A DNA stretch of 64,000 nt from Citreicella sp. C3M06 (GTDB taxonomy: Bacteria > Pseudomonadota > Alphaproteobacteria > Rhodobacterales > Rhodobacteraceae), in contig NZ_JAHKQA010000072.1 of the NCBI RefSeq assembly GCF_018860705.1, positions 186,001-250,000 on the forward strand, in the 5' to 3' direction. The notes below the pieces were generated by a model. That model worked only from the letters and a program-made list of their open reading frames with translations. It made no database searches and was not told the DNA's origin. Shown here piece by piece: positions 1-64,000 of the stretch (the stretch's first letter is position 1; every line of letters starts with the position of its first letter). The translations under genes were made by a program, and so were the position numbers.

Positions 1-317
1 TGGCGCGCCGTTCGACCGGTCGCACGCTGTATATCCTCGACGAGCCGACCACCGGCCTGCATTTCGAGGATGTCCGTAAGTTGCTCGAAGTGCTGCACGA
101 ATTGGTGGAGCAAGGAAATTCCGTGGTGGTGATCGAGCATAATCTCGATGTCATCAAGACCGCCGACCACATCATCGACATCGGCCCCGAAGGTGGCGAT
201 GGTGGCGGCGAGATCGTTGCCACCGGCACGCCCGAACAGGTCGCCGCGGTCGAGCGCAGCCATACCGGGCGCTACCTTGGGCCAATGCTTCAGCCGCGCA
301 CGGTTGCGGCGGAATAA
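1..317 (+). CDS. uvrA: UvrABC excinuclease subunit A, C-terminal end (partial)
   Basis: Only the last ~104 residues are present; the reading frame enters at base 3 and stops at 315-317. The piece shows the Walker B region of the second ABC ATPase domain ([12 protein letters not shown]), the H-loop ([11 protein letters not shown]) and the usual UvrA tail ([19 protein letters not shown]). UvrA is the cytoplasmic DNA-damage sensor of nucleotide excision repair and works with UvrB; mfd, which brings this pathway to stalled RNA polymerase, lies at 34.2-37.7 kb. The promoter is outside the window, so SOS control cannot be judged. Confidence 0.97.
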
Positions 318-327
318 ACCCCTGTCG

Positions 328-363
328 AAAATGGCCGGACCCGCCGGGCCCGGCCATCGCGTT
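328..363. terminator. Bidirectional terminator between uvrA and the RcnB-like gene
   Basis: ATGGCCGG at 331-338 pairs with CCGGCCAT at 350-357, around a CCC/GGG-containing centre. The hairpin is flanked by GAAA upstream, which reads as TTTTC on the minus strand. It sits between the converging uvrA and RcnB-like genes and can serve both. A nearly identical hairpin follows the ArsC-like gene at 24491-24524. Confidence 0.7.
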
Positions 364-373
364 TCTGGCGCGA

Positions 374-760
374 TCAGTTGGTCAGGGCGTTGATCAGGCC
401 GATCGCCGCAAGGATCTTTTGCGTGTCGGGATCGACCCGGATCACATCGCCGCCACGGTGGTAATAGGTGCCGCTGCCCAGACCGTAGCGCTCGGGGTGG
501 CTGACCCGCACATAGCCGCTGGGAATGCGGTCGCCGCGCTTGTGGTGCACCTCCTGACGGACCTCGCGGGTATCTTTCTTCGCCTTCTGCTCGACGCGCT
601 TATCGTCGCGATCGTCGTGCTTCTTTGCCTGACCGGGGGCTTCGCAGGCCGGGCTTTTCTTGGCCAGCCCGGGCGGGCAGTCCTTTGATCCGGCGTTGGC
701 GGCCATCGGCGCACCAAGCGCGAGAATGGATACGGCGGCGAGGGTGAGGGTGCGGAACAT
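374..760 (-). CDS. Exported RcnB-like periplasmic protein
   Basis: The product is 128 residues. The chosen ATG at 760 has GGAGA seven bases upstream and gives a clear Sec signal peptide (MFRTLTLAAVSILALGAP, cleavage near AANA/G). The mature N-terminal part is rich in Lys, Asp and Arg, with two Cys in the CPPGLAKKSPAC stretch. The C-terminus (YYHRGGDVIRVDPDTQKILAAIGLI) matches the RcnB family pattern of a Tyr-rich strand followed by a V-D-P-x-T-x-x-I tail. RcnB in E. coli affects Ni/Co efflux, but most members have no proven role and no metal transporter lies nearby. A longer in-frame start at 829 would bury the signal peptide. Confidence 0.75.
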   Translation of the reverse strand: MFRTLTLAAVSILALGAPMAANAGSKDCPPGLAKKSPACEAPGQAKKHDDRDDKRVEQKAKKDTREVRQEVHHKRGDRIPSGYVRVSHPERYGLGSGTYYHRGGDVIRVDPDTQKILAAIGLINALTN

Positions 761-836
761 TATGTGTCTCCAGATGTCTGTCTGAAGATACAACGTGGCA
801 GCTCGGCAGTTCCGTTCCGGAAAAATCACCGAAAGC

Positions 837-868
837 GAAAAAAATGCTCACGGCGCGGGGCCGTGAGC
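837..868 (-). terminator. Rho-independent terminator of the DUF2892 gene
   Basis: GCTCACGGC at 846-854 pairs perfectly with GCCGTGAGC at 860-868. On the minus strand the hairpin is followed by ATTTTTTT (838-845). It ends the 66-residue membrane gene just beyond its stop codon. Confidence 0.85.
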
Positions 869-875
869 GATGGGC

Positions 876-1076
876 CTACTTCTTCATCGGGCAGCTGTTC
901 ACGCCGATGAGCGCGTAGAGCGGACAGCGCCCCATAAGGCCGGTCACGAGGGGAATGATCCCCAGCAGATAAAGCCAGTGGTAGGGGCCATCGGTCAGGA
1001 AGAAAGCGGCGATCATCAGAGCGCCGACGGCGATGCGCAGGATCTTGTCGATCCCTCCGACATTCTTTGCAAACAT
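876..1076 (-). CDS. DUF2892 / YgaP-like small inner membrane protein
   Basis: The product is 66 residues. It begins MFAKNVGGIDKILRIAVG, a signature of the DUF2892 (YgaP transmembrane) family, then has two hydrophobic segments (about 14-31 and 35-50) separated by a short polar turn. The C-terminal GRCPLYALIGVNSC motif carries two conserved Cys. In YgaP the same membrane domain is fused to a rhodanese; here it stands alone. The ATG at 1076 has AAAGGA upstream. A strong terminator follows, so it is probably monocistronic. Its function is not known; sulfur handling is only a guess from YgaP. Confidence 0.85.
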   Translation of the reverse strand: MFAKNVGGIDKILRIAVGALMIAAFFLTDGPYHWLYLLGIIPLVTGLMGRCPLYALIGVNSCPMKK

Positions 1077-1155
1077 GGCGTGTCCTTTCGGGTGTTGCCG
1101 CCTTGGTCTGCCCGAGTCGCGCCGCCCTGTCTGTGACCTCGTCACACAGCGCAGA

Positions 1156-1941
1156 CTATTGCGACCAGCCCGGCGCGCGCTTTTCGAGGAATGCTGAAAT
1201 CCCCTCGTTGGTGTCGCGCCACAGCATGTTCTCGACCATGACAGCCCCGGCATAGGCATAGGCCTCGTCCAGCGGCAGGCTGGCCTGCTCGTAGAACGCC
1301 TGCTTGCCGATCTTCACTGCCGCGCCCAGCTTGTCGGCGACGGTGTTGGCCAGCGTTTGCGTTTCGGCGGCCAGTGCATCCGGCGGCACCACACGGTTGA
1401 TCAGCCCCAACTGCTGCGCCTCCTCGGCATCGACGAAGCGGCCAGTGGTCAGCATTTCAAACGCCTGTTTGGTCGGAATGTTGCGGCTCAGCGCCACCAT
1501 CGGGGTCGAGCAGAACAGCCCGATATTGACGCCGTTGACGCCAAAGCGCGTGCCCGAAGCCGCAACCGCCATGTCGCAGCTTGCCACCAGCTGACAACCA
1601 GCGGCAGTGGCAATGCCGTGAACCTGCGCGATCACCGGCTGGGGCAGGGCGCGCAGCCCGGTCATCACCTTGGAGCAGCGCGCAAACAGATCGGCGAAAT
1701 AGGCCTTGCCGCCGTCTTCGGCCTGCCGTCCGGCCTGCATCTGCTTGAGATCATGCCCGGCGCAGAACGCCTTGCCGGTGCCCGACAGCACCACCGCGCG
1801 GATCGTGCGATCCGTCGACAGCGCCGTGATCTGCTCTGACAGCGCCGCGAGCATCTCGTCGGACAGCGCATTCAGCCGCTCGGGCGCGGCCATGGTCAAA
1901 TGGGCCACCGGCCCCGTGTCGTGACGTTCCAGAAGCGCCAT
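1156..1941 (-). CDS. Enoyl-CoA hydratase/isomerase family protein (ECHDC3-like)
   Basis: The product is 261 residues of the crotonase fold, the usual length. The oxyanion-hole regions are visible as AFCAGHDLKQM (about 65-75) and VHGIATAAGCQLVASCDMA (about 105-123). Where classical hydratases carry a catalytic Glu, this protein has GVNIGLFCSTPMVAL, the pattern seen in ECHDC3-type relatives, so hydratase activity on acyl-CoA is doubtful and another CoA reaction is possible. The start at 1941 (MALLERHD) has GGGAGGACA upstream. It is divergent from a thioesterase gene only 57 bp away, and the two may share control and act on related CoA esters. Confidence 0.85.
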   Translation of the reverse strand: MALLERHDTGPVAHLTMAAPERLNALSDEMLAALSEQITALSTDRTIRAVVLSGTGKAFCAGHDLKQMQAGRQAEDGGKAYFADLFARCSKVMTGLRALPQPVIAQVHGIATAAGCQLVASCDMAVAASGTRFGVNGVNIGLFCSTPMVALSRNIPTKQAFEMLTTGRFVDAEEAQQLGLINRVVPPDALAAETQTLANTVADKLGAAVKIGKQAFYEQASLPLDEAYAYAGAVMVENMLWRDTNEGISAFLEKRAPGWSQ

Positions 1942-1998
1942 CTTGTCCTCCCTTGGCTTTGCGGTCAGCCTAGCCGCAGCGGTTGCAGGAGGAAAGAC

Positions 1999-2427
1999 AT
2001 GGCGCTGGCGTTCACGATCGCCGAGATGACAGAGTATCTGTCCGAGGTTTTCCCGCAGGTCGAAGGTATGTTCGCCATCGACCAGATGGATGAGCAGCTT
2101 CTGGTGATGCGGCTTGTGGTGTCCGAGTCCCATCTGCGGCCGGGGGGCACGGTGTCGGGCCCGTCGATGTTCGGGCTGGCCGATGTTGCGGCCTATGTCG
2201 CGACGCTGGCGCGGATCGGGCGGCAGGCGCTGGCGGTGACGACGCATTGTTCCATAGACTTCATGCGCAAACCCGAAGCCGGGGTCGATCTGCTGGCGCA
2301 GGCGCGGGTGCTCAAGCTGGGGCGCACGCTTAGCGTCACCGATGTGCTGTTGTTTTCCGAAGGATCAGACGCGCCGGTGGCCCATGCATCGCTGACCTAT
2401 TCGATCCCTCCGGCGCGGGTTGGATGA
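1999..2427 (+). CDS. PaaI-family hotdog thioesterase
   Basis: The product is 142 residues with the hotdog-fold PaaI/YdiI pattern: HLRPGGTVSGPSMFGLADVAAYVA forms the N-cap and central helix, and AVTTHCSIDFMRKP the following strand. Members hydrolyse acyl-CoA or aryl-CoA thioesters in the cytoplasm; the substrate cannot be read from the sequence. The ATG at 1999 follows an excellent AGGAGGA. The divergent crotonase-family gene suggests a small acyl-CoA function, but no pathway operon is present. Confidence 0.85.
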   Translation: MALAFTIAEMTEYLSEVFPQVEGMFAIDQMDEQLLVMRLVVSESHLRPGGTVSGPSMFGLADVAAYVATLARIGRQALAVTTHCSIDFMRKPEAGVDLLAQARVLKLGRTLSVTDVLLFSEGSDAPVAHASLTYSIPPARVG

Positions 2428-2443
2428 GGGGCGGCGCCTGAAA

Positions 2444-2473
2444 CAAAAAAAGGCGCGGGGGACAGCCCGCGCC
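2444..2473 (-). terminator. Terminator of the DUF1127 gene
   Basis: GGCGCGGG at 2452-2459 pairs with CCCGCGCC at 2466-2473. On the minus strand it is followed by TTTTTTTT-G-TTT (2443-2451). This is a textbook intrinsic terminator 32 bases past the DUF1127 stop codon and also faces the converging thioesterase gene. Confidence 0.9.
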
Positions 2474-2505
2474 CAGTTCAGGAAGAGTTCCGGCAGATCC
2501 GGGGA

Positions 2506-2733
2506 TCAGCTCCGCCAGAACATCCGGTGCGCCTCCCGCTGGGCGACGCGCCGTTCGAGGCCGACATCCCGCAGCAAATGGGCATCGAGCTGACCGAGCG
2601 CCTTGCGGCTGCGGGCGCGCTCGGACCATTTCGCCAGCACCACCGCAAGGCGCAGCGCAATATTCGCCATCAGCGGCAGCGGGCGCTGCGCGTCGAGTTC
2701 GGCGATGAGCGGGGCTTGGGCAGTGTAGGTCAT
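2506..2733 (-). CDS. DUF1127 (YjiS-like) small protein
   Basis: The product is 75 residues. Its second half (RKALGQLDAHLLRDVGLER, then REAHRMFWRS) is the DUF1127 motif, a basic helical module with the L-x-D-h-G-L pattern. Stand-alone DUF1127 proteins in alphaproteobacteria have been linked to RNA turnover and phosphate or carbon metabolism, but this member's role is unknown. The gene is divergent from a MocR-type regulator, with two TTGGTACAAT-like repeats in the intergenic region, so it is the most likely target of that regulator. Confidence 0.85.
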   Translation of the reverse strand: MTYTAQAPLIAELDAQRPLPLMANIALRLAVVLAKWSERARSRKALGQLDAHLLRDVGLERRVAQREAHRMFWRS

Positions 2734-2755
2734 GGGATGTCTCCGTTAGTGTGTA

Positions 2756-2796
2756 TTGGTACAATTTCCTTGAGTTCGGTATCGCGTTGGTACATT
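2756..2796. promoter_or_regulatory. Putative MocR operator: two direct repeats
   Basis: TTGGTACAAT at 2756-2765 is repeated as TTGGTACATT at 2787-2796, with nine of ten bases the same. The start-to-start distance is 31 bp, about three helical turns, so both face the same side of the DNA. MocR/GabR dimers are known to bind spaced direct repeats; B. subtilis GabR uses ATACCA, and the complement here is GTACCAA. The second copy ends nine bases before the MocR start codon, so autoregulation is likely. Confidence 0.65.
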
Positions 2797-2804
2797 GTGC
2801 GGGT

Positions 2805-4232
2805 ATGACCGTCGAGAAAAACATTGTGACCGATACAATCTTCGATCTCTACGCGCGCCAGCCGGACGGAGCGAAGTACAGGATGCTTGCCGGCGCGCTG
2901 CGGCAGGGGATTTCGGCGGGCAAGTTGCCGCCCGGCACGCAATTGCCCCCCGTGCGCGATCTGGCGTGGCGGCTGGGGATGACGCCGGGAACGGTGGCGC
3001 GGGCCTATACGCTGCTGACCGACGAAGACCAGCTGAGCGCTGAGATCGGTCGCGGCACATTCGTTGCGGGGCAGGCAGAACAGCGCCCGCCGCTCTATGT
3101 AACGCGGCCCTGGGCCGAAGGCCCGGACGGGGCCGAAATGATCAATCTGTTCACCGCAAGGCTGCCCGATCTGGGGCAGGTAGCGCTGATAAATCAGGCT
3201 TTTCAACGGCTTTCAGAGCGTCCCGACCGGGCGCTTCTTGAATATCCCACCGCTGCCGCCTTTGTTCCGGCGCGTCAGGCGGTGGTCGATTGGCTGTCGG
3301 CGGTGCCGCTTGGCGTTCTCAATCACGAAGACGTGGTGCTGTCTCATGGCGCCCAAAGCGCGATTTCGCTGGTGATGCAGGCGGTGCTGCGCGGCCGTCG
3401 CCCGGTGGTGATGGTTGAGGAACTGGCCTATCCCGGCTTTCGCCGCGCCGCCGAATTGCTGCGGGCCGAAATTGTATCGGTCCCCATGGATGCGCATGGC
3501 ATTGTACCAGCGGCTCTTGAAGATCTCGCCCGCAAGCACGAAGCGCAGCTGCTGTGTACCTCTCCGGAACTGAACAATCCGACGGCCATCACCACGCCGC
3601 TCGACCGCCGCCGCGAGATTGCCGAGGTGGCGCGGCGCTGCGCCTTTGATGTTCTCGAAGACGATTGCACCTTTCTGGGCGAGAGTCGCCCCGAAACCTA
3701 CCGGGCGCTGCTGCCGGAGCAGGGGTGGTTCGTGTCGTCGATCTCCAAGACGCTGACACCGGCGCTGCGCATCGGCTTTGCCATCGCGCCGCAGGGCAAG
3801 CGCCAGATGCTGCGGCGGGTGGCCGAGAACGGCTTTTTCGGCCTTGCCAAACCGCTGGCGGATCTGACGCAGGATCTTCTGACCCGCGATGAGACCCGCG
3901 AGATCGTCCGCGCCGTGTGCCGCCAGAATGCGGTTTACGTGCGCGCGGTGGTGAACGCGCTTGGCGATCACGATCTGAGCTGGAACGAGCATTCGCCTTT
4001 TGCATGGCTGCGGTTGCCGCCGGGCTGGCGCTCTGCCGTGTTCTGCCTTGCCGCCGAGGCGCAGGGGGTGCAGGTGCGCCCCGCCGAGGATTTCGCCCCG
4101 CGCAACGGCTTTGCCCCGCATGCGGTGCGCATCGGCATGAATGCCCAGATCGCGCTGCCCGATTTCGAAGCCGCGCTGGCGCGACTGCGCCGCCTGCTCG
4201 ACAACCCGCCGGAGCAGTCGATGATGGCCTGA
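2805..4232 (+). CDS. MocR-type regulator (GntR HTH fused to aminotransferase domain)
   Basis: The product is 475 residues. Residues ~25-95 form a GntR winged helix (ILAGALRQGISAGKLPPGTQLPPVRDLA-type, then TPGTVARAYTLLTDEDQL). Residues ~120-470 are a fold-type I aminotransferase domain with the PLP-lysine segment SSISKTLTPALRIGF and the cofactor-aspartate region DVLEDDCTF. Such proteins sense PLP or an amino compound and rarely catalyse. The ATG at 2805 is preferred because an upstream in-frame start would run through the operator repeats. It is divergent from a DUF1127 gene. The effector cannot be deduced. Confidence 0.9.
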   Translation: MTVEKNIVTDTIFDLYARQPDGAKYRMLAGALRQGISAGKLPPGTQLPPVRDLAWRLGMTPGTVARAYTLLTDEDQLSAEIGRGTFVAGQAEQRPPLYVTRPWAEGPDGAEMINLFTARLPDLGQVALINQAFQRLSERPDRALLEYPTAAAFVPARQAVVDWLSAVPLGVLNHEDVVLSHGAQSAISLVMQAVLRGRRPVVMVEELAYPGFRRAAELLRAEIVSVPMDAHGIVPAALEDLARKHEAQLLCTSPELNNPTAITTPLDRRREIAEVARRCAFDVLEDDCTFLGESRPETYRALLPEQGWFVSSISKTLTPALRIGFAIAPQGKRQMLRRVAENGFFGLAKPLADLTQDLLTRDETREIVRAVCRQNAVYVRAVVNALGDHDLSWNEHSPFAWLRLPPGWRSAVFCLAAEAQGVQVRPAEDFAPRNGFAPHAVRIGMNAQIALPDFEAALARLRRLLDNPPEQSMMA

Positions 4233-4301
4233 AATTTGGGGTATTCAAATACCTAATTTCTAACTAACTGATTTATAAAGATTAATAGGTGTTTTGTTCG
4301 C

Positions 4302-4329
4302 TTGACTGGGAATTCTGCACGCGTATAAC
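4302..4329 (+). promoter_or_regulatory. Sigma-70-type promoter of rplM-rpsI
   Basis: TTGACT (4302-4307) and TATAAC (4324-4329) are separated by 16 bases in a locally AT-rich gap. This is close to the housekeeping consensus and is rare in such a GC-rich genome. It gives an rplM leader of about 60 bases. Confidence 0.7.
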
Positions 4330-4393
4330 CCGGCAATCGGAATTCGGAGGCGGTGGCGACATCGCATCCAGTACAAAGCTCAAGGGCAATCCA

Positions 4394-4852
4394 ATGAAAA
4401 CCTTCTCTGCGACTCCGGCAGATATCGAGAAGAAATGGATCGTGATCGACGCGGAAGGCGTCGTTCTTGGCCGTCTCGCCTCGATCATCGCCACACGTCT
4501 GCGTGGCAAGCACAAGGCCACCTTCACCCCGCACATGGATATGGGCGACAATGTCATCGTCATCAACGCCGACAAGGTGCAGATGACCGGCAAGAAGCGT
4601 GAAGAAAACTTCTACTGGCACACCGGCCACCCGGGCGGCATCAAGTCGCGCACCAAGGCCCAGATCCTCGAGGGTGCACACCCCGAGCGCGTCGTCGTTC
4701 AGGCCGTCAAGCGGATGCTTCCGGGCAACCGTCTGTCGCGCAAGGTGATGACCAACCTGCGTGTCTATGCCAGCGCCGAGCACCCGCACGAGGCGCAATC
4801 GCCCGAAGTGCTGGACGTCAAGTCGATGAACAAGAAAAACACCCGGGTGTAA
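4394..4852 (+). CDS. rplM: 50S ribosomal protein L13
   Basis: The product is 152 residues, the normal length. It shows the L13 landmarks: [17 protein letters not shown] near the N-terminus, [18 protein letters not shown] in the middle, and [27 protein letters not shown] toward the end. It is an early-assembly protein of the large subunit. The ATG at 4394 is chosen because it begins the conserved [15 protein letters not shown]. It is co-transcribed with rpsI two bases downstream, from a strong promoter at 4302-4329. Confidence 0.98.
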
Positions 4853-4854
4853 TC

Positions 4855-5343
4855 ATGGCTGAACAGATCAATTCTCTGGAAGAGCTCGGCACCGCTGCTG
4901 GTCTCGACACCGCACCCGTCGCCATCGAAGAGCCGCGCGAGCCGGTTCGTGATGCGCTGGGGCGTTCCTATGCCACCGGCAAACGTAAGGACGCGGTTGC
5001 CCGCGTCTGGATCAAGCCGGGTTCGGGCAAGGTCATTGTCAACGGCAAGCCGATCAACAGCTATTTCGCGCGTCCGGTGCTGCAGATGATCCTGCGCCAG
5101 CCGTTCTCGATCGCCGGTGTCGAAGACCAGTTCGACGTTGTCGCGACCGTCAAAGGCGGTGGCCTCTCCGGTCAGGCCGGCGCGGTCAAGCATGGCGTGT
5201 CCAAAGCGCTGCAGCTCTATGATCCCTCGCTGCGCTCGGCTCTCAAGGCCGCAGGCTTCCTGACCCGCGACAGCCGCGTGGTGGAACGTAAGAAGTTCGG
5301 TAAGCGCAAGGCGCGCCGCAGCTTCCAGTTCTCGAAGCGCTGA
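4855..5343 (+). CDS. rpsI: 30S ribosomal protein S9
   Basis: The product is 162 residues. The first ~40 residues are the acidic extension common in alphaproteobacterial S9. The conserved body starts at [18 protein letters not shown] and ends with the RNA-contacting tail [17 protein letters not shown], whose last Lys-Arg reaches the P-site. It follows rplM by two bases, the universal L13-S9 pair, and is ended by a clear terminator. Confidence 0.98.
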
Positions 5344-5366
5344 TCGGTTACGATCATACATTCAGA

Positions 5367-5396
5367 AAGGTCGCCGTTGGTTCGGCGGCCTTTTTT
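5367..5396 (+). terminator. Terminator of rplM-rpsI
   Basis: AAGGTCGCCG (5367-5376) pairs with CGGCGGCCTT (5383-5392) around a six-base loop, with one G-T pair, and is followed by a run of T. It lies 23 bases after the rpsI stop. Confidence 0.9.
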
Positions 5397-5413
5397 CGTC
5401 TTGGCGATCGGGG

Positions 5414-6184
5414 ATGGCTGTAATGAGGCCGGAGTTCGAGATCATCACCTGCGCCGATGCGCAGTTCTACGAGATCCTGCGCGTCTTCGAACGCAACATC
5501 CATGCGGTGATGGGGCGTTATCCTACCGTATTCGATCTTGGCCTGACCGATGCGCAGAAAGCCTCGATCAAATCGCCACTTGTCAGCATCGACGTGGCGG
5601 CGGAATACAATCAGATCAACGCTGACGGCTTCATCCGCACCACCCACAAGCCGACCGCGATTGCCCATGTGCTGAACGCCGGGCGGCCCTGCCTGTATCT
5701 GGATGCCGACATGTTGCTGACCGAAGCGATTGTCATGGGCGATTTTCTGAACGCCGATCTGGCCGTCACGCCGCGCCATCCCGATGAACTGTCGGCCGAT
5801 GATCTGCAGCAGAATGGCCAGATCAATGCGGGCTTCCTGTATTTCTCGGGGTCCGAGGCATCGCGCGCGGTGCTGGAACGGTGGCGCGATCTGTGTGCCT
5901 CCAGCGAGTTTTCGGATCAACGGGCGATGAGTGAGGTGTTGAAAGGCTGGTCTCTGGACCCGTCATCCAAGGCCGAGACACGCGACGGCCTGACACTGGC
6001 CCGACTTGATCCAAGGGTGTTCAACGATACCGGGCGGCGCACCGGCAAGGTGCTGCATTTCAAGAACCTTGGGCGGCGCTCGCGCAAGCGGCGCGAATGG
6101 CTAAGGTGGGCAAGGTGGATCCGGCTGGCACCGGGGCTGGTGCGCGGGCTTGTCCGATACCGGCGCAAACAGCTAGACATGTGA
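5414..6184 (+). CDS. Glycosyltransferase-like protein with DxD motif
   Basis: The product is 256 residues and has no signal peptide. The fold is suggested by a nucleotide-sugar type core: NQINADGFIRTTHKPTAIAHVL followed by CLYLDADMLL, whose D97-x-D99 is a typical metal-binding DxD of GT-A enzymes. A later INAGFLYFSGSEASRAVLERW resembles the acceptor half of GT8-like enzymes. The C-terminus is strongly basic (RRSRKRREWLRWARW), which suggests contact with the inner membrane. A second possible ATG is at 5423. It lies 20 bases upstream of a GT4 gene, and the two probably build the same surface glycan. The substrate is unknown. Confidence 0.65.
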   Translation: MAVMRPEFEIITCADAQFYEILRVFERNIHAVMGRYPTVFDLGLTDAQKASIKSPLVSIDVAAEYNQINADGFIRTTHKPTAIAHVLNAGRPCLYLDADMLLTEAIVMGDFLNADLAVTPRHPDELSADDLQQNGQINAGFLYFSGSEASRAVLERWRDLCASSEFSDQRAMSEVLKGWSLDPSSKAETRDGLTLARLDPRVFNDTGRRTGKVLHFKNLGRRSRKRREWLRWARWIRLAPGLVRGLVRYRRKQLDM

Positions 6185-6204
6185 CCCGATCCCGAAAGGC
6201 CTTC

Positions 6205-7347
6205 ATGAGACCCTGCATCGTTGTCGAGACCTGCATCACCCCCGGTCAGACCTTCGTAAACCGGCACATCCAGCATCTGTTCGGCGGGGCGGTCTGCGTG
6301 ATTGCGGACCGGTTGACGTCAGATGCGCCGAAGGATGGGCGGTATCTGGCGCTTGACGATATCTCGCGGCCAATGCTCGACCGGCTGATCGCGCCCGCGG
6401 CCCGGCTAAAGGGTCATCTGGTGCACGGCTCGAACCGGGTGCCTTGGGGGGCGGCGCGGCGCGCTGTTGGGGATTTTCTCGACCAGCATCGCCCTGATGT
6501 GATCCTCGCCGAATTCGGCCCGCAAGGCGTGGCGCTTGCGCCCATCGCCAATGCGCTCGGGGTTCCGATGTTCTGCTATTTTCGCGGCGCTGATGCGTCT
6601 TCCCGGCTGCGGCACACCCATGTGCAGCGCGCCTACCGGCGGATGATGCCGCGCCTTGCGGGGGTGTTTGCGGTCAGCCAGTCCTTGCTCGACAACCTCG
6701 CGGCGGTTGGCGTGGTGCATCCCAACGCCCATGTCATTCCCTCTGGCGTCGATGTGCGCCGCTTTGTGCCGGGCGAGAAACGCCCCGGAAGTGTGCTGGG
6801 CATCGGGCGATTTGTCGAGAAAAAGCATCCGCTGCTGACCATCCGTGCCTTTGCCGAGGCGTCGAAAAACCATCCCCACGCCCATCTGACCCTGATCGGT
6901 GATGGCGAGTTGTATGAGCCGGCCCGCGCGCTGGTGGCCGAGCTGGGGCTGGGCGACAAGGTGTCACTGCCCGGCGCCTTGCCGCATGACACGGTGCGCG
7001 CCCATCTGGAACGCGCGCAGATCTATGCCCAGCATTCCGTCACCGCCCGCAATGGCAATACCGAGGGACTGCCGACCTCGATTCAGGAAGCGATGGCGGC
7101 GGGCTGTATCATCGTCTCGACCCGGCACGCGGGCATCCCCGAGGCGGTGAGCGAGGGCGAAACCGGCTTTCTGGTGCCCGAACATGATGCGGTGGGCTAT
7201 ACGGCGGCGCTGGCGCAGGCGCTGGCGCTTGCACCGGAGCAGCGCGCGGCCATGGCGCAGGCAGCGCGGGACACTGCCGTTGCGCGCTATGACAACGCCG
7301 CGCTTCTGACCCGGCTCGAAGACACCATGCGCGCCAGCCTGCGCTAG
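6205..7347 (+). CDS. Glycosyltransferase family 4
   Basis: The product is 380 residues with two Rossmann halves (GT-B). The C-terminal half holds the GT4 hallmarks: VLGIGRFVEKKHPLLTIRAFAEA, a GDGELYEPARALVAELGL stretch, then EGLPTSIQEAMAAGCIIVSTRHAGIPEAV with the E-x7-E type motif. The start at 6205 has GAAAGG upstream. It follows the DxD-type glycosyltransferase, with which it likely forms an operon for an exopolysaccharide or LPS sugar. Its stop codon shares CTA with the stop of the converging tetR gene. Confidence 0.88.
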   Translation: MRPCIVVETCITPGQTFVNRHIQHLFGGAVCVIADRLTSDAPKDGRYLALDDISRPMLDRLIAPAARLKGHLVHGSNRVPWGAARRAVGDFLDQHRPDVILAEFGPQGVALAPIANALGVPMFCYFRGADASSRLRHTHVQRAYRRMMPRLAGVFAVSQSLLDNLAAVGVVHPNAHVIPSGVDVRRFVPGEKRPGSVLGIGRFVEKKHPLLTIRAFAEASKNHPHAHLTLIGDGELYEPARALVAELGLGDKVSLPGALPHDTVRAHLERAQIYAQHSVTARNGNTEGLPTSIQEAMAAGCIIVSTRHAGIPEAVSEGETGFLVPEHDAVGYTAALAQALALAPEQRAAMAQAARDTAVARYDNAALLTRLEDTMRASLR

Positions 7348-7961
7348 GCGTCGGGGGGCAGCAGGCCAAGCCCGCGCAGATAAATGCCGATGCCCGATTC
7401 CAGCAGGTCTTCGGGCGGAAAGGGCGATTGCGTGCCGGGCGAATTGCGGGCGTAAAGCTCGACAACGCCGTGGCTCATCGCCCAGATATGGGCCGAGAAC
7501 ATGCTGGCAGGGGGCCGCTTTTGCGGCGGGATGTGGCGCGACAGGTCTTCGGCGGCGCGCTCGAACACCCGGCGCGCGCGCGAGGATACCGCCGCCAGCT
7601 CGGGCGAATGGTTGACCGAAATGCCGCTTTCGAACATTGAGATGTAATGCCCCGGATGTTTGCGCGCAAAGGCGATATAGGCGCGGCCCGTCGCCTCGAA
7701 CGCGGCCAGCGCCGAGGGCTGGCCGCTGTCATAGGCAAATTGCATCACATCGGCAAAGATCTCATAACCCTGCCGCGCGGCTTCGGCGATCAGGTCTTCA
7801 CGCCCCTCGAAATGGCGGTAGACCGCCGCCGGGGTCACGCCCGCCAGCTTTGCCGCCTCTGACAGGGTGAAACCGGTGGGGCCTTTCTGTTCGATCAGAT
7901 CGAGCGCCGCATCGACCAGCGCCTGTCGCAGGTTGCCATGATGATAGCCGCGCTTTCCCAT
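7344..7961 (-). CDS. TetR/AcrR family regulator with WHG-type C-terminal domain
   Basis: The product is 205 residues. The N-terminus (GYHHGNLRQALVDAALDLI, then FTLSEAAKLAGVTPAAVYRHFEGREDL) is a classic TetR helix-turn-helix. The C-terminal ligand domain (GRAYIAFARKHPGHYISMFE) resembles the WHG subfamily. The start overlaps the stop of ppk2 as TGATG, so translation is coupled. The coupling hints at a role in stress or phosphate state, but the ligand is unknown. Confidence 0.88.
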   Translation of the reverse strand: MGKRGYHHGNLRQALVDAALDLIEQKGPTGFTLSEAAKLAGVTPAAVYRHFEGREDLIAEAARQGYEIFADVMQFAYDSGQPSALAAFEATGRAYIAFARKHPGHYISMFESGISVNHSPELAAVSSRARRVFERAAEDLSRHIPPQKRPPASMFSAHIWAMSHGVVELYARNSPGTQSPFPPEDLLESGIGIYLRGLGLLPPDA

Positions 7962-8830
7962 CAGGCGTTCCAGATCTCCGGACCGCCGAGGATTTTCGGA
8001 TCGGGCGCCCCCAGCGCCTTGTCGGATTTCTGGGTGTAATCGAGATGACTCAGCACATGGCGGATCGCCGCCAGCCGGGCGCGTTTCTTGTCATCAGCGC
8101 GGATCACCGTCCAAGGCGCCTGCGCGCTGTGGCTGCGCGACAGGGTTTCCTCGATCGCGGCGCTGTAGTCATCCCAGCGTTTGAGCCCTTCGGCGTCGAT
8201 CCAGCTGAGCTTCCATTGCTTCAGCGGGTCTTTTTCGCGGGACAGAAACCGGCGCAGCTGTTCGGCGCGCCCGACGTTGAGCCAGAACTTGAACAGGCGG
8301 ATGCCTTCGTTCACCAGCATCTGTTCGAATTGCGGCACCTGCGCAAAGAAATGTTCGCGCTCGGATTCGGTACAAAAGCCAAATACCTTTTCCACCACGC
8401 CGCGATTGTACCAGCTGCGATCAAAGAACACCATTTCTCCGCCCGCAGGCAGATGTTCGATATAGCGCTGGAAATACCATTGCGTTGCCTCGGTATCCGA
8501 GGGCTTGGACAGCGCCACCACCCGCGCCCCCCGCGGGTTGAGGTTTTCGCGCAGCCGCTTGATGGTGCCACCCTTGCCGGCGGCGTCGCGGCCCTCGAAC
8601 ACTATGGCGATGCGCTGGCCGGTCTCGCGCGCCCAGGCCTGCATCTTGACCAGTTCGATCTGCAGCGCGGCCATCTCTTTCTCGTAGGCCTTCTTCTTCA
8701 TCTCTTCGGAATAAGGATAGGAAGTCGACAGGATGTCATCGGAATCGGCACGTTTGAGCGCGTTGCGGATCTCGTCCGGGGCGTCGTTGTTGTAATACTC
8801 GGAAATGGCACCGTCGAAGGGAAGGGTCAC
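7961..8830 (-). CDS. ppk2: Polyphosphate kinase 2 family protein
   Basis: The product is 289 residues from the GTG at 8830, which has AAAGGA nine bases upstream; an in-frame TTG at 8869 would add 13 residues with no good ribosome site. The PPK2 landmarks are present: Walker [17 protein letters not shown] (about 78-93), Walker [14 protein letters not shown], and the lid region [14 protein letters not shown]. These enzymes use polyphosphate to phosphorylate GDP or ADP (class I), or AMP in other classes; the class is not certain. It is translationally coupled to the downstream tetR gene. Confidence 0.93.
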
Positions 8831-8887
8831 GGCCTGCTGTCCTTTTTTGATCTTTGTCTTGCAAGGCAATATGGGACGCGGCGCGGT

Positions 8888-9823
8888 CTAACGCAAACCC
8901 GCGCGGCGGGCGGTGCGGTCGATTGCGGCGTCCATCTGCGCCGCGCCCACATGCTGCGCCGCGTGGCCGACGCCGGGCAGCACCGTCAGCCGCGCGCCGG
9001 GGATCTGCCGCGCTGTCGGCACGGAGTGGATGTTGAGCCCGACGGTGGTGTCTGCGTCGCCGTGCAGCAGTTCCACCGGCAGGTCGAGCGTGGGATAGCC
9101 CGGCACCATCTGCGCGATCTCGGATTTCAGAGAGGCGCGCTGCAAGGCATTCTCGCGCAGCGAGTCCGGGCGCAGCGCCAGCGACGCGCCGATGTGGTCC
9201 GCATAGCCCGGCGGCACTTGCTGCGGCGCGAACACCGAGGCGATGGCCTGCTGCACCTGCGAATCCGAGGCCAGCGAGGCGATGGCCGGATTGGCGATGC
9301 CCCGCAATGGCCCGGCGCTGAGCCGGTAGAAAAACGGCAGCCCGGTGTCCCATGTCTGGGAGGGCGCCGAGACCAGCACGAGGCCCGACACCGCATCAGG
9401 ATGCCGCTGCGCCCATGCCAGCGCCACCGCGCCGCCATAGCTGTGCCCCAGCACGATGGGCCGCGCTGCGCCAAGCTGGCGCGCGGCGCCAGCCAGAAGA
9501 TCGGCCTGTTCAAAGATCGACGCGCCATCGGAATCGAGGCTGGGGGTGTAGCCAAGGCCGGGGCGGTCAAAGGCGATGACGCGGTAGCGCGCCGACAGCC
9601 GGTCCACTGCGCCATAGGTCCAGTCGCGCAGGCTACCGCTGGCGCCGTGGATCAGCACCAGCGGCGGGCCAGCGCCCTTTTCGACGTAATGCACCCGGTG
9701 TCCGTCGACGTTCAGAAAGCGCCCCTCGGGCGGATAACGGGTCTCTGCGTCCTTCGCGGCGCTTTTGCCGGTGCCGCAAGCGCCAAGCGCCAGCAGCGTC
9801 GCGCAAAAGCCGCGCCGCTTCAT
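8888..9823 (-). CDS. Alpha/beta hydrolase, probable lipoprotein
   Basis: The product is 311 residues. The N-terminus ([17 protein letters not shown]) has a basic head, a hydrophobic core and a lipobox-like L-G-A-C, so it may be a lipoprotein on the periplasmic side. The catalytic triad can be placed: nucleophile Ser in VLGHSYGGA, Asp in [10 protein letters not shown] and His in [10 protein letters not shown], with the oxyanion HGASGS loop. The start overlaps the metA stop by ATGA, so the two are co-translated, although a link to methionine synthesis is not obvious. The substrate is unknown. Confidence 0.85.
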
Positions 9824-10776
9824 GCCGCCCCTGCGCGGGCGCGCCAGTCGGTGGATTCGACCCCGATCCGCGCCAGATCGAACGGGGTGGTCTGGTAGAT
9901 TTCGTTGATCCAGTTGCCGTAAAGCAGATGGGCATGGCTGCGCCAGCGGTTCTGCGGCGGCTGCGAGGGGTCGTCATTGGGATAATAATTCGCCGGGATG
10001 TTGATCGGCGTGCCCGAGGCGATATCGCGGTCGTATTCTTCCTTCAGCGTGCCGGAATCATATTCAAGATGGTTGAAGATATACAGCGCCCGGTGGCAGC
10101 GATCTTCGACCAGCGCCGGGCCGGTTTCCGGCGAATGGATCAGCACCGGCAGCCCGGCGGCCTCGACCTCGGCGCGGCGCACCTCTGTCCAGCGCGACAC
10201 CGGCATGACCATGTCATCGGAAAAGCCGCGCAGGAACGGCGAGGCGGGTTCAAGGTTGCGATGGCGCACGCAGCCAAAGGCCTTGTGATCGAGCATATGC
10301 TTTTGCACGCCGTGGAAATGATGGATCATCGCCATAGCGCCCCAGCACACACCAAAGGTCGAATGCACATGGGTCTGCGTCCAGGCGAAGATGCGCGTCA
10401 GCTCGTCCCAGTAGGACACCTCGTCAAAGGGCAGATGTTCGATCGGCGCGCCGGTGATCACCAGCCCGTCGAATTTCTCGCCCGAAGCCTCGACCTCGGT
10501 GAAGGGGCGATAGAACGCCTCCATATGCTCGGCGGCGGTGTTGCGGGTCTGATGTTCGCTCATGCGGATCAGCGAAAATTCGATCTGTAGCGGCGTCGCG
10601 CCGATCAGCCGAGCGAACTGGGTTTCGGTCTGGATCTTCTTGGGCATGAGGTTGAGCAGCGCGATGCGAATCGGCCGGATGTCCTGCCGCGCGGCGCTGT
10701 CTTCGTCCATGAGAGAGACGCCCTCACGGGTGAGGACATCATAGGCGGGAAGATCGGACGGCAGACGGATGGGCAT
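9820..10776 (-). CDS. metA: Homoserine O-acyltransferase, MetA type
   Basis: The product is 318 residues of the MetA/HTS family, which transfers an acetyl or succinyl group from CoA to homoserine in methionine synthesis. Visible features are [20 protein letters not shown], the active Cys in [14 protein letters not shown], and the [16 protein letters not shown] segment that carries the catalytic His and Glu. Many alphaproteobacterial MetA enzymes prefer acetyl-CoA, and the sequence alone does not settle this. The ATG at 10776 begins the conserved [13 protein letters not shown] hydrolase is co-translated downstream. metF and metR are encoded 11 kb away. Confidence 0.95.
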
Positions 10777-10837
10777 GGCAGCTCGCAGCGATTGGACAGA
10801 CCAGAGCAAATAGGGCGAAGACGCCCGGAAAACAAGC

Positions 10838-11695
10838 TTAGCCGGGCAGGGCGGCGGCGATGACGTCGGTGAAATCGGCCTCGTCGCGCACCGTTGCCAT
10901 GTCGGAGGCTTCGACCGTGACGCCCCAGTTGCGCGCCATTGCCTCGTAGCGCGGCTGGCGATGGGCCAGCGCCTGCGCATAGGTCCAGCGGATGAAACTG
11001 TCGGGATCGACCTGATCTTCGGACAGGCCGGTCTGCGCAAGATAGGCCGCCCAGCTGCGGGCAAGGAAGGCGGGCTGGTAGGCCATCGGCTTGGGCTCGC
11101 GGTCAAAGCGGCGGATCAGCTCTTCGGTGTGGGCGTCGGAGCCGCGCACCCAGACCATCAGCGCGCTGCGCGACAGTTCGGTCAGGATCGGATCGGCGGC
11201 ATCTTCGGCATCGACCCATTCGCAGATCGACCCGCCGGTGTCGCAGACGAAATGCGGATAGCCATAGAGATCCTGCGCCCGGTCGATGAAATAGCGCGTG
11301 TCGAGCAGCGCCTGTTCCTCGGCGCGGCGAAACTGGTCCTGACGCTGCTGATAGGTCTGCATCGGCAGCCCGCCGCGCGCCGGATCGCCCGGTTTGCCGA
11401 GATAGGCCGACACCGGCTTGAGATTGTCGAAGGTCAGGTTCGACCCGATATAGATCGAATCCGACAGCAGCAGTTCACGCAGGAACGGCACTTTCATCGC
11501 CTCGCGCTTGGCGTTGTCGGCGATGTATTCTTCCATGTAGCGGGTGCCGATGCGGTAATCGATCGAGTAATGGAACCAGTCGCCCGACTGGCGCAGCATC
11601 GACGAGACATGGGTCTTGCCCAGCCCCGACATGGCAAAGATCACGACACGCTTGTGCTGCGCGGTGCGCCAGTCGGCGGCAGTTTGGTAAAGCAT
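10838..11695 (-). CDS. P-loop NTPase of unknown function
   Basis: The product is 285 residues from the ATG at 11695; an in-frame TTG at 11716 would add seven. Residues ~17-30 ([16 protein letters not shown]) form a Walker A loop of the A-x4-G-K-T kind. The rest ([16 protein letters not shown], later DTGGSICEW) looks like a nucleoside- or adenylate-kinase-like fold, but the family is not one I can name. It is 61 bases upstream of metA on the same strand, so the two may be co-transcribed. A kinase or ATPase role is inferred from the P-loop only. Confidence 0.65.
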
Positions 11696-11795
11696 CGTGG
11701 CCAAGATCCCTGACAATGTGAACCCGGCAAGGCGTAATCGCGCCCGAGGCCATCGTCAAACCGTATCCCCCCCGCACGGGCGAAGGGAGCGCCGA

Positions 11796-12953
11796 TCAGA
11801 AGTGGTACGACAGCTTGAGCCCAATGCCCCAGGCGCGGTTGTCGGAAAAATTCGCCCTTGCGGTCTGGGCGGTCTGCGGCTTGCCATCCCCAAGCCAGAA
11901 ATGGCTGACAGCGCCCGACAGCGTCACCCGTTCGCTTGCCTTGTAGGCCCCCGCGAGGCGCAGTTGCGTGTAGCCGGATGTTGGCGCCAGCGGCGAGACG
12001 AGGATGTCGGTCGGCGCCTCGAAGGTTGCGCTGATGGCCCCCGAGATCCGGTCGTTGAACCTGCGTCCGATGCCGAGCGTATAGGCGGTGGTGTCGTCAA
12101 GATCGATCAGCCCGTCGCCGGTCACAAGGACGAAACTGTCGGGGTCGACGCGGAATTCGCGGTGCTTGAGGTAGCGCACCGACCCGAACAGCAACGTATC
12201 GGCCATGATGCCGGTCTGAAAATCGAGGGTCCAACTGGTCGGTGTCTTGACCTCGGTGCTGCCACTGCCGTCGAGCAGCGGCAAAGACACATCGGGCACG
12301 CCGTCGCCGGTCACATCGACCGGAATCGCAGGCCCGGATTCGCGGGTTTCCATGTCATGTGTGATTGCCGAGCTGTAGGTCAGCACGACGCGCAGCGCGA
12401 TATCGGGGATTTCATACGCGACACCCGCGACGTAGCCGGTGCCAGTGGCCTTGTCGAGATCGACGGTATAGCCGCTGACCGCGCCGTAGGCGAGGCCCTC
12501 AAGATGGATCCGCCCCGAGGCCTGTTGCAGGCGAAGCCCTCCGAAGGCGCTGAAATTGTCATTGATCTGGTATTTCAGCAGCGCCGTCAGCGCGTGGGTC
12601 GATGCCTGTGCCGTGGTTCCGCCCAGCACCACGTTTTCGTCGCCATAGGCCACATCCGCGCCGAACGGGCGCTCATAGATCACCCCAAGCGCCCATGTCT
12701 CTGTCAGGTCGTATTTCAGCGCAAAGGACGGCAGGTAAAAATCCCGCCCGGCGTTGTCGAAATCCTGCGCCGGGAACGGCGGGCTCTGGTTCTTGCCGGT
12801 CAGTTGCGGCGACGCATAGGCAAGGCTGACCTCCAGAACATTGCCGGTCTCGTAAAGCAGCAAGGGCGATTGCGGCGTGCGTTCTATACCGCCAGCCTGA
12901 ACCGCACCGGTACTCAGGGCGACAACGACAGCCCCCTTAAGCGACGTCTGCAT
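11796..12953 (-). CDS. FadL/OmpP1-type outer membrane transporter
   Basis: The product is 385 residues with a signal peptide (MQTSLKGAVVVALSTGAVQA). The mature protein alternates short amphipathic beta strands and polar loops and ends in a terminal aromatic signature (GLKLSYHF), typical of an outer membrane barrel. The patterns YLPSFALKYDLTETWALGVIYERPFGADV and the C-terminal strands match the FadL/TodX family, which passes hydrophobic compounds such as fatty acids or aromatics. The ATG at 12953 has GGGAGGAGGG upstream. It stands alone, followed by the ATPase-metA run. Confidence 0.85.
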   Translation of the reverse strand: MQTSLKGAVVVALSTGAVQAGGIERTPQSPLLLYETGNVLEVSLAYASPQLTGKNQSPPFPAQDFDNAGRDFYLPSFALKYDLTETWALGVIYERPFGADVAYGDENVVLGGTTAQASTHALTALLKYQINDNFSAFGGLRLQQASGRIHLEGLAYGAVSGYTVDLDKATGTGYVAGVAYEIPDIALRVVLTYSSAITHDMETRESGPAIPVDVTGDGVPDVSLPLLDGSGSTEVKTPTSWTLDFQTGIMADTLLFGSVRYLKHREFRVDPDSFVLVTGDGLIDLDDTTAYTLGIGRRFNDRISGAISATFEAPTDILVSPLAPTSGYTQLRLAGAYKASERVTLSGAVSHFWLGDGKPQTAQTARANFSDNRAWGIGLKLSYHF

Positions 12954-13072
12954 AGCGTCACCCTCCTCCCTCATTGCCTGCTCGTCCTCCGCCAATCAGG
13001 GTAGCGAGGCGCTGATTTGCCAGTCAATTCTTTACGACACGTGAGCTTGCGTAAAGCGCCGCTACGTCATTT

Positions 13073-13945
13073 TCACGAGACAGAGGGGCGCGGACGGGTT
13101 TCCTTGAGGATATTGAGGTAGTTCGCCCCAAAGATGATCGCCGCGCCAAGGAACACGTAAGGGTCGAGCGACTCGGCGTAGATCAGCATTCCAAGGATCG
13201 CCACCATCGGAAGACGCGCAAAGTCGATGGGAATCACCACCGGCGCCGGGGCAAGACTGAGCGCGGTGGTCAGGCAGTAATGCGCCACCAGTCCGGCGAC
13301 GGCGATCACCGCGACCAGCGGCCAGCTGTGCAGCCCCGGCAAGGCGATGTCGCCGTCATATCCGGCGCAGATCAGGCCGAACACCGCCTGCATCGCGGTC
13401 AGCCAGAACAGCACGCAGCCAGCGGTTTCGGTGCGGGTCAGCCTGCGGGTGAACACCGCCGATCCGGCAAAGCCCACGGCGCAGCCCGCCGCCGCGATCA
13501 ACCCCGGCGACAGGGTTTCGGGCGAAGGCCGGGCAACGATCAGGATGCCGAGAAAGCCGATGATCGCCGACAGCGCGCGGGTCGCGGTGATGCGCTCGCC
13601 CAGGATCAGCGGCGAGATCAGGATGACCCAGAGCGGCGAGGTGAACTCCAGCGCGAACACCTGCGCCAGCGGGATCGAGGCAACGGCGAAGAACCACAGG
13701 TTCTGTCCGGTGAAATGGCTCAGGTTGCGCAGCGCGTGCAGGCCCAGCCGGCGCCGCGTCACCTGTTGGAACTGGCCGGTCAGGGCCAGCGCGGCAATCA
13801 CGATGAAAAAGCCGATGACCGAGCGATAGAGCATGATCTCGAACGTATCGAGTTCGAGGCTGATGGCGCGCCCCGCCAAGGCCATGGCGGTGAAGGACAC
13901 CACCGAGCCCGACATCCACAGCACGGCCTGAAACGTCGGGCTCAT
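13073..13945 (-). CDS. DMT-family (EamA) membrane transporter
   Basis: The product is 290 residues, the usual length, with ten hydrophobic segments arranged as two EamA repeats of five. Features are LYRSVIGFFIVIAALA, VASIPLAQVFALEFTSPLWVILISPLILGERIT in repeat one, and LAPAPVVIPIDFARLPMVAILGMLIYAESLDPYVFLGAAIIFGANYL in repeat two. These proteins export amino acids, metabolites or drugs; the cargo is unknown. Its start overlaps the stop of the upstream monooxygenase gene by ATGA. Confidence 0.9.
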   Translation of the reverse strand: MSPTFQAVLWMSGSVVSFTAMALAGRAISLELDTFEIMLYRSVIGFFIVIAALALTGQFQQVTRRRLGLHALRNLSHFTGQNLWFFAVASIPLAQVFALEFTSPLWVILISPLILGERITATRALSAIIGFLGILIVARPSPETLSPGLIAAAGCAVGFAGSAVFTRRLTRTETAGCVLFWLTAMQAVFGLICAGYDGDIALPGLHSWPLVAVIAVAGLVAHYCLTTALSLAPAPVVIPIDFARLPMVAILGMLIYAESLDPYVFLGAAIIFGANYLNILKETRPRPSVS

Positions 13946-14214
13946 GCTTCGCAAATCGCGTAATCGCGCGGGCAGTCGCGGGTGATCTCGGCCCATGCGC
14001 TTTGCCCGGCGCGCTGCTGGTGTGCGTCGAACGCGGCGCGGCTGGCAAAACGCTCGCTCACGTCGAACACGCCCGGCGCGGATTCCTGCACATCAAAGGC
14101 AATGCAGCCCGGTTCGGCGCGGGTCAGGCGCAGATGCTCGGGCAGGGCGTCGCGCACCGATTGCGCCCGCTCTGGCGGGCAGGTCAGGGTACCGGTCAAG
14201 ATGATCTGGGCCAC
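13942..14214 (-). CDS. Antibiotic biosynthesis monooxygenase (ABM) family protein
   Basis: The product is 90 residues of ferredoxin-like ABM fold: an initial strand (MAQIILTGTLTCPPE), a helix with HLRLTRAEPGCIAFDVQES, and SERFASRAAFDAHQQ. Small quinol or polyketide monooxygenases such as YgiN share it, but many members have no known substrate. It overlaps the downstream DMT transporter by four bases, so the pair may modify and export a small molecule, which is inference only. Confidence 0.8.
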   Translation of the reverse strand: MAQIILTGTLTCPPERAQSVRDALPEHLRLTRAEPGCIAFDVQESAPGVFDVSERFASRAAFDAHQQRAGQSAWAEITRDCPRDYAICEA

Positions 14215-14284
14215 GGTGCGTCTCCTCCTGCACTGGCGGCGACACTGCCCGGTGATCTGGCAAAGGACAAGATGCTTCAGACGC

Positions 14285-15316
14285 TTAGTCGAGCCCGATG
14301 GCGTTGCCGGTTGCCTTCAGATCGGCGTAGCCGGTCAGCTTGCGCGAATTGGGGCCAAGGAAGCCCGCCTGCTTGCGCGCCATCGCCTCGAGCAGCTTGT
14401 CGATGGTGTGGTAATCGGAATTGCCCTTGGAATAGCCACCGTCGGTGATCGCCCATGCCACCTTGGCATAGAGCGCCGGGGTGTAGCGGTAATGCAGCAA
14501 CGGGATCAGTATGTGTGCCGACAGCGGGCGCGAGATCTCGTGCGAGGACAGGTACCATGTGCCGCGCTGCCATTTCTGCAACAGCGGCTTCACGAACCGC
14601 CCCGAAGGCGATTTGCGAGCGCCGAGCCATTTCAGCTTGAGCCGCGCGCGTAGCGACAGCGGCTCCTGCCCGTCGATCAGCGAGCGGTTCAGGCGGCTGC
14701 GCGCGCCCTCGTAGCGATGCCGCGGCGGGCCGCCATCGCGCAGAGAGAAATGCCGCGTGCCATCGAAATACCACGTAGCGCCGCGCGGATCGTCGGCGCC
14801 GGGCGCGCCGGGCGCAAGATCAGACACATGCGCGGGATAGAGATCGATCATGCCGCCCCACGCCCCGGCTTCGCCGCGCTGATCGAGCAGGGCGCACAGA
14901 TCGGGCAGGCGACGGCCCGGCGGCAAGCAGGCGAATTCGTCGATGTCGCATTGCATCATCCAGCGCCCATCGCAGAACCTGTTGGCCAGCGCGCTGCGCC
15001 ACAGGTGGATCTGGCGGTAATCGTTGCTGCGCACGGTTGGTGGGCGTTCGGATTCGGGCACGCTGTCGCCGTAGCGGCGGCTGCTTTGCAAAAGCATCAC
15101 GTCAGGCTGTTCGGCAAGGAAGGTGGCAGACCCATCGTCAGAACGATCATCGAGCAGCACGAAACGGTCTACGCCAAGCGCGCGGTAGTGCTCCAGAAAC
15201 GCCGGTAGCAGATAGCTTTCATTGCGAAGGACCGACACGAGGCTGAGCCCCGGCCGGTCCGTCAGATCATGGCCGACGATGCGAATATCGTCCGGCTCAG
15301 GGGCGTAAAGCGCCAC
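14285..15316 (-). CDS. Glycosyltransferase family 2 (Glyco_tranf_2_4 type)
   Basis: The product is 343 residues with a GTG start at 15316, and the ribosome site TGAGG lies within the guaA stop region. Residues ~24-115 hold LVSVLRNESYLLPAFLEHYRALGVDRFVLLDDRSDDGS and then MMQCDIDEFACLP, whose D-x-D is the metal site. This is the Glyco_tranf_2_4 pattern often found in capsule and O-antigen loci. It follows guaA by three bases, so it is co-transcribed with a housekeeping gene. The acceptor is unknown. Confidence 0.85.
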   Translation of the reverse strand: MALYAPEPDDIRIVGHDLTDRPGLSLVSVLRNESYLLPAFLEHYRALGVDRFVLLDDRSDDGSATFLAEQPDVMLLQSSRRYGDSVPESERPPTVRSNDYRQIHLWRSALANRFCDGRWMMQCDIDEFACLPPGRRLPDLCALLDQRGEAGAWGGMIDLYPAHVSDLAPGAPGADDPRGATWYFDGTRHFSLRDGGPPRHRYEGARSRLNRSLIDGQEPLSLRARLKLKWLGARKSPSGRFVKPLLQKWQRGTWYLSSHEISRPLSAHILIPLLHYRYTPALYAKVAWAITDGGYSKGNSDYHTIDKLLEAMARKQAGFLGPNSRKLTGYADLKATGNAIGLD

Positions 15317-15319
15317 GCC

Positions 15320-16885
<1,566 letters not shown>

Positions 16886-17089
16886 GCCCGTGCTTTAGGG
16901 TCGCTTTGTCGCTTGCGCAAGAGGCTGCGCACCGGTTGCGGGCGCGTGCCTCGAAAATCATGCGATCGATGCCAGCAGGTTGGGGGTTGCCCCCGTGGAA
17001 GAGACCCGCGGCCCGCGCCTAAGTGGCTGTGTCGTCGTGCACGGGGCCCAAAGGCCGAACCCCACGGCCAATGGGAGGGTGCAACGCGA

Positions 17090-17374
17090 TCAGGCGCGCT
17101 CGCGCATCAGGCGGGCTTCGCCCAGCATCGCTGCCAGCACCTCGACGTGGCGGGCCACCGAATAGCTGGCATCCGATGCCCGGCGGCTGGCGTCGAGGCT
17201 TGCCTCGATCTCTATCAGCCTCATCAGCACCGGGCCGCTGCGCCCGGGGGCAAGCCCCGGCAGGATGCGGCGAAGGTGCTTTTCGCGCCGGTAGTCATCC
17301 GCCCCGATCCGGGCGGTGCGTACCAGAAGACGCGGGCGGCGAAGGCTGTTCATCAGACTCAGGATATCCTGCAT
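17090..17374 (-). CDS. DUF6477 family protein
   Basis: The product is 94 residues from the ATG at 17374, which has GAGGG upstream; a longer in-frame start at 17416 would lack a good ribosome site. The N-terminal SLMNSLRRPRLLVRTARIG and DDYRREKHLRRILPGL are basic helices that match the Rhodobacteraceae family DUF6477. No function is known. It is divergent from the DUF6456 gene, an arrangement I recall as common in this family, which suggests a joint function. Confidence 0.7.
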   Translation of the reverse strand: MQDILSLMNSLRRPRLLVRTARIGADDYRREKHLRRILPGLAPGRSGPVLMRLIEIEASLDASRRASDASYSVARHVEVLAAMLGEARLMRERA

Positions 17375-17511
17375 GTTCACGTTTCCCTCTTCGTGAGTGT
17401 GGTCGAAACATGGCACGTCTGGGGCAGGTGTTGCGGGAAGGGCGCAGTGCGAGCCCGGTCATTTCACCTTTGTTTAGAAATTGTCAGGGAATTTAGAGAA
17501 CACGCAGAGAC

Positions 17512-17527
17512 GTTAACTTTGAAGTAA
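17512..17527 (-). promoter_or_regulatory. CtrA-box-like sequence between DUF6477 and DUF6456 genes
   Basis: Read on the minus strand this is TTAC-N7-TTAAC, one mismatch from the CtrA consensus TTAA-N7-TTAAC. On the plus strand it reads TTAA-N7-GTAAC, also one mismatch. It lies 138 bases upstream of the DUF6477 start and 72 bases upstream of the DUF6456 start. CtrA itself is encoded at 48 kb. A single near-match in an AT-rich gap could be chance. Confidence 0.35.
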
Positions 17528-17598
17528 CTAGCTCCCGTCATGGTTGAATCGCTCTGGGGATAACTCTGTGGACTGAAAGAAGATCGAGGGGATACGTC

Positions 17599-18714
17599 AT
17601 GTTGCTCTGCCGATCCGGTGCCGAAACGGCACAAGAGCTGCCGGCCTGGGTGCCGGAGGATGCAAGAAACTACCTCGCCCATACCGAGGGCGGAGAGGCG
17701 ATACGGAAACTGGCGCGTGAAGCGGGATGTCACGCGTCGACGGTTCTGCGGCAGGTCCGCCGGATCGAAACGTTGCGGGACGATCCTCTGGTTGACGGGG
17801 CGCTTAGACGCCTTGGCAAGCTTCAGGCGAGATTGTCGCAACCTTCCATGAAGGAGATGGATGGAATGAAAGAGCCTCTCAGCGATGAACTGACGCCGGA
17901 TGCCACCAAGCTGTCAAACGAGGCGCGTCGCGTGCTTCGGCGGCTTTGCGAAAGCGGGGCGATGCTTGCGGTCGCGGCGGAAATGGACAAGGCCGTCGTG
18001 GTCCGCGACACCGGCGACGGAGGCAACCAGCGCACGGCGGTGGTCGACTCGCCCATTGCGCAGGCGATGGCGCTCAAGGGCTGGATCGCCTGCGATGCGC
18101 CGGGGCGGATTTCGCGCTATCGCATCACGCCTGCGGGGCGCACGGCGCTGAGCAAGCTGCTGGCCGAGCAGGAAAGCAAGCTGCGCGGCTTTGCCGAGGC
18201 GCAGGCAGGCTTTGGCACCTCGCGCGAGGCGGAACAGGCGATGGCTGCCGCCGCTGCCGATCCGCAGGCACGTCGGCGGCATGTGATGGCGGAAAGCCCG
18301 CTGGTGCTGCTGGCCCGCCGCCGCGATGCCCAGGGCGAGACCTTCCTGACGGATGACCTCGTGCGCGCTGGCGAGCGTCTGCGCGAAGACTTCGAGCTGG
18401 CGCAGATGGGATCCCGCGGGACACAGAACTGGGATCGGTATCTTAGCGGCGGTGCCGGTGGCATCAGCGGCGATGACGCCTCACGCGGGCCAGATGCAGC
18501 GCAAGCGCGGCTGATCGCGGCGCTGCGGGATCTGGGGCCGGGGCTGGGCGATGTGGCGCTGCAATGCTGCTGCTATCTCGAAGGCCTCGAGACCACGGAA
18601 AAGCGCATGGGCTGGGCGGCGCGCTCGGGCAAGGTGGTGCTGCGGATCGCGCTTCAGCGTCTCAGCCGCCATTACGCCGAAAACCGCATGCCCGGCGGCG
18701 GGCTGATCGGCTGA
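17599..18714 (+). CDS. DUF6456 protein with N-terminal helix-turn-helix
   Basis: The product is 371 residues. Residues ~30-60 (AIRKLAREAGCHASTVLRQVRRIETLRD) look like a helix-turn-helix. The middle (~105-200) resembles a winged-helix helper, RRVLRRLCESGAMLAVA and GRISRYRITPAGRTAL. The C-terminal ~120 residues match DUF6456: ESPLVLLARRRDAQGETFL, GERLREDFELAQMG and DVALQCCCYLEGLETTEKRMGW. It is probably a DNA-binding regulator. The ATG at 17599 has GAGGGG upstream. A CtrA-like box precedes it. Confidence 0.75.
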   Translation: MLLCRSGAETAQELPAWVPEDARNYLAHTEGGEAIRKLAREAGCHASTVLRQVRRIETLRDDPLVDGALRRLGKLQARLSQPSMKEMDGMKEPLSDELTPDATKLSNEARRVLRRLCESGAMLAVAAEMDKAVVVRDTGDGGNQRTAVVDSPIAQAMALKGWIACDAPGRISRYRITPAGRTALSKLLAEQESKLRGFAEAQAGFGTSREAEQAMAAAAADPQARRRHVMAESPLVLLARRRDAQGETFLTDDLVRAGERLREDFELAQMGSRGTQNWDRYLSGGAGGISGDDASRGPDAAQARLIAALRDLGPGLGDVALQCCCYLEGLETTEKRMGWAARSGKVVLRIALQRLSRHYAENRMPGGGLIG

Positions 18715-18721
18715 TGACGCA

Positions 18722-18745
18722 GCCCCGAAGCTGCTGCTTCGGGGC
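18722..18745. terminator. Hairpin between DUF6456 gene and eda
   Basis: GCCCCGAAG (18722-18730) pairs perfectly with CTTCGGGGC (18737-18745) around CTGCTG. It lies between converging genes, eight bases after the DUF6456 stop. There is no T run, so it may be a weak or Rho-assisted terminator. Confidence 0.6.
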
Positions 18746-18760
18746 CATGGTCCTATCAGT

Positions 18761-19405
18761 TCAGCGCGGCAGCGCGGCCGCTTCGGCGGCGAGCGCCTCG
18801 ATCCGGGCCCAGTCGCCTGCGGCGACCGCATCGCCCGGAGCGACCCAGCTGCCACCGCAGCACAGCACGTTGGGCAGCGACAGGTAATCGCCAGCGTTCT
18901 TCAGGTTGACGCCGCCGGTCGGGCAAAAGCGGATCTGCGGCAGCGGCGCGCCGATCCCCTTGAGCGCCGGAGCGCCGCCCGAAGCTTCTGCCGGGAAGAA
19001 CTTCTGCACCGTATAGCCGCGCTCCAGCAGCGCCATCGCCTCGGAGGCCGTGGCAGCGCCGGGCAGCAGCGGCAGGCCCGCTTCTTCGCAGGCATCCAGC
19101 AAACGGTCGGTTGCGCCGGGCGAGACGCCAAAGGTCGCGCCGGCATCGACAGCCTTGCGCACGTCTTCGGGGGTCAGCAGGGTTCCGGCGCCGACCACGC
19201 CGCCCTCGACCTTCGCCATTTCGGCGATGGCTTCAAGCGCGCAGGGGGTGCGCAGCGTCACCTCCAGCACCGGCAGACCGCCCGCGACCAGCGCCTGTGC
19301 CATCGGCACGGCATGGGCCACATCGTTCACGACGATGACGGGGATGATCGGAGCCATACGGCAAAGCTTTTCGGCACGGATGCTGGCGTCTTGCGGGGTG
19401 ATCAT
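18761..19405 (-). CDS. eda: KDPG aldolase (2-dehydro-3-deoxy-phosphogluconate aldolase)
   Basis: The product is 214 residues of the KDPG/KHG aldolase family. It shows LEVTLRTPCALEAI with the active Glu, GVVGAGTLLTPEDV, the Schiff-base Lys in VQKFFPAEASGG, and FCPTGGVNLKN. It cleaves KDPG to pyruvate and glyceraldehyde 3-phosphate in the Entner-Doudoroff pathway, the main sugar route in many roseobacters. The ATG at 19405 has AGAGG upstream. The partner edd is not in the window. Confidence 0.95.
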   Translation of the reverse strand: MITPQDASIRAEKLCRMAPIIPVIVVNDVAHAVPMAQALVAGGLPVLEVTLRTPCALEAIAEMAKVEGGVVGAGTLLTPEDVRKAVDAGATFGVSPGATDRLLDACEEAGLPLLPGAATASEAMALLERGYTVQKFFPAEASGGAPALKGIGAPLPQIRFCPTGGVNLKNAGDYLSLPNVLCCGGSWVAPGDAVAAGDWARIEALAAEAAALPR

Positions 19406-19477
19406 GGCAAGCCTCTTGAAGATGGGAAATTGCCCGCCCTTTACCATGGAACGGGCTAGGGATGTAAGGCGCTAACA

Positions 19478-20704
19478 TCACGCCGGGGTGAACTCTGCCT
19501 CATCCGCCGCAACCGCGGCCCGATAATCGGCAAGCAGGGTCGGATCGGCGGAATGCACCCGGTTCCACGTCGGGATGAATGGCGTTTCTTGCGGGTTCTC
19601 GATGAACATCTGCCCGGCAAGGGTGATGTTTTCGCCGAACATCTCGATGCTGCGTTCCTCGGCATGACGGTCGATCTGCAGCCCGTTCATCCGCGCATCA
19701 GCCCAATAGGCCTCGAGCAGATCCAGCGCCGAGCGGTAATAGGTCGCCTTCAGCGTGCGGAACACATGCGGCGTGAACACCGTGCCATCGGCGGCAAGCT
19801 TGCGGTAAATCGCCTTGCAGATATCGGTCGACATGCGCGACAGGCCCTTGCTGGCATCCTCGGGCGACAGATCCTGATGCTTGTGATCGTAATTGTCCGC
19901 CACCTCGACCTGACAGACCTGCCGCGGCCCGAGATTGCGCCACGCTTCGGACAGCACGCCGATTTCCAGCCCCCAGTCCGAGGGGATGCGCAGATCCGGC
20001 AACAGCCCGGTGCGCAGCGCCATTTCGCCCGACAGCGGGTAGCGGAAGGCGCGCAGATAATCGATGTAATCGCGATCGCCGATGGTGCGCTTGAGCGCGA
20101 TCAGCAGCGGCGAGACCAGCAGCCGCGTCACTCGCCCGTTGAGCTTGCCATTGCCGACGCGGGCGTAATAGCCCTTGGACAACTGGTAGGGAAAGGTCGG
20201 GTTGGCCACGGGATAGACCAGCCGGTCGAGCATCTCGCGCTTATAAGTGACGATGTCGCAATCATGGATCGCCATCACCGCGCTGTCGGCGCAGGAAATC
20301 AGGTAGCCCATGCAGCCCCAGACGTTCTTGCCCTTGCCCGGCTCAACCGACCCAAGGCCCAGCTCCTTGAGCCGCCTCTGGATGTCTAGCATCCGCGGGC
20401 TGTCGTTCCAGATCACCGTGGTCTGTTGCGGCAACACGCTGAAAAAGCTGCGGGCGTGGCGATACTGCGCTTCGTCCGCGCGGTCGAGCCCGATGATGAT
20501 GCGGTGCAGGTAGCTGACCTTGGCCAGCTCCGACAGGATGTTGGGCAGCGCGTCGCCTTCCAGCTCGGAAAACAGCGACGGCAGAATCAACGAGATCTTG
20601 CGGCTTTGCGAAAACGTCTCAAGCTCGTAGATCATCTCTTCAAGGGGGCGCGTGCGCAGGTTGTGAAACTGCGCGATGTTGCCGTTTTGCTGGAAATCCG
20701 CCAT
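19478..20704 (-). CDS. Glucosyl-3-phosphoglycerate synthase-like glycosyltransferase (GT81)
   Basis: The product is 408 residues. It has a GT-A fold: ISLILPSLFSELEGDALPNI, the metal-binding AIHDCDIVTY (D-x-D), then YPLSGEMALRT with SDWGLEIGVL and NYDHKHQDLSP. The last segments are the GpgS signatures (the E-I-G site and the His-x-x-Gln site). GpgS joins glucose from a nucleotide sugar to 3-phosphoglycerate, giving glucosyl-3-phosphoglycerate, a precursor of the compatible solute glucosylglycerate. The upstream phosphatase gene abuts it with no gap. A mannosyl-specific enzyme cannot be fully ruled out. Confidence 0.8.
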   Translation of the reverse strand: MADFQQNGNIAQFHNLRTRPLEEMIYELETFSQSRKISLILPSLFSELEGDALPNILSELAKVSYLHRIIIGLDRADEAQYRHARSFFSVLPQQTTVIWNDSPRMLDIQRRLKELGLGSVEPGKGKNVWGCMGYLISCADSAVMAIHDCDIVTYKREMLDRLVYPVANPTFPYQLSKGYYARVGNGKLNGRVTRLLVSPLLIALKRTIGDRDYIDYLRAFRYPLSGEMALRTGLLPDLRIPSDWGLEIGVLSEAWRNLGPRQVCQVEVADNYDHKHQDLSPEDASKGLSRMSTDICKAIYRKLAADGTVFTPHVFRTLKATYYRSALDLLEAYWADARMNGLQIDRHAEERSIEMFGENITLAGQMFIENPQETPFIPTWNRVHSADPTLLADYRAAVAADEAEFTPA

Positions 20705-21487
20705 TCAGGTCTGTCCTTCGGTGACGCCAAGCCTGCCGAGCAGAGCAAGGAGTTCGGTGTTCCAGCCCTTGGGGCCGGGGCTGGTGCTGCGCAGGATACG
20801 CCCGGTGGCTTCGCCCGCAAGGGGCGCAATGCCGCTGCCGTGGTCATTGCGGATGACAATGCCATAGCGGGCGGTTTCGATCATTTCGATATCGTTGGGG
20901 GCATCGCCAAGGGCGATGGCGGTGTCACGGCCAAGATCGCGCATGATCGCGGCCATCTGCCCGGCCTTGGTGCCGCCAAAGGACAGGGTCAGGAACCGCC
21001 CGCCGCGCCGCGCGGTGATGCCCTGCGCGCCAAGCGCCGCCAGAAACGCGTCCAGCCCCGCCGCGCTGCCCGACCACAGTCCCGGTTCGCTGTACTGGCG
21101 CGCGCGGGCCAGCGCCGCGCCCGGCAGAGGCAGTCCGGTGATGCGCGCCACCTCGGCATCGTCCATATCGCCAAAGCCGCGATAGGGCGCACGCAGATCG
21201 GCTGGCAGCGCGTCTAGTGTTGAACGCAACCTGTGGTAGATCGATCTGTCGCTCACGGCGGCGCCGGGAATCAGCCGTGCCGCGCCGTTTTCAGCGATGA
21301 TCGGCCAGTCGCCAAGGCCAAGGGCGGCGTGCAGCGGGGCGATCTCGGCGGCGGTCTTTGAACTGGCAAGGATCAGCGGAATGCCCGCCCGCCGCAACGC
21401 ATCAAGCGCAGGCTGCGCCGCAGCGTAGCTGTAGCTGTCGTGATCCAGAAGCGTTCCGTCCAGATCGGTAAAGACGATCGGTGTCAC
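20705..21487 (-). CDS. Glucosyl/mannosyl-3-phosphoglycerate phosphatase (HAD-IIB)
   Basis: The product is 260 residues with a GTG start at 21487 and AAGGGG nine bases upstream. HAD motifs are clear: motif I VFTDLDGTLLD, motif II ILASSKTAAEI, the Lys of motif III in SFGGTKAGQM, and motif IV ALGDAPNDIEM. The cap region fits the MPGP family, which removes the phosphate of mannosyl- or glucosyl-3-phosphoglycerate. It is followed directly by the GpgS-like gene, so the two probably make glucosylglycerate from sugar nucleotide and 3-phosphoglycerate. The closest substrate is inferred from that partner. Confidence 0.82.
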   Translation of the reverse strand: MTPIVFTDLDGTLLDHDSYSYAAAQPALDALRRAGIPLILASSKTAAEIAPLHAALGLGDWPIIAENGAARLIPGAAVSDRSIYHRLRSTLDALPADLRAPYRGFGDMDDAEVARITGLPLPGAALARARQYSEPGLWSGSAAGLDAFLAALGAQGITARRGGRFLTLSFGGTKAGQMAAIMRDLGRDTAIALGDAPNDIEMIETARYGIVIRNDHGSGIAPLAGEATGRILRSTSPGPKGWNTELLALLGRLGVTEGQT

Positions 21488-21694
21488 CTGCGCGCCCCTT
21501 TGCTGCCCTGCAGCAAGGTTAAGCAGATTGTTCGCACAGAGCAAATGGCTGTCGCATGATGGCGCAGCAATCAGCCGCAGCGTTGCTGGCTGATCTTGAC
21601 GCGCCTCAATCCGCCACGAACAGCGCAACGGGGCAGGCGAGACGCGATTCCGGCCGTTCTGACCGTCGCGCGCCTGCAAACGGGGCCGGAGTAT

Positions 21695-21723
21695 GGCATG
21701 GACCCGAGGGCCGGATCCATGCC
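21695..21723. repeat. Inverted repeat downstream of metF
   Basis: GGCATGGA (21695-21702) is matched by TCCATGCC (21716-21723). It lies 14 bases beyond the metF stop. No T run follows on either strand, so it may be a weak terminator or a protein site. Confidence 0.4.
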
Positions 21724-21736
21724 GATCAGGATAGGC

Positions 21737-22603
21737 TCAGGCGACAGCGCCCAGCGGGGCCGTCGCCGTGACGCCAAGCGCCTCGCAGACATCGCGGGTC
21801 AGCTCGGGGCGGTTCAGTGTGTAGAAATGCAGCTGCTCGACGCCGCCGTCGATCAGCTCCGAGCACAGTTCGGTGCACATCGCCGTCGCCAGCAGATCCT
21901 GACGGCCATCCTTTTCGGCGGCCTCGAACGCCTCGATCACCCAGCCGGGGATCTTGGTGCCGCAGCCTTCGGCAAAGCGGCGCGCGCCCTTCCAGTTCTC
22001 GATCGGGAAGATGCCGGGGATGATCGGCTTGTCGATGCCAGCCTTCGCACACGCGTCGCGGAAACGGAAAAACGTCTCGGCCTCGAAGAAGAACTGAGTC
22101 AGCGCTTCGGAAGCACCGGCATCGAGCTTGCGCTTGAGCCAGTCGACATCCGCCTGCGCCGAGGCTGCCTCGGGGTGGATGTCGGGATAGGCACCGACGC
22201 GAATGTTGAAATCGCCCGAGTCGCGCAGCGCGGTGATCAGCTCGACCGAGCTGGCAAACCCATCGGGATGGGCGGTAAATCCCGCATCACCCTTGGGCGG
22301 ATCGCCGCGCAGCGCCACGATGTCGGTCACGCCAGCGGCGCGGAACTGCTCGGCGATGGCCAGCGTCTCGTCGCGGGTGGCATCGACGCAGGTCAGATGC
22401 GCAGCGACCTTCAGCCCCGAATGCTTGTGCAGCGTCGCCACCACTTCGCGGGTCAGCTCACGCGTGGTGCCACCGGCGCCATAGGTCACCGACACAAAGC
22501 GCGGGCGCAGCGGCGACAGGGTCTGTACCGTGTCCCACAGCCGGAACGTCCCCTCGATGTTGCGGGGCGGGAAAAATTCAAACGAGATCTCGGGGCGGGT
22601 CAT
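21737..22603 (-). CDS. metF: Methylenetetrahydrofolate reductase
   Basis: The product is 288 residues, the bacterial MetF size, and a TIM-barrel flavoprotein. Evidence is EISFEFFPPRN with the catalytic Glu, SVTYGAGG, AHLTCVDAT, IVALRGDPP and the later FFFEAETFFRFRD and IPGIFPI stretches. It makes 5-methyl-THF for methionine synthesis. The ATG at 22603 (MTRPEISFE) has AAGGA nine bases upstream. It is divergent from metR, its probable activator. Confidence 0.97.
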   Translation of the reverse strand: MTRPEISFEFFPPRNIEGTFRLWDTVQTLSPLRPRFVSVTYGAGGTTRELTREVVATLHKHSGLKVAAHLTCVDATRDETLAIAEQFRAAGVTDIVALRGDPPKGDAGFTAHPDGFASSVELITALRDSGDFNIRVGAYPDIHPEAASAQADVDWLKRKLDAGASEALTQFFFEAETFFRFRDACAKAGIDKPIIPGIFPIENWKGARRFAEGCGTKIPGWVIEAFEAAEKDGRQDLLATAMCTELCSELIDGGVEQLHFYTLNRPELTRDVCEALGVTATAPLGAVA

Positions 22604-22653
22604 CAGGCGAAGTCCTTGCGTGTTGCGGCGCCCTTGTGACATATCGACCCTAG

Positions 22654-22666
22654 TGAGACAAACTCA
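22654..22666. promoter_or_regulatory. Putative MetR operator dyad
   Basis: TGAG-ACAAA-CTCA is a perfect inverted repeat with a five-base spacer, the same geometry as the E. coli MetR site TGAA-N5-TTCA. It lies in the metF-metR gap, 35 bases from the metR start and 51 from the metF start. A further CTCA follows at 22672-22675. Confidence 0.55.
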
Positions 22667-22700
22667 TATATCTCATCAAGAACATGAGGAGGATTTGAGG

Positions 22701-23603
22701 ATGCACATCGAATTTCGGCACCTTCGCACCGTCAAGGCGATCCACGAGGCCGGCGGTCTGGCCCGCGCTGCCGATCAGCTGAACATCACGCAATCGGCGC
22801 TGTCGCATCAGATCAAGGGGCTCGAAGAGCAGGCCGGGGTCGAGCTTTTCGTGCGGCGCGCCAAGCCGATGAAACTGTCCGCCGCCGGGCTGCGCCTGCT
22901 GCGGCTGGCCGATCAGGTGCTGCCGCAGGTCGAAGCCTTGCAAGAGGAATTCGCCGGGTTGCGCGCCGGAAAATCCGGGCGGCTGCACATTGCCATCGAA
23001 TGCCACGCCTGTTTCGAATGGCTGTTTCCGGTGCTCGAAGCGTTTCGGCGCAGCTGGCCGGATGTGGATGTCGACATCCGTCCCGGGCTGGCCTTTGACG
23101 CCCTGCCGGCGCTGGTCAGGGAAGAGGTCGATGTGGTGATCTCGTCCGATCCCGAGACGCTGCCGGGCGTCACTTTCACTCCGCTGTTCGATTACAGCCC
23201 GGTTTTCGTGGCGGCGGCGGCGCATCCGCTGGCGGCCAAGCTATGGATCGAGGCGCAGGATTTTCGCGGCGAGACGCTGATCACCTACCCGGTGGATCGC
23301 GCGCGGCTGGATGTGTTCTCGCAGCTTCTGGGGCCGGCCAAGGTTGAACCGGCGGCGATCCGGCAGGTCGAGCTGACGGCGGTCATCCTGCTTCTGGTGG
23401 CGTCGAACCGGGGGGTTTCGGTGCTGCCCGACTGGGTGGTGCGCGAGGTGAAATACAGCTCGGATTACGTCACGCGCCCGCTGACCAAGGACGGGCTGAA
23501 GCGCAGCCTGTATGCGGCAACGCGCAGCAGCGATCTTGCAAAGCCGTTCATGACCGATCTTGTCCGCCTTGCCGGACAAGAGGCGCGGCGCCTTCAGGCC
23601 TGA
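22701..23603 (+). CDS. metR: LysR-type activator MetR
   Basis: The product is 300 residues. The N-terminal LTTR helix-turn-helix is MHIEFRHLRTVKAIHEAGG, with DQLNITQSALSHQIKGLEEQ. The effector domain has HIAIECHACFEWLFPVLEAFR and VVISSDPETLPGVTFTPLFDY, both seen in MetR, whose co-effector is homocysteine. It should activate metF, and perhaps metA and metE/H. The ATG at 22701 follows GAGGAGGATTTGAGG. A TGAG-N5-CTCA dyad lies between it and the divergent metF. Confidence 0.9.
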   Translation: MHIEFRHLRTVKAIHEAGGLARAADQLNITQSALSHQIKGLEEQAGVELFVRRAKPMKLSAAGLRLLRLADQVLPQVEALQEEFAGLRAGKSGRLHIAIECHACFEWLFPVLEAFRRSWPDVDVDIRPGLAFDALPALVREEVDVVISSDPETLPGVTFTPLFDYSPVFVAAAAHPLAAKLWIEAQDFRGETLITYPVDRARLDVFSQLLGPAKVEPAAIRQVELTAVILLLVASNRGVSVLPDWVVREVKYSSDYVTRPLTKDGLKRSLYAATRSSDLAKPFMTDLVRLAGQEARRLQA

Positions 23604-23620
23604 CGGCGCGCCTGTTTTGC

Positions 23621-23680
23621 GATGGCCCGGTGAGATGGCCCAGTACGATGCCCTAGTGCGATGGCATGGAATGGCCCGGT
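23621..23680. repeat. Degenerate 13-bp tandem repeat
   Basis: Four in-phase 13-base units begin at 23621, 23634, 23647 and 23660: GATGGCCCGGTGA, GATGGCCCAGTAC, GATGCCCTAGTGC and GATGGCATGGAAT, followed by GGCCCGGT. The array lies between the converging metR and cold-shock genes and has no reading frame of its own. Confidence 0.6.
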
Positions 23681-23704
23681 CCGCGTCGCCGCGAGGGCCG
23701 GGCC
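23673..23704. terminator. Hairpin between metR and the cold-shock gene
   Basis: GGCCCGG (23673-23679) pairs with CCGGGCC (23698-23704). The loop is long (18 bases) and there is no clear T run. Its place between converging genes makes a terminator role plausible. Confidence 0.4.
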
Positions 23705-23734
23705 TTGATTACGTCTCCTGCGAACAGGGCAAGT

Positions 23735-23941
23735 TCACTGCGTCTTGAGATCGGAGGCCATCATCCGGCCGTCCCGCCCTTCCTTGAGTTCATAGCTCAC
23801 CTTCTGGTTGTCGGCGAGCCCCGTCAGGCCCGACCGCTCAACCGCCGAGATATGCACAAATACGTCTTTTCCGCCCTCTTCCGGAGCGATGAAACCATAG
23901 CCTTTGGTGGTGTTGAACCATTTCACGGTGCCGCTTGGCAT
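23735..23941 (-). CDS. CspA-family cold-shock protein
   Basis: The product is 68 residues with the two RNA-binding motifs: KWFNTTKGYGFIAPEEGGKDVFVHISAVE (RNP1 K-G-Y-G-F-I, RNP2 V-F-V-H-I). It is a single OB fold that binds single-stranded RNA. The ATG at 23941 has AAGGAG nine bases upstream. Although named for cold, members can be expressed under other conditions; nothing here shows cold control. Confidence 0.95.
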   Translation of the reverse strand: MPSGTVKWFNTTKGYGFIAPEEGGKDVFVHISAVERSGLTGLADNQKVSYELKEGRDGRMMASDLKTQ

Positions 23942-24178
23942 GTTCCCGTGCTCCTTACAATCGTCGTCGATACAATAGCCCGGTGTCCCGGACGCCTCGC
24001 TACATTCGCCGTTCAGCGGGAAGTCAGCGGTTGGGCTGGTCTTCCGGAACTGATCGACGAAGTCACATTCCAAAGCGTTACACAGGCGATGTAAAAATCA
24101 AGAGAAACACTTCGCTCTTGCAGCAATAGGCGATAAATTGTGCGGCGCTACCAAATGCAAGGCGAAGGAGAGGGCGTC

Positions 24179-24490
24179 ATGAAGCTATATGGCCTGAAAA
24201 ACTGCGACAGCTGCCGCAAGGCGCTCAAGGCGTTGCCAGAGGCGCAACTTGTTGATGTGCGGGGCGAAGGCGTTCCGGCCGAGGTGCTGGAGCAAGCGCT
24301 TGAGCAGTTCGGGGACCGCCTGATCAACACCCGCTCGACCACATGGCGTGGGCTTGACGAAGTACAGCGGGCGCAGCCTGCAAAAGAGCTTCTGGCGGCG
24401 CATCCGGCGCTGATGAAGCGGCCGCTGATCGTCGATGGCGCGGCGATGTGGCTGGGCTGGGACAAGGATGTGCAGGCGGCGCTTGCCTGA
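24179..24490 (+). CDS. ArsC/Spx-family reductase-like protein (YffB type)
   Basis: The product is 103 residues with the thioredoxin-like ArsC/Spx fold: MKLYGLKNCDSCRKALKAL carries a C-x-x-C, and NTRSTTWRGLDE plus MKRPLIVDG fit the conserved R-P site. The closest E. coli match is YffB rather than a true arsenate reductase; no ars operon is nearby. The ATG at 24179 has GGAGAGG upstream. It converges with thrS, and a strong terminator lies between them. Confidence 0.85.
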   Translation: MKLYGLKNCDSCRKALKALPEAQLVDVRGEGVPAEVLEQALEQFGDRLINTRSTTWRGLDEVQRAQPAKELLAAHPALMKRPLIVDGAAMWLGWDKDVQAALA

Positions 24491-24524
24491 AAAAATGGCC
24501 GGACCCTATGGGCCCGGCCATTTC
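24491..24524. terminator. Bidirectional terminator between ArsC-like gene and thrS
   Basis: AAATGGCCGG (24493-24502) pairs with CCGGCCATTT (24514-24523), with ACCCTATGGGC at the centre. It has A on one side and T on the other and serves both converging genes. The core ATGGCCGG...CCGGCCAT is the same as at 331-357. Confidence 0.8.
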
Positions 24525-24538
24525 GTATATTTGCGGGA

Positions 24539-26485
24539 TCAGCGCAGATCGGGCGGCGTTGCGTCATGCTTGAGCTGCGCCACGATCTCGTCAAGCGCAG
24601 CGACCTGCGTCTGCTTTTCGCCAAGGCGGCGAACGGTGACGGTGCGCTCTTCGACTTCACGCGCGCCCACCGCAAGGATCACCGGAACCTTGCCGACGGA
24701 ATGCTCGCGCACCTTGTAGTTGATCTTTTCGTTGCGCGTGTCCGCTTCGGCCCGGACCCCGGCGGCCCGCAGCGTCGCGACGACCTCGTCGACATAGGGA
24801 TCGGCTTCCGAGGTGATCGATGCCACCACGACCTGACGCGGCGCCAGCCAGAACGGCAGCTTGCCGGCGTGTTCCTCGATCAGGATACCGATGAAGCGCT
24901 CGAAACTGCCCAGAACGGCGCGGTGCAACATGACGGGGCGGTGCTTTTCACCGTCCTGACCGATATAGCTGGCATCCAGCCGGTCGGGCAGGTTGGGATC
25001 GACCTGAAGCGTGCCGCATTGCCATTCACGCCCGATCGCATCGGTCAGGGTGAATTCCAGTTTCGGCCCGTAAAAGGCGCCTTCGCCTTCCTGCAGCTCG
25101 AAATCGTAGCCAGCATTGGCGCAGGCATCGCCAAGCGCCTTTTCCACCCGGTCCCAGCTTTCATCGGAGCCGATGCGCTTTTCGGGGCGGGTCGAAAGCT
25201 TGATCGTCCAGTTCTCGAACCCAAGGTCGGCATAGATTCCGGCCAGAAATTCGATGAATTTCTTGGTTTCAACTTCGATCTGGCTGTCGGTGCAGAAGAT
25301 GTGCGCATCGTCCTGGGTAAAGCCGCGCACCCGCATGATGCCATGCAGCGCGCCCGACGGCTCATAGCGGTTGCACGAGCCGAATTCGGCCATGCGCAGG
25401 GGCAGGTCGCGATAGGATTTCAGCCCGGAATTGAAGATCTGCACGTGGCACGGGCAGTTCATCGGCTTGAGCGCGTTGATCGACTTTTCGCGGGCATGTT
25501 CCTCGTCGACTTCGACGATGAACATATTGTCCTGATAATTGTCCCAATGCCCCGAGGCTTCCCACAGCTTGCGGTCGACGACCTGAGGCGTGTTGACCTC
25601 GACATAGCCATCGCGGCGCTGTTGGCGGCGCATGTAATCCTGCAGCGTGGTGTAGATCGTCCAGCCATTCGGGTGCCAGAAAATCTGGCCCGGCGCTTCG
25701 GGTTGCAGGTGGAACAGGTCCATCTCGCGGCCCAGCTTGCGGTGGTCGCGCTTGGCGGCTTCCTCAAGGAAATTGAGATAGCCCTGAAGATCCTGCCGGT
25801 TGCGGAACGCCACGCCAGAGATGCGTTGCAGCATCGGGCGGTTGACGTCGCCAAACCAGTAGGCGCCCGAAACGCCCATCAGCTTGAAGGCATCGCTGGG
25901 CAGCTGCCCGGTATGCTGAAGATGCGGGCCGCGGCACAGATCCTGCCACTCGCCATGCCAGTACATGCGGATCGGCGCGTCTTCGGGGATGCGCTCGAGC
26001 AGCTCGATCTTGTAGGGCTCGCCGCTGTCCTCGTAATGCTTGCGGGTGCGCGCACGGTCCCAGATCTCGGTCCGGACCGGCTCGCGGGCGTTGATGATCT
26101 CTTTCATCTTGGCTTCGATCTGGCCGAGGTCTTCGGGGGTGAAGGGCTCGGCGCGGTCGAAATCATAGAACCAGCCGTTTTCGGTGACCGGGCCGATGGT
26201 GACCTTGGTGTCCGGCCAGATCGCCTGTACGGCGCGGGCCATGACATGCGCCAGATCGTGGCGGATCAGTTCGAGCGCCGGACCGTCGTCCTGCATGGTG
26301 TTGATGGCGATGGACGCATCGGATTCGATCGGCCATTGCAGATCCCAGTGCGCGCCGTTGACGGTCGCCGAGATCGCCTTTTTCGACAGGGATTTGGAGA
26401 TGGACTCGGCGACTTCGGCAGGGGTGATACCCGCCTCATAGTCGCGTGCATTGCCATCGGGGAAGGTGAGGGAAATCTGGGCCAT
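24539..26485 (-). CDS. thrS: Threonyl-tRNA synthetase
   Basis: The product is 648 residues, full length. Residues 1-60 form the TGS domain, followed by the editing domain with H-x3-H ([10 protein letters not shown]) and the class II core: the [13 protein letters not shown], motif 2 [30 protein letters not shown], and motif 3 near the C-terminal [18 protein letters not shown]. The anticodon domain ends the protein. It charges tRNA-Thr and, through the editing domain, removes mis-acylated Ser. No leader structure was recognised. Confidence 0.98.
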
Positions 26486-26664
26486 TTGCTGGCTCTCCTC
26501 GTCGGTCTGGCGCCCACGGAACGCCCGGTTGCGGGTTATGTCGTCGTTGCCTTTTGGCGGCGCGACGCAAGAGTGTCAAGCAGGTGCAAATCGGCACTGC
26601 ATGACTTTCACTTGGAAAAGCAGCACACATATATCTAGCACGAGATAACATGAGGTAGACCGAG

Positions 26665-26952
26665 ATGATCAAACAGTCCGCGACGAAAGCCGGCCTTCTG
26701 GCGCTTGCGCTGGCGACCCTGTCCCCGCAGCTGGCCAGCGCCCAAAGCCTCAATACGCGGGAATGGACATTTGTCATCGGACGGTCCGTGCCGCTCACCC
26801 GGGGCGAGCGCAGCAGCATCCGTTACCTGATTCCGGGCGTCGACATGTCGAGAGTCTCCGCAACCAATAGCGGCAAGTTGCGCGGCGTTCTTCACAGCGA
26901 TCGCAGCGACAGCTACAAGCGGAACCAGATCAAATGGCTGCTCAAGCGCTAG
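26665..26952 (+). CDS. Exported small protein of unknown family
   Basis: The product is 95 residues. It has a clear signal peptide (MIKQSATKAGLLALALATLSP, cleavage near ASA/Q). The mature ~68 residues are basic and contain REWTFVIGRSVPLTRGERSSIRYLIPGVDMSRVS, with no Cys. I do not recognise the family. It is divergent from thrS and converges with an M48 protease gene with a gap of seven bases, so the two ends are tightly packed. The ATG at 26665 has GAGG upstream. It may be a periplasmic or envelope accessory protein. Confidence 0.7.
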   Translation: MIKQSATKAGLLALALATLSPQLASAQSLNTREWTFVIGRSVPLTRGERSSIRYLIPGVDMSRVSATNSGKLRGVLHSDRSDSYKRNQIKWLLKR

Positions 26953-26959
26953 GGAACAC

Positions 26960-27649
26960 TCAGCGCTCCAGCGCCGCCCAGCGGTCCTGAAGCGACTCGA
27001 GCGCCGCAATCCGTTCGCCCGTCTTGGGGTGAGACATCAGCCAGGCCGGAACGCCGCGCCCCGCGGTGTTCATCGCATCGAGCTTGCGAAACAGCGATTT
27101 CTGCGCCTCGATCCCGATTCCCGTCTTGTGTAGCAGGGCGGCGGCATAGGCATCGGCCTCGTATTCATCGCCTCGTGACAGGCGGGCGGCGAGAAGCGAG
27201 GTCAGGGCATTGGCGATCAGCGGGCCAATGCCCGGAACAAACCGCCCGAGGACCATCACCAGCGCTGTGCGGATGGCGTTCTGGCCGGAAAAATCGATCA
27301 TGCGTCGCCGCGAATGCCCTAGCGCCACATGGCCAAGTTCATGCGCGATGACCGAGGCCAGTTCCTCGGCCGTGACCTCGCCGGCGCGGTAGCGTTTATA
27401 AAAACCGCGCGTGATGAAGATGCGGCCATCGGGCGCGGCAAGGCCATTCACCGGGTCGATCTCGTAGATATTGACCCGAATGCGTGGCAGATCGAGCGAT
27501 TGCGCCATGCGTTTGGTCAACGCAGCTAGCGTCGGGTCCGCCAGTTCCGTCGATTTCTCATCCAGTTCGCGCGCCGTGCGCCAGCTTGAAAAGCGGTACA
27601 TGGCGATGGCGTAAAGGATCGCAAGCAGGATGGGGGTAAAGCGCAGCAT
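26960..27649 (-). CDS. M48-family metallopeptidase
   Basis: The product is 229 residues. A membrane anchor fills residues 1-20 (MLRFTPILLAILYAIAMYRF). The zinc motif H-E-L-G-H is in VIAHELGHVALGH, and the third ligand Glu is in SRGDEYEADAYAA. The order fits HtpX/Oma1-type membrane proteases that clear damaged envelope proteins. The ATG at 27649 is chosen because the upstream in-frame stretch looks non-coding. The ribosome site is weak. Confidence 0.85.
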   Translation of the reverse strand: MLRFTPILLAILYAIAMYRFSSWRTARELDEKSTELADPTLAALTKRMAQSLDLPRIRVNIYEIDPVNGLAAPDGRIFITRGFYKRYRAGEVTAEELASVIAHELGHVALGHSRRRMIDFSGQNAIRTALVMVLGRFVPGIGPLIANALTSLLAARLSRGDEYEADAYAAALLHKTGIGIEAQKSLFRKLDAMNTAGRGVPAWLMSHPKTGERIAALESLQDRWAALER

Positions 27650-27846
27650 GGCTTGAATATGGGGCCGGGGGCCGGTGCTGCCAAGGCGGCATCGGGCGCT
27701 TTGGGACGGCTGCTGTGGGAAAAATGTCGGCTGCCAGCCTTTTGGGGCGCGCTGCACAGTCTCTTCATATTCCCTGCACACCGGCTCCCGAGACTCTCCG
27801 TAGGTCGGTGCTGCAATGGCGAACAACGCCAGAACAGGAGAGACCC

Positions 27847-28050
27847 ATGTTTCGCAAGCACCTCGTGATCGTGTTAACCGCTGCCGCACTGCTGGCCCCG
27901 GTATCGTCAACCGCGCAGCAGGCTCCTGTACCTGCGCCAGCGCCGCAACCTGCCCATGCGGCTCCGGCGCCCGGAGGCGTCGGGCCGGCCATGTGGCTTC
28001 CCGTCGCGGCGTTGGTCGTGGTGATTGCCGCTTTTGCGCAGCACCGCTGA
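27847..28050 (+). CDS. Small proline/alanine-rich membrane protein
   Basis: The product is 67 residues: a signal-like start (MFRKHLVIVLTAAALLAPVSS), then a Pro/Ala-rich linker (QQAPVPAPAPQPAHAAPAP) and a C-terminal hydrophobic segment (AMWLPVAALVVVIAAFA). No family is recognised. The ATG at 27847 has CAGGAGAG upstream. It converges with gyrA and is followed by a terminator. Such short anchored Pro/Ala proteins are common in roseobacter envelopes but none has a known role that I can cite. Confidence 0.7.
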   Translation: MFRKHLVIVLTAAALLAPVSSTAQQAPVPAPAPQPAHAAPAPGGVGPAMWLPVAALVVVIAAFAQHR

Positions 28051-28093
28051 TGCTGCGGGCTTTGCACGCCGCGCAGAGCTGGTGAAACGAAAG

Positions 28094-28120
28094 AAGCCCG
28101 GAGCAGCGCGCTCCGGGCTT
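28094..28120. terminator. Bidirectional hairpin terminator before gyrA
   Basis: AAGCCCGGAG (28094-28103) pairs with CTCCGGGCTT (28111-28120) around CAGCGCG. On the minus strand it is followed by CTTTCGTTTC. It lies between the Pro/Ala-rich gene and gyrA and can end both. Confidence 0.75.
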
Positions 28121-28197
28121 CGTCCTGTGTCAGAGATCCCTCCACGGCGCCCGCCATGTGTCGCTGTGGGCACAGGCGGGCTGTCCATGGCAGAGGA

Positions 28198-30942
28198 TTA
28201 GCTTTCAGCGCTTTCGTCGTCCTCGCCCTGATCGGCGATCCACGCGACCGACACCACGGTTTCATCGGCGCGCGTGTTGAAGACCTTGACCCCACCAGCG
28301 TTGCGGGAGCGGAACGAGATGCCATCGATCGGAACCCGGATCGACTGGCCGGTGGAGGTCGCCAGCATGATCTGGTCTTCCATCTCGACCGGGAAAGAGG
28401 CCACGATCTCGCCGCCGCGCATGGTCTTTTCCCATGCGGTGACGCCCATGCCGCCCCGCCCACGCACCGGATAGTCATGCGAGGAGGTCAGTTTGCCAAG
28501 CCCCTTGGCAGTGATGGTCAGCAGCAGGTTCTCGGCGGCGGACATCTGGGCATAACGCTCGGTCGGCAGCAGGCTGTCGGCATTGCCATCTTCCTCGTCA
28601 GCGCCTTCGTCGTCGGTGACACCGGCCATCAGGCGGCGCATCTTGAGGTAAGAAGCGCGCTCGTCCGAGGTTGCGTCGAAATGGCGGATCACCGACATCG
28701 ACACCACCTCATCCGATCCCAGCAGCCGCACGCCGCGCACCCCGGTCGAGGCGCGCGAGTTGAACACGCGCACGTCAGGCACCGGGAAACGAATTGCGCG
28801 GCCCGAGCTGGTGACCAGCATGATATCGTCATCTTCGGAACAGATGCGGGCGTTGATCAGGCGGGTGCTTTCATCCTCGCCTTCGAATTTCATCGCGATC
28901 TTGCCGTTGCGCATGACGTTGGTGAAATCCGACAGGCGGTTGCGGCGCACCGACCCCTTGGAGGTGGCGAAGACGATCTGCAGATCGTCCCATTCCGCCT
29001 CGTCGCGGTCGACCGGCATGATCGCTGCGACCGAAACCCCCTGCGGGATCGGCAGGATGTTGACGATGGCCTTGCCCTTGGACGTACGGCCGCCCTGCGG
29101 CAGACGCCAGCACTTGAGCTTGTAGACCATGCCCGCCGTGGTGAAGAACAGCAGCTGCGTGTGGGTGTTGGCCACGAACAGCTGGGTGACAACGTCATCC
29201 TCTTTGAGCGAGCCGCCCGACACACCCTTGCCACCGCGCTTTTGCGCGCGGAAATCGGCCAGCGGGGTGCGCTTGATGTAGCCCTCGGCGGTGACGGTGA
29301 CGACCATGTCTTCGCGTTCGATCAGGTCTTCGTCTTCAAGGTCGCCAGCCCAGTCGATGATCTCGGTGCGGCGGGGCACTGCGTGCAGGTCGCGCACGGC
29401 CTTCATCTCGTCGGTGATGATGCCCATGATGCGTTCGCGGCTGGACAGGATCTCGAGATATTCGCGGATCTTTCCGGCCAGCTCTTCGAGCTCGTCGGTG
29501 ACTTCCTTGACGCCCAGCTGGGTGAGCCGTTGCAGGCGCAGTTCCAGAATGGCGCGGGCCTGGGTTTCCGACAGGTTGTAGGTGCCGTCGTCGTTGGCGG
29601 TATGGGTCGGATCGTCGATCAGCGCGATATAGGGCAGGATTTCCTCGGCCGGCCAGCGGCGGGTCATCAGCTTTTCGCGCGCTTCGGCGGCATCGGCAGA
29701 GCCTCGGATGGTGCGCACCACCTCGTCAACGTTGCTGACGGCCACGGCGAGGCCGCACAGAACATGCGCCCGCTCGCGCGCCTTGCGCAGCAGGTAGGCG
29801 GTGCGCCGCGCCACCACATCTTCGCGGAAATCCACGAAAGCGGTGAGGAAGGCGCGCAACGTCAGCTGTTCGGGCTTGCCGCCGTTGAGCGCCAGCATGT
29901 TGCAGCCAAACGAGGTTTGCATCGGGGTGAAGCGATACAGCTGGTTGAGCACCACCTCGGCGGTGGCGTCGCGCTTGAGCTCGATCACCACGCGCACGCC
30001 CGAGCGGTCGGATTCATCCTGAACGTGGGCGATGCCCTCGATCCGCTTGTCGCGAACGGATTCGGCGATGCGTTCGATCATCACCGCCTTGTTCACCTGA
30101 TAGGGGATCTCGTCGATGACGATGGCAAAGCGGTCGCGCCTGATCTCTTCGACGCGGGTCTTGGCGCGAATGATGACACTGCCGCGCCCTTCGAGATAGG
30201 CCTTGCGCGCGCCCGACCGGCCAAGGATCACGCCGCCCGTCGGGAAATCGGGGGCTGGAATATAGTCGATCAGCTGCTCAGAGGACAGATCGGGGTTTTC
30301 GATCAGCGCCAGCGTCGCGTCGATCACCTCGCCAAGGTTGTGCGGCGGGATACGCGTCGCCATGCCGACGGCGATGCCTTCGGAGCCGTTGACAAGAATG
30401 TTGGGATAGCGCGCGGGCAGCACCACCGGCTCCAGACGCTCATTGGCGTAGTTCGGGACAAAATCGACGGTGTCCTTGTCGATGTCCTCGAGCAGCGCCT
30501 CGGCGGATCGTTCAAGCCGGGCTTCCGTATAGCGGTAGGCGGCGGGCGGATCGCCGTCCATCGAGCCAAAGTTGCCCTGACCGTCGATCAGCGTCAGCGA
30601 CATCGAGAAATCCTGCGCCATCCGCACCAGCGCATCATAGATCGCGCTGTCGCCATGCGGGTGATAGCGGCCCATCACGTCGCCCACGGCCGTCGCGCAT
30701 TTGCGATAGCCCTTGGCGCGGGTCTGACCATTCTCCCACATGGTGTAGAGAATGCGTCGATGCACCGGCTTGAGGCCATCGCGCAGATCCGGAATCGCGC
30801 GGCTGACGATGACGCTCATGGCGTAGTCGAGATAGCTCGATTTCATCTCGTCGATGATCGAGATTCCGGGCCCCTTGTAGGTGGGGCGTTCGGGTCCGCC
30901 CATTTCTTCGTCGTTCTCAGGGGGTTCGGGCGTATCAGTCAC
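28198..30942 (-). CDS. gyrA: DNA gyrase subunit A
   Basis: The product is 914 residues with a GTG start at 30942. The catalytic Tyr is in [10 protein letters not shown], and the C-terminal domain carries repeated beta-pinwheel blades with the gyrase box (QKRGGKG). The quinolone-determining region reads [16 protein letters not shown], with wild-type Ser and Asp at the positions that change in resistance. The acidic C-terminal tail (DDESAES) is common in alphaproteobacteria. The partner gyrB is not in the window. Confidence 0.98.
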
Positions 30943-31133
30943 GGGGTTCGCCTGCTTGTTCTTGTGCTATATCTTGTTAGCGGGGGTTATACCCCAGACA
31001 GGATGTTGCGCGCAATGGCCGCACACGCGGTTTTCTGGCAGCCGCCAACTTCGGGTGATAACAGCCTGTTTTCATTGAAATATAACGACTCGTACGGCAC
31101 CGTTCTAGGATGGAACCCGCAAGAGGTAAAGCG

Positions 31134-31403
31134 ATGCAGGAAACGCCGACAGAGCTCATGCTGAAAGGCTATGGGCTGACCACCGCCGAGATCTTCTACC
31201 GCATGCCGGACTATCGGAACGTTCTCAACACCTTTGTATGGCAGGAATACGATCTGGCGCCGGATCATCCGAAGCTGTTCGGCTTCATTGAATTCTGGCA
31301 GGACAAGATCGAAGGTCCTCTGCATTCGGTGCGTTTCACGCACCGCAAAATGATGTCTTCGGGCGAATGGCGGCAAGTTGTGGGCGAATTTCGCTACCAC
31401 TAA
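31134..31403 (+). CDS. usg: Usg family protein
   Basis: The product is 89 residues and matches the Usg family: LMLKGYGLTTAEIFYRMPDY, FVWQEYDLAPDHPKLFGFIEFW and GPLHSVRFTH are all conserved. The family name comes from its position near trp genes in Caulobacter-like bacteria; its function is unproven. The ATG at 31134 has AGAGG upstream. It is divergent from gyrA and is followed by the paired repeat at 31415-31556. Confidence 0.88.
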   Translation: MQETPTELMLKGYGLTTAEIFYRMPDYRNVLNTFVWQEYDLAPDHPKLFGFIEFWQDKIEGPLHSVRFTHRKMMSSGEWRQVVGEFRYH

Positions 31404-31414
31404 GAGGAAGGAAA

Positions 31415-31478
31415 GGGGGCGCTGCCCCCTTCGCGGGCCGGAGCCCGCTTACCCCCGGGATATTTAGAGCCAGAAGAA
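31415..31478 (+). repeat. Dispersed roseobacter-type intergenic repeat, copy A
   Basis: The unit has three parts: a GGGGGCGCTGCCCCC hairpin (31415-31429), a short GC hairpin, and a conserved block CCCCCGGGATATTT-N5-CCAGAAGAA that ends at 31478. Three more copies occur in this window. The same kind of block is a frequent intergenic repeat in Rhodobacteraceae genomes, as I recall. Confidence 0.75.
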
Positions 31479-31492
31479 AACCGGGCCCGCGC

Positions 31493-31556
31493 TTCTTCTG
31501 GCTCTAAATATCCCGGGGTGAATTCGCCGTCAGGCGAAGAGGGGCAGCGCCCCCGC
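31493..31556 (-). repeat. Dispersed intergenic repeat, copy B (inverted to copy A)
   Basis: It has the same parts as copy A in reverse. Its block arm 31493-31518 matches 31453-31478 perfectly over 26 bases, with a 14-base spacer (31479-31492), so the two copies can fold into one long hairpin. It stands between usg and the YSC84-like gene, which converge, and may serve as their shared terminator. Confidence 0.75.
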
Positions 31557-31567
31557 CGCGAGGCAAA

Positions 31568-32122
31568 TCACGGGATGATCCGCGAATATTTCGTGCCGTC
31601 AAGCGTCGCGCCAAGGCGCAGGCCGGATTGCCCGAAGATCACCGCAATCACTGGCGACATCGAGGTGGTCGTCTCGGCGGCGAGCGTATCGCCCTTTTCC
31701 GGGGTCGCGTATTCAATATTGGCGCCAGCGGCCCAGCCCGTGGAGCGACGGAAATCAGAGAGGGCGTTCTGGGTCATGAAGAACAGCACATGCGCGTATT
31801 GCTGAGCGCCGATCTGCAGGCCGCCAGACCCCTTGACCATCGAATAGTAATCCACCGTGGAGCCACCCACGCGCAGCGCACCGCGGCCGTAGGCACCGCC
31901 AATGCCAAGCCCGGCTTCGGTCACCAGCGGCATCACCAGCATCCCGGCAGCTTTGTTGCCCAGATCGACAGTGCCGGGGAACTGATAGTACATCTGGCTG
32001 AGCGTGGAATCGACGCGCGCGTCGATGGTCGCGCCGCCGGTGCTTCCCACACCGTTTGCGCAGGCGGAGAGTGCTCCCATCGCGCCGAGCGAGAGGGTGA
32101 GCGTGCGTCGGGTCATGTTCAT
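31568..32122 (-). CDS. YSC84/SYLF-domain lipoprotein
   Basis: The product is 184 residues. The start MNMTRRTLTLSLGAMGALSAC has a lipobox L-S-A-C, so the mature protein is lipid-anchored. The rest matches the SYLF (YSC84) domain: AAGMLVMPLVTEAGLGIGGAYGRGALRVGG, YYSMVKGSGGLQIGAQQYAHVLFFMT and the final TKYSRIIP. SYLF domains bind phosphoinositides in eukaryotes; the bacterial role is unknown. A second ATG at 32116 is possible. Confidence 0.88.
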   Translation of the reverse strand: MNMTRRTLTLSLGAMGALSACANGVGSTGGATIDARVDSTLSQMYYQFPGTVDLGNKAAGMLVMPLVTEAGLGIGGAYGRGALRVGGSTVDYYSMVKGSGGLQIGAQQYAHVLFFMTQNALSDFRRSTGWAAGANIEYATPEKGDTLAAETTTSMSPVIAVIFGQSGLRLGATLDGTKYSRIIP

Positions 32123-32506
32123 CGGTCTGCTCTCTTGTCCTGATGCCAGGGCCCTCTCCCATCGGGCCGGTGCCTGTTCTGGTCCGGCTGTACCGCCGGT
32201 TGTGCGGAAATGATAGCCAAGGTGGCTGCGAGTGTCACCCGCCATATGTCTTGCCCGGCAGGGTTCCGCGCGGTCAAGCTGTTTTCGTGGCAGCGCCAGC
32301 CTGCTGGTCGCAGCGATGATCGCTCTGACGCGTCGCTGGATGGCGGTCTCTGCTTGGGAGGACAGTTGATGGTGGGTCGCGCTGGTGCATCAAGTTAAGG
32401 GGCAGGTGTTTTGTCGTTTGCCGGATAGCGGGGCGAGCTGTGGCGCCACCGCCCCGCTGACATTGCATCTCGGCAGACGTGATGCGCTTGCCAGCGGCTC
32501 AGCGGC
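32123..32506. other. Gene-free gap between the YSC84-like gene and hemB (384 bp)
   Basis: I see no convincing gene here. The end near 32123 should hold the promoter of the lipoprotein. An inverted repeat AGCGGGGCG (32427-32435) / CGCCCCGCT (32450-32458) lies 49-80 bases past the hemB stop and may be its terminator, though no T run follows. The remainder is ordinary GC-rich sequence. Confidence 0.5.
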
Positions 32507-33505
32507 TCAGCCGTTCAGCAGCCGTGCCGCAGCGGGGGCGAAATAGGTCAGCACCCCGTCGCAGCCGGCGCGCCGGAAACACATCAGGCTTTCCAGCATC
32601 ACCTTGTTTCCATCCAGCCAGCCGCGCTCGAAAGCGCCGGTCAGCATCGCGTATTCCCCCGACACCTGATAGGCAAAGGTCGGCGCGCCGAAGCTGTCCT
32701 TGGCGCGGCGGCAGATATCAAGGTAAGGCATCCCCGGTTTGACCATCACCATGTCGGCGCCTTCGGACAGGTCGCGCTCGATCAGGCGCATCGCCTCGTC
32801 GGAATTGGCGGGCTGCATCTGGTAGGTGGCCTTGTCGCCCTTGAGCGCCCCCGAGGCGCCGAGCGCATCGCGGAACGGGCCGTAAAAGCCGCTCGCGTAT
32901 TTGGCCGAATAGCTCATGATCGCGGTGTTCTTGAAACCCTCACGCTCCAGCTCCGAGCGGATCGCGGCGATGCGCCCGTCCATCATGTCGGACGGGCCGA
33001 TGATGTCGCAGCCCGCGCGCGCCTGCGATAGCGCCTGTTTCACCAGCGCCTCGACCGTTTCGTCGTTGACGATCTCGCCGTCCACCACAAAGCCGTCATG
33101 CCCGGTCGAGGAATAGGGATCGAGCGCCACATCGGTCATCACCGCGATGTCCGGCACCGCGTCCTTGATGGCGCGAATGGCGCGGTTGGTCAGGTTTTCC
33201 GGGTTCCACGCCTCGGCGGCGTCTTCGCTGCGCAGGGCAGGGTCGGTATAGGGAAACAGGCAGATCGCCGGGATGCCGAGCGCATGGGCCTCGCGCGCCG
33301 CCTCGACCACCTTGTCCACCGAAAGCCGGTTCACCCCGGGCATCGAGCCGATGGGTTCCACCACGCCGCTGCCGTCGCGCACAAACACCGGCCAGATGAG
33401 ATCCGACGGGCTCAGCACCGTTTCAGCGACCAGTGCGCGGATCGCCGGGCTGGTGCGCAGGCGGCGCAGGCGTGTTGCGGGAAAACCGGCAATCGTGGGT
33501 TTCAT
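32507..33505 (-). CDS. hemB: Delta-aminolevulinic acid dehydratase (porphobilinogen synthase)
   Basis: The product is 332 residues. Two active Lys are seen, in YSAKYASGFYGPFRDA and MVKPGMPYLDI. The metal-binding segment reads DVALDPYSSTGHDG instead of the Cys-rich zinc site of E. coli, so this is the Mg-type enzyme of alphaproteobacteria. It joins two ALA molecules to make porphobilinogen for haem, and for bacteriochlorophyll if the host is phototrophic. The ATG at 33505 is chosen for MKPTIAGFPATRLRRLR. Confidence 0.97.
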   Translation of the reverse strand: MKPTIAGFPATRLRRLRTSPAIRALVAETVLSPSDLIWPVFVRDGSGVVEPIGSMPGVNRLSVDKVVEAAREAHALGIPAICLFPYTDPALRSEDAAEAWNPENLTNRAIRAIKDAVPDIAVMTDVALDPYSSTGHDGFVVDGEIVNDETVEALVKQALSQARAGCDIIGPSDMMDGRIAAIRSELEREGFKNTAIMSYSAKYASGFYGPFRDALGASGALKGDKATYQMQPANSDEAMRLIERDLSEGADMVMVKPGMPYLDICRRAKDSFGAPTFAYQVSGEYAMLTGAFERGWLDGNKVMLESLMCFRRAGCDGVLTYFAPAAARLLNG

Positions 33506-33617
33506 CGTGGGCCTCTCTTGATAACACGGCTCTTGGGTGGCATGGAAAGGCGGCTGTCACAAGGCCCGGCACTTTGCGTGCTTCAACAGGCCGCGCGCAA
33601 GAGGGGCCCTGCGACAA

Positions 33618-34142
33618 GTGGATTGGTACCAAACCGTTCTCGAGACCATTGACCTGCGGTCGTTCTCCAACCTGTGGTACTGGATCGCGCTTGCGGTCAC
33701 ATGGTCGAAGGCCAGCCACTGGGTGCTGGGGGTGCCGTTCGACATGGTCGTGCGCGCCAAGCGCAACGGCGGGCAGGCGGCAAGCGATCTTGAAGACATG
33801 GTCCGCATCAACGTCAATCGCATTCTGTTCACCGTCAACGAGGCTGGAGTCTGGATTGTCGCTTTCGGCGCACTGTTCCTGACCATGCTGCTGGTGGCGG
33901 GGTTCTGGTATGGGGTCGAGCTGACTCAGGCCGTGGCTTTGATCGTGGTGCCGATGACGCTGGTTGCGCTTCTGAGCCTGCGGGTGGCGAAGCAGATCCG
34001 CAGTCTGGGTCTGAGCGGCCCGGAGCTGTGGCAACGCCTCGCGACGCATCGCTTCTGGATTCAGGTGATCGGCCTGATTTCGATCTTCATCACGGCGCTT
34101 TGGGGCATGTTCCAGAACATGGGGTATCAGACGCTCGGCTAA
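33618..34142 (+). CDS. Membrane protein of unknown function
   Basis: The product is 174 residues from the GTG at 33618 (VDWYQTVLETIDLRSFSNLWYWIALAV). Four hydrophobic segments are seen: about 18-34, 78-98, 106-122 and 147-165. I recall roseobacter relatives labelled as a component of the SufBCD complex, but nothing in this sequence supports that. It is 51 bases upstream of mfd and the two are probably co-transcribed. The start is uncertain because the nearest AGGGG is 12 bases upstream. Confidence 0.7.
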   Translation: MDWYQTVLETIDLRSFSNLWYWIALAVTWSKASHWVLGVPFDMVVRAKRNGGQAASDLEDMVRINVNRILFTVNEAGVWIVAFGALFLTMLLVAGFWYGVELTQAVALIVVPMTLVALLSLRVAKQIRSLGLSGPELWQRLATHRFWIQVIGLISIFITALWGMFQNMGYQTLG

Positions 34143-34193
34143 GGCGCGCATTGTGGTTGACGGGCGCGCGCCATCGCGCCACATGGCTTGAGC

Positions 34194-37673
<3,480 letters not shown>

Positions 37674-37721
37674 GCGTCTGCGCGAGAAGAGCTGTGGGCA
37701 GCGCCCGGCATTGTGGGGGTT

Positions 37722-37784
37722 GGGGGGCTCTGCCCCCCTCGGCCTTGCGGCCTCACCCCCCGGGATATTTTCCTGCCAGAAGAA
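37722..37784 (+). repeat. Dispersed intergenic repeat, copy C
   Basis: It has the same layout as copies A, B and D: a GGGGGGCTCTGCCCCCC hairpin (37722-37738), a GGCCTTGCGGCC hairpin (37741-37752), and CCCCCGGGATATTT-N4-5-CCAGAAGAA to 37784. It lies in the 302-base gap between mfd and the sugar phosphorylase gene. Confidence 0.75.
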
Positions 37785-37975
37785 ACTGCGGGCGAAAGTG
37801 GCGGGGGCGGGATGGGGCGTGCTGGGTCCGGGGTTTTCGCTTGTGCCTCAAGTTGCAAGGGCTTAACCCTCTTTCAAGCTCGTCATGGCGCGAGCAAAGC
37901 GCAAAATAAAGAGGGGCTTTGTTCTGGCCGGTTGATGCTGGGGCCATGGCTCCGGACGGGAAACCGGGAGATCTC

Positions 37976-39721
37976 ATGACCGCGAAAACCTTTAGTGCCA
38001 AACTGTCCGAACTGCTGCGTTTCATCTATCCGGACGTAAACACCGATATTCTTGGCAGTCAGGTGGTCGAAGCATTCTGGCCGGATGAAAAGCATCGGCG
38101 CAAGCAGCCGCGCAAGCCGGGCAACAATCTGTGGACGCAAAATGACGCGGTGCTGATCACCTATGGTGACAGCCTGATCGATGGCACCCACAAGCCGCTT
38201 GACCTGCTGCACGACTTTCTGGCGACGCATATGAAGGGCGTCGTGAACGGCGTGCATATCCTGCCGTTCTTTCCGTTCACCTCGGACGATGGTTTTGCGG
38301 TGACGGATTATCGCAAGGTGAATCCCCAGCTTGGCGAATGGTCGGATGTGGGCCGGATCGCCCGTGAATTCCATCTGATGTCGGATCTGGTGCTGAACCA
38401 CGTCTCGTCGCAAGGCGTCTGGTTCAATGCCTATCGGCAAGGGCAAAAGCCCTTTGACGGCTTCTTTTTCGAAGCCTCGCCCGAGGATGACGTCAGCATG
38501 GTGACGCGTCCGCGCACCACGCCGCTGCTTCAGGAAGTCGAGACGGCGATGGGCACGCGCCACGTCTGGTGTACCTTCAGCCACGACCAGATCGACCTGG
38601 ATTTCCGCAACCCCGAAGTGCTGCTTGAGATCCTGCGCATCATCCGCCTGCACATCGACGAGGGCGTGCGCATCATCCGGCTGGATGCGGTGGCCTTTTT
38701 GTGGAAGCAGCTTGGCACAAATTGCATTCACCTGCCGCAGACCCATGCGGTGATCCAGCTGATGCGCCTGCTGATGGATTACGCCACCGAGACGGTGATC
38801 CTGCTGACCGAGACCAACGTGCCCAAGGCCGAAAACCTCAGCTATTTCGGTCACCGGAACGAGGCGCATGTGGTCTATAACTTCCCCCTGCCGCCGCTGA
38901 TCCTGCATGCGATGATGTCGGGCAATGCGAAGTACCTGATCAACTGGCAGCGCACCATGCCGCCGGCGCCGCTGGGCTGCGCCTATCTCAACTTCACCGC
39001 GTCGCATGATGGTATCGGTATGCGCCCGGCGGAGGGGCTGATCCCGCCGCCCGAGATCGGCAAGATGATCGAGACCATCCGCGAGATCGGCGGGCGGGTG
39101 TCGATGCGCTCGTTGCCCGGCGGCGGCGAGGCGCCTTACGAGCTGAATTGTTCGTATTTCGAGGCGATGGGGCAGACCTTCGAGGGCCGCGACGAGCATC
39201 ACATTGCGCGGTTCTTGTGTTCGCAGACCATTCCGATGTCGCTTGAAGGCATTCCGGCGTTTTACATCCACTCGATGCTGGCGACGCCGAACGATCTGGA
39301 GGCGGTCGAGCGGCGCGGCATGAACCGTGCGATCAACCGGCATCGCTGGGATTACCCGACGCTGATCGGCAAGCTTGAAGATCCCGAGACGATTCATGCG
39401 CAGGTGCTTGGCGCGCTGTCCGAACGGCTCAGGCTGCGGGCAAAGCAGCCGGGGTTCCATCCCAATGCGACGCAGTTCACGCTCAACCTCGATCCGCGGA
39501 TCTTTGGCCTGTGGCGGCAATCGCTGGATCGGGCGCAGTCGATCTTTACCCTGCACAATGTCAGCGCCGAGACCGTCGAGATCCCCGAAGCCGATCTGAA
39601 CCTGATCGCCGACGAGCGCTGGGTCGACCTGCTGAGCGGCGAAGAGATCGTTGCCGGGCCGGTGTCGCTGGCGCCCTATCAGTGCCGCTGGATCTCGAAC
39701 CAGCCTGACGCGCAGGTTTAG
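37976..39721 (+). CDS. GH13_18 sugar phosphorylase, possible glucosylglycerate phosphorylase
   Basis: The product is 581 residues with the GH13 barrel. The proposed nucleophile is Asp237 in VRIIRLDAVAFLWK, the acid/base Glu279 in LLTETNVP, and the third carboxylate in FTASHDGIGMRP. The domain start NGVHILPFFPFTSDDGFAVTDY fits subfamily 18, which includes sucrose, sucrose 6-phosphate and glucosylglycerate phosphorylases. The window also encodes a glucosylglycerate-type synthase and phosphatase, so the substrate may be glucosylglycerate, cleaved to glucose 1-phosphate. Sucrose phosphorylase remains possible. The start is at ATG 37976 with GGGAG upstream. Confidence 0.8.
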   Translation: MTAKTFSAKLSELLRFIYPDVNTDILGSQVVEAFWPDEKHRRKQPRKPGNNLWTQNDAVLITYGDSLIDGTHKPLDLLHDFLATHMKGVVNGVHILPFFPFTSDDGFAVTDYRKVNPQLGEWSDVGRIAREFHLMSDLVLNHVSSQGVWFNAYRQGQKPFDGFFFEASPEDDVSMVTRPRTTPLLQEVETAMGTRHVWCTFSHDQIDLDFRNPEVLLEILRIIRLHIDEGVRIIRLDAVAFLWKQLGTNCIHLPQTHAVIQLMRLLMDYATETVILLTETNVPKAENLSYFGHRNEAHVVYNFPLPPLILHAMMSGNAKYLINWQRTMPPAPLGCAYLNFTASHDGIGMRPAEGLIPPPEIGKMIETIREIGGRVSMRSLPGGGEAPYELNCSYFEAMGQTFEGRDEHHIARFLCSQTIPMSLEGIPAFYIHSMLATPNDLEAVERRGMNRAINRHRWDYPTLIGKLEDPETIHAQVLGALSERLRLRAKQPGFHPNATQFTLNLDPRIFGLWRQSLDRAQSIFTLHNVSAETVEIPEADLNLIADERWVDLLSGEEIVAGPVSLAPYQCRWISNQPDAQV

Positions 39722-39787
39722 TGGGCCTGAGGCAGAGCACGGCCAGCGCCGGTTTTGCTGCATTTCCTTCAAATGATTCGCATTACC

Positions 39788-39815
39788 GCCAGCACGACGT
39801 CGATGTCGTGCTGGC
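39788..39815 (+). terminator. Hairpin after the sugar phosphorylase gene
   Basis: GCCAGCACGAC (39788-39798) pairs perfectly with GTCGTGCTGGC (39805-39815) around GTCGAT. It is 66 bases past the stop and followed by mixed TAATCTTCATG, so it is likely a terminator, though the T run is weak. Confidence 0.6.
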
Positions 39816-40036
39816 TAATCTTCATGATCTTGGTGGATTGACCACGAGGCAGAGACAGCGACCGCCAAAATTATTCACGCCAGCGTGAAGGGTGCCCGAG
39901 GTGTTGCCAGCACCGTGCTGTCTCACTGTTGGAAACAGTGGGCCACAGCAGGGCCGGGGAAAAGCGCCTGTTTTTGCTGGAATCCGGGGATATTCGCCGC
40001 TTTTCCCGACGGTATCTGGAAACAAAGCGCCAGCAA

Positions 40037-40060
40037 GATTTTGTTAACCATGTCAAAATC
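40037..40060. promoter_or_regulatory. Dyad with a CtrA half-site
   Basis: GATTTTG (40037-40043) and CAAAATC (40054-40060) form a perfect dyad, and the ten-base centre contains TTAACCAT (40044-40051), the classical CtrA half-site. It lies 360 bases upstream of the Hint-protein start. Which protein binds here, if any, is unknown. Confidence 0.35.
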
Positions 40061-40419
40061 ATGCGGTGATCTGGCCTCTGTTCGCAGGGACAAGCTAGAT
40101 GCAGACATTTTATCCTTTGTCCGACGCATTTCGCACCCTAATAATCTCGCCAAGTCCAAGCGGGAGTGAGGACCATAGGCCACGGGGGCGGCCGCTGAAC
40201 GGAAAGTGCCTGCCAAGGGTGCGGAAGGGATGCGCTGGAGGAAAACCTCCGTCGCCAAGAGCGAACTTCGTCCACGCATGTGACAGGTGGGCAAAGGCGC
40301 GCAACCCCGATTGCAGACCTTGCTGGCGATACAGAAAAATGACGGCGACATCGTTGACGCGCGTCACAGTGAATTTGGCGCGGTTTTACCTAGCGCCGAC
40401 GTATTGAGGGTCGAAAACG

Positions 40420-42831
40420 ATGGCTGATCTGGTTCTGGACTGGAGCGCACTTGGTGCCTACGGCACCAATCTGGAAGACACTGCTGCGGATGCGGTGACC
40501 ACCTCTGTCGACACGGGCGGCGTAACCGTCGACATCACATTCACCGCGCAGGACGACGAAGCTCAGGCATTCACCGCCACCTATGACGGCTACGTGCCAG
40601 AGGGGTCGGGCATCGACCCCAACTCCCACCTCAAGCTGTTCGGCCTTGGCGGCGACGGCGGCACCGTGTCGCCGACCTCGACCACCGTGTTGAATTTCAG
40701 CGCCAGTGACGCGCTGTATTCGGATTCCGTGCAGAACGTTACATTCGTGCTGAATGACGTCGATGGCGGCGCTGGCTCTGACCTTGGCGATCTGGTAGAA
40801 TATTCCGAAGGTGGCGACACCAGCAGCAGCTTTCAGGATTACGTGACGGTTCTCGCCTATGATGCCGAGGGCAACGCCACGGCTGTCACCATTTCGCCGC
40901 TTGGCACCACCACCAGCGTCGATGGCGACACCGCAACCGGCGATGCCATCACCGCCTTTGCTGATCAGGATGGCACGCTCAAGGTCAGCATCGAGGGTCC
41001 GGTTTCGCGCATCGAGATCGTCTACGAGAACGGCGGCGACTCCACCCAGGGCGTGCTGATTTCCGATGTGTCCTTCTCGACCATCGACGCCGACGATCTG
41101 GCACCCGTGGCCGAGGATGATGTCGCCGAGACCCCCGAGGATACCCCGGTGGTGATCAACGTGCTGGACAATGACAGCGACCCCGAAGGCGGCGCGCTGA
41201 GCGTGACCAGCGCCACGGCGAGCAACGGCAGCGTCACCATCAACGACGATGGTACCCTGACCTATACGCCCGACGAAAACTACAACGGCCCGGACGAGAT
41301 CACCTATACCGTGACCAACCCCGAGGGGACCTCCGACAGCGCGAGCGTTGCGGTCACCGTCACCCCGGTGAACGACGATCCCGTTGCGGTGGATGATACC
41401 GTGTCCACCGGCGCGGGCACCCCGGTGAGCTTCGATCCGACCGACAATGATAGCGATGTCGACGGCGATCCGCTGACCGGCACCTTGGGCGATGCCGACA
41501 ATGGCACCGTCACCGACAATGGCGATGGCAGCTTCACCTACACGCCCGACGATGGCTTTACCGGCAATGACACCATTGCCTACACCGTCGATGACGGCAA
41601 CGGCGGCAGCGATGATGGCGTGATCACCGTTGTGGTGGGCGACGACACCGCCCCCGGCAATACCGCGCCCATCGCCGAGGATGATTTCTACACCACCGAC
41701 GTCGACACCCCGCAGACCATCAATCCGCTGGTCAACGATATCGACGGTGACGGCGATCCGCTGACGGTCGGCTCCATCGGCACACCGGAAAATGGCACGC
41801 TGGTCGACAATGGCGATGGCACCTTCACCTATACGCCGGACACCGGTTTCGAAGGCGATGACACCATTCCCTACACTGTCAGCGACGGCAATGGCGGCAG
41901 CGACGATTCGGTGATCACCATCAGCGTCGGCGGCGATGACACTGGGCCCGGTGGGAACAGCGCTCCGACCGCAGTCGACGATCTTTATGCCACGACGCTT
42001 TATGCCACGCAGACGGTTGACCCGACCGAGAACGACACCGATCCCGAGGGCGATCCGCTGACCGTCACGGCGGTTGGCGAGGCCGACTTCGGCACGGTGA
42101 CGCTGAACGAGGACGGCACCGTCAGCTATACCTCGGTTTCCACCCCGGATGGTTTCACCGAGGGCAGCTTCTATGACTCCTTCACCTATTCGATCAGCGA
42201 CGGTAATGGCGGCGAGAGCGAAGCGAATATCAGCGTCGAGGTGCTGCCCTGCTTCACCCCCGGCACGCTGATCGCCACGCCGCAGGGCGAACGTCTGGTC
42301 GAGACACTGGAAGTTGGCGACCGGGTGATCACCCGCGACAATGGCATTCAGGAGATCCGCTGGATCGGCAACAAGGAACTGACCGGCCACCAGCTGGCGC
42401 GCAAGACGCATCTGCGCCCGGTGCTGATCCAGGCCGGATCGCTGGGCAGGAACCTGCCGGAGCACGATCTTCTGGTCTCGCCCAACCACCGCGTACTGGT
42501 CGCCAACGACAAGACGGCGCTGTATTTCGAAGAGCGCGAAGTGCTGGCCGCCGCCAAGCATCTCACCGGCCTTGAAGGGGTGGACGAGGTCGAGACCATG
42601 GGCGTCACCTACATCCACATGATGTTCGACAACCACGAGGTCGTGCTGTCCAACGGTGCCTGGACCGAAAGCTTCCAGCCCGGCGACATGACGCTTGGCG
42701 CCATGGACGAAGACCAGCGTCAGGAGATCTTTGAGTTGTTTCCCGAACTGGAGAATGCCGACGGACTGCGCGCCTACGGCGCCGCCCGCCGCTCGCTGAA
42801 AAAGCATGAGGCGCAGTTGCTGACCAAATAA
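40420..42831 (+). CDS. Secreted protein with cadherin-like repeats and C-terminal Hint domain
   Basis: The product is 803 residues, very acidic and rich in Asp, Gly and Thr, with no N-terminal signal peptide. After an N-terminal domain of ~225 residues come four tandem cadherin/VCBS-like repeats (about 228-608), each with APVAEDD- or DPVAVDD-like starts and NDxDPEGDPLTV and TYTPD motifs. Cys611 (PCFTPGTLIATPQGERLV) begins a Hint_2 domain that ends near DNHEVVLSNGAWTES. Hint domains cut or splice proteins at the Cys. It is probably a surface adhesin exported by a type I system. The role and the cleavage are inferred. Confidence 0.85.
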   Translation: MADLVLDWSALGAYGTNLEDTAADAVTTSVDTGGVTVDITFTAQDDEAQAFTATYDGYVPEGSGIDPNSHLKLFGLGGDGGTVSPTSTTVLNFSASDALYSDSVQNVTFVLNDVDGGAGSDLGDLVEYSEGGDTSSSFQDYVTVLAYDAEGNATAVTISPLGTTTSVDGDTATGDAITAFADQDGTLKVSIEGPVSRIEIVYENGGDSTQGVLISDVSFSTIDADDLAPVAEDDVAETPEDTPVVINVLDNDSDPEGGALSVTSATASNGSVTINDDGTLTYTPDENYNGPDEITYTVTNPEGTSDSASVAVTVTPVNDDPVAVDDTVSTGAGTPVSFDPTDNDSDVDGDPLTGTLGDADNGTVTDNGDGSFTYTPDDGFTGNDTIAYTVDDGNGGSDDGVITVVVGDDTAPGNTAPIAEDDFYTTDVDTPQTINPLVNDIDGDGDPLTVGSIGTPENGTLVDNGDGTFTYTPDTGFEGDDTIPYTVSDGNGGSDDSVITISVGGDDTGPGGNSAPTAVDDLYATTLYATQTVDPTENDTDPEGDPLTVTAVGEADFGTVTLNEDGTVSYTSVSTPDGFTEGSFYDSFTYSISDGNGGESEANISVEVLPCFTPGTLIATPQGERLVETLEVGDRVITRDNGIQEIRWIGNKELTGHQLARKTHLRPVLIQAGSLGRNLPEHDLLVSPNHRVLVANDKTALYFEEREVLAAAKHLTGLEGVDEVETMGVTYIHMMFDNHEVVLSNGAWTESFQPGDMTLGAMDEDQRQEIFELFPELENADGLRAYGAARRSLKKHEAQLLTK

Positions 42832-42899
42832 AGCCGCGCGTCGCGGCAACCAGAGATCATCCCGCTGCGCTTCGACCCAGCATCGGGATGACAACAGGA

Positions 42900-42929
42900 A
42901 ACGGGGTGGCAAGGGCTGCCCCGTTTTTC
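42900..42929 (+). terminator. Terminator of the Hint-protein gene
   Basis: ACGGGGTGGC (42901-42910) pairs with GCTGCCCCGT (42915-42924) with two G-T pairs, around AAGG, and is followed by TTTTCT. It lies 70 bases past the stop. Confidence 0.85.
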
Positions 42930-43092
42930 TACTTGCCTTTTAGATATGCCTTGGTGTTTGCCTATCCAGAATGTAGCGTCATCACAAAACACGTAGGGGA
43001 TTAGGAGGTCTAAACTGGAAAGATTTGGCTGATCCTCGGGTTCTCGAATGGTCTGTCTTCAATCCGCCATCGTCAGCTTGCAATGAAGGCCA

Positions 43093-43785
43093 ATGTCAGG
43101 AGCGTATATCCTAATGAAATTTTTCTTTTTCCTAATCCTGATAGTCGAGTTTTTTCGATTTGTGTTGCGAGTCTTTTTTGGACTTTTAGCACTAACAACC
43201 GCCCCGGAAGACACAGCGGAGCTCATTGAAGATGCTGGAAAAGTATTTCAAGCAGTGGATCAAGGTTACGCGCTTGATCTGGCAATAATTGTCATTGGTG
43301 TCGCTGGTCTCGCGATTGCGTACGGCTGGGGCAATTGGCGCTTAGCTCTTCACAGATCTTGCTCCAAGAGTAAGCTGGAGCGTTTATCCGATGAAGCGCG
43401 CCGAGTTTCCGAGGATATCGCGAATACGCTTTCGCAAGATCGCCAGTCACGTGATACAAGAAGAGCTAGGGCACTTGAAAGCAATCAAATGCCTCCCTTC
43501 GAAACTACGGTTGATCAGAGATTTTTGTCGAAGCACATGGCAGAGTCGTCGTCTATATTGCGCCGATTAGAAGATGTTGGTTATCTCAGTAGATCTGAGT
43601 ACTTGAGTGAAATCGGTACGGCAGGTGCTACAGGATTTGCAGCTGAAGAGATATCAAAAGCTCTTCGTACCGCATCGGATCGTATCAAGTCAGATCTCAG
43701 AGATGGATTCTTTACGATCATCTCGAGTCCGGCAGTCTCTGTTTCGCGTGGCTTGAAAACATCTCATTCAAGAAAGAGTGAGTGA
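43093..43785 (+). CDS. Low-GC orphan membrane protein
   Basis: The product is 230 residues. Its codon use and base content are clearly more AT-rich than all its neighbours. Two membrane segments are seen (KFFFFLILIVEFFRFVLRVFFGLLAL and LAIIVIGVAGLAIAYGW). The rest is a charged, helical cytoplasmic part (KLERLSDEARRVSEDIANTLSQDRQS) that may form a coiled coil. I know no family. A second ATG at 43114, after AGGAG, may be the true start. It sits between a Hint-domain gene and typA with no transposase or att site visible. It looks acquired. Confidence 0.7.
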   Translation: MSGAYILMKFFFFLILIVEFFRFVLRVFFGLLALTTAPEDTAELIEDAGKVFQAVDQGYALDLAIIVIGVAGLAIAYGWGNWRLALHRSCSKSKLERLSDEARRVSEDIANTLSQDRQSRDTRRARALESNQMPPFETTVDQRFLSKHMAESSSILRRLEDVGYLSRSEYLSEIGTAGATGFAAEEISKALRTASDRIKSDLRDGFFTIISSPAVSVSRGLKTSHSRKSE

Positions 43786-43812
43786 AATTATCAAAGTTTG
43801 ATTGAGAAGTCT

Positions 43813-43845
43813 TCTCGCCATATCGGCATTCCGTAGATGGCGAGA
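43813..43845 (+). terminator. Hairpin after the orphan gene
   Basis: TCTCGCCAT (43813-43821) pairs with ATGGCGAGA (43837-43845) around a 15-base loop. It lies 27 bases after the stop of the orphan gene and is followed by GTTTGCGG. It is likely a weak terminator. Confidence 0.55.
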
Positions 43846-43890
43846 GTTTGCGGTGTGTTTTCGCAATTAGCTAATTAATATGTTGTCTGA

Positions 43891-43920
43891 AAAGGCCCAC
43901 ATATCAACATGTGGGCCTTC
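43891..43920 (-). terminator. Terminator of typA
   Basis: AAGGCCCACAT (43892-43902) pairs perfectly with ATGTGGGCCTT (43909-43919) around ATCAAC. On the minus strand it continues as CTTTTCAG. It is 20 bases past the typA stop and also lies beyond the orphan gene. Confidence 0.85.
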
Positions 43921-43939
43921 TTGTCTGGAGGGGGCGCCT

Positions 43940-45757
43940 TTACTGCCCCTTGGACATCCGCTTGCGCTCGTTCGGATCGAGGTAGCGCTTGCGCAGGCGG
44001 ATCGCGTTGGGCGTTACTTCGACCAGTTCGTCGTCGTTGATGTAGGCGATGGCCTCTTCCAGCGACAGGGTCACGGGCGTGGTCAGGCGGACCGCTTCAT
44101 CGGTGCCCGAGGCGCGCACGTTGGTCAGCTTCTTGCCCTTGAGCGGGTTCACCTCAAGATCGTTGTCGCGCGAATGCTCGCCGATGATCATGCCGGTGTA
44201 GACCGGGGCCTGCGCACCAAGGAACATCTTGCCGCGATCTTCGAGGTTCCACAGCGCATAGGCCACCGCCTCGCCGTTTTCCATCGAGATCAGAACGCCA
44301 GCGCGACGGCCTTCGATCGGCCCCTTGTGCGGGGTCATGCCGTGGAACACCCGGTTCAGAACGCCGGTGCCGCGGGTGTCGGTGAGGAATTCGCCGTGAT
44401 AGCCGATCAGACCGCGCGAGGGCACATGCGCGATGATCCGCGTCTTGCCCGCGCCAGCCTGACGCATCTCGACCAGTTCGCCCTTGCGTGCGCCGGTCAG
44501 CTTTTCGATCACCGCGCCGGAGTATTCGTCATCGACGTCGATGGTGGCTTCCTCGACCGGCTCCATCAGCTGGCCGTCGATTTCCTTCATGATCACCTGC
44601 GGGCGTGAGATCGACAGTTCGAACCCTTCGCGGCGCATGTTCTCGATGAGAACGCCCATCTGAAGTTCACCGCGACCCGAGACCTCGAAGGCCTCGCCGC
44701 CGGGGGTGTCGGCGATCTTGATCGCGACATTGCCTTCTGCTTCCTTCATCAGACGCTCGCGGATGACGCGGGACTGCACCTTTTTGCCGTCACGGCCCGC
44801 CAGCGGCGAATCGTTGATGCCGAAGGTGACGGTGATGGTGGGCGGATCGATCGGCTGAGCATCGAGCGGTTCATCCACGGCTAGCGCGCAGATGGTGTCG
44901 GCCACGGTCGCTTTGGTCATGCCGGCGAGCGAGACGATATCGCCCGCGAGGCCTTCGTCGATGTCCGACTGCGCAAGGCCACGAAAGGCCTGCACGCGGG
45001 TGACGCGGAACTGTTCGATCTTTTGCCCGATGCGGCTGAGCGCCTGCACGGTCTGGCCAACCTTGACCCGACCGGTTTCAACGCGGCCGGTCAGCAGGCG
45101 GCCGACGAACGGGTCAGAGCCCAGCGTGGTGGCCAGCATGCGGAAATCTTCGTCTTGACGCTTGACCTGCTTGGGGGCAGGCACGTGGTTGACGATCAGG
45201 TTGAACAGCGCCGAGAGATCCTTGCGCGCCCCGTCCAGCTCGGCATCGGCCCAGCCGTTGCGGCCCGAGGCGTACATATGCGGGAAATCCAGCTGATCCT
45301 CATCGGCATCCAGCGATGCAAACAGATCGAAGCATTCATCCAGTGCGCGGTCGGGTTCGGCGTCGGGCTTGTCGACCTTGTTGAGCACCACAATCGGGCG
45401 CAGCCCGAGCGCAAGCGCCTTGGAGGTCACGAACTTGGTCTGCGGCATCGGGCCTTCGGCGGCATCGACCAGCAGGACAACACCGTCGACCATGCTCAGG
45501 ATACGCTCGACCTCGCCGCCGAAATCGGCGTGGCCGGGGGTGTCGACGATGTTGATGCGCGTGCCTTTCCACTCGACCGAAGTCGGCTTGGCGAAAATGG
45601 TGATACCACGCTCGCGCTCAAGGTCGTTGCTGTCCATCGCGCGTTCGGCCACGGCCTGATTTTCGCGGAATGCGCCCGACTGTTTGAGCAGCTCGTCGAC
45701 GAGGGTCGTCTTGCCGTGGTCAACGTGGGCGATGATCGCGATATTGCGAAGGTCCAT
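43940..45757 (-). CDS. typA: Ribosome-associated GTPase TypA/BipA
   Basis: The product is 605 residues, full length. G1 is [14 protein letters not shown]3 [14 protein letters not shown]4 [12 protein letters not shown]. The EF-G-like domains III and V and the BipA-specific C-terminal domain ([32 protein letters not shown]) follow. It is a translational GTPase important in low temperature and stress. The ATG at 45757 ([14 protein letters not shown]) is preferred over an upstream in-frame start. Confidence 0.97.
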
Positions 45758-45826
45758 AGGGCAGCCTTTGAAAGGAAGGGAGTTTGGAGCTTCGCCTAGC
45801 GTCATAGCGCCCGGATTGCCAGCCCC

Positions 45827-46156
45827 TTAATGCCCGGTCGTGGCGGAAAACAGGTTGATCACAAGGATTCCGGCAAGGATCAGCCCAATCCCGGCCACTG
45901 CCGGCAGGTCCAGCCGCTGCCCGAAGGCGATGAAACCGATCACCGCGATCAGCACGATGCCAAGGCCGGACCAGATCGCATAGGCGACCCCGACGGGCAT
46001 AAATTTCAGCGCCATCGACAGCAGGTAGATGGCGATGGCATAGGCCACCACCGAGAGCGCCGACGGGCCGAGGCGGCTAAACTGCTGGCTGGCCTGAAGC
46101 GCAGAGGTGCCGATGGTCTCGGCCAGGACGGCGATGGCAAGAATGAGGTAGGGCAT
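45827..46156 (-). CDS. SMR-family multidrug exporter
   Basis: The product is 109 residues with four membrane helices (MPYLILAIAVLAETIGTSAL with the conserved Glu, the second at ALSVVAYAIAIYLLSMAL, then VAYAIWSGLGIVLIAVIG and the last helix). The Glu14 in AETIGT is the substrate/proton site of EmrE-type pumps, and the YAIWSG motif is characteristic. It exports lipophilic cations by proton antiport. The ATG at 46156 is preferred over the upstream in-frame TTG. Confidence 0.92.
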   Translation of the reverse strand: MPYLILAIAVLAETIGTSALQASQQFSRLGPSALSVVAYAIAIYLLSMALKFMPVGVAYAIWSGLGIVLIAVIGFIAFGQRLDLPAVAGIGLILAGILVINLFSATTGH

Positions 46157-46329
46157 GACTTGTCCGTTCGTGTGCAAGCGGCAGGGCTTGCGCAGTCATG
46201 ACGCGGATTTCACGCGCTGGCCAGTTAGAAGCTATCGATTGTTGCAGGGCAGGTATCCGGCGCCCGGTTCGCAGGCACCGCCGGAGGGGCGGTTGGCGCT
46301 CCTCCGGCAGGGTCGATTTGAAACCGCGC

Positions 46330-47472
46330 TCAGTTGCCGCGCCAGATCCAGCCGCCGCCAAAGATGCGGGTGCCCTCGGGGTCGTAAAAGACGCAGGCCT
46401 GACCGGGGCTGATGCCTTCTTCTGCAGTGATCAGCTCGACGGTGGCTTCAGTGGCCGAGATCGGGCGCACGATGGCATCGCGCGGCGGGCGGGTCGAACG
46501 CACCCGGACCGACAGATGCCATTCCTCGCGGCTGGTGAAGGGGGCGTCGCCCAGCCAGTTGATCTCGCGGACGGGAACCGAGCGGGTGGCAAGCATGTCC
46601 TTGGGCCCGACGATGACCTGCTTGGCGTCGACATCAAGCTTCACCACGTAGAGCGGCTCTTCGAGACCGCCGATGCCAAGGCCACGGCGCTGGCCGATGG
46701 TGTAATGGATCACGCCCTTGTGGGTGCCAAGGACGCGGCCATCGGCATGCACGATGTTGCCCGGATCGGCGGCGCCGGGGCGCAGCTTTTCGATCACGGC
46801 GGCATAATTGCCGTCGGGCACAAAGCAGATGTCCTGACTGTCGGGCTTGTCGGCGACGCTCAAACCATATTTCGCGGCCAGCGCGCGGGTCTCGGCCTTG
46901 CTTTTCAGATGCCCCAAGGGGAATCGCAGGAACGACAGCTGTTCGGGCGTGGTCGAAAACAGGAAATAGCTCTGGTCGCGGTTGGCATCGGCGGCGGAAT
47001 GCAGCTCGGGGCCACCGCGCCCATCCATGCGCTGGATGTAATGCCCGGTCGCCATGCAATCGGCATCAAGGTCCTTGGCGGTTTCCAGCAGATCCTTGAA
47101 CTTCACCCGCTCGTTGCAGCGGATGCAGGGCACCGGGGTCGCGCCGCCAAGGTAGCTTTCGGCAAATTCGTCGATCACCGCATCCTTGAAGATGTTTTCA
47201 TAATCAAGAACATAATGGGGAAAGCCCATCTGCTCGGCAACGCGGCGCGCATCGTGAATGTCGACCCCCGCGCAGCAGGCGCCTTTCTTGGCCAGCGCCG
47301 CGCCGTGATCGTAGAGCTGCAGCGTCACGCCGATCACGTCATAGCCTTCCTCGGCGAGCATGGCGGCCACGACCGAGCTGTCGACGCCGCCCGACATCGC
47401 CACCACCACCCGCGTCTGCGAGGGCGGCTTGGGCAGGCCGAGCGAGTTCAGGGTAGGGGCGTCGAGGGGCAT
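46330..47472 (-). CDS. mnmA: tRNA-specific 2-thiouridylase
   Basis: The product is 380 residues. The PP-loop is [18 protein letters not shown], the active Cys are in [14 protein letters not shown] and DICFVPDGN, and the ending [20 protein letters not shown] is typical. It makes s2U34 in tRNA for Glu, Gln and Lys. The ATG at 47472 has AGGAGG six bases upstream. It is divergent from sciP. Confidence 0.96.
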
Positions 47473-47563
47473 GGCCTCCTCCTTCGGACAGATCTGCGGG
47501 AACCGGGGAAATATAGGAAAATGCAACTCATTCTCAAGTGGTCGTTTTAGATGGCGTTAAATT

Positions 47564-47576
47564 GTGTCGGGTCAAA
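47564..47576 (+). promoter_or_regulatory. Leader motif upstream of sciP shared with ctrA
   Basis: GTGTCGGGTCAAA lies 36 bases before the sciP start. The same 13 bases occur at 47989-48001 before ctrA, and in both cases GGG-(T or A)-CAGA follows. The TGTCGGG part is one base from TGTCGCG, the SciP motif I recall from Caulobacter. Confidence 0.5.
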
Positions 47577-47611
47577 TGGGTCAGAGCCGGAAAGACTGGG
47601 GCATAAGTTCA

Positions 47612-47917
47612 ATGTATCTAAAGAAAATCGACGGACCTCGCGCGGTCCACCTTCCCGATGGCAGCGTGATGACGCGGGCCGATCTTCCACCGGTCGAAAC
47701 GCGCCGCTGGGTGGCATCGCGCAAGGCGGCCGTGGTCAAGGCGGTGCGCTTCGGCCTGCTCTCCGAAAGTCAGGCGATGGAGCGCTATACTCTATCGGAA
47801 GAAGAGCTGGCAGAATGGATGGAAGCCGTCGCGCACCATGGCGAAGAGGCCCTGAAAGCGACGCTCGTCCAGAAGTTTCGCAGCCCCGGCGTCGATGGCG
47901 CTGAAGATAACGCCTGA
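47612..47917 (+). CDS. sciP: CtrA inhibitor SciP (DUF1153)
   Basis: The product is 101 residues and matches SciP: MYLKKIDGPRAVHLPDGS, MTRADLPPVETRRWVASRKAAVVKAV with a helix-turn-helix, and LLSESQAMERYTLSEEELAEW. SciP binds DNA and blocks CtrA-dependent transcription in G1-phase swarmer cells of Caulobacter; it is widespread in alphaproteobacteria. It lies 110 bases upstream of ctrA on the same strand, so the two may be expressed together. Confidence 0.93.
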   Translation: MYLKKIDGPRAVHLPDGSVMTRADLPPVETRRWVASRKAAVVKAVRFGLLSESQAMERYTLSEEELAEWMEAVAHHGEEALKATLVQKFRSPGVDGAEDNA

Positions 47918-47960
47918 ATATGTGCAACCATCAGTTGTAATTTGCAATCGTTCACGTACA

Positions 47961-47976
47961 GTAAAGTTCCATTAAC
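47961..47976 (+). promoter_or_regulatory. CtrA-box upstream of ctrA
   Basis: GTAA-AGTTCCA-TTAAC matches the CtrA site TTAA-N7-TTAAC except for the first base. It is 52-67 bases before the ctrA start, where autoregulation would be expected. The downstream half is perfect and is followed by C (TTAACC). Confidence 0.6.
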
Positions 47977-47982
47977 CTTCTT

Positions 47983-48001
47983 CCGACAGTGTCGGGTCAA
48001 A
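47983..48001. promoter_or_regulatory. TGTCGG dyad and shared leader motif upstream of ctrA
   Basis: CCGACA-G-TGTCGG (47983-47995) is a perfect palindrome. It overlaps the GTGTCGGGTCAAA copy shared with the sciP leader. A dyad built on TGTCGG would suit a dimeric regulator such as SciP. Confidence 0.5.
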
Positions 48002-48007
48002 GGGACA

Positions 48008-48022
48008 GAACAAGCGGAGAAC
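48008..48022 (-). promoter_or_regulatory. LexA-box-like sequence over the ctrA ribosome-binding site
   Basis: GAAC-N7-GAAC, which reads GTTC-N7-GTTC on the minus strand, is the alphaproteobacterial LexA box. It covers the CGGAG ribosome site and ends five bases before the ctrA start. The pattern is only eight fixed bases, so about two chance hits are expected in this 64-kb window. Confidence 0.5.
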
Positions 48023-48027
48023 GGATT

Positions 48028-48744
48028 ATGCGCATCCTTCTGGTGGAAGACGACCCGACCACGTCGAAGAGCATCGAACTTATGCTAACCCATGCCAACC
48101 TGAACGTCTATTCGACCGATCTGGGCGAAGAAGGCATCGATCTGGCAAAACTGTACGATTACGACCTGATCCTGCTCGATCTCAATCTGCCAGACATCAA
48201 TGGTCACGAGGTCTTGCGGCAATTGCGCCAGTCGCGGATCAACACGCCGATCCTGATCCTGTCGGGGGCCGATGACACCGAAAACAAGATCAAGGGATTT
48301 GGCTTTGGGGCCGACGATTACCTGACCAAACCCTTCCACCGCGACGAGCTGGTGGCGCGCATCCATGCGATCATTCGCCGCTCGAAAGGGCATTCCCAAT
48401 CGGTGATCCGGACAGCCAAGATTTCCGTCAACCTTGACGCGAAGACGGTCGAGGTGGCGGGCAAGCCGGTCCATCTGACCGGCAAGGAATACCAGATGCT
48501 CGAGCTGCTTTCGCTGCGCAAGGGCACGACACTGACGAAAGAGATGTTCCTGAACCATCTTTACGGCGGCATGGACGAGCCTGAACTCAAGATTATCGAT
48601 GTGTTCATCTGCAAGTTGCGCAAAAAGCTCTCCGAGGCGACCGGCGACGAGAATTACATCGAAACGGTGTGGGGGCGTGGCTATGTGCTGCGCGATCCCG
48701 AGCCGCGCGCTGGCGACCCCCCGGCGATCGCCGCCGCCGGCTGA
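48028..48744 (+). CDS. ctrA: Cell-cycle response regulator CtrA
   Basis: The product is 238 residues. The receiver domain begins [20 protein letters not shown] with the phospho-acceptor Asp51 in [10 protein letters not shown]. The C-terminal winged helix has [18 protein letters not shown] and [15 protein letters not shown] and GRGYVLRDP, as in CtrA. The protein ends IAAAG and so lacks the exact Ala-Ala end that marks Caulobacter CtrA for ClpXP. In Rhodobacteraceae CtrA is non-essential and drives motility, gene transfer agents and related traits. The leader has CtrA, TGTCGG and LexA-like sites. Confidence 0.96.
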
Positions 48745-48795
48745 TCGGCTGGACGAGACCGGACTTGCGCCCTATCACTTGCCCGAACGTCGTAA

Positions 48796-53159
<4,364 letters not shown>

Positions 53160-53230
53160 GGGAATGTCTGGGAAACGATCCGCCCGGAATCTGTGCCATT
53201 TTTGGGGATACAATCACTTATGCTGCCTTT

Positions 53231-53255
53231 GTTCGCTTATGTTCTCATAAAGTTC
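53231..53255 (+). promoter_or_regulatory. LexA box with a third phased half-site, downstream of recG
   Basis: GTTC at 53241-53244 and 53252-53255 are separated by seven bases, the exact GTTC-N7-GTTC of alphaproteobacterial LexA. A third GTTC is at 53231-53234, ten bases upstream of the first, on the same helix face. It is 65 bases upstream of a 39-residue membrane-protein gene, which would be its target. Confidence 0.7.
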
Positions 53256-53285
53256 TTTACAGAACGTAAAGGAAATGAGAACAAA
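53241..53285. repeat. Nested inverted repeat over the LexA-type box
   Basis: The outer arms GTTCTCAT (53241-53248) and ATGAGAAC (53278-53285) match perfectly. An inner stem CTTTAC (53255-53260) and GTAAAG (53266-53271) also pairs, around AGAAC. The structure could form in the leader RNA or cruciform DNA and partly overlaps the box. Confidence 0.55.
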
Positions 53286-53319
53286 TAGGCAACAAACGAC
53301 AGACGAGGGAGTTTACAGA

Positions 53320-53439
53320 ATGATCAAGACCCTTTTCCGCGCGATGAGCCGCCCTGAATGCAACGTGCTTCAGGATATGATCGGCGCTCTGTGCCTTGTT
53401 GTCATCCTACTTGGGGCGCTGCATCTGCCCAGCCTCTGA
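53320..53439 (+). CDS. 39-residue membrane protein, candidate SOS-induced division inhibitor
   Basis: The product is only 39 residues, with ATG at 53320 and GAGGGAG eight bases upstream. Its first half is basic and polar (MIKTLFRAMSRPECNV) and the second is a single membrane helix (MIGALCLVVILLGALHL, 20-36). SidA in Caulobacter is a 29-residue membrane protein, SOS-induced, that blocks division at FtsW/FtsN. No sequence homology is claimed; the similarity is in size, topology and a LexA box. The ~145-base gap after the stop ends in a strong terminator. Confidence 0.65.
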   Translation: MIKTLFRAMSRPECNVLQDMIGALCLVVILLGALHLPSL

Positions 53440-53582
53440 CGTTTCGATCCGCTTTCTGCCTGCGGTCTTTCTCCCGTTAGGTCGCGCATTCCGTCCCGGA
53501 TGCGCTGCGCCTGTCCCTGCAAGGCCTTGGATCTGCCCGATCCATCATAGGTCTGTCCTGCGGGAGCAAAGATACGCCACTG
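53440..53582 (+). other. Long 3' untranslated stretch or possible sRNA
   Basis: There are 143 bases between the 39-residue gene's stop and a strong terminator hairpin at 53583. No open frame of note is present. The region may be the 3' untranslated part of the small mRNA, or a separate small RNA with its own promoter, which I cannot see. Confidence 0.35.
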
Positions 53583-53622
53583 ACCGCCGCCTTCGCTGTC
53601 CCGAAGTGCGGCGGTTTTTTTA
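53583..53622 (+). terminator. Rho-independent terminator after the small SOS-type gene
   Basis: ACCGCCGC (53583-53590) pairs with GCGGCGGT (53608-53615), with an inner CTTCG/CGAAG stem, and is followed by a run of seven T. It is one of the strongest terminators in the window. Confidence 0.9.
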
Positions 53623-53722
53623 TGCAGGGCGAAAGGCGTGCTACAAGCTGCCACGATCCCGGCCATTTATGCTGGTCAATCAGTTCCGATCAGGTGATCG
53701 CCGTCACATCTCTTGCATGGAG

Positions 53723-54175
53723 CTAACCGGCACGGGCTTCTTCGGCCGCGTGCACCGCCTCGCTTGCAGCGTCGAGCGCCAGCAGGATCGACGCATGCCG
53801 ATTTTTGTAGGTCTGCGCCGGGCGCAGCACCTCGAGCCCGTCGAAGGGCGCGGGCGGTGTCGGGCCGTCGTCCTTGAGCATGGCGCGCAGCCCGTCGCGC
53901 GCGGCGTCGATCTGCGCCGGGGTGCAGCCGATGATCGCCGCGCCAACCACCGAGGCCGAGGCCTGCCCAAGCGCGCAGGCCTTCACGTCCTGCGCATAAT
54001 CGGAAACCTTGCCCTCATGCATCGACAGATCGACCGTCACCGTCGAGCCGCAGAGCGGCGAGCGCTTCTTGACGCTTGCATCGGGCGCCTCCAGCCGCCC
54101 GGTCCGCGGAATATCGGCAGCAAGGGCAAGGATGCGCTGGGAATACAGCTTGATGAGGTCGGTCTCGGTGGACAT
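53723..54175 (-). CDS. Iron-sulfur cluster assembly scaffold, IscU/NifU-like
   Basis: The product is 150 residues with the three conserved Cys of the U-type scaffold: KKRSPLCGSTVTVD, VKACALGQASAS and IIGCTPAQID. It builds and passes Fe-S clusters in the cytoplasm. It is divergent from hisI, a gap of 69 bases. The ATG at 54175 is the first within the conserved region (MSTETDLIKLYSQRI). The SUF genes themselves are not in the window. Confidence 0.88.
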   Translation of the reverse strand: MSTETDLIKLYSQRILALAADIPRTGRLEAPDASVKKRSPLCGSTVTVDLSMHEGKVSDYAQDVKACALGQASASVVGAAIIGCTPAQIDAARDGLRAMLKDDGPTPPAPFDGLEVLRPAQTYKNRHASILLALDAASEAVHAAEEARAG

Positions 54176-54244
54176 GGCTTTCCCTTCTGGATCGTCTTTC
54201 CTAAATAGGGTTTGACGCCGCCGCTGCAAAAGGAAAATTCCGTC

Positions 54245-54604
54245 ATGAGCTTCGATCCCAAGACTTTGGTCTATGACAGCCGCGGGTTGATCCCCTGCAT
54301 CGCGCAGGATGAGACCAGCGGCGAGGTGCTGATGATGGCGTGGATGAACGCCGAGTCGGTGGCAAAAACTCTGGCCAGCGGGCGGGTGACCTATTGGTCG
54401 CGCTCGCGCGCCGCCTTCTGGATCAAGGGCGAAAGTTCGGGCCATGTGCAGGAGCTGGTCGAGCTGCGGCTGGATTGCGATCGCGACTGTCTGCTGGCGC
54501 TGGTGCGGCAGACCGGCCCAGCCTGTCACACCAACCGGCGTTCGTGCTTTTACACGGCGATCCGCGAAGGCGATGAGACGGAAATCATGGCACCGATGGC
54601 GTAA
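54245..54604 (+). CDS. hisI: Phosphoribosyl-AMP cyclohydrolase
   Basis: The product is 119 residues, the stand-alone HisI without the fused HisE. The motif TYWSRSRAAFWIKGESSGH and the metal/active segment DCDRDCLLALVRQTGPACHTNRRSCFY are typical. It opens the purine ring of PR-AMP in histidine synthesis. The other his genes are not here. Its 3' end overlaps the converging gluQ end by 20 bases. Confidence 0.95.
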   Translation: MSFDPKTLVYDSRGLIPCIAQDETSGEVLMMAWMNAESVAKTLASGRVTYWSRSRAAFWIKGESSGHVQELVELRLDCDRDCLLALVRQTGPACHTNRRSCFYTAIREGDETEIMAPMA

Positions 54605-55451
54605 GGCCGACCATGGCGCGGATGTCGGCGGGGCTGCGGCCCTCGGCGCGGAACAGCGCGATGGCGCGGGCGTCGTCGCGTTTCGCCAGCCGTTTGCCAG
54701 AGTCGTCGCGGATCAGCGCGTGATGGTGATAGACCGGCGTTGGCAGCCCGAGCAGGCGTTGCAGCAGCGCATGGATGCGGGTGGCATCGAACAGGTCTTC
54801 GCCGCGCACCACATGGGTGATCTGCTGGGCGGCATCATCCACCACCACCGCAAGGTGATAGGCCGCGCCCATGCCCTGACGGGACAGCACAACGTCGCCA
54901 ATGCCCTCGATCATACGCGCGCGCGGCGTTGCGATGAGGCCGGTCTCGGCCAAAGGCCCGGCGCCGGTTTCGGTAAATGGCGCCGGGCCGATGGCGCAGG
55001 CGCGGCGCATGTTCAGCCGAAGCGTCGCATCGCGCGGGCGCGGGCCGGTGGGCGGATGTGCGGGGCGGCAGGTGCCGGGATAGACCAGCCCGTCGGGGCC
55101 TGTGAGCGGCGCGCTTTCCTGCGGCGCCGACAGGGCGTCGCGAATGTCGCGGCGGGTGCAGCCGCAGGGGTAGAGCAGCCCTTGCTGCCATAGCAGATCG
55201 AGCGCGGCGTGGTATTCGGCGCTATGCTCGGATTCGCGGCGGCAGGGCTCGGGCCAGTCGAGCCCGAGCCAGCGCAGATCGTCCTTGAGCTGCGTCTCCC
55301 ATGCAGGGCGGGCACGGGATTGGTCCAGATCGTCGATGCGCAGCAGGAATGCCCCGCCAGCGGCACGCGCCATATCCTGCGCCGTCAGCGCCGAGAACGC
55401 ATGCCCAAGGTGCAGCGGCCCCGTCGGAGAGGGCGCGAACCGGGTGATCAT
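54585..55451 (-). CDS. gluQ: Glutamyl-Q tRNA(Asp) synthetase
   Basis: The product is 288 residues: a GluRS-like catalytic core (MITRFAPSPTGPLHLGHAFSAL with the HIGH-like HLGH) and no anticodon domain, and KRLAKRDDA as the KMSKS-like loop. GluQ puts glutamate on queuosine at position 34 of tRNA-Asp. It is the last gene of the trmFO-pmp3-gluQ run (one-base gap), so two tRNA-modifying enzymes are together. Confidence 0.93.
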   Translation of the reverse strand: MITRFAPSPTGPLHLGHAFSALTAQDMARAAGGAFLLRIDDLDQSRARPAWETQLKDDLRWLGLDWPEPCRRESEHSAEYHAALDLLWQQGLLYPCGCTRRDIRDALSAPQESAPLTGPDGLVYPGTCRPAHPPTGPRPRDATLRLNMRRACAIGPAPFTETGAGPLAETGLIATPRARMIEGIGDVVLSRQGMGAAYHLAVVVDDAAQQITHVVRGEDLFDATRIHALLQRLLGLPTPVYHHHALIRDDSGKRLAKRDDARAIALFRAEGRSPADIRAMVGLTPSVP

Positions 55452-55452
55452 C

Positions 55453-55674
55453 TTAGTCTTCGTCGCGCCAGGCCCGTTCCAGACGGCGGGTACGGCGTTC
55501 CTCGCCGGATTGGTAGATCAGCACCCAAGCCAGCAGGATGAACATCGGATGCGTCAGCCCGCCGGAAAAGATGATCGCAGGAATCCAGATGATGAAGACG
55601 ATGATCGACAGAAAGATTCGCCCGATCAGGAAGATCGACAGCGGCGGCAGAAACAGCGCGAGGACGTAATTCAT
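55453..55674 (-). CDS. Small Pmp3/YqaE-like membrane protein
   Basis: The product is 73 residues with two membrane segments: [39 protein letters not shown] and [13 protein letters not shown]. The LLPP-like start and IPAII step resemble the Pmp3/UPF0057 family, whose members affect membrane potential. The tail is charged ([15 protein letters not shown]). Its start overlaps the trmFO stop by ATGA, and gluQ follows one base later. Confidence 0.65.
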
Positions 55675-57023
55675 GCGGGAACCTCCTGTGCGGCGAGCCA
55701 TGTCTCCCAGTCGGCCTTGGCCCGGTCGGTGTATGCCTTGTAGCGGTCCTTGCGGCCACGGCGCCCACCCTTGATGCCCTCGAGCGGGCGGAACAGGCCG
55801 AAGTTGACGTTCATCGGCTGAAAGCTCTTGGCCTCGGCGCCGCCAGTGATGTGATGGATCAGCGCGCCATGGGCGGTGTCCTGCGGGATCACGGGCAGGG
55901 GGCGGCCCAAGATTTCGGCCACCGCCATGCGGCCCGCGGCAAGGCCCATGGCGGCGGATTCAACATAGCCTTCGACCCCGGTGATCTGCCCGGCAAAGCG
56001 CAGATGCGGCTTGGAGCGCAGGCGCATCTGGTTGTCGAGCAGCGTTGGCGAGTTGAGGAAGGTGTTGCGGTGAATGCCGCCCAGCCGTGCGAACCGGGCG
56101 TTTTGCAGGCCGGGGATCATCCGCAGAACCTCGGTTTGCGCGCCGTATTTCATCTTGGTCTGGAAGCCGACGATGTTGAACAGCGTTCCGAGCGCATTGT
56201 CGCGGCGCAGCTGCACCACGGCATAGGGCTTGTCGTCGGGCTTGTGCGCGTTGGTCAGGCCGATGGGTTTCATCGGGCCGTGGCGCAGGGTTTCGCGGCC
56301 ACGCTCGGCCATAACCTCGATCGGCAGGCAGCCATCGAAATAGCCGGCGGTCTCGCCTTCGTGGAACTCGGCCTTTTCGGCGGCGAGAAGCGCGTCGATG
56401 AAGGCCTCGTATTCGGGCTTGGTCATCGGGCAATTGACGTAGGCGCGCTGTTCTTCTTCGGTCTCGCCCTTGTCATAGCGCGATTGCAGCCATGCTGTGT
56501 CCATGTCGATGCTGTCAGCATGGACGATGGGCGCGATGGCATCGAAAAAGGCCAGCGCATCGGTGCCGGTCTCGGCGGCGATGGCTTGGCCCAGCGCGTC
56601 CGAGGTCAGCGGGCCGGTGGCGATGATCCAGTGGCCGCTGTCGGGCAGGGCGGTGATTTCCGCATCGCTGCGGCTGATATTGGGGTGGGCCATCAGCGCA
56701 TCGGTCACCGCCTGGCTGAACGCCTCGCGATCGACCGCCAGCGCGCCGCCAGCGGGCAGGCGGTGCTGCGCGGCCATTGCCATGACGATGCCGCCCGCGC
56801 GGCGCATTTCCCAATGCAGCAGCCCGACGGCGTTTTGTTCGTCGTCATCCGAGCGGAAGGAATTGGAGCACACCATCTCGGCGAGCTTGCCGGTGCGGTG
56901 GGCGAAGGTTTCAACGCTAGGGCGCATCTCGTGGATGACCACCTTGAGGCCAGCCTGCGCGGCCTGCCAGGCTGCTTCGGATCCGGCCATGCCGCCGCCG
57001 ACGATATGGAGTGTCTGTGTCAT
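55671..57023 (-). CDS. trmFO: Folate/FAD-dependent tRNA U54 methyltransferase TrmFO
   Basis: The product is 450 residues. The FAD loop is [21 protein letters not shown], and [26 protein letters not shown] plus the final [13 protein letters not shown] are TrmFO-specific. It makes m5U54 of tRNA using methylene-THF, unlike the SAM-using TrmA of E. coli. The ATG at 57023 begins [11 protein letters not shown]. The pmp3 and gluQ genes follow in the same run. Confidence 0.96.
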
Positions 57024-57159
57024 GACTGGGCAAATAGGCGATCGCGGATGCAAAGTTAAGAGGGGATGCGTGCGATGGGCAGCGAGCAGGCGCCCGGAGG
57101 GGGCGCGCGGCGCTGTTGGGACCTTTGGGGCAGCGTGGCCACGGTTCGGAACGGCAGAC

Positions 57160-57213
57160 GGGGGCGCTGCCCCCGCCCTTCGGGCTCCCCCGGGATATTT
57201 CGGGCCAGAAGAA
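57160..57213 (+). repeat. Dispersed intergenic repeat, copy D
   Basis: It has a GGGGGCGCTGCCCCC hairpin (57160-57174), a GCCC-TTC-GGGC hairpin (57175-57185), then CCCCCGGGATATTT-N4-5-CCAGAAGAA to 57213. It lies in the 269-base gap between the trmFO and trpB starts. It is the only copy of the four not near the end of a gene on the same strand. Confidence 0.75.
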
Positions 57214-57292
57214 ACCGGGCGCGGGTGCGGGGGCTGGTCAATGCCGGGCGATCTGACTAGTTATGCTGAACTGCGAGACGGAGAGGCGCACG

Positions 57293-58519
57293 ATGGACGA
57301 TCTATTCAATTCCTTCATGAATGGCCCCGACGAGAAGGGCCGGTTCGGCATCCACGGCGGGCGGTTTGTGTCCGAGACGCTGATGCCCCTGATCCTGTCG
57401 CTCGAGGCGGAATACGAGCGCGCCAAGACCGATGACAGCTTCTGGGCCGAGATGAGCGATCTGTGGACCCATTACGTCGGGCGCCCCTCGCCGCTGTATT
57501 TCGCCCAGCGGATGACGGATGAGCTCGGTGGGGCGAAGATCTATCTCAAGCGCGACGAGCTGAACCACACCGGTGCGCACAAGATCAACAACGTGCTGGG
57601 GCAGATCATTCTGGCCCGCCGCATGGGCAAGACCCGGATCATCGCCGAGACCGGCGCCGGGCAGCATGGCGTGGCGACCGCCACCGTCTGTGCCAAGTTC
57701 GGGTTGAAATGCGTGGTCTACATGGGCGCGCATGACGTCGAGCGGCAAAAGCCCAACGTGTTCCGTATGAGGCTGCTGGGCGCCGAGGTGGTGCCGGTGA
57801 CCTCGGGGCGCGGCACGCTGAAGGATGCGATGAACGATGCGCTGCGCGACTGGGTGACCAATGTGCGCGACACGTTCTATTGCATCGGCACGGTGGCCGG
57901 GCCGCATCCCTATCCGGCGATGGTGCGCGATTTCCAGTCGATCATCGGCAAGGAAGTGCGCTGGCAGCTTCCCGAGCAGGAAGGCGAGGGTCGTTTGCCT
58001 GACACGGTGATCGCGGCCATCGGCGGCGGGTCGAACGCCATGGGGTTGTTCTACCCGTTCCTTGACGATGCCTCTGTCAACATCATCGGCGTCGAGGCGG
58101 GCGGCAAGGGCGTTGACGAGAAGATGCAGCATTGTGCCTCGCTGACCGGCGGGCGCCCCGGTGTGCTGCATGGCAACCGCACCTATCTGCTTCAGGATGA
58201 CGACGGGCAGATCCTGGAAGGGTTCTCGATTTCGGCGGGGCTGGATTATCCCGGGATCGGGCCGGAACACGCCTGGCTGCACGATATCGGGCGGGCGAAA
58301 TATGTCTCGATCACCGATTCCGAGGCGCTGGAGGCGTTCCAGTTCTCGTGCCGAACCGAAGGCATCATTCCTGCGCTGGAGCCGAGTCACGCGCTGGCGC
58401 ATGTGATGAAGATCGCGCCGACGCTGCCCAAGGACCACATCATCGTGATGAACATGTGCGGACGCGGCGACAAGGACATCTTTGCCGTTGCCGAACATCT
58501 TGGCCAGAAGCTGGGCTGA
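57293..58519 (+). CDS. trpB: Tryptophan synthase beta chain
   Basis: The product is 408 residues, full length. The PLP Lys is in [14 protein letters not shown], the phosphate loop is GGGSNAMG, and the E-T-G-A-G-Q-H-G site is clear. It joins indole and serine to make tryptophan in the cytoplasm. The ATG at 57293 has GGAGAGG upstream. trpA and trpF are not adjacent. Confidence 0.97.
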
Positions 58520-58526
58520 GGATGCG

Positions 58527-58551
58527 GGCGCGGGGCACAAGACCCCGCGCC
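58527..58551. terminator. GC-rich hairpin between trpB and hpt
   Basis: GGCGCGGGG (58527-58535) pairs perfectly with CCCCGCGCC (58543-58551) around CACAAGA. It lies between converging genes, so it may end both. No T run follows. Confidence 0.6.
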
Positions 58552-58558
58552 GGACCAT

Positions 58559-59101
58559 TCAGTCTTCGGGGAAACGGACCTTGCCGATGAACGGCAGGTT
58601 GCGGTTTCGCTGCGCGAAGTCGATGCCGTAACCCACGACGAATTCATCGGGAATTTCGAAACCGATCCAGTCGGCGCGCAGGTCGACCTCGCGCCGCACA
58701 GGCTTGTCCAGCAGGGCGATGGTGCGCAGCTTGCGCGGCTCTCGCGAGCGCAGCAGCCGCAGCACATGACTGAGCGTGAAGCCGGTATCGACGATATCCT
58801 CAACCACTAGCACATCACGCCCTTCGATGGGCGAGCGCAGATCCTTGAGGATGCGCACCTCGCGGCTTGATTGCATGGCATCGCCGTAAGAGGAGGCTTC
58901 GAGGAAATCCACCTCGATGGGCAGGTCGATCTCGCGCACCAGATCGGCAATGAAGACAAAACTGCCGCGCAGCAGGCCCACCACCACCAGTTTGTCAGTG
59001 TCAGCGAATTCGCGCCCAATCTCGCGCGCCAGTGTTTCGATTCGGGCCGCGATGGCCTTGGCCGAGATCATCTCGTCGACGACATAGGGCCGTTGTGTCA
59101 T
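58559..59101 (-). CDS. hpt: Hypoxanthine phosphoribosyltransferase
   Basis: The product is 180 residues. The PRPP-binding motif is [14 protein letters not shown], preceded by [20 protein letters not shown]. It salvages hypoxanthine (and probably guanine) to the mononucleotide. The ATG at 59101 is the first in the conserved part ([14 protein letters not shown]). It is divergent from the COQ10-like gene. Confidence 0.93.
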
Positions 59102-59191
59102 GTATTCCCCGCAATCCGCTTGCAAATTCGCGCGCAGCATAAGAAACAGCCCGGGATTGTCACGCCGGAAACGGGGCCTAGAACCAGCGAT

Positions 59192-59638
59192 ATGCCAACG
59201 CATTCCGAAACCAGGCACCTGCCTTACACCGCCCAGCAGATGTACGAGCTTGTGGCCGACGTTGAATCCTATCCGCAGTTCCTGCCCTGGACCGCGGCGG
59301 CGCGCATCCGCTCGCGCACGCCAGATGGCGCGGCCGAGGTGATGCTGGCGGACCTTGTCATCAGCTTCAAAGTTTTCCGCGAACGCTTTGGCAGCCGCGT
59401 CACGCTGTATCCGGCCGAGCGGCGCATCGACACCGAATATCTCGACGGCCCGTTCAAGCACATGATTTCGAAATGGCGCTTTCAGGACAGCCCGCAGGGC
59501 GGCGTCGACGTGCATTTCTTTGTCGATTTCGAATTTCGCAACCGTCTTCTGCAAGGGGCGGCGGGGATGTTCTTCTTTGAAGCGATGCAGCGCATCGTCA
59601 AGGCGTTCGAGCGACGGGCCGATACGCTTTACGGCTAG
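59192..59638 (+). CDS. COQ10/RatA-type START-domain protein
   Basis: The product is 148 residues of the SRPBCC fold: [33 protein letters not shown], then [14 protein letters not shown] and [20 protein letters not shown]. Members include the ubiquinone-binding COQ10 of mitochondria and RatA of E. coli. The alphaproteobacterial context favours a coenzyme Q role. Confidence 0.9.
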
Positions 59639-59668
59639 GGCGCGATTTTCGCGCAGCCTTTCCGACCC

Positions 59669-60145
59669 TCAATCGGTCAGCGCGTCTGCCAGCAATTCCA
59701 GCGCATGATGGGTGGCGGCGGCGCGCACATTGGCGCGGCCTAGCGCCCCGAAGTCTACGGTCTGCGTGGCTATCTCGGCGGCGCTGGCCAGCGCGAAACA
59801 GACGCGCCCTTCGGGTTTCATCTCCGAACCTCCTGGACCGGCGATTCCCGAAATCGCGATGGCAAGATCGGCCTTGGCGGCGGCAAGCGCCCCGGCGGCC
59901 ATCTCGCGCACCACCTGTTCGGACACGGCACCATGCGCTTCGAGCGTCTCGTGGCGCACCCCGAGCATGTCCTGCTTGGCAGCGTTGGAATAGGTGACCA
60001 TGCCGCGATGGAAGATATCCGAAGATCCGGCGATGTCGGTCAACGCGGCGGCAACCATGCCGCCGGTGCAGCTTTCGGCGGTGGTCACCGTCAGGCCGCG
60101 CTCGCGGGCGCGGAGCAGGATGTCTTTGGCGAGAACTTCGGTCAC
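59669..60145 (-). CDS. pncC: CinA-type nicotinamide-nucleotide amidase (PncC)
   Basis: The product is 158 residues, the stand-alone C-terminal domain of CinA: TVTTAESCTGGMVAAALTDIAGSSDIFHRGMVTYSNAAKQDMLGV, then AISGIAGPGGS. It deamidates NMN to nicotinic acid mononucleotide for NAD recycling. Its start overlaps pgpA by four bases in the ispDF-pgpA-pncC run. Confidence 0.92.
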   Translation of the reverse strand: MTEVLAKDILLRARERGLTVTTAESCTGGMVAAALTDIAGSSDIFHRGMVTYSNAAKQDMLGVRHETLEAHGAVSEQVVREMAAGALAAAKADLAIAISGIAGPGGSEMKPEGRVCFALASAAEIATQTVDFGALGRANVRAAATHHALELLADALTD

Positions 60146-60627
60146 ATCAGCACTCCGTGGGCGATACCGGCCAGAACGATGGTCACCACAGCAGCGAACA
60201 CCCCGGCGATCACGTCGTCAAGCATTACTCCCAGCGCGTCGCCGCGCCGGTCTGCCATGCCCACCAGCCACGGCTTGCGGATATCGAACAGCCGGAACAG
60301 CGCAAACCCCGCGATCCAGCCGGGATAGAGTTGCCAGTACTCCACCCCCATCATCGCCGCGCCGTACGCCACCGGGAACAGCGCGATCCACTGGCCGACG
60401 ACCTCGTCGATGACGATCCACGACGGGTCGTGATCGTCGCCAGTGGCGATGATGGCTTTGGTGGCGATCAGCCCTGCCACAAAGGCGATCAACGTCGCAG
60501 CGAACAGCAGCCAGAATCCGCCCGCCAGCAACAGAACATAGCCGACGGGCAGCGCGGCCAGAGATCCCCATGTGCCGGGCGCGGGCCGCAGGTAGCCCAC
60601 ACCGAAGAATGACGCGATGAGTTTCAT
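60142..60627 (-). CDS. pgpA: Phosphatidylglycerophosphatase A
   Basis: The product is 161 residues with several membrane segments. The conserved [41 protein letters not shown] and [11 protein letters not shown] identify the family. It removes the phosphate of PG-phosphate to give phosphatidylglycerol in the inner membrane. It overlaps ispDF and pncC by four bases each. Confidence 0.93.
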
Positions 60628-61763
60628 GGTTTCACCAGTGTTGCGGTTGCTATAGCGGCGATGCCTTCTTCGCGCCCGGTAAAGCCCAGCCGCTCCGATG
60701 TGGTCGCCTTGATCGAGATCCGGTCGAAATCCATTCCGGTGATCCGCGCCATTTGCGCTGTCATATCAGCGGCATGAGGCCCGATCTTCGGGCGCTCGCA
60801 GATCAGCGTGAGGTCGATGTTGGAAATCGTAAAACCTTTGGCCCGCGCCAGTTCCACCGCATGGCGCAGGAAAATCTCGGAGGCCGCGCCCTTCCACTGC
60901 ATGTCGGAGGGCGGGAAATGGCGACCGATGTCGCCCTCGGCCATGGCGCCGTACAGCGCATCGGTGACCGCGTGCATTCCAACATCGGCGTCGGAATGGC
61001 CTTGCAGCCCGCGCCCGTGCGGAAGCTTGATGCCGCACAGCACGACGTGATCGCCCGGTCCAAAGCGGTGAACGTCATAGCCATTGCCAAGACGGATATC
61101 CATCGGGGTGTCTCCATGGTCGAGAAAAGCGAGCGCGCGGGCGAAATCGCCGGGCGTGGTGATCTTGAGATTGCGCTCTTCGCCCGGAACGATGGCCACG
61201 TCCAGACCGGCGGCGCGGGCGACTTCGACATCGTCGGCGGCCGCGCCGCTATGGGCGGCATGGGCGGCGGCGATGGCGTCAAAGCGAAAGCCCTGCGGGG
61301 TCTGCGCCCGCCACAGGCCGCTGCGATCCTGCGTGCCGCTCACCCGCCCGTTAGCGCCCGTCCAGAGCGCGTCGGTGATCGCCAGCGCCGGGGCCGCGCC
61401 GTCGGCCTGTGCCAGTGCCGCGATCACCGCATCAATGACATGGCGCGACACGCAGGGGCGGGCCACATCATGGATCAAGACCGCATCCGGGGATTCGTCT
61501 CTCAAGGACTCAATCCCCGCGCGAACAGAGCCAGCCCGATCGGCCGCGCCAGTGACCAGCCGTACCGGCAGGCCGGCGCAACAGGCCTCGGCATTTGCGC
61601 GGTCTTCGGGGTGGATGACCAGCACCAGCAGTGGAAGATGAGAGAACGCTTGCAAGGTCCATGCCGCGACGGGCTTTTCCCCGAGCATCTGCCATTGTTT
61701 CGGCTCACGGCCGCCCGCTCGTGTCCCGCGCCCGGCGGCAACGATGATGACGGCTGTTTTCAT
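60624..61763 (-). CDS. ispDF: Bifunctional IspDF: MEP cytidylyltransferase and MECDP synthase
   Basis: The product is 379 residues. The first ~225 are Isp[33 protein letters not shown] and KITTPGDFA. The last ~155 are Isp[41 protein letters not shown] and [19 protein letters not shown]. Both act in isoprenoid synthesis by the MEP pathway, and the fusion is typical of many alphaproteobacteria. It is the first gene of the ispDF-pgpA-pncC operon. Confidence 0.97.
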
Positions 61764-61941
61764 AGGCTTCGGCGCTCCTTTGCGGCGTTTCTAGGGGTTG
61801 CGGTGGGGCGGCGCAATCCGCAGCCCTGTCCTGATTAAAGTTTAGGCATCGCCCGTCACGGCGGCGGCAAATGCCGTATCGATTGTTGAATGCCTTTGCC
61901 ACACAGGTTACCTCACAAGCAACTGCACAAGGAATAGGCGC

Positions 61942-62946
61942 TTGACTTTGTCTCTGGGTGACCTCTCGATCACTCCCCCGGTTCTGCTGGCTCCGCTTGC
62001 GGGGATCACCGATTTGCCATTCCGCTCCTTGGTGTCACGATGGGGCGCGGGGCTGGTCGTCTCCGAGATGATCGCCTCGGGTGAGTTTCTCACCGCCCGC
62101 CCCGGCACGCGCGAGAAGGCCGAGCTTGGGGCCGGGGTCGCCAACACCTCGGTACAGATCGCCGGGCGTGCGCCGGGCCCGATGGCCGAGGCAGCGCGTA
62201 TGGTCGCCGACATGGGCGCACGGGTCATCGACATCAACATGGGCTGCCCGGCCAAGAAGGTGACGGGGGGCTATTCCGGGTCGGCGCTGATGCGCGATCC
62301 CGACCATGCGCTGCGCCTGATCGACGCGGTGGTGTCGGCAAGCGATGTGCCGGTGACGCTCAAGACCCGGCTGGGCTGGGATGACGGCCTGCGCAACGCC
62401 GCCGAACTGGCGCGCCGGGCCGAGGGCGCGGGCGTGCAGATGATCGTCATTCACGGGCGCACCCGCTGTCAGTTCTACAAGGGGGCCGCCGATTGGGCTG
62501 CGATCCGCGAGGTGGTCGAGGCCGTATCTATTCCGGTGATCGCCAATGGCGACATCATCAATGCGCAGACCGCGCGTGAGGCGCTGCGCCTGTCTGGCGC
62601 CGCTGGCGTGATGGTCGGGCGCGGGGCGCAGGGGGCGCCGTGGCGGCTGGCTGAAATCGCCCACGCGCTTTACGGCACGCCCGCGCCGCAAGTGCCGCAA
62701 GGCGCTGCGCTGACGCAAATCGTAAAGGAGCATTACGACGAGATGATCCGGTTCTACGGCATCGACCTTGGTGTAAGGGTCGCCCGCAAGCATCTTGGCT
62801 GGTACATGGACGCCGCCGGAACACCGCCCGATCTGCGCCGCCGTGTGCTGACCGAGCGCACCCCATCCGAAGTTTGCGTGCTGCTGGACGACGCGCTGGA
62901 CGCGGCCGCACACCTTCAGGCCTCTGACAAGGCAGTGGCGGCATGA
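61942..62946 (+). CDS. dusB: tRNA dihydrouridine synthase B
   Basis: The product is 334 residues, with a TTG start at 61942; AAGGA eight bases upstream supports it. It is a TIM-barrel flavoprotein with [38 protein letters not shown] (active Cys) and [18 protein letters not shown]. It reduces uridines in the tRNA D-loop. It precedes ntrB with an ATGA overlap, the nifR3-ntrB-ntrC arrangement of alphaproteobacteria. Confidence 0.95.
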
Positions 62947-64000
62947 ACAGCGAACTTCAGATGCAGCTGTGGTCCTCGCTGCCGGTGCCCGCGATCCTGC
63001 TCGACGCCGAAGAGCGCATCGCCGACATGAATCCCGCCGCCGAGGGCTTTCTCAACAATTCCGCCAAATGGCTGGTCGGGCAGCCGATCTGGGACCGGCT
63101 TGCCGTCGATGCGCCGCTGGAAGAAAGCCTTGCCCGCGCCCGTCTCCATGGCACGCCGCTGTTCGTCAACGATGTTGATGTCGGCACCGGCAATCGCCCA
63201 CCGCTGGTGTGCAATCTTCAGATCGCACCGGTGCAGGGCTATCCCGGCTGGTTCATCATGCTGATTTCGCCGCGCGAATTGGCGGGGCGCATGACCCAGA
63301 GCCATTCGGTGAAATCCGCCGCGAAATCCGCCATCGGCATGGCCGAAATGCTGGCGCATGAGATCAAGAACCCGCTCGCCGGAATCTCGGGTGCGGCGCA
63401 GCTGCTGTCGATGTCGCTAACCAAGGACGATCTGGAACTGACCGATCTGATCGTTGCCGAGACCCGCCGCATCGTGAAGCTGCTCGAACAGGTCGAGCAG
63501 TTCGGCAATCTCTCTGCGCCGGAAAAGAAGCCGGTCAACATTCACGACGTGCTCGATCGCGCCCGCCGCTCGACCCAACTGGGTGTCGGCGGCCATATGA
63601 AATTCATCGAGGATTTCGACCCCTCGCTGCCCGCCACCTATGGCGATCCGGACCAGCTGCTTCAGGTCGTGCTGAACCTGCTCAAGAATGCCGCCGAGGC
63701 CGCCGATCCACAGTCGGGTGGCGTGATCCGGCTGCGCACCTTCTACGAGCACAGTTTCCGCACCCGCAGGGCTGACGGCACCGCGCAGAGGCTGCCGCTT
63801 CAGGTCGAGGTCATCGACGACGGCCCCGGCCTCCCGGACGACATCCGGGGCGATGTGTTCGATCCCTTCGTGTCGGGCAAGGAAAACGGCACGGGGCTCG
63901 GCCTCGCGCTGGTGAGCAAGATCATCTCGGATCACGACGGCTGGATTTCCGTGGATTCGGTTCCTGGCCGCACGGTTTTCAGGATTTCACTTCCCCGCGC
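62943..64000 (+). CDS. ntrB: Nitrogen-regulation sensor kinase NtrB (3' end cut by the window)
   Basis: 352 codons are present and no stop codon is reached. A PAS domain fills ~1-120 ([23 protein letters not shown]). The phospho-His is in [19 protein letters not shown], and the ATPase boxes are [12 protein letters not shown] (N), [10 protein letters not shown] (G1) and [16 protein letters not shown] (G2). NtrB with GlnB senses nitrogen and phosphorylates NtrC. ntrC should lie just past the window. The start overlaps dusB. Confidence 0.96.

Follow-up and report, generated by a model that had tools for sequence, protein, structure and literature searches.

A conserved membrane microprotein gene with LexA-type boxes and a structured 3′ RNA behind recG in Rhodobacteraceae

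The locus behind recG

The window (the whole stretch of 64,000 nucleotides of Citreicella sp. C3M06 DNA that was analysed) contains, in order, what we take to be ctrA, ligA and recG, followed by a new microprotein gene. The recG frame (51069-53159, + strand) has 696 codons and is the upstream neighbour of the unit described here, not a part of it; with recG as the query, the nearest named relatives were from Salipiger, at no more than 87 percent identity. All parts of the unit lie on the + strand.

The unit opens with a LexA-type direct repeat, GTTC-N6-GTTC-N7-GTTC (53231-53255), in which GTTC stands at 53231, 53241 and 53252; the initial annotation had described the same GTTC-N7-GTTC box with a third GTTC upstream of it. 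The N6 spacing in this array is not the canonical one. Immediately after the last GTTC comes TTTACA (53256-53261; TTGAC in a divergent genome), which is likely to be the -35 element, and further on a reverse LexA-type element, GAAC-N7-CAAC (53279-53293), which is likely to lie over the -10/+1 region. A consensus scan of the + strand returned no sigma-70-type promoter.

A ribosome binding site, GAGGGAG (53305-53311), precedes the microprotein gene (53320-53439), which runs for 39 codons from ATG 53320 to TGA 53437-53439, as first annotated. A longer start at 53275 (54 codons) is disfavoured because the conservation within the family begins at ATG 53320. The best 17-residue window of the product has a mean hydropathy of 2.6 and, when hydropathy was calculated over 134 loci, the helix window was without charge in 127 of them, in agreement with the single membrane helix that had been predicted. 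The basic head that had also been described is present, in the form of K3, R7 and R11, but it is weakly basic, being offset by E13 and D19. Judged from its hydropathy, the 39-residue product is probably a single-pass inner-membrane protein with its N-terminus inside.

Behind the stop codon lies the core of a structured RNA (53455-53585), supported by a covariance-model match, its fold and covariation. Its closing stem, P1 (about 53462-53477 with 53561-53577), encloses three hairpins with C-rich loops. The intrinsic terminator (about 53583-53621), which is visible in the sequence, the fold and a terminator scan and carries CTGTCC in its loop, reads ACCGCCGCC...GGCGGT and then T7. The strong terminator with which the initial annotation closed the unit therefore exists, but it starts 144 nt past the microprotein stop and is the final hairpin of a larger conserved RNA. 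Both this RNA and the reverse box had been missed, while the reading of a conserved, predicted membrane microprotein with LexA-type boxes has held.

Two neighbours deserve mention. A frame on the - strand (53723-54529), presumably an iron-sulphur scaffold, is convergent with the unit, and a similar coding sequence is found on the same side in several relatives. Further upstream, a response regulator (47989-48744), which we take from its sequence to be CtrA, has GAAC-N7-GAAC (GAACAAGCGGAGAAC) at 48008-48022, a few nucleotides upstream of the likely ATG (48028); this could possibly be a LexA site, or a chance overlap with a ribosome site.

Conservation of the frame and its promoter

The initial annotation had proposed that related genomes be searched for an intact frame and box behind recG, and both were found there. 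In a set of 80 loci chosen by recG, and hence independent of the small frame, the frame was present behind recG in 78; the two misses were L101 and L096, and in L096 the contig breaks off 239 nt past recG. When loci were instead fetched by the frame, the tail of recG was recognised upstream in 31 of 33. All 20 genomes searched within the genus match the microprotein at E 1 or better, and 255 of 295 Rhodobacteraceae genomes match its profile at E 0.01. A class-wide draw of 289 genomes gave only 4 matches, all of them Rhodobacteraceae; none of the 285 further genomes of this draw matched the profile, and the 20 of these that were listed all come from other families.

The promoter pattern was also searched for in 20 of the unmatched family genomes, where it gave 24 matches against 30 for the reversed control. 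Nine of these places were opened and in five of them (G020, G023, G042, G077 and G096) a divergent frame could be seen by eye behind GTTC-N7-GTTC; the recG tail was recognised in three of these five genomes. Since divergent frames were seen in five of the 20 unmatched genomes searched in this way, the family count of 255/295 is a lower bound and the absence in the 40 unmatched genomes is overstated. A second microprotein match occurs in nine genomes (G026, G065, G114, G123, G205, G233, G265, G285 and G311), counted among the family genomes listed; the gene is mostly single-copy.

Candidates for an origin of the gene on mobile elements were rejected. One phage match was at chance level (E 6) and was not taken as a relative, and nor was one weak match on a Thioclava plasmid (E 0.2), which falls within a hypothetical gene of 104 codons next to one that is ParB-like.

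The peptides of the family are mostly 39-40 residues long and share the pattern D..G...LHLP. D19, G22, L34 and P37 are invariant in 26 and in 38 aligned members; among 131 aligned peptides, the D and one L are present in all 131, the G and the P in 130. Furthermore, H or Y precedes the final L-P in 122 of the 131. The median dN/dS of the frame is 0.46 (interquartile range 0.36-0.57; 2929 of 8515 pairs had a usable synonymous distance), with values of at least 0.5 in 39 percent of the usable pairs; because synonymous sites are near saturation and single pairs reach 2.6, this counts as moderate evidence for selection. Searches of Pfam and NCBIfam with 26 members gave no credible match, the weak ones having an E of 0.07 or worse. 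A 44-residue version with a four-residue, HAAK-like insertion in the head occurs in 11 of 134 loci, mostly from Marivita (L033, L034, L037, L041, L044, L047, L051, L054 and L068 are among them).

Promoter elements were counted in the 170 nt upstream of the frame at 134 distinct loci; as this set includes loci fetched by the frame itself, the counts show promoter conservation given the frame. GTTC-N7-GTTC was found in 130 loci, the full GTTC-N6-GTTC-N7-GTTC array in 121 and the reverse element GAAC-N7-CAAC in 127, so that the exact forms of the first and the last are absent from four and seven loci, respectively. Both kinds of box are present in 123 loci, and in 118 of these the last GTTC lies 27 bases before GAAC. 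In the divergent genomes G020 and G096 the reverse element is a perfect GAAC-N7-GAAC; G023 has a perfect GAAC-N7-GAAC too, at another distance. Leisingera loci L081, L085, L087 and L094 contain extra GTTC copies, with four to six repeats at steps of 10-13 bases. These comparisons confirm that the conservation of the microprotein and of its box is real, and that this is not a chance box.

The box alone proves nothing. Although the window contains 6 copies of GTTC-N7-GTTC, a number attained by one of 100 shuffles (mean 1.4), there are 113 sites in the whole genome against 134 for the reversed control, with no enrichment, and a genome-wide significance of the box on its own was therefore rejected. 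The same type of box is, on the other hand, found before lexA in 19/19 and before recA in 19/19 genomes of the genus, and because of this the microprotein gene is likely to be under LexA control. An identical box offset in recA and in the new gene was also considered and rejected, since the recA offsets, measured in the 17 of 19 genus loci with the upstream half, range from 27 to 31, as against the 27 seen in 118/123 loci here. LexA of R. sphaeroides is able to act on recA both as an activator and as a repressor.

The structured RNA behind the frame

The region 53437-53625 folds with a z of -4.82 relative to shuffles, and the same region gave -4.45, -3.90 and -5.52 in three other genera. A terminator was recognised in 129 of the 134 loci; the median fold z of these 129 is -4.25 and 124 of them are below -2. 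With the terminator removed, the core has a median z of -2.24, with 73 of 126 loci below -2, compared with a median of -0.47 and 13 of 126 below -2 for recG coding DNA of equal length. Inspection by eye of 30 folded sequences revealed a common layout of an unpaired 5′ end, a long closing stem, two to three hairpins and the terminator. Together with its terminator the RNA is around 170 nt long, branched, and has C-rich loops (CUGUCCC/CUGCCU). The motif UGUCC occurs 1.76 times per RNA, compared with 0.32 in shuffles, and is mostly unpaired in 140 of 227 occurrences, against a background in which 42 percent of all bases are unpaired.

In an alignment fitted to the structural model, 88.6 percent of cells pair and two-sided changes are seen in 31 of 32 pairs, with a covariation score of 0.411 that falls to at most 0.116 when the structure is slid; because the alignment was fitted to the model, these counts lean towards the structure. 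An alignment made from sequence only has double changes in 11 of 26 pairs, and from it RNAalifold recovers just the closing stem and the terminator. The model-based route was chosen because this joint RNAalifold alignment missed the inner hairpins. The + strand is favoured, since G-U cells number 114 against 51 A-C cells. The structure of the 3′ RNA is thus supported by covariation. Rfam release 15 gave no match at its cut-off on either strand, the four weak matches (E up to 10) being far below it.

Twenty sequences were used to build a covariance model; at E 0.01 it matched the RNA in 66 of 93 sources, among them 12 seeds, and in the genome of the window the single match reported was 53455-53585. 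A second RNA model, used with strict filters, matched 120 of the 295 family genomes, fewer than the 255 with the frame; in the class-wide draw its only matches were the same four Rhodobacteraceae members. For 96 of the 120 matches a frame was listed as well, and in all 96 the RNA lies 3-115 nt behind the frame on the same strand. Looser filters recovered an adjacent RNA match (E up to 0.15) in 9 of 19 previously negative genomes that bear the frame, and one weak match (G034, E 0.35) among 20 family genomes negative for the frame; they also gave chance matches that were not adjacent to a frame, with E from 0.36 to 0.98. In G219, a genome without a listed frame match, the RNA match sits behind a divergent frame (L199). 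One locus, L205, keeps the frame and the promoter and has no 3′ RNA or terminator that could be recognised by eye; it is a natural test of the protein without the RNA.

It is clear that the frame, the boxes and the structure of the RNA are conserved, as is the order in which they follow each other on one strand. A conserved structured RNA that lies behind a coding gene and ends in an intrinsic terminator, as seen here, is also the arrangement by which a 3′-UTR-derived RNA is recognised.

Proposed function and alternative readings

The arrangement suggests a mechanism in which LexA would occupy two sites, the GTTC array, which overlaps the -35 element or lies immediately before it, and the reverse GAAC element over -10/+1. 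Upon DNA damage RecA would be activated and LexA would leave the promoter, and a single transcript would then provide the 39-40-residue single-pass inner-membrane protein followed by the 3′ RNA. To this reading from sequence, a LexA-controlled membrane microprotein and a functional 3′ RNA on one SOS transcript, we give a probability of about 0.6.

From the conservation of its D..G entry and LHLP end, the microprotein may act by packing against a membrane helix of a partner. The most likely partner would be the septal synthesis complex FtsW/FtsI/FtsN, in which case division would pause during repair, as with SidA in Caulobacter; this step is less likely than not, and division inhibition of the SidA kind is proposed here by analogy only. 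The 3′ RNA would probably be a 3′-UTR-derived regulatory RNA and bind to G-rich regions at translation starts, a role to which we give a little less than an even chance, or alternatively it could protect the mRNA. The complete combination, a hitherto undescribed, family-wide SOS transcript of dual function with two LexA sites, yielding in fixed ratio a microprotein that halts the septum and an RNA whose CUGUCCC loops reprogramme translation, is rather unlikely.

The microprotein may instead be an SOS effector that is not a division inhibitor at all, but regulates a kinase or protease in the membrane (that of the CtrA phosphorelay, or FtsH, for instance), or helps to protect the envelope during damage. 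Membrane enzymes are the targets of many short single-pass proteins, and the apparent ctrA gene is found some 5 kb upstream in the window. Furthermore, LexA and CtrA targets overlap in Dinoroseobacter, according to in silico sites reported in the available passages of PMC6473078. No result points to a specific partner of this type, however, and we regard such an activity as possible, with the odds against it.

The promoter could also be read by another regulator that recognises GTTC repeats, and serve a different stress response. Such a regulator would fit the unusual N6-N7 spacing, the conservation that extends beyond the GTTC halves, and the 20-base core GTTCTCAWAAAGTTCTTTAC, for which a search of the genome allowing up to three mismatches gave this one site (reversed control 0). 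Against this, GTTC-N7-GTTC/GAAC-N7-GAAC is the box found before lexA and recA in the genus, and divergent genomes have a perfect box as their second element; this leaves control by a regulator other than LexA improbable.

Just as improbable is a reading in which the transcript serves mainly as a regulatory RNA induced by the SOS response, a dual-function RNA in which the short frame has a minor role or is a by-product. The structure and covariation of the RNA would be expected of such a product, and 3′-UTR-derived RNAs behind short frames are known from R. sphaeroides (UdsC; passages of PMC9779115 and PMC8625941), but the protein is conserved at the level of single residues and L205 retains the frame and promoter where the RNA can no longer be recognised.

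The size of the protein, its hydrophobic helix and the predicted LexA control are also those of a hydrophobic SOS toxin of the TisB kind, which would depolarise the membrane and lead to persistence, with the structured RNA controlling translation. The uncharged helix in 127/134 loci and the conserved residues, which suggest a partner, argue against this, as does the absence, among Rfam models alone, of an antitoxin at cut-off on either strand; moreover, the RNA sits 3′ on the same strand. A toxin therefore seems very unlikely. That the frame arose by chance in the 3′ region of recG beside an ordinary terminator is next to impossible, for although a single box is no rarer than expected and the terminator scan gave little more than its shuffles (2 terminator-like sites against a mean of 1.4), the family-wide conservation of frame, boxes and RNA contradicts it.

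The LexA-controlled microprotein with its joined RNA, as we read the unit, can be set beside several known systems. Caulobacter DidA is a protein of 71 residues. The available passages of PMC4211646 describe SidA of Caulobacter crescentus as an SOS-induced division inhibitor of 29 residues, and DidA as SOS-independent, controlled by DriD and binding FtsN. Like SidA, the new protein is a very short, predicted single-pass inner-membrane protein of an alphaproteobacterium with predicted LexA control, and the likeness is one of size, topology and predicted control only. Unlike SidA, the new family was matched in Rhodobacteraceae only, has mostly 39-40 residues and the D..G...LHLP pattern, and is usually followed by the structured 3′ RNA. 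With DidA it shares being a small membrane protein linked to DNA damage (here by prediction), whereas control, length and presumed partner, as described for DidA and predicted here, differ. YneA, SosA and related SOS division inhibitors of Gram-positive bacteria are likewise small membrane proteins, SOS-induced there and predicted to be so here. They belong to other phyla and have other sequences.

CcaF1-CcsR of R. sphaeroides consists of a short frame with a 3′-UTR-derived RNA. For RSP_7527-UdsC of the same species, the passages of PMC9779115 and PMC8625941 give an RpoHII-dependent promoter and a UdsC of 67 nt. Like both of these, the new unit would combine a short frame and a structured RNA in one stress transcript of a Rhodobacteraceae member, and by this analogy the 3′ RNA may have a regulatory role. 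Unlike RSP_7527-UdsC, it has LexA-type boxes and a branched RNA of around 170 nt; as UdsC is RpoHII-controlled and 67 nt long, identity with UdsC/RSP_7527 was rejected.

No description of a division checkpoint that follows DNA damage is known to us from the Rhodobacteraceae, marine roseobacters included, and none was recognised among the literature listings and passages searched. Within the same kind of material, no description of a recG-linked microprotein/RNA unit was found: recG is not named in the available passages of the Dinoroseobacter LexA study (PMC6473078), whose site lists are in its supplement, and the available passages of two RNA-motif papers (PMC8632094 and PMC2864571) name no such element near recG. 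SOS-induced membrane microproteins are already known; it is this family, with its joined RNA, that is new.

The candidate gene is small enough for annotation to miss, and its 3′ RNA is an additional RNA element without a model match at cut-off in Rfam release 15. If confirmed, the unit would provide an SOS effector for an abundant group of marine bacteria and, after SidA and DidA, a further microprotein linked to DNA damage in Alphaproteobacteria; its promoter would be an SOS promoter from which a protein and a structured RNA are produced together. The unit may halt the division of the cell, or alter translation, while the DNA is under repair.
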